This document shows, piece by piece, positions 1 through 38,836 of a stretch of 38,836 nucleotides of DNA. Under the pieces are notes generated by a model. The model was not told the origin of the DNA. It worked only from the letters and a program-made list of their open reading frames with translations, and ran no database searches. Made by a program: the position numbers and the translations under genes. The DNA is taken from the IMG/VR virus record IMGVR_UViG_3300015171_000013, positions 1 to 38,836 of that record; one strand, 5' to 3'. Numbering within the stretch: position 1 is the stretch's first letter; every line of letters begins with the position of its first letter. Source of the stretch: a virus.

Positions 1-225
1 GGAATTGTGCCTCAGTTGGGCAAGGAAGCGTTGGAGGCAATGCGAGCGGCGATCAAGGTCGGATTTACGTTCTACCTCTGGCCCGAGGTCTGCAAAAAGG
101 CCGATGCGTTGTGCGGCGATCCGACCTCCATGTGGGTGGTGATTCACTGGATGGATAATACGCCGCGACAGGCGATGATGGCCGAACTGTTGGCTGAGGT
201 CGAATCGAACATTGCAGGGATGTAG
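1..225 (+). CDS. hypothetical protein, possibly 5'-truncated by the window edge
   Basis: Short protein, 72 residues if it starts at the GTG at position 7. The frame stays open to the window edge, so the true start may lie upstream. The sequence is helical in its N-terminal third and has an aromatic patch (FYLWPEVC) and a Trp-rich strand (MWVVIHWMD). I recognise no family. It is followed after two bases by the next plus-strand gene, so it belongs to the small-gene operon. The stop TAG at 223-225 is clear. Function unknown; it is likely a real gene because of its spacing and its non-overlap with other plausible genes. Confidence 0.5.
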   Translation, partial: GIVPQLGKEALEAMRAAIKVGFTFYLWPEVCKKADALCGDPTSMWVVIHWMDNTPRQAMMAELLAEVESNIAGM

Positions 226-227
226 CC

Positions 228-842
228 GTGGCCAAGGCGATCAAGAATCTGTTCTCCAGCCTCCGGGCGAAGAGGATCAAAAAGGGCGAAGTCGTCCAGC
301 CGCCTCCGAAGAAGGAACGGAAGCCGAATAAAGAGAAGCCCGAGAAGCCGAAAGACCTGGACCCCAAAGAGGCGAGCAAGTGGAACTACATGCGACTGGA
401 ACAAATGGGAATCGGGATCGAGTTCGTCGAGAAGGGGCCGAGCTATCAGGCGATCAAACTTTTGCTCGCCCGCGAACTCACAGTCGAGGCTGTGGCCGAG
501 AAATGCGGCTTCCAGAAGTGGGAGAGGATCTACGCCTCAAAGGGACAGTTGGGACTGTTGTGGATCAAGGGAGTGAAGGAAGGGAAGATCGAGCAGAGGC
601 GGCTGAATAACATCCGGTGCCGCAGGGATGCGAGCTTACTTTTGTCGGCCCTCCTGGAGCCGGAGAAGTTCGAGAAGTTCTTTCTGCTCGACCTGAAGAA
701 AGCACTGAGCAACGCTGAGGTCCAGGCCGTGGCGTTGGACTTGAGGTACGTCTGCGGTGCGTTGCCGCTGGACGTGTTCGAAAGGTGTAAGGCCGCTGGC
801 AAGAAGCGGCGGGATGAGGTAGTGGGTGGCATCCCAGACTAG
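228..842 (+). CDS. hypothetical basic phage protein, possible helix-turn-helix
   Basis: 204 residues, GTG start two bases after the previous stop. The N-terminal 50 residues are very rich in Lys and Pro (KKERKPNKEKPEKPKD), as in a disordered nucleic-acid-binding tail. A stretch around residues 78-105 (ELTVEAVAEKCGFQKWERIYAS) has the spacing of a helix-turn-helix. The C-terminal half is helical and charged. No family is recognised, and the DNA-binding suggestion is only an inference from composition. It is the second gene of a tightly packed plus-strand operon. A much longer antisense frame across it is treated as a shadow. Confidence 0.7.
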   Translation: MAKAIKNLFSSLRAKRIKKGEVVQPPPKKERKPNKEKPEKPKDLDPKEASKWNYMRLEQMGIGIEFVEKGPSYQAIKLLLARELTVEAVAEKCGFQKWERIYASKGQLGLLWIKGVKEGKIEQRRLNNIRCRRDASLLLSALLEPEKFEKFFLLDLKKALSNAEVQAVALDLRYVCGALPLDVFERCKAAGKKRRDEVVGGIPD

Positions 843-851
843 GAGGCGACC

Positions 852-1163
852 GTGGCAAAGAAGAAAGACAAACCCGCCGATTCCCAGGAACCGGCACCGA
901 AGAAACGTGGCAAGCAGGGGCGGCTTCCGGGGATGGAGAGAGACAACATCCCCGAGCTTGAAACTGCGGCCGAGGCTTATGTGGTCGCACGAGACGCCCG
1001 CATGGCCTACACGAAAACCGAGACTCAGAAACGAGACAAGCTTTCGGAACTGATGCACAAACACGGCCTCAAGAAGTATGAGACCGACGACGAGCAGGTT
1101 GTTGAACTCGACAGCAAGGAAAAGCTGAAGGTCAACAAGAAGAAAGAGAGGGATGACCTGTGA
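852..1163 (+). CDS. conserved phage hypothetical protein
   Basis: 103 residues, GTG start after AGGAGG-like bases (tagGAGGcgaccGTG). The Lys-rich N-terminus ends in GRLPGM. It is followed by a helical core (IPELETAAEAYVVARDARM) and a compact C-terminal unit (LMHKHGLKKYETDDEQVVEL). This layout, with a helix containing R-D-x-R followed by a short Lxx-M-K/H-x-H/N-G-xxx-Y beta unit, is one I recognise from small phage proteins of unknown role. The stop overlaps the next start (GTGA), so translation is probably coupled. Function unknown. Confidence 0.75.
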   Translation: MAKKKDKPADSQEPAPKKRGKQGRLPGMERDNIPELETAAEAYVVARDARMAYTKTETQKRDKLSELMHKHGLKKYETDDEQVVELDSKEKLKVNKKKERDDL

Positions 1164-1345
1164 GCGATCCAAGTATCCCAGACATCGACCGGCGTGGAGG
1201 CGACTTGCTCGCCCGAATCGCAGAGGTCCCCGAGGCCGACCCGCTGAAGCCGCTGCTGACCGCGGCGGCCCGTGAAGTCGAAAGACTATACTTGGCAATA
1301 TCCCAGGTTGAGGCCGCTGCTGCGTCAACCAGGATCGGAGGGTAA
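1160..1345 (+). CDS. hypothetical small helical protein
   Basis: 61 residues, GTG start overlapping the upstream TGA by four bases, which suggests translational coupling. The protein is acidic to neutral and mostly helical (PLLTAAAREVERLYLAISQV), ending in a flexible Gly-rich tail. No family recognised. The ribosome-binding site of the next gene (GGAGGG at about 1337-1342) lies at its very end, so gene boundaries here are well defined. Confidence 0.6.
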   Translation: MSDPSIPDIDRRGGDLLARIAEVPEADPLKPLLTAAAREVERLYLAISQVEAAAASTRIGG

Positions 1346-1349
1346 ACCG

Positions 1350-1595
1350 ATGATCCCGACCAAATGCCGTTCCTGCGGAGCCCAGGTCGCATGGGTGACG
1401 ATGGCCAAGAGCGGCAAGAAGGCCCCGGTGGACTTCGACCCTACACTCATCGGCAACATCAGGATCGGCGACAAGGACGTGGCCGAGGTTATCCCGAAGT
1501 ACGCCGTCGTGACGGCGCGTGACGCCGGCGAGGCCCTTTACATTTCGCACTTCGCCACCTGTCCGGGAAGTGCGTCTCACAGGAAGCCGCGATGA
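1350..1595 (+). CDS. zinc-ribbon phage protein
   Basis: 81 residues from the ATG at 1350, chosen over an in-frame ATG at 1272 because GGAGGGTAAACCG precedes it and the zinc motif starts immediately after. It has CRSC at residues 6-9 and a C-terminal SHFATC, giving a probable Cys-x2-Cys / His-x3-Cys zinc site around a small beta domain (KAPVDFDP, NIRIGDK). This arrangement is common in small phage and plasmid proteins with no assigned role. Its stop overlaps the next ATG. A structural zinc site is likely; the biological role is unknown. Confidence 0.75.
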   Translation: MIPTKCRSCGAQVAWVTMAKSGKKAPVDFDPTLIGNIRIGDKDVAEVIPKYAVVTARDAGEALYISHFATCPGSASHRKPR

Positions 1596-1789
1596 CCCTG
1601 CTTGAATTCACCGAGAAGTACCGCCATGAGTTTGGCGGGATGATCGCGGACATCGGCAGCACGGATGCCAGAGGGCCGGCGTTGGCAATGAAGCTGCGCA
1701 ATAACTTCCGGAAGATCGACGGACTGTTGAAAGAGATATTCGAAGAACTGGCCCCGCCGAATGGTGAGGCCCCAACAAAGAAGGTGTGA
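1592..1789 (+). CDS. hypothetical small protein
   Basis: 65 residues, with ATGA overlap at both ends (stop of the preceding gene, start of the following gene). The protein is helical and amphipathic (LRNNFRKIDGLLKEIFEEL) with a Pro-rich tail. No family recognised. Overlapping junctions support it as a genuine member of the operon. Confidence 0.65.
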   Translation: MTLLEFTEKYRHEFGGMIADIGSTDARGPALAMKLRNNFRKIDGLLKEIFEELAPPNGEAPTKKV

Positions 1790-2049
1790 CTGTGGAAGCT
1801 GTCCTGTGCAAGCTCAGTGCCGCAGACTTCGATGACGCCGTTCATAACGGCCTGAAGGAAGGTGGCGACTTGGCGTTCTTTGTCAAGACAAAGGCCACCG
1901 AAGGAGGCAAACCGGCAATCGTCGTGACGTTCACGGTCGAGTTGCCCGGAGGCGGCCTCGCTCGCGCCCAGTGTGTGACGACGTTGGCCAACATGAAGAA
2001 TGTGTTGGCGATTTTGAATGGATGGGAGAGCAGCGGATTTCTCTCTTAG
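1786..2049 (+). CDS. hypothetical alpha/beta protein
   Basis: 87 residues, GTG start overlapping the upstream stop (GTGA). It has alternating strands and helices (LAFFVKTKAT, AIVVTFTVEL, ARAQCVTTLANMKNVLAIL). The pattern suggests a small single-domain fold with an exposed beta sheet. No family recognised. A 46-base gap with an AAGGAAA ribosome-binding site follows before the next gene. Confidence 0.65.
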   Translation: MTVEAVLCKLSAADFDDAVHNGLKEGGDLAFFVKTKATEGGKPAIVVTFTVELPGGGLARAQCVTTLANMKNVLAILNGWESSGFLS

Positions 2050-2095
2050 TCCATAACCGGCCCCCGAGGCCCCAACCCAGAAAGGAAAGTGACCC

Positions 2096-2311
2096 GTGGC
2101 CAAGACAAATGAGAATGTGACCCAACCAGCCGAGGACGATCCCGAAGAATCGACCAGGGCGATGGACCCGGAGATTCGAGTCATGGGCCAGATGGTCCGC
2201 ATCGTCGAGAAGATCGATGAGCCGGCCCGAGGCCGCGTGATCGAATGGCTTCGGGCGAGATACCCGTTCCAGTATTGCGGCCTCACACTGCCGGGCCGCG
2301 ACAAGGAGTAA
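2096..2311 (+). CDS. hypothetical small acidic phage protein
   Basis: 71 residues, GTG start preceded by AAGGAAAGTGACCC. The N-terminus is acidic and disordered. The C-terminal helix-rich part (MVRIVEKIDEPARGRVIEWL) resembles a short helical unit ending in R-V-x-x-W-L-x-x-R-Y/F that recurs in small phage proteins. That family has no known role. It ends one base before the HNH gene. Confidence 0.65.
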   Translation: MAKTNENVTQPAEDDPEESTRAMDPEIRVMGQMVRIVEKIDEPARGRVIEWLRARYPFQYCGLTLPGRDKE

Positions 2312-2312
2312 C

Positions 2313-2717
2313 ATGCGAATCTTGAACCGAGAACTCCAGCGGGAATTCGCCACCCCTGGCCGATGCGAACTGTGCGGCGTCATGTGCGCGGCCCGAGAGG
2401 GCCACCACCTACGAAGCCGCAGTCCCGAAATCACGGTACGGATCAACTTGATCTCGTTGGGGTCCTCGGCTCAATTCCAGTGTAAGTGCCACCACGACAT
2501 CCACTGGAACGGCCGCGGAAAGGCCGATTGCGTGGTGAAGGTCTGCGTGAGGGAGAAGTGTACCCTCGGCGACCGAGACCGAGTGATGGAGTTGATCTGG
2601 CGAGCCCCCAAGGCATCGCCCAGGGCGTGGTTCGAGGCCGAGGCTACGGAGTGGTCGAGGTCGGCCCTTGCGTTGCTGAGGCGGACACTGGACGAAGCCA
2701 ACATAACGGAGGAGTGA
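2313..2717 (+). CDS. HNH-type nuclease domain protein
   Basis: 134 residues, ATG after AAGGAG. Key residues fit a zinc-stabilised HNH (beta-beta-alpha metal) fold: C18/C21 (CELC), H31/H32 (EGHH, catalytic-type His), N45, then C57/C59, H60/H61 and H64 (CKCHHDIH). The C-terminal 60 residues are helical. HNH enzymes nick or cut DNA; in phages they act in packaging, homing or host-DNA attack. Here it lies far from the terminase, beside another nuclease-like gene in the small-gene operon, so a packaging role is less likely. Catalysis is inferred from motif spacing only. Confidence 0.7.
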   Translation: MRILNRELQREFATPGRCELCGVMCAAREGHHLRSRSPEITVRINLISLGSSAQFQCKCHHDIHWNGRGKADCVVKVCVREKCTLGDRDRVMELIWRAPKASPRAWFEAEATEWSRSALALLRRTLDEANITEE

Positions 2718-2718
2718 C

Positions 2719-3111
2719 ATGGCCGAAGCAAAGAAGAAACCCAAGAAGAAATCGCCGACTGCCCGAGCGCTCGAACAACTGCGCAAGGACGGCTACCCAG
2801 CAGGTATCGTTGAGAAGTGGAATCAATGGGCCAAGGTTCGCCAGGACTTATTCGGCTTCATTGACATCATTTACCTTACGCCGTCGAACGCCGTGGCCCT
2901 GCAAGTCACCGTGGGCGACCGACACGCCGACCACAAGAAGAAGATTCTCGCTGAGCCCAGGGCTTTGACGTGGCTCAAAACAGGCAACATCATCGAGCTT
3001 TGGTCCTACGCTTTGCAAGGGGCCAAGGGGAAGGTAAAGAAGTACGTCTGCCGCAAGGAGGAGTTGGTCCTGAGTGACTTTGTGGAGGCCAAACATGCCG
3101 AAGAAGCGTGA
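2719..3111 (+). CDS. PD-(D/E)xK-like nuclease fold protein
   Basis: 130 residues, ATG after GGAGGAGTGAC. The Lys-rich N-terminus is followed by the core R41-Q-D-L-F-G-F-I-D49 ... V59-A-L-Q62-V-T64 ... H69, H72, K73. The order G-x-x-D, hydrophobic strand, Q-x-T, then H/K matches a phage family related to VRR-NUC/Holliday-resolvase-like nucleases, in which the usual E-x-K is written Q-x-T. D49 and Q62 would bind metal. Whether the substitution keeps activity cannot be judged here. It follows the HNH gene by one base, so the two may act together. The next gene starts inside its 3' end. Confidence 0.6.
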   Translation: MAEAKKKPKKKSPTARALEQLRKDGYPAGIVEKWNQWAKVRQDLFGFIDIIYLTPSNAVALQVTVGDRHADHKKKILAEPRALTWLKTGNIIELWSYALQGAKGKVKKYVCRKEELVLSDFVEAKHAEEA

Positions 3112-3382
3112 ATGCCAAATCTGCGGCCGAGTCGCCGGGACGCTGAAAGGCCGATGCGGCGAGGACACAGACACGAAGCTCGGCCCCGTCGAGAAGTGCG
3201 AACTCTGCAAGAAGTGGCGATGCCCGGATTGCGCCCACGAGAACGACTGCTGTTTCGAGGACGAAGAGGGCGACGGCTTCAAATGCCCAGTTGGTTGGCA
3301 AGAGGAGTCGAACGTCGGAGGCTACATTACCTACTCCAGAATCGAGGCCACCAAATGGACCCAGACGAACGCACACGCTTGA
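3095..3382 (+). CDS. Cys-rich zinc-binding protein
   Basis: 95 residues from the ATG at 3095. I chose this over an in-frame ATG at 3074 because GGAGG sits just upstream and the first zinc knuckle begins at residue 7. Cys pairs are C7-x2-C10, C35-x2-C38 and C43-x2-C46, with further Cys at 21, 52, 53 and 63. This suggests two treble-clef or zinc-ribbon modules. It overlaps the preceding nuclease-like gene by 17 bases and the following gene by 28. Such proteins often bind nucleic acid or partner enzymes. The exact role is unknown. Confidence 0.65.
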   Translation: MPKKRECQICGRVAGTLKGRCGEDTDTKLGPVEKCELCKKWRCPDCAHENDCCFEDEEGDGFKCPVGWQEESNVGGYITYSRIEATKWTQTNAHA

Positions 3383-3846
3383 ACAGCCGACTGGAGAAGA
3401 AGCGGCGACAGAAGGCCGAGAACCCACTGGAGGCGATCCTGAGGCCGGAGCCGGCCTTTCAGCGAAAAGATGGCCATTCCAAACTGGTGTTCGACAAGGA
3501 CACGAAGACAATCGTGTCCACAGACCCTCACCCGGCCCCTCTCCCAGCCGTCGCCGATGCGCCACCTGAGCCGGTTGTGACGGAGCCGCCTCTGCCGATG
3601 AAGCGGCCCAAGAAGAACTCCCCAAAGGCCAGGGATGAGAGAATGAAGGGCCGGTTCCCCTTCGAAACCACAGTAGCGGCGGGATTCACCCAGAAAGGCG
3701 AATGGATCGTCGATGTTCGCGTACCCTGGGGCGCTCGCGGCTTCAAGAGTTTTCAAATCGTTCACAGCGGCATCCACCAAGCCCTCGAAATCCTCTGGGG
3801 CCGATACTCGGAGTGGGTGGCCCAACAAGCGAAGGAGCCGACATGA
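3355..3846 (+). CDS. hypothetical protein with C-terminal alpha/beta domain
   Basis: 163 residues from the ATG at 3355. The frame is open further upstream, but that part reads as a shadow of the Cys-rich gene. The N-terminal 110 residues are charged, then Pro-rich (disordered linker). The C-terminal 50 residues form a likely folded unit (TVAAGFTQKGEWIVDVRV, then GFKSFQIVHSGIHQALEIL). No family recognised. Its stop overlaps the next ATG. Confidence 0.55.
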   Translation: MDPDERTRLNSRLEKKRRQKAENPLEAILRPEPAFQRKDGHSKLVFDKDTKTIVSTDPHPAPLPAVADAPPEPVVTEPPLPMKRPKKNSPKARDERMKGRFPFETTVAAGFTQKGEWIVDVRVPWGARGFKSFQIVHSGIHQALEILWGRYSEWVAQQAKEPT

Positions 3847-4079
3847 CCGAGTATCCGCTTTACGAGGCCCGCAATAACATGGGTCCGATGGTACTGGTTA
3901 ACCCCCACGGCTCTGGGCGTCGGTGCATCCTGTTAGACGACGACGGACAGGCTCGGGGCTGCCTGATGCCGGGGAGTTGGATGGCGTATTACCGTGCGGA
4001 TGCACAGTGGCGAGAGGAGCCGATCCCGTCACTGTGGACTCAATTCCTGCAATGGATCGGCCTCACCAAAAAGGAGTAA
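3843..4079 (+). CDS. hypothetical small beta-rich protein
   Basis: 78 residues, ATGA overlap with the previous stop. It is beta-rich (MVLVNPHG, RRCILLDDDGQARG) with a C-terminal aromatic helix (LWTQFLQWIGLTKKE) that could lie on a membrane or a partner surface. No family recognised. The start at 3843 is supported by the overlap. Confidence 0.55.
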   Translation: MTEYPLYEARNNMGPMVLVNPHGSGRRCILLDDDGQARGCLMPGSWMAYYRADAQWREEPIPSLWTQFLQWIGLTKKE

Positions 4080-4081
4080 CC

Positions 4082-4264
4082 ATGTCAGAACCGAAGCGCA
4101 GGAAGGGCGGCAAAGCAATGGTGTTTCCGAAGCGGCTCAATGGGCCGCCCCCTCAGTCTACCGGCCAGTCGATTGAGGGATTCTTGAACGGGATCAACGG
4201 CTTGAAGAAGGTTAACCCAACGATGTCTCAACCGAGGCAAAAGGGAGGAGATAAAGCGTCATGA
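4082..4264 (+). CDS. hypothetical small basic protein
   Basis: 60 residues, ATG preceded by AAGGAGTAACC. It is rich in Lys, Arg, Gly and Pro with little hydrophobic core, so probably disordered or nucleic-acid binding. Its stop overlaps the next ATG (ATGA). No family recognised. Confidence 0.5.
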   Translation: MSEPKRRKGGKAMVFPKRLNGPPPQSTGQSIEGFLNGINGLKKVNPTMSQPRQKGGDKAS

Positions 4265-4602
4265 CACCCGCTGAACGAGCCAGAAAGATCATCGACCAAA
4301 CATATGGATGCACCGGCATCAAGTCGCGAGATGAGCTTGGAGTGGCTATTGCCCAGGCCATCTACGACGCTCTCGCCGAGTCGGCCCCGAAGTGGTCCAA
4401 GGAGCCGCCCACGGTGGCCGGATGGTATTGGAGCCGAGGCGTCGTTTCGTTCAGCGGAGAAAGGCCCGTGCTTGTCCGGTGCAGTCGGCCCCCGTGGATC
4501 GACCCGGAACGTCAGGATTTGTACTGGTACTACGCTGATGGCTCAGGCGGCGAGGATATAGTCCGTGGCGAATGGTCCGGCCCCTTGGAGCGGCCCCAAT
4601 GA
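4261..4602 (+). CDS. hypothetical phage protein with GWYW motif
   Basis: 113 residues. A helical N-terminus (IIDQTYG...AIAQAIYDAL) is followed by KEPPTVAGWYWSRG and a beta-rich C-terminus. The P-P-T-x-x-G-W-Y-W motif is common in small phage-encoded proteins of unknown role, where it opens a compact beta domain. ATGA overlaps on both sides place it firmly in the operon. Function unknown. Confidence 0.65.
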   Translation: MTPAERARKIIDQTYGCTGIKSRDELGVAIAQAIYDALAESAPKWSKEPPTVAGWYWSRGVVSFSGERPVLVRCSRPPWIDPERQDLYWYYADGSGGEDIVRGEWSGPLERPQ

Positions 4603-4904
4603 ACAAACCTGAACAAGTGGCCCTGAAGCCGCTCCTCCCCGGCCAAACGGAGGACCTGGAGGAATTGGAACTCAGGGCCGACCGGGCGATGGCATTGGCT
4701 GGCCTGGTGGCCGCTGAGCCGCTGTCACTGAGAGAACTCCAGCACTTGCTCGGCTTGACGCGATACGAGTTGTATCCTGTGCTGGGATGCCGGGCTGCAT
4801 CGCGGCAACTGAAGGTTCAACACGACTGGTTCGAAGTGAGAGGCGGCAAAATCGCACTGACCTCGGAAGGGGTGCGGTGTTACTTTGAGAGGATTGGATT
4901 ATGA
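4599..4904 (+). CDS. winged-helix protein, possible transcriptional regulator
   Basis: 101 residues from the ATG at 4599, overlapping the preceding stop. A helix-turn-helix is visible at about residues 43-70 (LSLRELQHLLGLTRYELYPVL) and is followed by a wing-like hairpin (DWFEVRGGKIALTSEGVRCY). The Ser/Leu-Arg-Glu-Leu start, the turn before the recognition helix and the terminal T-S-E-G match winged-helix DNA-binding domains. A regulatory role in the early-to-late switch is an inference. A protein-protein role cannot be excluded. Confidence 0.6.
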   Translation: MNKPEQVALKPLLPGQTEDLEELELRADRAMALAGLVAAEPLSLRELQHLLGLTRYELYPVLGCRAASRQLKVQHDWFEVRGGKIALTSEGVRCYFERIGL

Positions 4905-5410
4905 GTCCTGAAGAACGAGCGGAGGCCGCTTTTACGGCGTGGCGGAATGACTATATGGCCACAGAGAAGAGAGATTTGGGCGAATACCCCGGCCTCTTGG
5001 AAAGCCATATCGCGGCCGCCATCCGTGCAGCCGTAGAAGAAGCAGCGGCCGCCGAGAGAGATGTGTGTCGGCTGGAGTGCGTGTTCCGAGAGATCGGTGC
5101 CAAAGGATACACGGAGGCCGAACTGGCTCTAATCCGACAGGTGTGCATTCGGATCGAACGCAACATTGCCGAACGCGGCGACAAGGATCATCGAACGCTT
5201 TCCTACAACCACATGCTCAGGCAGGACGTGGACTTGGCTGTGGCCGCCGAGAGAGAGGAGTGTGCCAAGGTGGCAGAGTCTGGCGAATTGCAGATAACCG
5301 GCCCCTGCGATCCAAAGGCGAAACAGCAAGCCGAATCTCTTGTGGCTGACACGGCTCGAAGCATTGCCGCGGCCATCCGAGCCCGTTCTACCGGCCCCGT
5401 CACTTCTTAG
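4901..5410 (+). CDS. hypothetical helical protein
   Basis: 169 residues, ATGA overlap with the previous gene. Mostly helical with repeated segments rich in Ala and Arg/Glu (HIAAAIRAAVEEAAAAERD, LAVAAEREECAKVAES, ARSIAAAIRARS). Such Ala/Glu-rich helical proteins are frequent last genes in phage small-gene operons. Some members are predicted coiled coils with no known function. It runs tail-to-tail into the giant minus-strand gene, overlapping it by 11 bases with no terminator between them. Confidence 0.65.
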   Translation: MSPEERAEAAFTAWRNDYMATEKRDLGEYPGLLESHIAAAIRAAVEEAAAAERDVCRLECVFREIGAKGYTEAELALIRQVCIRIERNIAERGDKDHRTLSYNHMLRQDVDLAVAAEREECAKVAESGELQITGPCDPKAKQQAESLVADTARSIAAAIRARSTGPVTS

Positions 5411-8400
5411 GCCGCAATCCCTGCCGCCACCACGGCACCCCTGACTGCACTTCTTCCAATGGCGTTTTGGCTTGCCGCTTGACCGGAGTTCCGAGCGGCA
5501 GGCCGAGCGTCTTTTCATCCGACTTCTTCCGGTCGATCTGCTCAGCGCCCCACGACATGCCAGCGGGAACGACGGCGGATTTGAGTTGCGAGCCGAGGAA
5601 CTGCTGCCGCTCTCTCTCCTTGCCGAACAGCTTTGATACTTCCGTGGTTTCCTTCACGAACGGCACTTCTTCAGCGAGGCCGAGCCCAGCCTTCGCCATC
5701 CCCTCGACGGCGTTACCCTTCGGAGCGTTCATCGCCCGCCGCATGGTAGCCCCGATCTGAAGCATTTCCAACAGCGGATTGTGGACGAGGTACTTCGGCA
5801 CATCGGCACCGGCCACGCGCAAGCCACCCACAGGAACGTCCCCAGGACGGCGGCGTTCGTCGGGATCGTAATAGCCACCCGCTTGGAAGAGTTGGGAGCC
5901 GCTTCCCTTTGAACCCGCGGTGAAGAAGCCGACAGCCAGGGCAGCGGCCCCGAGGCTTCCCTTCTGGAGTTGCCGCATAATCATGTCGGCTTGCTCTGGA
6001 GGAAGGTTCTCGATGCCCTTGGCGTAGGCCCGGCCCAATTGGACTGAGCCAGTAAGAGCCCCGGTCGCATAGGTGAACGACTCGGCCACAATGTTGGTCG
6101 GCACCTTGATGATCGGCAACAGGAACTTACCCGCGGTCGCCAGAGCCTTACCGCCGACACTGGCTTTGCCCGTGAGTGGGTTCGGCCGTTCGAGCGATTG
6201 GATGCCACGTTGCCACGCATCGACCACGCGGTTGTCTTGCATGAAGATCGACCGATCCGCGGCCTTCAGCGACTCGGTGAGGATTCGGGTTTGCACCACG
6301 GGATCGGTGGGGTCGATGCCGTTCTCGACGGCCCAGGCGTTGCCCTTCGTCATGGCCCGCGCAAAGGCCGCTCGCTTCACCGGAGCCTTCAAGGCCCCGT
6401 GGATGTTGCCCAGGAGATCGAGCCAGCCCTGTGGCATGGAAACCTTCTGGCCGAGAACGTCCATCTCGGTCTTTTTCATTCGCAGCATGTCGATCGAGTC
6501 TTGTAGGCCCTTGGTAAAGCCGTCCGTGAGGGCTTTAGACTCGGCCTCGACGTTCAGGCCGGTTTCGAGCATGGCCCGGCCACGGAGACCAGGGAGGGCT
6601 TTGCCGATGACGGAGCCAACGGCTTCCTCAATCGGTGTGATGCCGAACCGAGCGGCCCCGGCGCTGGTGAGCTTGGCGATCACGACTGGCGAGGAAAGGA
6701 CGAAGGCTCGGCGGACCTTCAGGAAGACGTCTTGCACCTTCTCGTTGAGAGGCTTGGTGGCCCAGCGGTCGCCGGCCATGTCAGACTGCCACTTCTGCTT
6801 CACGCGAGCGAGTTCGGTGTTGATCGGGACGTCTTTCTTTTCGCCGATCCATCGTCGGGCCTTGTTCGGGGTGATGGTCTCGCCCTTGTCGAGTTGATCC
6901 TGGAGTTCCTTGATCCGCTTGTGCATCTCCAAGACGGCTTTCTCCTCGGCCTCGGTGAGAGGCTTCCCTTTGGCCGCCTCTTTCTCCAGCGTCATTCGAG
7001 CCAGGGAGAAATCCTCTTTAATCATCATCTTGCGAGCGTTCAACGCGCCGCCGAGCGCGGAGCCGCCCTGCCGTAATACTTGATCGACTTTGAGGAGTTG
7101 GTCGGCCAGGACAGCGGAGCGAAGCCGCAGACTGAGTTGTTCGGAGGCGTCCTTAGATTCGTGGTAATTGTGGAGAACCCGGTCGTAGTCATTCTGGGTG
7201 GTGATCCGTTCGTGAAGGACGATGGCTTGATGGACTTCACTCTCGAACGCACGGGGCCGAGCGGCGTAATCGTCCACCAATTGCTTGCCGAGTTCGGGAT
7301 TCTGTTCGACTTGCCGCTTGGCAGTGTCCCAGACTTCTTCCCACCCTTTGCGCGCGACCTTCTCGATCGGCTCGAAGCCGCGTTCGGCCCGCTCGGCATC
7401 CACCTTGGCATTCTTCGCTCCGTGGAGTTCTTCGCCGACTCGTTTCACGTTGGCCTGGGCGCGTTCCCAGATGTCGGACAGGTGAGGCCGTATCTCTTCG
7501 CCGAACCGCTTCACCGCGTCGGCTGTGAACTGGGCGATGGTGTAGCCGGTGGTAATGATCTTTCCGGCCACATACTTGGCGAGGGAGGGAATGATCGTCG
7601 GGTCGAAGCCGGAGAAGGCGATGCTGCTGCCGAGCTTCTTCTTGAGTTCGGCGGCCCCTTCGTCGGCTAATCGCTTTCCGAAGTCGTAGAGGGGGTCTCG
7701 TCGTTCGGTTCCTGGGAGTTCTCCATCGGTGCCGGAGGGTTCAGGTCGGCCGAAGTCGCTGGGGTCGAAGTCGGCATTCCCCCCGAGATGTTCTTCCGAG
7801 AGGTCGCCTTCCGGAGATTCTTGAAGTCCGGCCTCGGCAGAGGGGGCAGACCTTTCGCCGACAGGAGCCGATTCAGTTCCGCGTGTTTCTTCCCCGCGAG
7901 TGAAAGCCGCATCAGAGGCTTCGGCAGAGAACCCAACAGTTTTGGCAGCCTTGGCCGCTTCATAATTTTCCCTTTCAGTTACGAGTTTTAACAGGGCGAG
8001 TTGGTGGCCTTCCTCGGCCGTCATGAGTTCCGGTCGGCCTTCGTTGTGGAGTTCGAGCAGCTTGGCCTCGGCGTCTTCGCCCTTGAAGAACTGCGGCCAT
8101 TCCTCGGCCATCTGTTCGGCCACGTCGTCGGAGCCTTTGATCTGATCTTCGAACTGCTGGCCTCGGCCGGACTGGCGGTTCGCCTGGGCCATGCGATGCT
8201 CTTTGCCGAACTCGTCGAGTCGGCCCATCATGTCGTCGTACATCTGCTGTTTTTCGCTCAGGTACTCGTTGGCCTGTTTCAACACGTCCTCGGTCTCGCC
8301 CCGGAGATGGGCCGGGTCGATCCCGTTTTGAACGGCGCCGGCATCGAACTCCTGTTGCTGCTGAACGAGTTGATCGCGATTGATCTTCGCCGTCTCGGCT

Positions 8401-11400
8401 GCGCGTTCGCCGGCCCGCCGCCGCGCGAGTTGCTTCGGTGTCATCTTCGCTTCTTCGGCCGCCTTCTTGTCCGCCTTGGCTTTCTCCCGTGCGGCCGCCT
8501 TGTCGGCTTTCTCTTGCGACTTCGCTGCGGCCTTTGCGGCGTCTCGCTCGACGATCCGCTGCTGGAGGGCCAATTGATCCGGCGTTAGCTGACTAGGTTT
8601 CTCGTTCAGTATCTTTTCGATGCCAGCCCAGACATTGACTGCCGGCTGAGCGTTCTCTGGCGACTGAGCTTGAACATTGTTCACTCCTCTTTCAGAACTG
8701 GCCCATTTATACGCAAATCCGATTTCTCCATCAAAAACGCGGGGATTTTGAACGTCGGGGCGGTTCTTCAAGTACGCCTCAATCCTGCCGAGCGTGTCGG
8801 CGGCGATACTGCCTTTCTCGAATCTTACAAGCGTATCTGGAGTCGCCTGAGTGTTGCGAGTTGAGTTCAAAAACCCGCGACTGCCAGTCGTCTCGATACC
8901 CAGTTGGTGAAGGGTTTTAATCACGCCTTCAACCTGCGGTTCAGGAGTGTAGTCAAGCCTGCGGCCGCTTAGCTGACTACCGGCGGCCTCACTCCGAACG
9001 CCTGGGGAACTCGTATTCCCAGACTGGTCGGCTTCGCCGGGACTGGGGGCTTGGCTTCCCCCTTCAGGTGGGGCGGCGTTTGGGTTCCGACCAATTGCTT
9101 GACTCTCAACTGGAGCCGCAGGACTCGGAGCTTCCGCTTGAACGCGCTCGACACCGCCACGTCGAAGGGATGTCGTGAGCCTACGTCCGTAAGTATGTTC
9201 GTCGGCATTGTCGCCTTCCTCCATTTCTCGTTGCGCTTTGGCCAGTTCGCGCATGGCCTCGGCTGGGTCTGTGATGGCCTGGGTATCGTCCGCAATCCGG
9301 TCTACCGGCTTCAACAACTTCTCGATCGCCTCAATCTGGGACTTCACGGTGTCGAGGTCGGCGTCTGCTGGGTCCGCCTCGACGGGCTCGAATGCTCGGG
9401 GGGCTTCTTTCGCATATTTCGCAAGGTCGGCCGGATCCATGAACGACACGCCTTTCACCGGGGCCTCGGCCAGAGCCTTTTGCCATTCAGCCATGCTCTT
9501 GTGACCGACTCCCAGCTTGGCCATCGCCTTGGCCTCGACGTAAGACACGGAGCCGGGGTTTTTGGCCTTGGCGTTGCCTTCTCTCGCATGAAGCCGCTGG
9601 AACTCGGGATTGTCGAGGATTACCCGGTGGGAGTTGCCCTTGGCCATTTCTTCGAGGACGAGCCGTTCCTTGGCCGACAGCTTGGCGTTGTCGAACGCGG
9701 CCTTCATTTCCTCGGGAACCACGGAGTCGCCGACTCGCTTCCGGGTTTGGACGGAAAACTCGGGGTGTTGCTTGTTGAACTCCTCGACGGAGAGTGGTTC
9801 CGGCTTCGGGGCCGGTGGTTCGGCCTGGGGTGGCTCTGGGGCCGGTTCAGACGGCTTCACTGGCTCTGGGGCCGCAATCGTCTCAGGAACCGGGGCTTTC
9901 GTCTCACCGGGACGGCGAATCTTAATCGCCATCTGTTGTTGTTCGCTGGTGGCGTTCTTTCTCGCCCCGGTGGTGCGGAGGCCGGTGATCTCCTTCGCTT
10001 CCGGGTACTGCTCGGCCACCTGATCCAGAATCGACCGCACCGCGGATCGGCCCAGGCGGTTGGCCGCCTTCTGGCTCGTGTCCCGCAGGCCCATCCACTC
10101 GATATGAACCTGATCGCCCTTCGGGATAATCGTGACGTCAGCTATCTCTTTGCCTTCGGCGTCGGTGACGACATGGGTGAAGAGGCCGCCCGGCTCGGCC
10201 GGCTTCAACTTCACTTCCTTCGGCCCGTGGTCGGCCCGGCGTTCATTGGCCATCTCCGGGTTGTCCTTGGCCACCCCTTCTTCGAGCCAGGATCGAGTCT
10301 TGGCGTCCATCGCCTTGATGTCCTTGACCTTCATCCCCGTGGCCTTGGCAATTTCTTCAAGATGCTGCTGGCCCTCGGGCTTGAGCCTGGGGGCCAGTTC
10401 CGGCGTCGGTGGCGTCGGCTCCGGGGCTTTCGCCGGTTCAGGGGCCGATTGACCCCCTTGGGACTGAAGCTCGACCAATCGAGCCTGGACCGACTTTGCG
10501 AAGGCCCCTTCCGGGTTGAGGCCATCGAGCACCCCTTTCTCACCACTGAGAATCCGCTGCGCGTAGCCGTCCACCTTCTCCTTGGCAGCATCGCCGATTC
10601 CTTTACCGAGGTTCCCGAATACCTCTTCGATGCCTTTGGCCTGGGCTTCCGGCGTCTGTGGCTGCGATACGGGCGGTTTCGCCGCTTCGGTCGGCGTTTG
10701 GGCCGTCTCAGACGCCGGGGCCACATCTGGCGGCGGGGGCGGGGCTTTGGCTTGTTCGGCCGCGAGAGCCGGAACGTCCATCGCCTTGGATTGGGAGTCG
10801 ATGTATGCCTTCGCCCGAGGGGACAGGGCTTTGTAGATCCTCTCGGATCCCTTTCCCTGAATAAGGTCCATGATGACGGAGTTTGCCTTCAGCGTTTCGC
10901 TATAAGCCGCCTTCTCGGAGAAGCCGCTGCCCTTCAGATCGCCGAGCAGCTTCGAGCCGTTCTCCATGATCGCCTTGCTGCTGTCGGCTGAGCCCGTCCG
11001 GCTCGAATGCGCGGCGTTGAATAGAGCGAAGGTCACAAGCTGCGACAACGCGTTGCGACCCGAGCCTTCTTTTCCCTGCATAAGCTCGACGGCCGTGCCG
11101 TAGCCCTGGTGGCCCCAAACCGGGAATTGGCTCGTGAGGACGCCATTGGTAACGTCGATCCCCGCTTGACCGGCCAGGGCCGTTCCGGTGCCAGCCAGGA
11201 ACCGAGTCGCTTGCCCTCTGATCGTGCTTTCGGTCAGAGCGGGAAGAAGTTTTCCGGCAGTGGCTGACGCTGGCCCCTTGCTCGCGATGCCAAGGAGGCC
11301 GACTTGCATCATGCCCATGCCGTAGGCTGGCCCCAGGTTCTCGACATCGCTCCAAGAACCGCCCTTCTGGATCGCGTGTTCGGCCGAGGCCGGAAGGTAC

Positions 11401-12191
11401 ATTGACGGCATAAGGGCCGTCTGGGCCGCGGTGCGAGTCAGCCAGGTCTTACCGATCGCTCGCCCGACGGCGCTTGTCGTTCCTTCCGCGGCGAGATTGC
11501 CGATCGTCGGGGCCGCTCCGGCCCCCTTCAGCAGTTCACCACCGAGGAACGCTTCCCCGATGAAGGAGGCCACGTTCAGGCCGGTGCGGAGGAGATGCTT
11601 ACCAAGCGGCTCCTTGGCCTTGTTCTCTTGGAGTTGTTCGTAATGGGCGATCTTGGCAAAGTCGCCTTGCTCGTACTGGCCCGAGGCGATTCGCTGCTTA
11701 GCATCGGAATACTCCCGCTTCTCATTGAAACTAAGGCCGCTGGAATAGACGGGGACGGCTTCACGACCGACCGTCATAAAGCCGGGCTCCACGAACCCCT
11801 TGTACTTCTCCTTTGCCGCCTGAACGCCCTGCCCGAGTTCATACTGGCGTTTGGTCAGCATGAAGAAGTCTTTTGCCTTCTCCGGATCGACGCCAGGAAA
11901 GTGATCCCGCATATCGTCGGCTACTTCGTCCCAGTGCTTGTTCAGGAACTCCCCGCCGCCCTTGGCCGCGAGAACGGCCTTGGATCTAACGAAGTCCTCG
12001 ACGCGCTCTCCCGCTGGGATGTTGGGATTCGACCACTCGGGCTTGCCGGTGGCCTGTTGGAGCGAGCGCAGCACGGCCGCCCTCGGAGAGTCCGGGGCGG
12101 CTTGTGGTTCTTGTTGTTGCTGGGGTTGGGATTCGTCGAGAGGGGCCGAGGCCGACTGAAGGGAGTTCAGCACGTCCGCTTGCTCATTCAT
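5400..12191 (-). CDS. giant internal virion/ejection protein (polyvalent-protein type)
   Basis: 2263 residues, ATG start overlapping the upstream stop by eight bases. The protein is a chain of folded blocks joined by Pro/Glu/Ala-rich linkers (480-520, 580-605, 765-800, 1020-1070). Hydrophobic segments lie at about 203-230, 285-345, 2015-2045 and 2078-2095. Residues 680-745 look GNAT-like (beta strands, then a helix and ITGLRTTGAR). 1085-1170 is a separate compact block, and 1205-1260 a long Ala/Lys coiled coil. 1500-1580 (FDPTIIPSLAKY...GEEIRPHLSDIWE) recurs in large phage polyvalent proteins. As the last gene after the tail genes, it probably travels in the capsid and is ejected into the cell. 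That role is inferred from size, composition and position. Confidence 0.7.
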   Translation of the reverse strand: MNEQADVLNSLQSASAPLDESQPQQQQEPQAAPDSPRAAVLRSLQQATGKPEWSNPNIPAGERVEDFVRSKAVLAAKGGGEFLNKHWDEVADDMRDHFPGVDPEKAKDFFMLTKRQYELGQGVQAAKEKYKGFVEPGFMTVGREAVPVYSSGLSFNEKREYSDAKQRIASGQYEQGDFAKIAHYEQLQENKAKEPLGKHLLRTGLNVASFIGEAFLGGELLKGAGAAPTIGNLAAEGTTSAVGRAIGKTWLTRTAAQTALMPSMYLPASAEHAIQKGGSWSDVENLGPAYGMGMMQVGLLGIASKGPASATAGKLLPALTESTIRGQATRFLAGTGTALAGQAGIDVTNGVLTSQFPVWGHQGYGTAVELMQGKEGSGRNALSQLVTFALFNAAHSSRTGSADSSKAIMENGSKLLGDLKGSGFSEKAAYSETLKANSVIMDLIQGKGSERIYKALSPRAKAYIDSQSKAMDVPALAAEQAKAPPPPPDVAPASETAQTPTEAAKPPVSQPQTPEAQAKGIEEVFGNLGKGIGDAAKEKVDGYAQRILSGEKGVLDGLNPEGAFAKSVQARLVELQSQGGQSAPEPAKAPEPTPPTPELAPRLKPEGQQHLEEIAKATGMKVKDIKAMDAKTRSWLEEGVAKDNPEMANERRADHGPKEVKLKPAEPGGLFTHVVTDAEGKEIADVTIIPKGDQVHIEWMGLRDTSQKAANRLGRSAVRSILDQVAEQYPEAKEITGLRTTGARKNATSEQQQMAIKIRRPGETKAPVPETIAAPEPVKPSEPAPEPPQAEPPAPKPEPLSVEEFNKQHPEFSVQTRKRVGDSVVPEEMKAAFDNAKLSAKERLVLEEMAKGNSHRVILDNPEFQRLHAREGNAKAKNPGSVSYVEAKAMAKLGVGHKSMAEWQKALAEAPVKGVSFMDPADLAKYAKEAPRAFEPVEADPADADLDTVKSQIEAIEKLLKPVDRIADDTQAITDPAEAMRELAKAQREMEEGDNADEHTYGRRLTTSLRRGGVERVQAEAPSPAAPVESQAIGRNPNAAPPEGGSQAPSPGEADQSGNTSSPGVRSEAAGSQLSGRRLDYTPEPQVEGVIKTLHQLGIETTGSRGFLNSTRNTQATPDTLVRFEKGSIAADTLGRIEAYLKNRPDVQNPRVFDGEIGFAYKWASSERGVNNVQAQSPENAQPAVNVWAGIEKILNEKPSQLTPDQLALQQRIVERDAAKAAAKSQEKADKAAAREKAKADKKAAEEAKMTPKQLARRRAGERAAETAKINRDQLVQQQQEFDAGAVQNGIDPAHLRGETEDVLKQANEYLSEKQQMYDDMMGRLDEFGKEHRMAQANRQSGRGQQFEDQIKGSDDVAEQMAEEWPQFFKGEDAEAKLLELHNEGRPELMTAEEGHQLALLKLVTERENYEAAKAAKTVGFSAEASDAAFTRGEETRGTESAPVGERSAPSAEAGLQESPEGDLSEEHLGGNADFDPSDFGRPEPSGTDGELPGTERRDPLYDFGKRLADEGAAELKKKLGSSIAFSGFDPTIIPSLAKYVAGKIITTGYTIAQFTADAVKRFGEEIRPHLSDIWERAQANVKRVGEELHGAKNAKVDAERAERGFEPIEKVARKGWEEVWDTAKRQVEQNPELGKQLVDDYAARPRAFESEVHQAIVLHERITTQNDYDRVLHNYHESKDASEQLSLRLRSAVLADQLLKVDQVLRQGGSALGGALNARKMMIKEDFSLARMTLEKEAAKGKPLTEAEEKAVLEMHKRIKELQDQLDKGETITPNKARRWIGEKKDVPINTELARVKQKWQSDMAGDRWATKPLNEKVQDVFLKVRRAFVLSSPVVIAKLTSAGAARFGITPIEEAVGSVIGKALPGLRGRAMLETGLNVEAESKALTDGFTKGLQDSIDMLRMKKTEMDVLGQKVSMPQGWLDLLGNIHGALKAPVKRAAFARAMTKGNAWAVENGIDPTDPVVQTRILTESLKAADRSIFMQDNRVVDAWQRGIQSLERPNPLTGKASVGGKALATAGKFLLPIIKVPTNIVAESFTYATGALTGSVQLGRAYAKGIENLPPEQADMIMRQLQKGSLGAAALAVGFFTAGSKGSGSQLFQAGGYYDPDERRRPGDVPVGGLRVAGADVPKYLVHNPLLEMLQIGATMRRAMNAPKGNAVEGMAKAGLGLAEEVPFVKETTEVSKLFGKERERQQFLGSQLKSAVVPAGMSWGAEQIDRKKSDEKTLGLPLGTPVKRQAKTPLEEVQSGVPWWRQGLRPKK

Positions 12192-13596
12192 TTTGACCGC
12201 TCCCGATCATGCTGTTGAGGATAAACGTCTTGCCACCCGTCCCCTTCATGTTCCGCTCCCACCATGTCGGCTGGTGTTGAGGAGGAGGCGATCCCGGCGG
12301 CGGTTGGTTCGGCGATTGGACCGGAAGGTTCTCGACCGCCTTCTTCATCAACATATCGTATTTCTCTTTCTGCTTTGGCGTGAGCCTCGACACGTCACCG
12401 CTCTTGCGGATCATCTGGGCGATTTCGCCAATGGCCGCCTGGGCTTCCATCTTCTGTTCGTCGGACATTGGGGCTCTGTCGATCTTGTCCCAAGCGTCCG
12501 TAAACGCAGCGGCCTTTGCGCGATGCTCTCCAGTCCAATTCTTTTGATCTTCCGGCCACGGCTTCGGTTCGAGCGGTTGCTGGGGCTGCGAGCCTGGGGA
12601 CGGTTGCTGGCCATTCCCAGACCGCCTTTGCTGGTGTTCTTCCCAGTTGTAGCCGAGGCCGGCGTTGTTCAGGTCGTTGCGGAGATAAGTCTGCTCGTTA
12701 GTCCGTAGATCGTTGAGCCGATCACTGAGTCGCTTCTTGTCCTCGGCAGAGGCCCAGCTGTCGGCCTTGTTGGCGGCCATCAATTCTTTTTCCGTTGTCG
12801 CGATCAAACCATCGAGCCGCTTCTGGGCCGCGAGCCGGGTTGCATGGTACTCTTTCTCCTGAACCCCTTCGGCTGCATGGCCCGCTTTCCCGCCACCGAA
12901 CGGGACTGGCTGAAGGTCGCCCTTGTGATCGGTGTAGAACTGCTCGGGCTGGCCTGTCACCGGATTCGGCATCGTCACCACCCGCTTCGCGAATGCGGCC
13001 GACCGACCGGCGGCGTCCATGTTCGCCATCGACTCTTGCTGCGCGTTCGCGTGCATGATCTTCTGTTGCTGTTCTTGCTCGAGCTTAGCCTTCGACGCTT
13101 CAAGCCGCTGTTTCAACGGATCGATGCCGCTTTTCAACTGCGTGATGAGGTCCATCTTCGTGCCGTCGTCCAGGTCCGTACGGGCCTGCACGTCGCCTAT
13201 CGCGTTCTGGAGCCGCTGGAGCCGCATTCCCTCTTGCTGACTGAGTTCTTGTTGGGAGAGCCACGATTGAAGCTGCGCGTGCTGCTGGACTGAGGCCGCC
13301 TGTACGTTGGCCAGATACACGTCTCGGTCGCTCGGCTGCTGAGAGGCCGCGAATTCTCGATTCCGCTGGTCGTTCTGTTGACCGTAGGCCGTCGCCTGAT
13401 TGAAGGCGTTGGCGTGGGCGGCTTGAGCCTGAGCCGAGAGGGAGGCTTGCGCTGATGAGGCCGACAGTTCGTTGCGCTGGTTCGATTCATACAGCGAAGC
13501 GAGGGTCGGCAGATCGTGGGTGGCAATCTCGGCCCGGCCCGCGTCGATGGACGTTTGGGGGGCCATCGGAGCGGCTTGTTCGAATACGATTGGCAT
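12184..13596 (-). CDS. coiled-coil internal virion protein candidate
   Basis: 470 residues, ATG preceded by GAGGTGAACC. Gln/Ala-rich and helical throughout: residues 50-205 carry long heptad-like stretches (KQRLEASKAKLEQEQQQ), followed by a short beta segment (VVTMPNPVTGQPEQFYTDH). The C-terminal 120 residues are Pro/Gln-rich with a Trp near the end. Soluble Gln-rich helical proteins placed directly before a giant ejection protein are typical of short-tailed phages, where they line or stabilise the ejection channel. This role is inferred from position and composition. Its stop overlaps the start of the giant gene. Confidence 0.6.
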   Translation of the reverse strand: MPIVFEQAAPMAPQTSIDAGRAEIATHDLPTLASLYESNQRNELSASSAQASLSAQAQAAHANAFNQATAYGQQNDQRNREFAASQQPSDRDVYLANVQAASVQQHAQLQSWLSQQELSQQEGMRLQRLQNAIGDVQARTDLDDGTKMDLITQLKSGIDPLKQRLEASKAKLEQEQQQKIMHANAQQESMANMDAAGRSAAFAKRVVTMPNPVTGQPEQFYTDHKGDLQPVPFGGGKAGHAAEGVQEKEYHATRLAAQKRLDGLIATTEKELMAANKADSWASAEDKKRLSDRLNDLRTNEQTYLRNDLNNAGLGYNWEEHQQRRSGNGQQPSPGSQPQQPLEPKPWPEDQKNWTGEHRAKAAAFTDAWDKIDRAPMSDEQKMEAQAAIGEIAQMIRKSGDVSRLTPKQKEKYDMLMKKAVENLPVQSPNQPPPGSPPPQHQPTWWERNMKGTGGKTFILNSMIGSGQNE

Positions 13597-13604
13597 GGTT
13601 CACC

Positions 13605-13904
13605 TCAACTGCTTCCCTGGATCGCAAGTAAGTTCGGGAGCCGGTTACTCGTTACAACGCCTTGATTGGTCAGACACTTCTCGATGTCGGCCGTGACGCC
13701 CGTTAAGTAATTGTCCACGATAGCCACGGTCATAAAGGCATTCGTTCCGACGCAATCCGCGTCCACAAGGGCGGCCAGTACAGCATCGCTTGCCCGTTCC
13801 TCTCGGAGCCGAGCCGCCGTGTCTCTGGCCTGTTTCAGCATGGCCGCATTCGCCGCAACAGCCGAGAGGAAATTCGATTTCTTTGCGGTGTTGTCTACTG
13901 CCAT
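13605..13904 (-). CDS. hypothetical small helical protein
   Basis: 99 residues, ATG after GGAGACACCAA. An N-terminal amphipathic helix (AAMLKQARDTAARLREE) is followed by two further helices and a tail. It lies between the fibre gene and the coiled-coil virion protein, so a structural or chaperone role is possible. No family recognised. Confidence 0.65.
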   Translation of the reverse strand: MAVDNTAKKSNFLSAVAANAAMLKQARDTAARLREERASDAVLAALVDADCVGTNAFMTVAIVDNYLTGVTADIEKCLTNQGVVTSNRLPNLLAIQGSS

Positions 13905-13914
13905 TTGGTGTCTC

Positions 13915-15267
13915 CTAAGCAGGTTCCATGATAAGCCAGTTAAAATTACTGCTGTCCAAAACGTTCGACGAATTCACCACGAAAGACGTTCCGGCCGTGA
14001 CGGTGCCGACCGAGAGGGAGCCGATGTTCGCGAACACTCCCCCACCGGCATCGGAGAGGAAGATCAGAGAAGAAGAAGTTACTGCCGTGGTCGATACCGT
14101 AGCCGTTCCACCAGCCAGCGTTCCCGTGCCCATCTTACAATTGGAGCCGGTCTTGATCGAGAGACCTTTCCCGGCCGTAATAACCGACACTTGGCCGTTA
14201 ACCCCCAGGAGAGCGCCATTGGGGTCTACGGCCCCACCAATGCCGACGAGAGCCGCAGAGCCGGTGGCGTCAACGCGGATTGCTTCACGGCTTGCTGTAT
14301 CGTATACGTTGATTTTTCCACGGGTTTTTCGTGTTGCATCGGTGGAATCAATCCACTCCCACGTCATCCACAAAGCATCGCGGTTTGACGTTGTGGACGA
14401 ACGCAATTTATTCTCAATAGCACCGCCAAAGCCGTTTGCAACAGAAGTATTCGTGTTGTCTTGCGAGTTTACAACAGTTCCTACTATGGCGTTTGTCGTC
14501 GCCGTGTTTGCCTGTATCGTAAGCCGGGCTGAATCAAGAGTTGTTGTGCTGCCGACAATCATATTGTCAGAAAACGAGACCTGACCAATCGTGCCTGGGT
14601 TCATCTGCATCCTGACGACGCCGGGCGTAATCCACCGGAAAATGCCGCCGTTATTGTCAATCTGCCAGTTCTGGGCTGCCGTACCGTTGGCAAAAAGTAC
14701 GCGATACGTCCCGGAAGCGGTGCCAATATGAACCCCCGCTACTGTCGTCGTTTCAACAATCGCCCCGGTTGCGAGTATTTCCCCCTGAAACGTCTGCGGC
14801 CCAGTTGTGAACGTGTTCGCCACATTCGTAAATACATCGCCAACCGCCGACCCGGCCACCACGTTCGACAAGAGACCGTTGCCGTCGATCGTCACCGTCG
14901 CGTTGGCGTAAGTTCCGGCCAAGATCGAGGCCACCGGGGTAATTACGGTCGGGACGTAGACCGAGCCGTTCCACACGGGGGCCTGTCGGCTTGCAGTCGG
15001 ATTTAGAAGCACGGGGGACGCTGGGACCGAGTAAGCCGGCGAATGGGCCGCAATCACCGTTGTGGCGTTTGCAAGGCCCGTCGTCCCAAGAGGCGAGGCC
15101 GTTAGAAGGATGATCTGGCTTGTGGTCGGCTTCCAGAACACGTCGGCCAGGACGCCAGCTGCAAGCAGTTCCGTTTGAAGCTGATCGCCATTGGGGGCCG
15201 ACGCTGCAGCAAACGCGGTTGCTGTCAGAGTCGGCCCAAAGATCGTCGGTGGAGGAATAGCGGCCAT
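13915..15267 (-). CDS. tail fibre protein
   Basis: 450 residues. It is rich in Thr, Ala, Asn and Gly with repeating short strands, as in trimeric fibre shafts. The middle has a beta unit starting near residue 190 (GTYRVLFANGTAAQNW). The C-terminal 100 residues (ITAGKGLSIKTGSNCKMGTG ... GTSFVVNSSN ... NFNWLIMEPA) match a terminal domain found at the tips of many phage fibres and tail-associated proteins. Fibres bind the host surface. The ribosome-binding site is weak, so expression may depend on the upstream gene, which ends four bases away. Confidence 0.75.
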   Translation of the reverse strand: MAAIPPPTIFGPTLTATAFAAASAPNGDQLQTELLAAGVLADVFWKPTTSQIILLTASPLGTTGLANATTVIAAHSPAYSVPASPVLLNPTASRQAPVWNGSVYVPTVITPVASILAGTYANATVTIDGNGLLSNVVAGSAVGDVFTNVANTFTTGPQTFQGEILATGAIVETTTVAGVHIGTASGTYRVLFANGTAAQNWQIDNNGGIFRWITPGVVRMQMNPGTIGQVSFSDNMIVGSTTTLDSARLTIQANTATTNAIVGTVVNSQDNTNTSVANGFGGAIENKLRSSTTSNRDALWMTWEWIDSTDATRKTRGKINVYDTASREAIRVDATGSAALVGIGGAVDPNGALLGVNGQVSVITAGKGLSIKTGSNCKMGTGTLAGGTATVSTTAVTSSSLIFLSDAGGGVFANIGSLSVGTVTAGTSFVVNSSNVLDSSNFNWLIMEPA

Positions 15268-15270
15268 AAG

Positions 15271-16935
15271 TTAAATATCCGCGACTCGGACACATCCGAA
15301 GTTAATGGAGAAGTTGCCTACAAAGTTCGCGTTCAGCGCTACGCCCGAAGTCTGCCTCACATAGCACTGGATGTAATCGCCGTCCCTGAAACGGAAAAAG
15401 TTCTGCGTTCCAAGGTCTGTTGTACTGCCGACAGTCGGAACCGCTGGGAGAGTCGTCGTACAAAGCACGGGGCCGCTATTTCGCTGAATAGCGATCAGTC
15501 TCACTCCAGCCGTGTTGGGCTCAAATCTCACGAAACCAGACATGAAGTAGATACCTCCCTGTCCAGTCGGGCAAGTGAGTTTAGTCGTGTCTGACCCGAC
15601 GAAGCCTCCAGTGTTCTCATACACGCTGTTGAAGCTGAGATATGTCGTTGCATTCGACTGGATCAATTCGTCGGCATTGTTAAACACCAAAGCGTACTGA
15701 CTCGATTCCACGATGCTCTGAACGAGGCCGTGCTGGTCCACGACCTGAGTTGCGTAACGATACGTCCCGGCCGGCGACGGAGTAATAGCCGGAAGGTCGG
15801 CGTTGGCGATCGCTCGGAAGGCTGGGCCGGGGCCACCCCAGAACTGATTCGGCCCGGCGAGGGAAGAGAAGAGGGCCGCGATCTGATCGGCCGTCAGAAC
15901 CGGAGGAGGAGTCGATCCACCGCTTCCCGTCACCGTCAAAGCCCATTTGCCTGGGGAGACGCGAACCAAGACACCGGCCCGCGTCAGGCTGTTGATGATG
16001 TCCGAAATCGTCTCCGTGTGCTGCCGTAGACCCTGGGGATCGTTTGCCGGGTCAGCCACTCGGCGAAGGGGGAACTCTTGCGTCTTGGCGACAACCGGAG
16101 CAGGAGCCGGTGGAACCGATGTCGGCGGCGGCGGTTGCACGCGAGGCGTGAACGACCACGGGCGGCCGACAATACCTCTCGCAAACACCAGCGGAGGAGG
16201 GGGCGAGGCCACGACCGCTGGCGGGGGAACCGCTGGGGCCGGTGCGCTGAACGGATACGGCCGGCCCTGAAACTTCGAATTCGGCCCAGTCGTGAACGCT
16301 TTGGCGATCAAGAGCCGCGGCGGGGCTGGAGCGGGAGCCGGCGCAGTTACAAGGAAATTATCCCAAGTTGCCGGTATAGAGACGGCCCCAGCGGTCCCGT
16401 AATAAAAGCCGTACCAAATAGCCGCCTGATTGAAAGAGTCTGAGGCCGACGACACCAGAGTGCCGTTCAACAAGAGCGTGACAAGCGAATCAGCCAATGT
16501 CGCCGTGATCGTGTAGGTCGTCCCAGACACAATCGAGACCGGGACCGCTGGAAACTGTATCTGAATGCCGTTGACGAATTTGAAAAGCTGTACTGCCCCA
16601 GTTCCTCCAAAACCAGCGGCCGTAATGTGATAAACCCAGAAGTTAGAAGGGTCGGACCAGCGGAACACAAGGCCGGAGTCAGACTCCCAGGCGCCTGTAG
16701 AAGATCTGGGAGTCGAAAGGCACGAAACGGTGATGGGATTTGATGCTGTGCCGCCTAATCCAGCGTTGGCCACCACAACGTCATTGTTGTTGGCGCTGTT
16801 GGGAGCGGCGGCATTTCCAGAGATTTTGAATGTACCTTGGCTGTTGACCCAACCGCCGCCCACGTCCATCGTGTGGGCCGTCAGCAGGGTATTGTCGGCA
16901 CCCGTGAACGTGTCACTGAGAAGAGTGATCGGCAT
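15271..16935 (-). CDS. modular adhesin: lectin-like head, Pro-rich stalk, C1q-like tip
   Basis: 554 residues in three parts. 1-200 is a concanavalin/LamG-like beta sandwich (LLSDTFTGADNTLLTAHTM ... SDPSNFWVYHITAAGF ... TWDNFLV). 200-290 is Pro-rich with a repeated short motif containing GRPYPF / GRPWSF. 295-330 resembles a fibre collar (GLRQHTETISDIINSLTRAG). 410-554 is a jelly-roll resembling C1q/TNF domains (TYLSFNSVYENTGGF ... GIYFMSGFVRFEPNTAG ... GDYIQCYVRQTSG). Position between fibre and tail genes supports a receptor-binding role. Domain calls are by pattern only. Confidence 0.65.
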   Translation of the reverse strand: MPITLLSDTFTGADNTLLTAHTMDVGGGWVNSQGTFKISGNAAAPNSANNNDVVVANAGLGGTASNPITVSCLSTPRSSTGAWESDSGLVFRWSDPSNFWVYHITAAGFGGTGAVQLFKFVNGIQIQFPAVPVSIVSGTTYTITATLADSLVTLLLNGTLVSSASDSFNQAAIWYGFYYGTAGAVSIPATWDNFLVTAPAPAPAPPRLLIAKAFTTGPNSKFQGRPYPFSAPAPAVPPPAVVASPPPPLVFARGIVGRPWSFTPRVQPPPPTSVPPAPAPVVAKTQEFPLRRVADPANDPQGLRQHTETISDIINSLTRAGVLVRVSPGKWALTVTGSGGSTPPPVLTADQIAALFSSLAGPNQFWGGPGPAFRAIANADLPAITPSPAGTYRYATQVVDQHGLVQSIVESSQYALVFNNADELIQSNATTYLSFNSVYENTGGFVGSDTTKLTCPTGQGGIYFMSGFVRFEPNTAGVRLIAIQRNSGPVLCTTTLPAVPTVGSTTDLGTQNFFRFRDGDYIQCYVRQTSGVALNANFVGNFSINFGCVRVADI

Positions 16936-16947
16936 GGATCGGCCATT

Positions 16948-17667
16948 TTAGAGGTCCGCGTAAACCTTGAGCATCTTCAGGGTGACAGGGTTGGGGTTCG
17001 CCGCCGTCGAGGGGGTCACAGAAAGATTGAGGTACTGATTCACCGAATTGTCGATAGTAGCCGTCCATGTCGCGGTTGGTGGAGTCGTCGGCTCGATGGC
17101 GTTGAATTGCGAAGCGAAGCCGCTGCTGATGATGTAGCCCGAGCAAGAAAGCGTCGTGTTGTTGCTACCTTGGCCCGGCGTGTTCACGATCATGTCGAAG
17201 CACAAATCCCAGAGCGTCCCAGCAGTTACCCCCGAATTCGTCGTGATCGCGGCTGTGACGCCGACCACAGTTCCGGCCAGAGAAGAGGCACCGATGGTCG
17301 GATTGAGGCGAACGGTAAAAACATAGGTCGGCGTTCCTGTGGTGTTGAACACCCCTCTCGCTAACACGCGAAAGCCACGACCGAAGGTGTTAAACGAGTT
17401 TACGCCAGGAAACGTCGGCTGGAGGTTTAGCCCTGCGAGTAGTGTGGTTTCGACGTTGACGCTCTGGACCGTCGTGTAATCGGCCCGGTTCGAGTACATC
17501 AACTCGCCGTATCCCGTCGTGAAGCCGATCATCTCGGCATCGCGTTCCCGCCGAAGCTGCCGAGCCCGGCCCAGAGCCACGGCGTCGAGGTAATCCGTCG
17601 TCGTCGGGAATCGCGGCTCGTGAAGGAGCCGAGCACACGGCTTGAAGGTAGGCATCATACATCGCAT
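16948..17667 (-). CDS. beta-rich virion protein, probable adhesin or tail accessory
   Basis: 239 residues, ATG preceded by AGGAGTTTGAGCC. An N-terminal helical part (RARQLRRERDAEMIGF) leads into a beta sandwich (VQSVNVETTLLAGLNLQPTF ... RVLARGVFNTT ... VFTVRLNPTIG ... VTLKMLKVYADL). The C-terminal pattern recurs in phage virion surface proteins. It lies between the Gln/Gly-rich tail protein and the adhesin. The host-contact role is inferred from position. Confidence 0.55.
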   Translation of the reverse strand: MRCMMPTFKPCARLLHEPRFPTTTDYLDAVALGRARQLRRERDAEMIGFTTGYGELMYSNRADYTTVQSVNVETTLLAGLNLQPTFPGVNSFNTFGRGFRVLARGVFNTTGTPTYVFTVRLNPTIGASSLAGTVVGVTAAITTNSGVTAGTLWDLCFDMIVNTPGQGSNNTTLSCSGYIISSGFASQFNAIEPTTPPTATWTATIDNSVNQYLNLSVTPSTAANPNPVTLKMLKVYADL

Positions 17668-17678
17668 GGCTCAAACTC

Positions 17679-18719
17679 CTAGTATCCGCTGAAGCTGTAA
17701 TCTTCGGCCGTTCCGCCGCCCGTGTACTGGCTCAGATCGCCGTAGGAACCCCAGAGATTCGGGTTCGCTTGATCGCCACCCTCTCCCGTGCCTTGGTCGG
17801 CCCCTTGGGACGCTCCGAGGCCGGTGAACTGCCGAGGGTATTGTTCCGGGTTCGGTTGAGGCAACTGCGTGTAACCGCTTGCCAAGCCGCCTTGTGGATT
17901 GCCACCCTGAAGGCCCGGCGAGAAACCACCGTAAGACATCGACGTGTCCGGCAGCATCGGATGCGAGTAGAGGCCGAAGTTTCCGCCGCCTGATCCTACG
18001 CTGCCCGATCCCCTTGCACCGGCCCCGCCGCCAGAGACGCCGCCCACCCCGTAATGCTGAGTGCCGAGTTGCTGGGTCAATGCCCGGTCGGCCTGGGCTT
18101 GCTGCCACTGGCCTTGTTGCTGGTAGAGGCCGGTGTATTGAGCGGCATTCGGATAAGGGGCTTGAATCGAGTTCATCCAGCCGAGTTGCTGGTTGGCCTG
18201 GGCCGAGTTTTGCATGTTCGCTTGGTTGCCGTAGTTCAGCCCGGCGAGGCCGAGGTTCGACTGATAACCCGCGGTGAGTTGGGCCATCTGGTTTGCAAGG
18301 GCCGTCTGGGCCTTCGTCTGGTCGGCTGTCAAACCACGCTGGGCCGAGTCCATGACGGTCGTGTTACCGAGGCCGCGGTTAATCATCGAATTCTGCATCT
18401 GCCCTTGTTGTTGTGCGTAAACGTCTTGGATGTTCTGGGATTGTGAGGCCCCGATGCCCTGAATCGTCCCCATGACGTTGTTGTAAAGGCCGGTGTAGCC
18501 GCCCTGGAGGGCTTGCTGGGCGTTGACTTGGTTGCCGAGCGTTTGCTGGTATCCTTGCAAGATGTTGCCGTATTGGGCCTCGTTCATCGCCAAGGCGTTC
18601 TGGTAGCCCTGACCGTATTGCTGCGCGAGGCCGTTCAACCCGCCCTGCGCTCCGGCCAAGGGGTTGCCGCCCTGGCCGAAGGGAATTTGTCCGCCGATTA
18701 GGTATGGGTCTGTGGCCAT
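17679..18719 (-). CDS. Gln/Gly-rich tail-associated protein
   Basis: 346 residues. The first 200 residues are Gln-, Tyr- and Asn-rich helices (GLNGLAQQYGQGYQNAL, GILQGYQQTLGNQVNAQQ-like). Residues 200-290 are Gly/Ser-rich, and the tail is Pro/Gln-rich. This type of Gln-rich helical protein occurs beside the propeller protein in short-tailed phages and is often virion-associated. It starts four bases after the propeller gene ends. Precise function unknown. Confidence 0.6.
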   Translation of the reverse strand: MATDPYLIGGQIPFGQGGNPLAGAQGGLNGLAQQYGQGYQNALAMNEAQYGNILQGYQQTLGNQVNAQQALQGGYTGLYNNVMGTIQGIGASQSQNIQDVYAQQQGQMQNSMINRGLGNTTVMDSAQRGLTADQTKAQTALANQMAQLTAGYQSNLGLAGLNYGNQANMQNSAQANQQLGWMNSIQAPYPNAAQYTGLYQQQGQWQQAQADRALTQQLGTQHYGVGGVSGGGAGARGSGSVGSGGGNFGLYSHPMLPDTSMSYGGFSPGLQGGNPQGGLASGYTQLPQPNPEQYPRQFTGLGASQGADQGTGEGGDQANPNLWGSYGDLSQYTGGGTAEDYSFSGY

Positions 18720-18722
18720 CGC

Positions 18723-20333
18723 TTACACCTTGGCTCGCCGTCGAGGCTTTCCAGATGTTTGTACTCTACTTCGGATTGTTTCTAAAGTCCACGGGTTCGA
18801 AGAGGTGATTCGGACGTACAAAGCATGGCCAGACCGGCGGATCGGGTAATTGAAGTTGCGGCTGGCGTTTAGCGTCCACGTCGCTACGGCCGTGGAGACC
18901 GCTGCGGCCTCGGCGGTCGGCCCGACGTAAACCCCGACTGTCACGCTGCCGCTTGTCTCGCCGAGGACGGCCTGAAGATCTTTGAACATAACGTCGTCAA
19001 GGTCTGGCGTAAGGATAGGACCGATCCAGACTTCCGAGTTGATCGCGGTGCCGTCGTCCGTGGTGGCTGTCGGATCAATCGAACGAACGTAGCCGTCCCA
19101 TCCCCCCACCAGCGTAACTCGATCCCCGGCGAGATTTCCGTCGAACACACAACCGCAGAGGGGGTTATGGTTGTTGTTGGCAAACTCATCTTCCCACCAT
19201 GCTTGTGATTGGGTTTCGTAGAAGAAGTGCGTTGTGGCCGCTGGGGCCGCAAGAGGCGTGATGAACACATGGACGCCCTGGAACCGATCGCTCCAGAAGA
19301 GGCGGATTCCGTTCAGGCCCGTGTCGATGTTCAAGATCGAGGACTCGATAGGGCCGCTGATTCGCTGGGGTTGCTGGCCGGGGACGAGCGTGTAAATCCC
19401 CATCCGGTTCGAGACGAAGTAGATGTTGCCGAGCGGATCTTGGCACCACGGAGCGCCCCACGCCATTCCCATGGACTTGCTCACCAGATCGAGCCGACCA
19501 CCATCCGCCGGATCACCAGCGAACATCCAGATTTCATGATCGCAGCCGACAATCGCCACGTCGTCCGAGAAGGGGATGAACGTGTTAATCACGTCGCCGA
19601 GCAGTCCCATCGGCGCGTTGTTGCCCGCGATGGCTTGCGAAGAAGTCTGGGAGGTCGGCGAGTAATTAAAGTTGGTCGGATCGCCAATGGCCGACATGAA
19701 CCAGTTCTGTGGATCGAGCAAAAGGCCGAACAACACCGTGCGGCCACGCCACGTCGCGATACCGCGCGGCGTGTTCCCAGATGAGTCAACCGGAAGAGTC
19801 CCAGAAGAAGCCACCCACTTCGAAGCGGTTCCCGTCGAGGGGTTGAAGTAGACCCAGTTCGTCCCATCCGCGAAATAAACGAGTTGATTATTGACCGCTT
19901 GTTGGAGGAGGCCGGTGAAATTAAGGGGAGGGGTACCCACCCCCGCCGCCGAGGAGGCTTGTGTCCACGAAGTCGCCCCTGCCGGAGCGTAATAAATGTT
20001 CCCTTGCGAGACGCCGACAAGAGTAACAACGCGGCCTGAGTTGGATTGTTGCACGGTTGTCCCCTTGTCTGAAACCACCACGCCGAGGTCTTGAACGATC
20101 CACCCAGAGACCAGCGGCGTTGAGATGTATCGCTTGAGGCCACACCGAGTCCCGCCACGGTTGCGAAGCGTCGAAGGCTCGTAACCCCGCATGTTCATCG
20201 CGAATGCCGTCGTTCGCGCGTAGCGGCCACCCGCGACAGGCCGATTCGGTTGCCGATCCCAGGCAGCGGATTGATCGATTCCGGCTGCGGGAAAGTGCAT
20301 GTCGATGAATGATTCGGGGTTCGGTGGCGGCAT
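18723..20333 (-). CDS. tail protein with beta-propeller-like repeats
   Basis: 536 residues. The N-terminal signature (RGYEPSTLRNRGGTRCGLKRY, residues 50-70) is seen in podoviral tail proteins of the P22 gp10/T7 tubular-B type. The middle is a run of blade-like strands (VVSDKGTTV, VVTLVGVSQGNIYYAPAG, QLVYFADGTNWVYFN, DVAIVGCDHEIWMFAGD, GNIYFVSNRMGIYTL, RVTLVGGWDGYVRSID). The C-terminus is beta-rich. It likely closes the tail hub or nozzle. A shorter gene just upstream shares its N-terminus. The function is inferred from architecture. Confidence 0.65.
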   Translation of the reverse strand: MPPPNPESFIDMHFPAAGIDQSAAWDRQPNRPVAGGRYARTTAFAMNMRGYEPSTLRNRGGTRCGLKRYISTPLVSGWIVQDLGVVVSDKGTTVQQSNSGRVVTLVGVSQGNIYYAPAGATSWTQASSAAGVGTPPLNFTGLLQQAVNNQLVYFADGTNWVYFNPSTGTASKWVASSGTLPVDSSGNTPRGIATWRGRTVLFGLLLDPQNWFMSAIGDPTNFNYSPTSQTSSQAIAGNNAPMGLLGDVINTFIPFSDDVAIVGCDHEIWMFAGDPADGGRLDLVSKSMGMAWGAPWCQDPLGNIYFVSNRMGIYTLVPGQQPQRISGPIESSILNIDTGLNGIRLFWSDRFQGVHVFITPLAAPAATTHFFYETQSQAWWEDEFANNNHNPLCGCVFDGNLAGDRVTLVGGWDGYVRSIDPTATTDDGTAINSEVWIGPILTPDLDDVMFKDLQAVLGETSGSVTVGVYVGPTAEAAAVSTAVATWTLNASRNFNYPIRRSGHALYVRITSSNPWTLETIRSRVQTSGKPRRRAKV

Positions 20334-20336
20334 TGG

Positions 20337-20603
20337 TTATCTCACAGGCAGGAGAGACGGCCGAACATGAACGGGAACGCCAGCATTTTTCTCTCGCTCC
20401 TGAGCTAGCTCACTTTCGAGTCTATCAATCGTGGTTCTCAGTAAATCCATTTCCGCGATCATGGCTAAGCCGCCGTCCGTGTCAGTAACCCTTGAATAAA
20501 GAAGGTGCCAAGGATGACCGGGATGGTCTAGCGGCAACGTCCGTCCGGCTTGGTTCTTAACGGCCTCTTCAAACGCGGCCCGGAGAAAGCAATCGTCGGC
20601 CAT
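20337..20603 (-). CDS. hypothetical small protein
   Basis: 88 residues from the ATG at 20603. The frame is open upstream, but the region before it is covered by the neighbouring gene. The N-terminus is Cys/Phe-containing (ADDCFLRAAFEEAVKNQAG), and there is a helical Glu/Arg segment (TTIDRLESELAQEREK), possibly a short coiled coil. It sits between two paralogous tail genes. No family recognised. Confidence 0.55.
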   Translation of the reverse strand: MADDCFLRAAFEEAVKNQAGRTLPLDHPGHPWHLLYSRVTDTDGGLAMIAEMDLLRTTIDRLESELAQEREKNAGVPVHVRPSLLPVR

Positions 20604-20610
20604 ATTATCC

Positions 20611-21555
20611 TCACGGTGCAAAACGAAGGTTGCTCGTGATCGTTTTGGGGTCTGGGACTGCCCGGTTGTCGTAAAGCTGGTAAGTGTTGCCGATGATCGG
20701 AGGAGGCGGCGGCGTCGAGTACGGTGGGTTCGCATCGAGCAGAACCGTATGGGGCGGTGACGAGTTCGTGAAGCCGCTCGATCCGTCTGAGCCGTGATAG
20801 CTCGGAATCACCACGCAGACCGTCCCTGAATCGAACGACTGGATGACGCCGGTGTATGTGTAAGTCAGCGAACCCGTGTACGAAACCGGGACAACGTTCG
20901 ACCGGCCAGTGATCGGCCTCACCGTCAAGATGGCCGAACCGAGCGAGTCGGCTTCATACGAAACCGTTTCGTTGAAGGTATCCGACACGGTAAACACCGC
21001 TTGTCCCGTCAGGAAGTCCGTCGTCACAATCGTTTGGTCGCCGACCTTGCCCGAGGGTGTTGTCACCAACCGCACGTCGATGCTGCCCTGAGTAACGCCA
21101 CCTTTCGTCACTGTGGCCGTCAAAGTAACCGGAGTGCCGTCGTTCGGAGCCGAGCCAGAAGAGGCGACCAGCACCACTTTGTACGCCTTCTTGGTTGCGC
21201 CACCGGCACCGGACATTGCGGCCGAGCCTCCCTGCCTCACCAGTTCGCCGCCTCGGCCTCCGTCGCTTGGGTCGATGATGCCGGTGGAATCGACGGCAGG
21301 AAGGTAAAGAGCGTTCGGATCGGTCCAGGCCACGATGCCGAGGCTCTGGAAGGCCGTAGAGCCACTTGGGAGTTGCGGGAGGTATTTCGACAGGCCCGGC
21401 CGAGAGCCGCCCCTGAGACGCAACTGGACGGGTTCGTTGCCCCGCACGTTGAGGCCGAGGATCGTGGTAAGAGGCGGCTGCTGATCGAAAGCCGTGGAAA
21501 GGTTAGTCCCGGCGATGGGAAAGCGGAGTTCGAGCATCTTTTCGGGATCGGCCAT
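20611..21555 (-). CDS. tail-like protein: shared propeller-gene N-terminus plus Ig-like domain
   Basis: 314 residues from the ATG at 21555. Residues 1-60 (MLELRFPIAGTN...NVRGNEPVQLRLRGGSRPGL) align by eye with the N-terminus of the propeller gene 18723-20333. The propeller is absent. About residues 125-220 form a bacterial Ig-like (Big/invasin type) domain (VTLTATVTKGGVTQGSIDVR ... GQAVFTVSDTFNETVSYEAD). The C-terminal part is beta-rich and Pro-rich. It may be a diverged or rearranged copy that adds a surface-binding domain. The start is uncertain; bases further upstream would add an unlikely basic extension. Confidence 0.6.
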   Translation of the reverse strand: MADPEKMLELRFPIAGTNLSTAFDQQPPLTTILGLNVRGNEPVQLRLRGGSRPGLSKYLPQLPSGSTAFQSLGIVAWTDPNALYLPAVDSTGIIDPSDGGRGGELVRQGGSAAMSGAGGATKKAYKVVLVASSGSAPNDGTPVTLTATVTKGGVTQGSIDVRLVTTPSGKVGDQTIVTTDFLTGQAVFTVSDTFNETVSYEADSLGSAILTVRPITGRSNVVPVSYTGSLTYTYTGVIQSFDSGTVCVVIPSYHGSDGSSGFTNSSPPHTVLLDANPPYSTPPPPPIIGNTYQLYDNRAVPDPKTITSNLRFAP

Positions 21556-21574
21556 GCAGAAATGATAGCAAACT

Positions 21575-21607
21575 CCCCCAGGCCGGTCTCGTACTCCGAC
21601 CTGGGGG
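21575..21607 (-). other. stable hairpin between tail-like genes
   Basis: Stem of twelve positions with one mismatch (CCCCCAGG-CGG against CCG-CCTGGGGG) and a nine-base loop. On the minus strand it is followed by GAGTTTGC, a poor U-tract, so it may be a weak terminator or an mRNA-stabilising hairpin. It lies 20 bases before the start at 21555. Confidence 0.5.
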
Positions 21608-21640
21608 CTATAGCGCCGACGACGAGTGGTGCGCTCGCCT

Positions 21641-22819
21641 TTAGCAACCGCAGGGCTTGTCGGGGCCGACATCCACGCCGGCCGGTGGCTTGTTCACGAT
21701 CGAGCAGACGGTCGTAATCCAAACCATCCACTGTGGCGGAATCGGCAGGCCCGGAGCGATCTTACAGAACGCTTGTAACCCCTTCATGAGCCGAGCCAGC
21801 AGCTTGGCCCAGTCGATCGCGTTCATCGTTCCTTTCTGGAGAACGCCAGCCAGCAGGGCCTCGGCAGTCGTCAGGGCCGCAATGTCCTCGGCGGTCATTC
21901 CACCGGCACTGATGGAATACGTTCCCGCTGGAAGTGCAGTCGCGAGCGTGAGGACGTTACCGCCAGGAGGAGGGGGAGGAGGGGGAGGAGGCGGGGGTGG
22001 GGGATTGCCACCTTGGGGATACGGCGGGTTTGGAGCGTTGAACGGATTGTCGTTCTGGAAGCCGCCTGGGCCGCCTACCGCTGCGACTGCGGCCTTGAAG
22101 TCCGCAAAGGCTTGGGAATGCGGCTTGCCCGTCAGGGCCGCGTAATTCGACGCCAGGGTGCCGTCAGGCTCACCAGCCTGAACGATCTTATCCACCGTGT
22201 AGCCCTGTTTCACCATCCACCAGCAGTAGAGCAACGCACAGCCTGTCGAGGGATAGTCTTGATCCGAACCCTGATCGCGAGAAATCCAGTCGGCCCCATC
22301 CCAGCTTGGGCCGGCCGCGTAATCGACCATCGAGCCCGTTGCGCCGCCGGTCACAACCTCCGCGAGAAAGCGAGAGAGCCCTTCCCCACCCGAGCCGCCG
22401 CAGTTCCAGCCCTTCCCTTGAAGGCCCATGTAGCTTTCGACCACTTCGGCTTGAACGAGACCGAACGTGGTTTCGCCGGAGCTTAAAGACTCGTACCAGT
22501 CGCCACCGTTCTGGAAGTCGCAGCCGTAGTGATAGGCCCCGCCAAAGTCAGGAGCCACGATGATGTTGCCGCCTTGGCCCTTCACCCCGAACACAAAGTC
22601 GTTGTAGGCCATCAAGTCGTCGATCTTCGAGAGGATGTCCTTCGCCGCGGCGAGGCCGCTTGCGCCCGTGGCCGGATCGTAGTACACCGTGACGGGCTTT
22701 CCGTCGCTCCCGGTCCACTTCGAGGCCCCGACCAGACTGGTGGGGTAATCGAAGCCGTTTGCGTGTTTGATCAGATTCGGGGTGGCGATTGGAGCCCCCT
22801 TCTTCATCAGCACTCTCAT
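21641..22819 (-). CDS. gluzincin-like (peptidase-fold) protein lacking zinc ligands, poly-Pro linker
   Basis: 392 residues from the ATG at 22819, chosen because GAGG sits eight bases upstream; an earlier in-frame start would add 13 residues. Residues 18-250 resemble a metallopeptidase-type fold: QAEVVESYM (123-131) where HExxH is expected, GEGLSR (145-150) where the third ligand helix (NEGL-like) lies, and GCALLYCWWMVKQGYTVDKI (193-212) like the helix after it. Both expected His are absent, so an active zinc protease is unlikely. A 13-Pro run (273-285) joins a helical C-terminus ending CGC. It may bind peptide or peptidoglycan. The fold assignment is tentative. Confidence 0.55.
   Translation of the reverse strand: MRVLMKKGAPIATPNLIKHANGFDYPTSLVGASKWTGSDGKPVTVYYDPATGASGLAAAKDILSKIDDLMAYNDFVFGVKGQGGNIIVAPDFGGAYHYGCDFQNGGDWYESLSSGETTFGLVQAEVVESYMGLQGKGWNCGGSGGEGLSRFLAEVVTGGATGSMVDYAAGPSWDGADWISRDQGSDQDYPSTGCALLYCWWMVKQGYTVDKIVQAGEPDGTLASNYAALTGKPHSQAFADFKAAVAAVGGPGGFQNDNPFNAPNPPYPQGGNPPPPPPPPPPPPPGGNVLTLATALPAGTYSISAGGMTAEDIAALTTAEALLAGVLQKGTMNAIDWAKLLARLMKGLQAFCKIAPGLPIPPQWMVWITTVCSIVNKPPAGVDVGPDKPCGC
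21965..22003 (-). repeat. poly-proline codon run / G-rich tract
   Basis: Thirteen consecutive Pro codons on the minus strand, giving a 39-base G-rich tract on the plus strand with several runs of three or more G. This could fold as a G-quadruplex in plus-strand DNA and could also stall ribosomes unless EF-P helps. It lies in the linker of the peptidase-like gene. Copy-number slippage between isolates is plausible. Confidence 0.8.
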
Positions 22820-22844
22820 TGGTAATCCTCGGCAGGAAAACGAA

Positions 22845-22867
22845 CACGGCCCCGACATGGGGCCGTG
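22845..22867 (-). terminator. rho-independent terminator
   Basis: Perfect nine-base-pair stem (CACGGCCCC / GGGGCCGTG) with a five-base loop. On the minus strand it is followed by TTCGTTTTCC. It lies 31 bases after the stop of the Cys-periodic membrane gene and 26 bases before the ATG at 22819, so it separates those two genes. Confidence 0.7.
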
Positions 22868-22897
22868 CTTTTAGATTACGAACCGGATCGCACGATA

Positions 22898-23485
22898 CTA
22901 CTGACAACCAGCACTTGCCCCACGTCTACGGCCACCGAATATTCGGCTCAGAATCGGAAATCGCTGAGCCCCCGATGCCGACGCACCGTTCGCACATGCC
23001 GAGGCCGAGTCCGCTGATGCGCAAGCAGGCGCCGTGTTAGCTCCCATACAGGCCGAGGCGGTATTTGCCCCCATGCAGGCCGATGCCGAGTTCGCCGAAC
23101 AACCGGACGCGACGACGTAATAAACACTTTTTGGCGGCTCCTGGGCCGGTGGAATCGCCACGGTGCCGACACCAGCAGGGAGCGGCTGCGCGGAGATGTA
23201 CTTCGTGACGAGGCCCTTGAACTCAGCGAATTGAGACTTCATGTCGGCCATGTCCGCCTTCAGTCCCGCCATATCGCCCTGCAACGCGGTAATAGCGTCA
23301 GCGTCGGCCTCGTTGATTTCCGCCGAATTCGCGGTGACGAAGGGAAGGGGCTCGATCTTCGTGACGTTGAACTTCGCGTCCGGTTTGCTGCTGGCTCGGC
23401 TCGAAGCGGTGTACCACACGAGGCCGATTATCAGCATCACACAGATGACTTCCAAGCCGAACGCACGAAACGCTTTCTTCAACAT
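22898..23485 (-). CDS. single-pass membrane protein with Cys-periodic repeat tail
   Basis: 195 residues, ATG preceded by GGAGTTTTCC. One N-terminal transmembrane segment (about residues 9-27, LEVICVMLIIGLVWY) is followed by a coiled-coil-like stretch (55-100, LQGDMAGLKADMADMKSQF). The C-terminal tail has Cys at 129, 137, 146, 155 and 164 in a nine-residue repeat (ASACMGANT twice, then APACASADS and ASACANGAS), ending in a basic patch (GGRRR). The topology (inner-membrane anchor, extracytoplasmic coil) would suit an inner spanin-like or envelope protein. The Cys tail could cross-link. Lysis function is only a possibility. Confidence 0.6.
   Translation of the reverse strand: MLKKAFRAFGLEVICVMLIIGLVWYTASSRASSKPDAKFNVTKIEPLPFVTANSAEINEADADAITALQGDMAGLKADMADMKSQFAEFKGLVTKYISAQPLPAGVGTVAIPPAQEPPKSVYYVVASGCSANSASACMGANTASACMGANTAPACASADSASACANGASASGAQRFPILSRIFGGRRRGASAGCQ
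22979..23086 (-). repeat. 27-bp degenerate tandem repeat (9-residue Cys unit)
   Basis: Four units of 27 bases coding for nine-residue blocks with a Cys in the fourth position of each (residues 134-169). The first two units encode identical peptides; the last two have diverged. The repeat is confined to the C-terminal tail of one gene. Confidence 0.75.
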
Positions 23486-23543
23486 GGAAAACTCCTTTGG
23501 AGGAACGGCACATAACTGTCAGCACCGAACAGTCTAACACCAA

Positions 23544-23912
23544 TCAAGACGGTGGCAAGGGCGGTTCGCGAACCGGAGCACCGATCTGGGCCACCGCTAC
23601 GGCCTTCAGTACCTCTTGCTGGTCAATCGGAATTTTGCTGCTTTCACCAAGCGTCTTGGCGGTGAAGGCGACCCCGGCTTGATGGCCTTCGATGTAAGCC
23701 CTGGCTTTTGCCTCGATCAGCATTTGGTCCATGCGGCCATTGACGAGGCTTTTCATTTCGGCCGCCGCATCCACGGCTTTGAGCGAGCTTGCGTCAGCCT
23801 TGTCGGCCTTGCTCTTTAGCCACCACAGCATAACCGCAGCGAAGGTCGCGAACGCACTTCCGCCTGTGGCAATGAGCGACAGCAAAACAACTTTCCAATC
23901 TTCACTCGACAT
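23544..23912 (-). CDS. small membrane protein, holin-like candidate
   Basis: 122 residues from the ATG at 23912, chosen because GGAGG lies five bases upstream. One long hydrophobic segment (about residues 7-32, VVLLSLIATGGSAFATFAAVMLWWL) is followed by KSKADKAD and a soluble helical tail rich in Ala, Glu and Gln. It has no signal-peptidase site. Small membrane proteins in the late block are often holins or their antagonists. No named holin family is recognised. It sits between two other membrane genes in a group bounded by terminators at 25233 and 22845. Confidence 0.55.
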   Translation of the reverse strand: MSSEDWKVVLLSLIATGGSAFATFAAVMLWWLKSKADKADASSLKAVDAAAEMKSLVNGRMDQMLIEAKARAYIEGHQAGVAFTAKTLGESSKIPIDQQEVLKAVAVAQIGAPVREPPLPPS

Positions 23913-23935
23913 AGAAACCTCCATAGTTCCACGGA

Positions 23936-24868
23936 TCAAACACCGCCAGCCCCCGACCCAATATTACCGCCGCCCTGTCCGCCACCACCAGTACCGCCAG
24001 CGGCTCCAGAGGCCCCGCCACGAGCCCCGCCCGTGTTGTTGCCATCGTTGTCTCCAGCCGTCCCAGGAACCGAATTGATTACCGGGACGCGATTCGGAAC
24101 CCAGTCAACAGGAGGGATTGGAGGCGGGGTGGGGCCGCCGAGCCCAGGCGGGTAGGGCAGTATCGACGGCGGCGGCGACGGCGACGGCGGTGTCTGGTTC
24201 GGGAGAGAGCCGCCGCCCCAGCCGGTTGGCGGAAATGGAGGTGGTACGTACGGAAACGTCAACAGTTGAGTATCAGTTTCGTTTGGGCCTGGGTTTCTGA
24301 TGCCGTAGACAATAGCCGCGCCTACGCCCACCACCACAACCACGATGACGACGGGAACGATAATCTCGCCGATAATACCAACAACCGCCGGAGTCACAAT
24401 AACAACAATCGGCCACGAATCACCCAAGTCCCAATCCACCGGGACCGAGCCGAGGCCATTGGGTCCAAACAGATCAGTGATGTCAAATCCACTCCCCCAA
24501 TCTATTCCACCGCCATCCCAGCCAGTCGGGTAGCTATTTGGTGGTGGTGTCGAAGGCGGATTCTGGAAAACAGGAGGATCGATGTCCCAGATGTCCCACG
24601 GATCAGGAAGATTGCCCCAACCGCCGCTCGGTGGCCACGGCAGGCCGTCTGGGTATCCATCCGGACGCGGACCAGGATCGATGACCCCGACGTTTCCAGG
24701 AAGCTTGAATGAGCCACCGCTGCCGCCAATAGCCGATGGCCTTTGAAAGCCAGTAACAGGGAGAGCGCCGCCAGATCCACTTCCGCCGGTGCTTCCCGGG
24801 TTTGTCGGTGGCAAACCAGAGCCCGATCCTGAGCCCGTTCCTGATCCTGGCGGCAGCGGGTCTGGCAT
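23936..24868 (-). CDS. Gly/Pro-rich membrane protein
   Basis: 310 residues. 1-150 are Gly-, Ser-, Pro- and Trp-rich. 152-189 is a long hydrophobic region (PIVVIVTPAVVGIIGEIIVP then VVIVVVVVGVGAAIVYGI), long enough for one long or two tightly paired membrane helices. 190-310 is Pro-rich then a Gly-rich tail (GGTGGGGQGGG). Both flanks look disordered. No family recognised. Its position beside two other membrane proteins suggests an envelope-related job (lysis, exclusion or virion release), which is inference. Confidence 0.55.
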   Translation of the reverse strand: MPDPLPPGSGTGSGSGSGLPPTNPGSTGGSGSGGALPVTGFQRPSAIGGSGGSFKLPGNVGVIDPGPRPDGYPDGLPWPPSGGWGNLPDPWDIWDIDPPVFQNPPSTPPPNSYPTGWDGGGIDWGSGFDITDLFGPNGLGSVPVDWDLGDSWPIVVIVTPAVVGIIGEIIVPVVIVVVVVGVGAAIVYGIRNPGPNETDTQLLTFPYVPPPFPPTGWGGGSLPNQTPPSPSPPPSILPYPPGLGGPTPPPIPPVDWVPNRVPVINSVPGTAGDNDGNNTGGARGGASGAAGGTGGGGQGGGNIGSGAGGV

Positions 24869-24876
24869 GGCTTATC

Positions 24877-25212
24877 TCACGCTTGGCCTTTGAGGTTTCG
24901 TTCGAGCAGCTTCGGATTGACAGGGCCGACCGGAATCTGAAGGCCAGCCGCCTCGGCCCGTATCTTGGCTTTCATCTCTTCCTCGAAAGCCGCCTGCATC
25001 GCTTCCCGCTCGGCCTGGAACCCAGGCTTCTTCGCCTCGATCATACCCGCAATCGTCTTGCAGTCATCGCCCTGGGCCACAGCCTCGGCGATGAGTTCCA
25101 TCGCCTCCGACACGGCCGTTTTGCCAGATCGGTCAGGAATGTGCGGGTAAAGCAATGCAGCGATAAAGGAGATCAACTGCGGTTCTGGAAGCGTCGTGAT
25201 AAGCTGATTCAT
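24877..25212 (-). CDS. hypothetical helical protein
   Basis: 111 residues. Helical: PQLISFIAALLYPHIPDRSG at the N-terminus, then a long charged helix (EREAMQAAFEEEMKAKIRAE) that could form a coiled coil. It is the first gene after the terminator at 25233 and starts the membrane-gene group. No family recognised. Confidence 0.6.
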   Translation of the reverse strand: MNQLITTLPEPQLISFIAALLYPHIPDRSGKTAVSEAMELIAEAVAQGDDCKTIAGMIEAKKPGFQAEREAMQAAFEEEMKAKIRAEAAGLQIPVGPVNPKLLERNLKGQA

Positions 25213-25232
25213 TCGCCGGCTCCTGAAAAGAA

Positions 25233-25259
25233 CGAAGGACGGCGATTTGCCGTCCTTCG
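25233..25259 (-). terminator. rho-independent terminator ending the head-gene block
   Basis: Perfect eleven-base-pair stem (CGAAGGACGGC / GCCGTCCTTCG) with a five-base loop, followed on the minus strand by TTCTTTTC. It lies 37 bases after the stop of gene 25296-25682. It marks the end of the capsid-to-virion-protein transcription unit. Confidence 0.8.
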
Positions 25260-25295
25260 CATCCTATCCACCGTTTTGTCGGTAGCAACAGCGAA

Positions 25296-25682
25296 TTAGA
25301 CGGCCACGGTCCAACTCACCAGCTTACCGTCAATCGTGATCGTCGTGAGCGTGTTCACGGTTGCGATGTAGAGCCGCATCGTGAAGCCGGCCACGGTTGT
25401 GGTGCCGGTGATCGTGACACCCGTTCCACCAGCCAGTGTAATCGCATTGGTGGTGACGACGTTGCCGAGCAGAATGGCCCAGGTCTGGCCGACTTGAAGG
25501 TTCGCGTCCGCGATCATCTGAGCCGCGGTTCGAGTCGTAAGGGTGCCAGGGGTGGCTCCGCTATTCAAAGCCACGCAGAGCGCGGAGCCGGTCAGATAGC
25601 CAGCAGCCGCAGTCGAGCCCGACAGAATGGCTGTGTTGTGCTGGATCGAATTCAGCGGCACATTCAAGTCATTCAGCATCAT
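25296..25682 (-). CDS. beta-rich virion protein
   Basis: 128 residues, ATG after GGAGCTTTTGCC. Thr/Ala-rich strands with a run that includes NAITLAGGTGVTITGTTTV. This strand-turn pattern (T-L-A-x-G-x-G-V-T-x-x-G-T-T-T-V) is common in small phage capsid- or tail-associated proteins. The C-terminus is beta (LVSWTV). It lies just before the terminator that ends the head block. The virion role is inferred from location and composition. Confidence 0.6.
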   Translation of the reverse strand: MMLNDLNVPLNSIQHNTAILSGSTAAAGYLTGSALCVALNSGATPGTLTTRTAAQMIADANLQVGQTWAILLGNVVTTNAITLAGGTGVTITGTTTVAGFTMRLYIATVNTLTTITIDGKLVSWTVAV

Positions 25683-25712
25683 GGCAAAAGCTCCGTGGGC
25701 GGCCGAGGAACA

Positions 25713-26336
25713 TTAGACGGTGGCGTTGTACGTCTCGGCCCATTCCCAGGTGACATAAAGAGCCATGTTGTTGGCCGGCAAAATCGCGATGTTGCGGATG
25801 ATGTAGCCGGACGGATTGTTGCCGGAAAACAAGATCGGGTGTTGGCCTTCCAAGGCCCGGTCGTACAGTGTTGCCGACGCCGAGTTACCAGCCGTCGCCG
25901 AGTTGTTGAGCGGAGTCGCATGGGTGAAGTCGGTGTCGAGCACGGCCGTCTGTCCCGTCATGCCTGTTGTGGTGCAAATCTGCGGCCCCTTCGACCCCAT
26001 CTGTGAAGAGGTCATAAGGTTCGTCCGCACCGCCCCGGTGGACGTGATCTTGGACATATCGGCCTGGGTGTTGTTCCCCGAGAAGTCGGCGGTCCAGTTG
26101 CGAGCGATCGTGCCGGACAAGTCCAACAGCGTGGCTGCTAAAGCGCTGATCTGGACGATCGATACTTTCACCCGGAGAAGGACGCAGTAAATCAGCGGAT
26201 TGGCTGGAGCCCAGCGAAACGACGCTAGGAACGACCCGGCCGCTGGAGCGCCCGTGATGATGCCGGATTTTTGTGTCAGCGTGTAATGGCCGTTGACGAC
26301 TTGTCGATCCGAACTCGCGTAATTATAGGCTGGCAT
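25713..26336 (-). CDS. beta-rich virion protein
   Basis: 207 residues, ATG preceded by AGGAGC. The core FLASFRWAPANPLIYCVLLR, followed by RNWTADFSGNN, matches a pattern I recognise in phage virion proteins: an S-x-R-W-x-x strand, an R-V-x-V strand, then an R-x-x-T/S-x-x-F/D-x-S-G turn. It is beta-rich with many Thr, Ser and Asn. It is in tandem with 25296-25682. Possibly a decoration or host-contact protein. Confidence 0.6.
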   Translation of the reverse strand: MPAYNYASSDRQVVNGHYTLTQKSGIITGAPAAGSFLASFRWAPANPLIYCVLLRVKVSIVQISALAATLLDLSGTIARNWTADFSGNNTQADMSKITSTGAVRTNLMTSSQMGSKGPQICTTTGMTGQTAVLDTDFTHATPLNNSATAGNSASATLYDRALEGQHPILFSGNNPSGYIIRNIAILPANNMALYVTWEWAETYNATV

Positions 26337-26346
26337 CGAAAAGCTC

Positions 26347-26964
26347 CTAAATTGGTCGCCAAAGCAGATTCATACCCGGAACCGACATTCTTGGGTCGGC
26401 AAGATTGTTCGGATCGGCCGCAAACTCAACCAACCACTTCTTGGCACCTTGCAGATTGATCCTTGCCCACGCAGCGATGTTTCCGCCCAGGGTGGGATTG
26501 CATATGTAGCCGCCGCCAAGCGTACCCATCGTGATCGCGAGACGATTGCACATTCGCTCGCTATCGGCCAGGACGCTTCGCGGTCCAGGGCCGGGCGCTT
26601 CTCCCGTCAAACCCCACATCTGACAGATAAAGAACGGCACCCACGCCTGAGTCGAAGAACTTCCAGCCTGAACCGAAATCAACGGGCTGAAGCCCCAGAA
26701 GTTCATGTAGAAAGAAGTCCCGACGATCCCTTCCGCATACGGCTGAATGAATAACTGGTTTGGCGTTTCCGTGTCGTTGACGTTGCCGCTTTTTACGTCG
26801 CCTTCGAGACATCCCAGTGAAGCCACGCCGTCGTTCAGGGTCTGAGTTCCCGGTTCCTCCAGCCGTGGCAGCAACGGCTGGAACGGAAACGACATAGCCG
26901 TGCTGTTGAAGGCCAGAGCCTTTTGCAGCGGGTAACATCGGCCAATGGGATAAAATCCAGGCAT
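26347..26964 (-). CDS. virion protein, unknown type
   Basis: 205 residues. Aromatic-rich (FYMNFWGFSPLISV, WVPFFICQMWGL), with a mid-protein Gly/Pro turn and a final WLVEF strand. It lies in the run of four structural-type genes between adaptor and membrane proteins. No family recognised, so the structural assignment rests on neighbours and beta-rich composition. Confidence 0.5.
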   Translation of the reverse strand: MPGFYPIGRCYPLQKALAFNSTAMSFPFQPLLPRLEEPGTQTLNDGVASLGCLEGDVKSGNVNDTETPNQLFIQPYAEGIVGTSFYMNFWGFSPLISVQAGSSSTQAWVPFFICQMWGLTGEAPGPGPRSVLADSERMCNRLAITMGTLGGGYICNPTLGGNIAAWARINLQGAKKWLVEFAADPNNLADPRMSVPGMNLLWRPI

Positions 26965-26974
26965 CGATCAATCC

Positions 26975-27655
26975 TTAAACGGCTGCACTGAACGGGGACG
27001 CAAACGCCGCACCTGTCGCGCTCAGGAGCGCATCCGTCACTTGCCATGTATTCGCCGACACGTCGATCAACGAGAACTGTTCGCCGACATTCACCGAGCC
27101 CGTCGTGGTTCGGTTGAGCGTGATCGTGTCCGAGTTCGTTGCGACGGTGCCGGAGTTCGCCGCGTAGAAGCCAAGGACTGCGTTGCCGCTGTCTGTTCTC
27201 GCTCCCTGGATTCCACCAACCATGAAGTCGTTGGCGTTCGCCACCTGGACGATATGGCTGTTCGAGGTTGCCAGAACCGAGACCATGAAGTTGTAACGGT
27301 CGCCCGATCCCGTCGCTGCGGGGAGTGTCACGACAGAGCCAGCGAGGGCGGCGAGGCCGATTGTCTTGCCGCGGTGGAGAGCCTGGGTCAGCGTAAGCGT
27401 TGCACCGGCCACCACGATCGAACCACGTCCACCACCGAATCCGCCATCGGGTCGGAACGCACAGGACGACTTGGTTCCTTCGTTGATGTACTGCTGACTA
27501 CCAGCGGCTCCGTTGACGACGTAATAGCTCGCACCAGGAGCGTAACCGCTCACACCATCAGCAGGAAGTGACGTACTGGCGGCCAGCAAGATCCCGACTC
27601 CGGGGTACTCGATGATCTTGTCGGAGGCCGATTGCTTGCGGAATACTTCGCTCAT
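26975..27655 (-). CDS. beta-rich capsid- or tail-associated protein
   Basis: 226 residues. A central block has the order LTQALHRGKTIGLAALAGSV, VTLPAATGSGDRYNF, SHIVQVANANDFMVGGI. The T-L-P-A-x-x-G-x-G-x-x-Y-x-F phrase is typical of phage decoration and virion-surface proteins. It is the first of four similar beta proteins downstream of the adaptor. Decoration of head or tail is the most likely role. Confidence 0.6.
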   Translation of the reverse strand: MSEVFRKQSASDKIIEYPGVGILLAASTSLPADGVSGYAPGASYYVVNGAAGSQQYINEGTKSSCAFRPDGGFGGGRGSIVVAGATLTLTQALHRGKTIGLAALAGSVVTLPAATGSGDRYNFMVSVLATSNSHIVQVANANDFMVGGIQGARTDSGNAVLGFYAANSGTVATNSDTITLNRTTTGSVNVGEQFSLIDVSANTWQVTDALLSATGAAFASPFSAAV

Positions 27656-27656
27656 G

Positions 27657-27809
27657 TCACTTCACCCTTTTGAGCCGGGGGTTCGCCTTCTTGGCCTTCT
27701 TCGAGGCCGACCGCGTTTTGCTGGCTAGGATCGCTCCGGCGGCCTTCATGCCGTACTTCTTGGCGATCTTCTTTTGCACGGCTTTGAATCCGGGATGTTT
27801 CTTCGCCAT
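27657..27809 (-). CDS. small basic conserved phage protein
   Basis: 50 residues, too short to be obvious by length alone, but clear by sequence: HPGFKAVQKKIAKKYGMKAA, then ILASKTRSASKKAKKANPRL, ending LKRVK. This H-P-G-F-K-A-V-Q ... G-A-I-L-A ... N-P-x-L-K-R-V pattern recurs in small Lys-rich proteins of many phages, usually in the head region. The start codon ATG is at 27807-27809; the stop lies one base from the start of the next gene. Function unknown; a nucleic-acid or capsid-inner-surface role is possible. Confidence 0.8.
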   Translation of the reverse strand: MAKKHPGFKAVQKKIAKKYGMKAAGAILASKTRSASKKAKKANPRLKRVK

Positions 27810-27810
27810 G

Positions 27811-27921
27811 TCACTTCCTCTTCAAGGCCGCTCTCGACTCGGCCTTCTCTTGGGCAGGTGTCTCGTAGCCCATCTTCCGCTTCTTGGCCTTGGGTTTCTT
27901 TTTGGCCTTCTTCTTAGCCAT
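27811..27921 (-). CDS. tiny Lys-rich protein
   Basis: 36 residues, with Lys or Arg at about half of the positions (MAKKKAKKKPKAKKRKMGYE then TPAQEKAESRAALKRK). The ATG overlaps the end of the adaptor gene by eight bases. The stop is one base from the next gene. The arrangement and the E-T-P-x-x-E-K/x-x-S-R-A-A-x-K-R-K tail, as in other short phage proteins, support a real gene. It may bind DNA or the capsid. Confidence 0.6.
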   Translation of the reverse strand: MAKKKAKKKPKAKKRKMGYETPAQEKAESRAALKRK

Positions 27922-28717
27922 ACGTCACCCCGTTGTACGTCACTGTGTAAGCGTCATCTCGCCACGGCCACCGGCCTCGATTCGTCAACCCATCCGAGCG
28001 GTCGGCGTTGTAGCCGAGCTTCTGGGGTTTGTTCTTCTTGTCCTGCGCGATGGAGGCGGCTAATCGTTCCATGAATAACGCTCGATGCACGCCCGCCATA
28101 TCGTCGCCGCGCTGTTCCGCCATCGCCAGACAGCTTTCAACAAAGGTTTGAGCATGGGCCGCTCCTCCGTAGGTGTACGGGCATGTCCCATCCAAGAAGT
28201 TCGGCAGAATGTGGTATTGCAACTCCAGCGTGTAAGCCTGATCCGCCGTTGGCCACACGATCAACTGAAACCGCTGCCCTCGATCCTGCCTGACTCCCCG
28301 AAGCGGTTGGACCGCCACCATCTGCGGAGCCCCTGTGCTGCTTTGAAACCTTGCCGCTTGTTCCTGAACCACGCCTTCTCCAGTTACAGAGATAGCGGCC
28401 AAGAACTGAGCCGGAGAAAGGATCATCACTTTCCCCTCAATCCCTCCGAAGTCGTCAGGGAGAGGGATCACCGTGGCCGCGTTCGCGAGCGTTACTGTCG
28501 TCGTCGGCCGCAAGAAGCTCCACTCGTAGACCTCACCGTTCGCGTCCGGTGGCGGGAAGTAAACCTGATGGATTCCGGCTTTGACAAAGCTCTTGATCCG
28601 GGCCGCTTGGTATGAACTCCACGCCTGATCTCCGAAGGGAGCCCCTTGGCCCCAACCGAGGAATACGCCGACCTCGGCGTTGAGTTCGTCCAGGGTTGTG
28701 GCCAGAGTCGATTCCAT
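27914..28717 (-). CDS. head-tail adaptor/connector-type protein
   Basis: 267 residues, ATG preceded by AAGGAAAC. The N-terminal helical part (TTLDELNAEVGVFLGW) is followed by IKSFVKAGIHQVYFPPPDA and EWSFLRPTTTVTLANAATVI, PLPDDFGGIEG. The helix, Q-V-Y-x-P-P, W-S-F-L-x-P-x-x-x, P-L-P-D-D-F/Y order is characteristic of phage head-completion adaptors. The C-terminus is helical and basic. It sits downstream of capsid and before the virion-surface proteins, as expected. Confidence 0.7.
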   Translation of the reverse strand: MESTLATTLDELNAEVGVFLGWGQGAPFGDQAWSSYQAARIKSFVKAGIHQVYFPPPDANGEVYEWSFLRPTTTVTLANAATVIPLPDDFGGIEGKVMILSPAQFLAAISVTGEGVVQEQAARFQSSTGAPQMVAVQPLRGVRQDRGQRFQLIVWPTADQAYTLELQYHILPNFLDGTCPYTYGGAAHAQTFVESCLAMAEQRGDDMAGVHRALFMERLAASIAQDKKNKPQKLGYNADRSDGLTNRGRWPWRDDAYTVTYNGVTYG

Positions 28718-28723
28718 GTTTCC

Positions 28724-29677
28724 TTACGATTGGGCCATCTGAGCAACACGAATCCAATCCACCAACAGACTCGGCGAAGTTCCACGTCCCGAGATGCCGA
28801 TGAACGGGGCCATCCAGCCCGTGGGGAACGTCGAGGCCACCAAGTTGTCGCTCGTCAGGAACGCGGCGGCTGCAATGCCGTTGACGTAGATCGTGATGAG
28901 CGGAGCTTTCAATGCCCCAAGCGTTTGACCGGACGATGCCGAGCCAATGCGTTTCGGCTGGGCCTGGGGATCGAACACGAAGCCGAGTTTCACGAAGCCA
29001 GTTCCCAAAGCGCCCGTGGCACCGGCGGCGAAGGCCGTGAGAGCGGCCCCCGTAACAGTCGTCGAGAGCGTTTGAAGGTTGGTCGGATACTGCACCGTTC
29101 CACCGGCCACGTTGAACGCAAGGCCGACATCGGTGGGATTCGTCGTGGATCGAGCGTGGAAGCCGAACAGGTTCGGCCCGGTGGCCAAGATGTTCGTGGT
29201 GTTGATGACGGCGGTTGCGCTCGCGGTCGAGAACTGCGTGGTGTTGTCCACCAGCCCAATGAACACGTCTCGGATTGCGGTGGTGATCGAGGAAAGAGCG
29301 ATTCGGCATTCGAACCACATCTTGCCGCCGACTACCGCGTTGCCGGCCGCCGCCGTCACCATGCGGAATGAGCCGGCCGTCGAGCCGATCGCCATTGTCG
29401 TGGTCGAAGTCGGCAACATCCGAATCACGCCGCCGTCTTGCTGCGGATCGGTGGTGAGCACGGTGCCGGTGTCGAACCAAGACGCCCATTGGCCAAAGTT
29501 GCCGATGGCGTTCAGAGTAGCCGCATTACCGGCAACCGTGAAGTCGTCGAAGAAATACTGGCCATAACCCGGATCTTGGAGGAAGTCCAAGATCGGACAC
29601 TTCCCCCAGATCGAGGCGCTTGGGCCGCGGTTCGTGTTGGCCAACAGGTTGACTTCTTGTGGAATCGTTTGCGGCAT
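28724..29677 (-). CDS. lectin-like beta-sandwich virion protein
   Basis: 317 residues. It has the pattern of a concanavalin/LamG-like domain: FFDDFTVAGNAATLNAIGNF, WASWFDTGTVL, KMWFECRIALSSI, FIGLVDNTTQFS, FVKLGFVFDP, ITIYVNGIAAAAF and a final LLVDWIRVAQ. Proteins of this type are coded beside the capsid in several phages, where they may decorate the capsid or bind glycans. It lies between capsid and adaptor genes, with 57 bases of spacer before it. Confidence 0.6.
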   Translation of the reverse strand: MPQTIPQEVNLLANTNRGPSASIWGKCPILDFLQDPGYGQYFFDDFTVAGNAATLNAIGNFGQWASWFDTGTVLTTDPQQDGGVIRMLPTSTTTMAIGSTAGSFRMVTAAAGNAVVGGKMWFECRIALSSITTAIRDVFIGLVDNTTQFSTASATAVINTTNILATGPNLFGFHARSTTNPTDVGLAFNVAGGTVQYPTNLQTLSTTVTGAALTAFAAGATGALGTGFVKLGFVFDPQAQPKRIGSASSGQTLGALKAPLITIYVNGIAAAAFLTSDNLVASTFPTGWMAPFIGISGRGTSPSLLVDWIRVAQMAQS

Positions 29678-29734
29678 GACTCACTCCGAAAAACCACGGC
29701 AGTTAAGAACAAAATTCGCGGATACGTTACGGCA

Positions 29735-30781
29735 TTACGGGTAAGTCGTTCCAGTCGCCAGAACGAAGTTGCGGCGACGGTCCTTGCAGATGAACTGATA
29801 CCCGAAATCGTAATGCGTCACGGCGACGGTGTGTTGGTCGTTCTTCTGGGGAATGACAGTCTGACGATTCCACCATCCGTTGAGGATGTAGGTTTTCATC
29901 ACACCCCAGTTGATGCCGTAGAAGGGGCCGGTGGTGTCCGCGTCGAGTTGCGGCACATAGTTCACCGGCACTTTGCGAAACAAGGTCCGACCATCGAAGG
30001 CCGCCAGATCGTAGCCGATGTTTTCGTTCTGCGCCTTGGCCAGCGATTCCAACTGCCCGATCACCGAGTAGTTCGAATAGAAACCGTAGGTGTCGCCTGT
30101 GTTGAACGTCGGGATGCCATCGACCGGCGGTTTGAAAGCCGTCTTGGTAGCCGCTTCACGAGCCTTGGCAACGAAATCATCTTCCGTCACGAGCGAGTAT
30201 TGACAGCCCCAGTTTTGCCATCGCGGATACGTCGTCGGCGACACGTTCGCAACGAGCGAATAACCGCTTGGGATACCGCCGAGGAAGCCGCCTGTCGTGT
30301 TCGAGGTTTTCGTCACCCAGTAGGGCAAACCGAAGGGTGTTTTCGCATCGGAGGCCGAGGGGAAGTTCCACCAGTTTTGCTCCATCTTCAGAGCGGTGGA
30401 AATCATGCAACGGATACGCCGCGTGAGAACCAGATCGACGATCCGGGCCGGTTCCCGGTTCATATCCACTTCACGCGCATCGACGGCGAAGTTGTTGGTG
30501 AGCCACCGCCACGGGGCCACGCCCTGGATCATCCCGTCCGAGATGTCCACGATGTCGGGCTCCATGAGGCCGACGTTTCGAGCCGAGTTCGAGTGATCGA
30601 TCATCAAGTCCCACTGGACCTGTGTGCCGCTGCTGAGCTTCACTTGGTTCTTGCTCATCAGCTTCGACATGGCCGTGAGTTCTTGGAGATCGGTTGCGAT
30701 TTCCGTGAACTTCCCACGTCCGAGTTCCCGGAGTGTGACCTGTAACAGATCGCCGAGTTGTTCGGCTTGGAGCGTCGGCAT
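29735..30781 (-). CDS. major capsid protein candidate
   Basis: 348 residues, ATG preceded by GAGGACTTTCC. N-terminal helix with LGDLLQVTLRELGRGKF, then WDLMIDHSNSARNVGL; conserved-looking central strands (RRIRCMISTALKMEQNWWNF, FGLPYWV) and a C-terminus with VKTYILNGWW-like and YQFICKDRRRN segments. Size, position after a scaffold-like gene and before the adaptor, and the alpha/beta composition fit an HK97-fold capsid protein. The exact fold is inferred. Confidence 0.75.
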   Translation of the reverse strand: MPTLQAEQLGDLLQVTLRELGRGKFTEIATDLQELTAMSKLMSKNQVKLSSGTQVQWDLMIDHSNSARNVGLMEPDIVDISDGMIQGVAPWRWLTNNFAVDAREVDMNREPARIVDLVLTRRIRCMISTALKMEQNWWNFPSASDAKTPFGLPYWVTKTSNTTGGFLGGIPSGYSLVANVSPTTYPRWQNWGCQYSLVTEDDFVAKAREAATKTAFKPPVDGIPTFNTGDTYGFYSNYSVIGQLESLAKAQNENIGYDLAAFDGRTLFRKVPVNYVPQLDADTTGPFYGINWGVMKTYILNGWWNRQTVIPQKNDQHTVAVTHYDFGYQFICKDRRRNFVLATGTTYP

Positions 30782-30797
30782 GGAAAGTCCTCAAAAA

Positions 30798-31880
30798 TTA
30801 CATTTCTGGGAAATCGTCAGGCGAGGCATACTCTCCGGGCTCGCCTTCCGGTGCAACGCCGTTGGTTGCCAGGAAAGACTTCACCGCGCGAGTGGCCCTT
30901 CGTTCGCCCGGTTGGTCCGCCGGAGCTTCACGAGCGGTCGGCTGCATCAGGCCGCCACGGTTCCACTGTTCGGCTGTGAATTGGCCCGTTGCGGGGTTTC
31001 GAGCGGGCGCTGGTTTTGCGGGTGGGGAGGGGTCCCCACTCGCTGGCTTCGCGATGCCGCCATAAAGCAAATCTGCCGCTGTTTCCAGGCTTTTAAGCAC
31101 ACTTTCGAGCGGAGCCTTGTCGCCGGCCATTCGCCGCGCTTCGTTGAAGATAGCAAGACGCTTTGACCATTCCGGGGCGTTGTTGGCTGGTCGGCCCTTG
31201 CCGACGATGTGTCCGTATTTCTCGGCGAGCTTATCGAATCCACGGTCGATGTGGCTGGTCACAGTGTCAGTCTGCCGCTGGCCTTCGATCTGTTCGAATG
31301 TGGCCACCTTTGCCTTTAGGGACCGGATTTCTTTCTGGGTTTCGCGGAGAACGTGAACGATGACGGGATGAATTTCTTCTTCATCGACCGGAACATCCTT
31401 TCCAGCCGCATCCTTCATCGTCATGCCGCCAAAATCAAGCTTCTCCACCTGAGGAACGACTGGCTGCTTGTTGTCCACGGCCTTTTGGGCGGTGTCGCTG
31501 GCTCGGTTCTGTTGAGCGTTCGCCATTCGCTGGCGGTTCATCCAATACACGCGATCGTCGAGTACCGCTGGTTCCGTTGCCTCGATGTCAGCCTGGGTGA
31601 AGCCGAAGTCAGTGGCCAAGCGTTTCGTGATTTCGTTGTGGACGTGCTTCTTCGGTTCGGTCGGCTTCTCGGGCAGAGCAGGGGCCAACGGCGTAGCGCC
31701 CGCCGCCGACCCCTTGCCCGGTGCAACCGGCGAAGGTGCTTCCATTAACTGATCGTCGGCATATTGGTTTTCGATGTCCGAGATGTCGTACTGATCGACG
31801 AGTTTTTCGAGGGCCGACTTCGGGGCCTCGATTGGAGGCGGGGCCGAGGCTTGAACGCTGCTGGTGATCGGTTCTGACAT
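30798..31880 (-). CDS. scaffold-like protein
   Basis: 360 residues from the ATG at 31880 (GGGGAAATCAA just upstream; an earlier in-frame start would run into the upstream hairpin). Acidic and Pro/Ala-rich ends flank a helical, charged centre (ETQKEIRSLKAKVATFEQIE, about residues 180-200, then a predicted helical domain). Such acidic, helical proteins directly before the capsid gene are usually internal scaffolds or portal-associated assembly chaperones. No protease domain is seen. The hairpin at 31920 lies just upstream. Confidence 0.65.
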   Translation of the reverse strand: MSEPITSSVQASAPPPIEAPKSALEKLVDQYDISDIENQYADDQLMEAPSPVAPGKGSAAGATPLAPALPEKPTEPKKHVHNEITKRLATDFGFTQADIEATEPAVLDDRVYWMNRQRMANAQQNRASDTAQKAVDNKQPVVPQVEKLDFGGMTMKDAAGKDVPVDEEEIHPVIVHVLRETQKEIRSLKAKVATFEQIEGQRQTDTVTSHIDRGFDKLAEKYGHIVGKGRPANNAPEWSKRLAIFNEARRMAGDKAPLESVLKSLETAADLLYGGIAKPASGDPSPPAKPAPARNPATGQFTAEQWNRGGLMQPTAREAPADQPGERRATRAVKSFLATNGVAPEGEPGEYASPDDFPEM

Positions 31881-31919
31881 TTGATTTCCCCATTCGCCGG
31901 TTGAAGAAAACTGGGGCAG

Positions 31920-32020
31920 CCGCAAAACGAAAAAAGCCGCCGAGGGGTCGAGCCCTCGACGGCTTACGTTTTGCGGCCCCCATTCCTACGGATGCCTCCG
32001 CAGGGTGAGTTGCCCTATCA
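31920..32020 (-). promoter_or_regulatory. candidate leader with switch-like alternative pairings upstream of scaffold-capsid genes
   Basis: On the minus strand a short hairpin-rich leader (32020 to 31977) is followed by a long hairpin (31976-31920). The CCGCA on the minus strand at 31976-31972 can pair either with TGCGG upstream (32002-31998) or with TGCGG downstream (31924-31920). Mutually exclusive pairings just ahead of a terminator are how attenuators and riboswitches work. The ligand and the class are unknown; this rests on complementarity by eye only. Confidence 0.35.
31934..31965 (-). terminator. terminator/attenuator hairpin before the scaffold gene
   Basis: A 13-position stem with one mismatch (AAGCCGCCGAGGG / CCCTCGACGGCTT) and a six-base loop, followed on the minus strand by a run of T (TTTTTTCG). 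An outer ten-base stem (CCGCAAAACG / CGTTTTGCGG, 31920-31929 with 31967-31976) encloses it. It lies 53 bases upstream of the scaffold start, so it would stop readthrough from the right or be conditionally bypassed. Confidence 0.65.
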
Positions 32021-32106
32021 AGTTGATTTCAATGTTACATCGCCTTCGGAGAGTTGGCAAGGAGAAATCTGATCGACATGAACAAACCATGCAGCGTCAC
32101 CCAGAC

Positions 32107-32518
32107 CGGAGAGCGCACTTACCCCGGAAAATCCGGGATAAGTGAAGTCAGCGTACACCCTGGACGGAGCCGCGACTTCCCGTGTGCATTATTGTTTACG
32201 CTGTCCCACGGGTGAACCCCTCTGCAGCGCCCCTAGCAGTCCATGCGAAACTTCCGCATGGACTACACTCGGCTGTCTTTAGCCTTGCTCGATACGGGGA
32301 AAGCAGCCATCCTACAGTCGGCCCAAACTGTCCCCGATGCCCGCAAGCCCGTTCGGAGAAAACACGGCTGCCCAACCTGGGGCTATGTGAAATCTTGGGG
32401 ATTGTGCTTGTCAGCCAGAAGTGAGCGGCCTAACATGAATTTGGCGAGTTCATGTGTGCCGGAAGCTCACTTCGAACCAGAAAGCAGCCAGTCCCCAAAG
32501 ACTGGCTGTTTTCGTTTC
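32107..32518 (+). ncRNA. candidate structured non-coding RNA
   Basis: Within a 637-base gene-free stretch, about 400 bases hold a chain of hairpins: 32116-32144 (12 bp, one mismatch), 32179-32212 (six bp), 32238-32264 (10 bp, perfect), 32271-32284 (4 bp), 32295-32336 (6 bp outer stem), 32418-32473 (nine bp outer, then GGC/GCC and seven bp inner), and a terminator at 32485. Open frames here are not protein-like. The U-tract after the last hairpin is stronger on the plus strand, hence the strand call. No Rfam family is recognised by eye. No convincing promoter seen. Confidence 0.4.
32485..32512 (+). terminator. rho-independent terminator, plus strand
   Basis: Nine-base-pair perfect stem (CAGCCAGTC / GACTGGCTG) with a six-base loop and a plus-strand tail of TTTTCGTTT. 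It lies directly against the stop of the minus-strand gene 32518-32799. The minus-strand tail (CTTTC) is weaker, so plus-strand termination is more likely, though some use by the gene on the minus strand is possible. Confidence 0.7.
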
Positions 32519-32799
32519 TACGCTTTGGCTGCGGCGGCTTCAAGGGCTTCCGTCTTGGCCGCTTGGCCTTTTTGGTATGGCATCCATTCGCAATAGTTGT
32601 CGTCGGGAACCTCGTCGCCGTCCTGGATCAGTCGGACATTTTCGTAGCCACGCGGAACGCCGCCTTCGCTGATTGCCATGACGTTGATGATGGACGGCGT
32701 ACTCACTTTGCAAACGTGCGCCGCCAGTGGCCCCTTGTGTCCAGAATTTGGAACGTACAGGTAAAACCACACCACGCGGCCAATTGTCGGTTCGATCAT
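32518..32799 (-). CDS. small phage protein, moron-like
   Basis: 93 residues, ATG preceded by GAGGAGACCGGCG. It begins IEPTIGRVVWFYLYVP and has a beta-rich core (PLAAHVCKVST, INVMAIS) with an acidic middle (DGDEVPDDNYCEWMPY) and an Ala-rich tail. The P-T-x-G-R-V-V-W/Y opening is one I recognise from small phage proteins of unknown role. It sits alone between hairpins 32485 and 32823 within the late block, which is how lysogenic-conversion or exclusion genes (morons) are often arranged. Confidence 0.65.
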   Translation of the reverse strand: MIEPTIGRVVWFYLYVPNSGHKGPLAAHVCKVSTPSIINVMAISEGGVPRGYENVRLIQDGDEVPDDNYCEWMPYQKGQAAKTEALEAAAAKA

Positions 32800-32822
32800 C
32801 GCCGGTCTCCTCGGTACAGAAA

Positions 32823-32850
32823 AACAGCCAAGTCAAATGACCTGGCTGTT
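32823..32850 (-). terminator. rho-independent terminator
   Basis: Eight-base-pair stem (AACAGCCA / TGGCTGTT) extended by three pairs past one mismatch, four-base loop, followed on the minus strand by TTTCTGT after two stem T. It lies 16 bases after the stop of gene 32866-33327 and upstream of the moron-like gene. Its sequence resembles the hairpin at 32485. Confidence 0.75.
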
Positions 32851-32865
32851 TGGATTCTTAGGTTT

Positions 32866-33327
32866 TCAATTCACAATCAGCAACGTGTAATTCGCTGTTG
32901 TCCCGGAATAATTCCCCACCACCACTTTCTGCAGCGCTTCCATCGACGGCTCGGCACCGCCCGTTATCAGGCTCGTCGAGGCCGCGCAAAGCAGCTTGTT
33001 GAAGCCGGGGAGGACCATCGGAACACCGGCCATGACCTTCACCGTGAAGTTCGTGGCCGTGCCGATGAGTTGGAGGTAGCAGTCCTGATCGGCCCAGAAG
33101 TGGAGGTAATCCCCCGTGGCAGGAAGATCGTTGGCCGCGTTGTAGATCGTGTTCACCGTGGCGGTGGCGATCTGGCCCTTGCGTTTGTGCGCCGTGCCGG
33201 TGATTGTCTGGGTGGTGATCGAGAACTGGTCCGTGACGGCATCCGTGGCGTTGCCTTGCTTCACGGTGTCGGTGATTCCGTCCGAGTCGAGGACGGCGTT
33301 GTTGATGATCTTCAGAGTTGTGGCCAC
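32866..33327 (-). CDS. beta-rich minor virion protein
   Basis: 153 residues, GTG start preceded by GGGAGGCTAAA. Thr-rich beta protein (QFSITTQTITGTAHKRKGQI, ATATVNTIYN, YLHFWADQDCYLQLIG, FTVKVMAGVPMVLPG, ANYTLLIVN). This strand order is like small phage head decoration or stopper proteins. It lies downstream of portal and two small genes and upstream of the terminator at 32823. Confidence 0.55.
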   Translation of the reverse strand: MATTLKIINNAVLDSDGITDTVKQGNATDAVTDQFSITTQTITGTAHKRKGQIATATVNTIYNAANDLPATGDYLHFWADQDCYLQLIGTATNFTVKVMAGVPMVLPGFNKLLCAASTSLITGGAEPSMEALQKVVVGNYSGTTANYTLLIVN

Positions 33328-33328
33328 T

Positions 33329-33667
33329 TTAGCCTCCCGAGTAAGCGTCCCTGTTCATATACCCCTGAGACTTCAGGGCCTTCATCTGGTGCCGGTGGTC
33401 CGTGAAGATCGCCTGCCCTGTCTGCCGATCGTATTCGACCGGGACTCCGCATTTGATCGCGTGGGCCTCGGCTTCAACTGCTTGGTCTGGGTGGCACCCG
33501 AAGTTGTCGGACTTCAGGGGCCACCCGGAAAGGGCCGGCCCGCGTGGGACGCCGGGCTCACCCATCTTGTCGGTCAGCGCCGCCCGGAACTCGGCCTCCG
33601 AGACCTCGACACCTTCCAGCCAGTAATGGGCCACATCGTCACGGTCCCACTTCACGACACCTTTCAC
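33329..33667 (-). CDS. conserved phage protein, post-portal
   Basis: 112 residues from the GTG at 33667 (GGAG eight bases upstream, four-base overlap with the preceding stop). An earlier start would read through a neighbouring gene. The pattern LKSDNFGCHPDQAVEAEAHA, GVPVEYDRQTGQAIFTDHRH, then a C-terminal Y-x-N-R-D-x-x-Y-S-G-G is typical of a phage protein coded near the portal (S-D-x-x-x-x-H-P-x-Q, then Y-D-x-x-G-x-P/A-x-F/L-x-D-R/H). Its role is unknown; minor head component likely. Confidence 0.7.
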   Translation of the reverse strand: MKGVVKWDRDDVAHYWLEGVEVSEAEFRAALTDKMGEPGVPRGPALSGWPLKSDNFGCHPDQAVEAEAHAIKCGVPVEYDRQTGQAIFTDHRHQMKALKSQGYMNRDAYSGG

Positions 33668-34002
33668 GACAGGACTCCTTCCAGCTTCTCGGAAATCGCG
33701 TTGAGCGTTTCCCGCACGGCCGCGAGTTCCGCCTTTGTGTTCGCGAGGTCCTTTTCGAGCCGAGTGATCCGCGAGTGGAGTTCTCCGGCCTGGGCCACTT
33801 CGACCGGGGCCGGTCGCTGGTCGATCGCTTCGTAGCCCTCGGCCACTTCCACGAAGATCTTCGTGTCGCCCCGGTTCTCCGGCTTGGCAAACCATCGCTC
33901 GCACGACCGCAGGGCCGCATCGGCCTCGGCTTTGGTGGCGACCTCGGCGTGGACGCCCTCTTCGCCGTTGTGAACGTACAGGATTCGGTAAGGCTTCGGC
34001 AT
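33664..34002 (-). CDS. small coiled-coil protein
   Basis: 112 residues. The N-terminal half is an alpha/beta unit (YRILYVHNGEEGVHAEVAT). The C-terminal half is a heptad-like coil (SRITRLEKDLANTKAELAAV). It starts four bases after the portal stop. Possibly a portal-associated assembly factor; no family recognised. Confidence 0.65.
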   Translation of the reverse strand: MPKPYRILYVHNGEEGVHAEVATKAEADAALRSCERWFAKPENRGDTKIFVEVAEGYEAIDQRPAPVEVAQAGELHSRITRLEKDLANTKAELAAVRETLNAISEKLEGVLS

Positions 34003-34005
34003 GGT

Positions 34006-35844
34006 CTACCTCATTTGCGGTTGCCCGCTGTTGGGATTCCCGCCGGGGTTCGTCCCCAGCAAGGCTTGCATCTCCGCTTTGTTCTTGCCGAGCGGTGTCA
34101 CTTCGCTTCGGTTCTCGCGGATGTTGGTTCTTGTTGTATTGGCCGGCATCCCAGGTTGGTCGCCCCCTCCACCTCCACCACTGCCTTGGTCGGCCGGCGG
34201 CTCCTGAATCGTCATCAGTTCCCCGATGTCTGGATTCGCGAGATACTTGCCCATCTTCGAGAGGTAGGCGTGCATGTCGAATGTGATGCCTTGCTGCTGG
34301 AGCAACTGGGCCATCGGCATCACGACTTGTTGAACTACGTTGTTCATCGCCGTGAGCCGCGCTTCCGGCGTCTGGTGCTGGAACGAGTACGGATCGACGG
34401 CTACTTCCAGATCATCCCACTTCGTCTTTTGCCGGTCTTGCGGCGTCACATTCGACTGAGACCACACATCCGGTACGCCCTTGACCGAGACCTTTGTTTT
34501 CATGTCGAGGGCGGGGTGATACCACCAATACCAGCACAGCGAATTGAAGAGGCCGCTTGTGAACGACGTGGTGGCCTTTTGCATGGCCGCGACGTGGCCC
34601 GAGGAATTCGCTTCGAGCATCTTATCCTGAGTCGCCGTCTTGGCCTGGGGTGAGAGGCCGCCGAGCGAGTCGAGGTTTCCCGCCAGCCAGGAGAAATCTT
34701 CCTTGAGTTTGATGCTGAACGCCTGGAGGGTTGGGTTGGGACCGCCCATCGAGACGACCTTCAGCTTATCGGGGTTGTCCACTCGAAGAATGTCGCCATC
34801 GTTCGCGTTCATTACCCGGTTGCCGTCCGCATCGGCCCCACCCTGAACAAACACCATTTCCTTCAGCCGAGCCGACTGACGGAGCAACTTGCGGTAAACG
34901 TCGTTGATCGCCTTGTGGAGCGGCACCAAGTCTTGGATGGGGGCCTTGGGCATAATGTTGCCGGGAACGACTCCGTAGCCGAGAACGTGGTAAGGGCCGC
35001 AGTCTGGGCCGATCCACTCTTGCTCGCCGAGGGGATCTTCGTTCTGGTTTGGGTTGCCGCCGTCGTCTGAGCAGAGGGTCAGAATCTTCCGAGCCCTCGG
35101 CACATAAATCTCCCACAAGTCCACGAAGTCGTCGTACTCTTCCGAGTCGCCGCCCTGATACCCGAGGCCGAGCCTGACGATCCGCTCGACGCCTTCGGGA
35201 CTGAATGGTTTGTCGGTCGAGACCGCCAGATCCTTGGCCTCTTTACCAAACCTCTCAATGGCCGCGTCCTTGTGGACGCGAAGTCGGTGGCCGAAGAAGC
35301 CGACCTCTCGGAAATCTCTCGCGTGGAAGTCCCACACGGCATCGTCGAGGTCGATGGATCGGAGGTAAGGATAACCGGCCGGAAGGTTGTAACCCAAGAT
35401 TGAAGCGTCGGCTGTGGTGGCCAGGGCGACCTTGCCGATGCCGATTCCGAATAACGCATCGATCACGATTCGCTCGATCGTCTTGTCGAGTTCTTGTTTG
35501 ACGATCTGCTTGTTGGCCCAGTCCTCCATGCGGGCGACCGTTGGAACCGAGGCCCGGTCGAACGTGGAGAGCATGACACGGGGTTCTTCGGGAACAAGCG
35601 TTCGGGAGATGATGGAAATGTAAGTGGCCAGAAGATTTACCGGCACATCCCGCTCGGCACCTTCCTCAGCCCAACCGGCCCCGACGTACTGCCTGACCGC
35701 TTCTCGCCGCAGATCACGCGGCCTCCGCAGGGCGAGCCCAGCATGGGTGATTGCCTTGCAGAGACGGGGAATATCGATGTCGGTGGGACTGGCTTTTTTG
35801 AACTTGCGAGGGGCGGGTGGCTTCTGTGCGCGATTGGCGATCAT
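34006..35844 (-). CDS. portal protein
   Basis: 612 residues from the ATG at 35844, which overlaps the TerL stop (ATGA); a TTG two codons upstream is less likely. An N-terminal helical region, then a long alpha/beta core with WANKQIVKQELDKTIERIVI, RSIDLDDAVWDFHARDFREV, DLWEIYVPRARKILTL, LVPLHKAINDVYRKLLRQSA, a helix with FSIKLKEDFSWLAGNLDSLG and a C-terminal Gly-rich, disordered tail. Size, position after TerL and pattern match podoviral-type portals, which form the dodecameric DNA entry vertex. Confidence 0.85.
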   Translation of the reverse strand: MIANRAQKPPAPRKFKKASPTDIDIPRLCKAITHAGLALRRPRDLRREAVRQYVGAGWAEEGAERDVPVNLLATYISIISRTLVPEEPRVMLSTFDRASVPTVARMEDWANKQIVKQELDKTIERIVIDALFGIGIGKVALATTADASILGYNLPAGYPYLRSIDLDDAVWDFHARDFREVGFFGHRLRVHKDAAIERFGKEAKDLAVSTDKPFSPEGVERIVRLGLGYQGGDSEEYDDFVDLWEIYVPRARKILTLCSDDGGNPNQNEDPLGEQEWIGPDCGPYHVLGYGVVPGNIMPKAPIQDLVPLHKAINDVYRKLLRQSARLKEMVFVQGGADADGNRVMNANDGDILRVDNPDKLKVVSMGGPNPTLQAFSIKLKEDFSWLAGNLDSLGGLSPQAKTATQDKMLEANSSGHVAAMQKATTSFTSGLFNSLCWYWWYHPALDMKTKVSVKGVPDVWSQSNVTPQDRQKTKWDDLEVAVDPYSFQHQTPEARLTAMNNVVQQVVMPMAQLLQQQGITFDMHAYLSKMGKYLANPDIGELMTIQEPPADQGSGGGGGGDQPGMPANTTRTNIRENRSEVTPLGKNKAEMQALLGTNPGGNPNSGQPQMR

Positions 35845-37667
35845 GCCCAAACCTCTTCGCGATACCTTCGCTCAACCTCTTGGCGTCGGCCCGCAAGCGA
35901 ATTGTACGGGATTTTTTGCTCCATTGCCTGCTTGGGTCTCCGCTCCTTCGCCTTCATCAGCAGCCACAACATCGCATCCGTGATTACCCGGTCCCCGTGA
36001 TTCTTCCTCGCGCCCGAGGGATCCTCTGGGCTTCTTTCCTCGGATGATGATTCGTGGCCGGTGGCCGGATCGAACTTGAAACTGTCGCACTGCCGCAGCG
36101 CGGCCTCCGAGGGATTGATGAACTGCCGGGCGAATAAAGCCGTCCGATACTGGAGCAAGAGATCGTCCTTGGTGTCGAGCGTGTTGTTCCACCCGAGGCT
36201 TTCCGTCACCCGGTCGGACAGCTTGTCCTCTCGCACTCGCTTCCACAAATTGCGGTAGCCGAGTTCCAAGACCTTTGCTCCGAAGAAGATGCCGGGGCCA
36301 GGGATTTCCCAGACCAACTCTGCGCCTTCTCCGCTTTCGTCCACGAACAGCCGGCAGATCGCAACCACCAGCACCGCGAACTGTTTCGGATCGAGCCGCG
36401 GGGTGATGAGTTCGCCGACCTTCTCGTTGGTGTCCAGGTTCCCCAGCGAGAGACAGGACGGCGTGGCCCCGCTGCCCTGCGACAGATCGCAAGCGGCCCC
36501 GTACTTCCCGAGCGGCACCTTACCCAGGTACGTCGGGTTGATCCACAGCTTCAAGGGGCCGCCCACCCGCGCCACCAGCCGATCCGGCAGCCCGGCGTCG
36601 ATGTCGTAAAGCAGATCGCCTTCCCATTCGGGATTGCGAGCGTAATTGCTGATGAGGTCCATGATAGTCAGCGGATCGAACGACTGGGCCACCGAGCCGG
36701 CCGGGTTGATGTCCAGGTGCATGGCCACATCCCGGACGTTCTTGCGGCGGATCACTTCCTTGTCGTACCACGGGGACCGAATCCCCGGCCGCGCACCACC
36801 GATCGGCGTCCCATCCGTGACAAACCTGTAATCCGGTGCAAACGCATAATGCTTGTCGATCGCTTCGTAGCCGCCCCTTGTTCCGGACTTGTAAAGGCCC
36901 TTGGCTTTGTCCGGATGCTGCGACCAGTGCATGATGATCTTCCGCAAATCCGGCCGCTGCGTGAGCGTGTGGTACGTCGTCCCGATGCCGTAATGGGTGC
37001 CGATGAACAACCGCGGCCCGGTGTCTGCCGTCTGCCCCAGGATGTCCTCGGCGTTCTGTTGCTTCGAGAATTCGTCGAGCAGCACGAATGCCGCCCGGTC
37101 GCCAACGCCAGACCGGCCCGTGGACGCGAGACCGGCGATGCCCGACGTGCCGCGGAAGTCGAACGACAGCTTGCGCCGCCTCACCCGCCGCTTGAGCCAG
37201 TCCGGCAAATACTTCATGATGAAATCGATCTTGGCGAACAACGTGCCTTTCTTGCCCGCCTTATCGACGGCCTCTTCCGAGTGGGAAATGCAAAGGACCA
37301 ATTTGTTGTCGTGGAAGAGGCAGAGCCAGATCGCGATAATCAGGGCCAGCCATGTGGCCCCCATTTCGCGGGACTTCTCCCAGAGAATGTCGTCCTGATC
37401 CTCGAACAGTCGGCTCATCGTTTCGAGGAGTGCTTCATCCTGCCACTCCCACGAAATGAATGGCCCAATCTCGCTTTCGAGGTCCTTCGGGTTAATCTGC
37501 CACACAAAGGCGTTGATGAAGAAAAGAATGTCCCGCTTGCACATCTCGATCAAACCGCGCTGGATGTTGCGGTTATCACGGGCCTCGGTGAGAAGCCCCA
37601 CGCGGAACTTGATATTGGCCAGCTTGTCTTTCGGAACCGACTTGTGCCACTGGCCCGGTGAGAACAC
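35841..37667 (-). CDS. terminase large subunit
   Basis: 608 residues, GTG start after GAGGATAGGCC. The ATPase has a Walker-A-like K98-S-R-E-M-G-A-T105, a Walker B with L-L-D198-E199 and a coupling region GTHYGIGTT (223-231). The nuclease domain has acidic D394 (GAACDLSQGSG), E454 (LVWEIPGPG) and D559/D564 (GDRVITDAMLW), the usual RNase-H-like three-carboxylate set. It drives DNA into the prohead through the portal and cuts at headful or cos ends. The small-subunit candidate is coded upstream at 38316. Confidence 0.95.
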   Translation of the reverse strand: MFSPGQWHKSVPKDKLANIKFRVGLLTEARDNRNIQRGLIEMCKRDILFFINAFVWQINPKDLESEIGPFISWEWQDEALLETMSRLFEDQDDILWEKSREMGATWLALIIAIWLCLFHDNKLVLCISHSEEAVDKAGKKGTLFAKIDFIMKYLPDWLKRRVRRRKLSFDFRGTSGIAGLASTGRSGVGDRAAFVLLDEFSKQQNAEDILGQTADTGPRLFIGTHYGIGTTYHTLTQRPDLRKIIMHWSQHPDKAKGLYKSGTRGGYEAIDKHYAFAPDYRFVTDGTPIGGARPGIRSPWYDKEVIRRKNVRDVAMHLDINPAGSVAQSFDPLTIMDLISNYARNPEWEGDLLYDIDAGLPDRLVARVGGPLKLWINPTYLGKVPLGKYGAACDLSQGSGATPSCLSLGNLDTNEKVGELITPRLDPKQFAVLVVAICRLFVDESGEGAELVWEIPGPGIFFGAKVLELGYRNLWKRVREDKLSDRVTESLGWNNTLDTKDDLLLQYRTALFARQFINPSEAALRQCDSFKFDPATGHESSSEERSPEDPSGARKNHGDRVITDAMLWLLMKAKERRPKQAMEQKIPYNSLAGRRQEVERRYREEVWA

Positions 37668-37676
37668 GGCCTATCC

Positions 37677-37892
37677 TCAATACTGCCGCTGCCCGAGGTT
37701 GAAGCCAGTGTTCACCCCGAACACGTTCAGAGCAGCGGCAACGAGAATGATAATGGCAATCACCCCGAGGATCAACAACGCGATCTTCCGAATCGGCGGA
37801 TCCAGTTCCAATTGGTCGAGGATGATCTTCACGACGTAAATGACAACAGCGAGAACCAACATGACGATCAAGAACACGAGCAAAGGGTGCAT
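37677..37892 (-). CDS. holin-like small membrane protein
   Basis: 71 residues with two hydrophobic segments (about 3-25, LLVFLIVMLVLAVVIYVVKI, and 37-58, IALLILGVIAIIILVAAALN) joined by a short polar loop (DQLELDPPIRK). Short size, two membrane helices and location before the terminase match class II holin-type or phage membrane proteins of the Thivi_2564 kind. Pore formation is inferred only from topology. Confidence 0.65.
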   Translation of the reverse strand: MHPLLVFLIVMLVLAVVIYVVKIILDQLELDPPIRKIALLILGVIAIIILVAAALNVFGVNTGFNLGQRQY

Positions 37893-37947
37893 GGCAAAGC
37901 CTCGGTGAATTGCGGGCGATGCTTTTAACCTAGCACTTCCGAAGCCG

Positions 37948-38184
37948 TTACGACTCCATCGCCGTCACACACGAATGGCAATACAGCCCGTGCATGTCGG
38001 CCTCCACCGTTCCACCACATCCCCGGCACTCCGGCTTCAAAAGAGCCGCGAAGAGTCGCAATGCCGCCTCTCGCGAAATCATCGGCCTCACCACCGGCGC
38101 GTCGAATCGGCCCGGCCCTTCATCCACGAAGTCCAGATCGTCGGCCTTCAACTTCTCCACTTCCAGCACGTCGGCTGTCAACAT
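37948..38184 (-). CDS. zinc-ribbon protein
   Basis: 78 residues from the ATG at 38184, supported by GGAGG six bases upstream. The C-terminal half carries CRGCGG and YCHSC, a Cys-x2-Cys ... Cys-x2-Cys zinc ribbon; the N-terminus is acidic (VEKLKADDLDFVDEGPG). It overlaps the end of the next upstream gene in another frame. Possibly a regulator or adaptor near the terminase genes. Confidence 0.65.
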   Translation of the reverse strand: MLTADVLEVEKLKADDLDFVDEGPGRFDAPVVRPMISREAALRLFAALLKPECRGCGGTVEADMHGLYCHSCVTAMES

Positions 38185-38314
38185 CGGACACCTCCACCTT
38201 TCCATCGATCCAGTCCCAATCGACCTTTAGCTTCCCACCAGTGATCCGGGCCGTCTCTCGATCGATCTTACGCCGCTCTTTCGGTGGCAACTCCCTCAGT
38301 TCCGGCGGCCCCAT
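38120..38314 (-). CDS. hypothetical small basic protein
   Basis: 64 residues, ATG one base after the stop of the TerS candidate. Basic helical N-terminus (ELRELPPKERRKIDRETARI), then KLKVDWDWIDGKVEVSD, and a Gly/Arg-rich end that overlaps the zinc-ribbon gene by 65 bases in another frame. It is plausible because of tight coupling to the upstream gene and a compact charged sequence. The distal overlap lowers confidence. Confidence 0.5.
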   Translation of the reverse strand: MGPPELRELPPKERRKIDRETARITGGKLKVDWDWIDGKVEVSDVDSRRAGSGEVEGRRSGLRG

Positions 38315-38315
38315 C

Positions 38316-38768
38316 TCACACCCCCTCCGCTAACCGAGCCACCAACTCACCAGCCAACTCTAGTACACGTTCCGTGCCAAGGTCCTCAACCTTCCCCGCC
38401 GCAATCGAACTCGTACCAACCCCAGGGGGTACTGAGACTACCGCCGATCCAATCGGGGCCGTCCGCTCCAGCGACGACTTCGCCGCCAGGAACGACTTCT
38501 GGTCCTTCTCGAACCACCGCAACATCTGCCACTGTTGCACCGTCTCGGCCTTCCCGTTCATCATCACCCATCGCATGGCCTCCAACTGGCTTTCTTCCCT
38601 GACCGCAAGCCCTTCCGGCATTTGCGGCTCCGGCACAGGCGGCTTCGGCTTCCCAGACGGGTTCCCACTCTGCCCCTTCTTGTACGCCGTTTTCGGAGCC
38701 TTCCTCTTCGCTTTCGGCGAAGTCTGCCCCTCAATCTGCCCCAAAGTCTGCTCGGCTACGGCTTCCAT
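38316..38768 (-). CDS. DUF5681-motif protein, terminase small subunit candidate
   Basis: 150 residues from the ATG at 38768 (GGAGG upstream), with an alternative TTG seven codons earlier. Residues 30-45 hold KKGQSGNPSGKPKP, the K-x-G-x-S-G-N-P-x-G-x-P pattern of DUF5681, common in proteins next to or serving as TerS. The helical centre (LEAMRWVMMNGKAETVQQWQ) and acidic C-terminus fit a TerS-like oligomer. It is the first late gene read from the right edge. TerS function is inferred from position and motif. Confidence 0.6.
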   Translation of the reverse strand: MEAVAEQTLGQIEGQTSPKAKRKAPKTAYKKGQSGNPSGKPKPPVPEPQMPEGLAVREESQLEAMRWVMMNGKAETVQQWQMLRWFEKDQKSFLAAKSSLERTAPIGSAVVSVPPGVGTSSIAAGKVEDLGTERVLELAGELVARLAEGV

Positions 38769-38836
38769 ACCCTCCACCTTACGCCCCAAACCACCCGCCA
38801 GTCAACCCCCTCCACCCCCAATCAGCGGCCCATACC

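Follow-up and report, generated by a model that had tools for sequence, protein, structure and literature searches.

A gene-free stretch rich in hairpins lies among the head genes of a 38.8-kb virus contig, which raises the question of whether an RNA is made there, from which strand, and what such an RNA might do. The contig (IMGVR_UViG_3300015171_000013, positions 1-38,836; all 38,836 nucleotides constitute the window analysed here) had been examined once before, and the preliminary description placed a candidate structured noncoding RNA of unrecognised class at 32107-32518, proposing either an independent plus-strand transcript or a long leader on the minus strand. As that description held, the neighbouring genes are all read from the minus strand, with the terminase (35841-37667) followed by the portal (34006-35850) and small head genes, and these by the gap, the scaffold and the putative capsid. 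The gap itself, 31881-32517, separates the first two of the following genes.

32518-32799, minus strand: 93-aa gene directly upstream of the gap, with a weak phrog_2293 match and of unknown function
30798-31880, minus strand: scaffold-like gene of 360 aa on the 3' side of the RNA; in relatives, its homologues lie directly before the capsid gene
29735-30781, minus strand: putative major capsid protein, 348 aa, a role assigned from position and conservation

The terminase is an ordinary large terminase with matches to phrog_2 and phrog_5989. ARAGORN found no tRNA genes in the window. Portal and capsid alignments used as profile queries recovered dozens of related contigs and one related locus in a Candidatus Brocadiaceae MAG. 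Because of this locus, the hosts of the phage group are probably members of Planctomycetota.

The absence of genes from the gap is borne out by a codon model with the phage group's long frames as its training set, which detects no coding signal on either strand of 31881-32517. With these codon scores negative for all frames except the tails of neighbouring genes, a hidden gene is ruled out; moreover, the gap and its homologue in a second phage (see below) differ by single-base indels and by substitutions without codon periodicity. We also confirmed that the hairpin-rich gap is real and that its structure goes beyond chance. Relative to dinucleotide shuffles, the fold of 32100-32270 has a z-score of about -3.9 on either strand, and that of 32100-32478 scores -2.8 on the plus and -3.8 on the minus strand, compared with a mean of -0.45 (sd 1.2) for other 400-nt tiles of the window. 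The tile 25200-25600 is also strongly folded (z -3.8 plus, -4.5 minus), and a 12-bp terminator-like hairpin lies inside it at 25260-25232.

A homologue of the putative RNA resides at the matching genomic place in another phage, L065 (IMGVR_UViG_3300047509_000077, ~6034-6443), where it is positioned between the g153 homologue and the scaffold gene. The two sequences share 73% identity over 354 nt (blastn, E 4e-56). The terminase, portal, g153 and capsid of the window and L065 exhibit 49-53% protein identity and 61-63% DNA identity, so that no other DNA in the region common to the two phages is as well conserved as the non-coding stretch. The 3' neighbour of the RNA in L065 is a 107-aa gene that differs from that in the window.

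We modelled the secondary structure on this pairwise alignment (A7), and the model comprises 62 pairs in ten helices. Eleven of the pairs are changed on both sides and none is broken, with all cells of the alignment paired. A count of double changes this high was reached in none of 500 shuffles, and slid-partner controls give 0-4. Because the helices were chosen on the A7 alignment itself, the percentage paired is a biased measure, and the evidence is carried by the double changes. The RNA and its elements are as follows, where G554 denotes a bacterial chromosome described below.

32089-32513, minus strand: conserved structured noncoding RNA of ~425-430 nt, with its 5' end near 32513 and its 3' end near 32089, indicated by the L065 homologue, the lack of coding potential and an architecture common to the G554 copies
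32092-32438, minus strand: core that blastn aligns to L065
32485-32508, minus strand: P1 hairpin with the conserved apex CUUUGGGG; both phages keep the apex and the stems differ, and the conserved unit of the G554 copies begins with its counterpart
32418-32473, minus strand: P2 nested hairpin, outer 9 bp and inner 7 bp; same architecture in L065 with other sequence
32370-32383, minus strand: P3 hairpin GCCC-caggtt-GGGC, preceded by the invariant AAGATTTCACATA in the alignment; a GCCC/GGGC hairpin occurs in G554 too
32349-32367, minus strand: P4 hairpin CCGU/ACGG, invariant across both phages
32284-32347, minus strand: helix CUUGC/GCAAG (A-U to G.U in L065) around helix CGGGGA/UCCCCG (32295-32336)
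32236-32266, minus strand: variable hairpin, 11 bp in both phages, 7 of the 11 pairs changed on both sides
32198-32230, minus strand: pseudoknot stem S1, GCGCUG (32230-32225) with CAGCGU (32203-32198); GCGCGG/CCGCGU in L065 and GCGUGA/UCACGU in G554
32179-32212, minus strand: pseudoknot stem S2, CCCGUG (32212-32207) with CACGGG (32184-32179), crossing S1; CCCGGA/UCCGGG in L065 and CGGGG/CCUCG in G554
32151-32173, minus strand: P8, the most conserved element, GCGGCUCCGUCCAGGGUGUACGC
32116-32144, minus strand: P9 hairpin with a 12-bp stem, paired through U.G; sequence changed in L065, pairing kept
32098-32115, minus strand: P10 hairpin CGCUC/GGGUG
31934-31965, minus strand: strong intrinsic terminator between the RNA and the scaffold gene, a 13-bp stem followed by TTTTTTCGTTTT

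The clearest compensation is seen in the variable hairpin at 32236-32266, which includes the perfect 10-bp stem (32238-32264) noted previously; the nested hairpin P2, with both of its perfect stems, likewise proved to be as first described. Stems S1 and S2 cross to form a pseudoknot, and compensatory changes occur in each. Over four sequences, three of the six S1 pairs vary on both sides and all remain paired. Invariant blocks, such as CCCCAAGATTTCACATAGCCCCAGGTTGGGC, also run through the alignment of the two phages. The preliminary description had held that a lack of compensatory changes along with no RNA signal, or else a coding signature, would speak against an RNA; compensatory changes are present and there is no coding signature, and both outcomes are in the RNA's favour. 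Its range of 32107-32518 is indeed structured, but the true feature is larger, running from ~32513 to ~32089, and the terminator at 31965-31934 falls outside that range.

The pattern of substitutions favours the minus strand as the RNA strand, and the late genes of both phages are read in that direction too. In the modelled helices, one-sided substitutions keep pairing as G.U on the minus strand only, and three G.U pairs are retained in four of four sequences. The conserved core folds with a z-score of -3.05 on the minus and -1.57 on the plus strand. Since the helices had been selected on the minus strand, the comparison leans somewhat towards it. Isolated mismatches within each sequence did not distinguish the strands, and so the strand call is founded on the between-sequence G.U pattern and on the fold scores. 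The 12-bp stem originally reported at 32116-32144 is present, but it is continuous on the minus strand only, where it contains a U.G pair in place of A.C on the plus strand.

A third lineage was found with a covariance model (R1) built from the two phage sequences only, which was scanned against 392 genomes of the phylum and 398 genomes of one class within it. Two matches (31.8 and 27 bits) occur in one 9.38-Mb chromosome, G554, of the phylum Planctomycetota. Their E-values, from shortly calibrated covariance models, are 5.6e-7 and 2.1e-5 per genome, with ~4e-4 such matches expected by chance over the ~790 genome scans. The matches share GTCGCGGCTCC.TCCAG.GTGT.CGC and CTGGGT..CGC, and both copies form the same pseudoknot, in the same order, from the other letters listed above (with a manual alignment of S2 in G554). 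The 3' half of the RNA is covered well and the 5' half weakly; a model of the 5' half (R2) gives a weak match of 6.3 bits at the expected place, and homology of this half between the phage RNA and G554 is likely.

Comparison of the two G554 copies with each other defines their limits. Their identity, 44% before the first hairpin, rises abruptly to 98% there, remains at 88-100% to ~L137:1734 and declines after L137:1734-1790, which delimits a stand-alone unit of ~520-610 nt in this chromosome. Because the downstream genes differ between the two copies, no particular downstream gene is needed. The copies sit in a repeated unit of ~1.5-1.9 kb, in which no transposase or integrase was seen. A capsid profile found no capsid homologue of the phage group in G554, although an empty answer of this kind by itself shows little. 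The minus-strand leader offered earlier as an alternative comes closer in its choice of strand, but it does not fit these chromosomal copies. A small gene (~65-90 aa, MPPSKMKRTRAERREQLERLR...; L141:7560-7922 and L142:8140-8502) is duplicated along with the RNA on the opposite strand; it matches no family and has no equivalent in either phage. No protein partner of the RNA was found. Both copies also have a second block of 86-94% identity 3' of the RNA unit (L137:1935-2183) with no clear reading frame, which may represent a further RNA or the end of an element.

The carriers found are thus two phages and one chromosome. Covariance searches of the loci of dozens of related phage contigs revealed no detectable copy, and so the RNA is not essential to the phage group. 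A four-sequence covariance model (R3) yielded no other member in further searches, and BLAST searches against phages (window and L065) and plasmids (L065) gave no match. When three invariant blocks were searched as DNA motifs in viral contigs, L065 was the sole true member and the other matches were due to chance. A match in genome G254 (21 bits, E 7e-4; one match in the 392 phylum genomes) was judged from its alignment to be chance as well. A 33-nt match in genome G540 (L144:1498-1530, CCCCCGGACGTTTCCAGCGTCGCGGGGG) is a P1-like GC-rich hairpin upstream of an integrase-like gene and probably reflects a widespread kind of hairpin and not the RNA.

Among related contigs, the structured gaps in L010, L021 and L049 were considered as members and rejected, as there is no detectable homology, in L049 even with filters off. 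In L042 and L052 the gaps were set aside because they resemble unannotated coding sequence, with signal-peptide-like starts. The L049 gap (6264-6951) is a 688-nt non-coding structured stretch (z about -4) at the equivalent position, with a terminator that carries the TTTTTTCGTTT tail of the window's terminator.

Rfam cmscan, run on the window, L065, the G554 loci and ten relatives, returned nothing credible at the gathering threshold or at permissive ones (E up to 5-10 for the window, L065 and G554), and the initial view that the RNA belongs to no recognised class holds. Specifically, there was no match to the covariance models for GOLLD, ROOL or OLE in the window, L065 or the G554 loci, and none to group I or II introns or HEARO at Rfam thresholds; the RNA is placed between intact genes. 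GOLLD and ROOL RNAs, whose function is unknown, are large and pseudoknotted and occur in phages and prophages, where tRNA islands often lie close by (PMC12286853). An abundant ~800-nt RNA of vibriophage ICP1, a phage without tRNAs, has been compared with them (PMC7567579). By model match our RNA lies outside the GOLLD and ROOL families, but it may work like them; it too is a large, elaborate, conserved and pseudoknotted noncoding RNA of phages and bacterial chromosomes (PMC12286853, PMC7567579), a likeness in manner of working only. It is smaller (~430-520 nt, compared with more than 800 for many GOLLD RNAs) and resides in a capsid operon within a window that has no tRNA, whereas proximity to tRNAs is frequent for GOLLD and ROOL, if not obligatory. 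The ICP1 RNA, located between gp139 and gp140, resembles it as a large phage noncoding RNA in ORF-less space without tRNAs; however, the ICP1 transcript has been demonstrated by RNA-seq and adjoins the lysis cluster (PMC7567579), and its sequence was compared here through the general phage BLAST only.

By computation, the RNA is non-coding, lies on the minus strand, is better conserved than its coding neighbours and has a pseudoknot with compensatory changes in three lineages, and in one bacterial chromosome it is a stand-alone, duplicated unit. The explanation we consider reasonably likely is that these sequences represent a new family of large (~430 nt), pseudoknotted, stable noncoding RNAs, read from the minus strand, as are the late head genes, and probably acting in trans. 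The RNA would be made from the late transcript by processing or termination, with its 3' side bounded by the terminator at 31965-31934, and it would work late in infection as a folded RNA or an RNA-protein particle, as is supposed for GOLLD and ROOL. Action in trans is argued from the G554 copies, because they need neither capsid genes nor a particular downstream gene. Weighing against this reading are the small number of carriers, the weak match of the 5' half in G554, and the fact that neither an obvious promoter directly upstream of the RNA nor a protein partner was found. More tentatively, and with somewhat less confidence than doubt, we suggest that this undescribed class, common to phages and a planctomycete-phylum chromosome and borne in a capsid operon, serves as a ribozyme, scaffold or RNA particle acting in trans in virion assembly or host takeover.

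The main rival, though an unlikely one, is a cis element of the late transcript that acts by put-like antitermination past the terminator at 31965-31934 or as an attenuator of the scaffold and capsid genes. This strong terminator lies 55 nt ahead of the scaffold gene with no promoter-like site recognised between them. The capsid gene must therefore be expressed either by read-through or from a promoter that escaped recognition, which is why a cis role stays in contention. Terminators of this type are rare among relatives, yet L049 combines a structured gap with a similarly tailed terminator at the equivalent place. The putRNA of phage HK022 is likewise a structured RNA of a phage transcript upstream of a terminator (PMC9378689), but put acts in cis in early genes. 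Our RNA, in contrast, has stand-alone chromosomal copies with differing downstream genes, and in L065 it is present with a different gene downstream and no counterpart of the terminator. In addition, known put elements are far shorter than the RNA described here.

The other rivals fare less well than a cis element. The patchy distribution, and the presence of both G554 copies inside a repeated unit, would fit a mobile or selfish element that encodes an RNA, has entered both phages and the chromosome, and is of no service to the phage. Such an origin seems improbable for a sequence that occupies the equivalent position in both phages, is conserved above neighbouring essential genes, matches no group I or II intron or HEARO, and is accompanied by no visible transposase or integrase in the repeated unit. 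A packaging RNA of the phi29 pRNA type, to which a phage-encoded structured RNA tied in position to the head and packaging module bears some likeness, is highly improbable. The RNA differs from pRNA in size and has no match to that family model, the terminase is an ordinary large terminase and not a phi29-type packaging ATPase, the RNA is patchy among relatives that share the packaging genes, and G554 has copies where no capsid homologue of the group was found. Equally hard to credit is the independent, antisense plus-strand RNA of the preliminary description. The hairpin at 32485-32508, which that description read as its terminator and a simple scan lists as a minus-strand terminator-like site, is present and is followed on the plus strand by TTTTCGTTTC, making a fair terminator. 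However, it is P1, a part of the conserved unit, its L065 counterpart lacks a good T-run on that strand, and both the G.U asymmetry and the core fold scores favour the minus strand.

If the RNA is indeed a family separate from GOLLD and ROOL, whose function is unknown, then it adds one that is located in the capsid operon of a Planctomycetota-linked phage group and has a chromosomal version. Its pseudoknot core is defined and its boundaries are testable, and the capsid-adjacent location together with patchy presence among relatives provides a natural comparison of phages with and without it.

Several further observations concern the relatives and the remainder of the window. Very strong folds lie just upstream of a small head gene in L010 (9906-10246, z -5.6/-8.5) and L021 (7641-8104, z -9.8/-9.7), and these gaps are possibly other RNA families at the equivalent locus. 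In the relative L019, a structured gap (9379-9827) directly precedes an HNH-endonuclease-like gene (9828-10460). Elsewhere in the window, the protein encoded at 13915-15267 has a C-terminal K1-lyase_C domain (PF24146, E 1.6e-17), which suggests a tail-spike-like protein.
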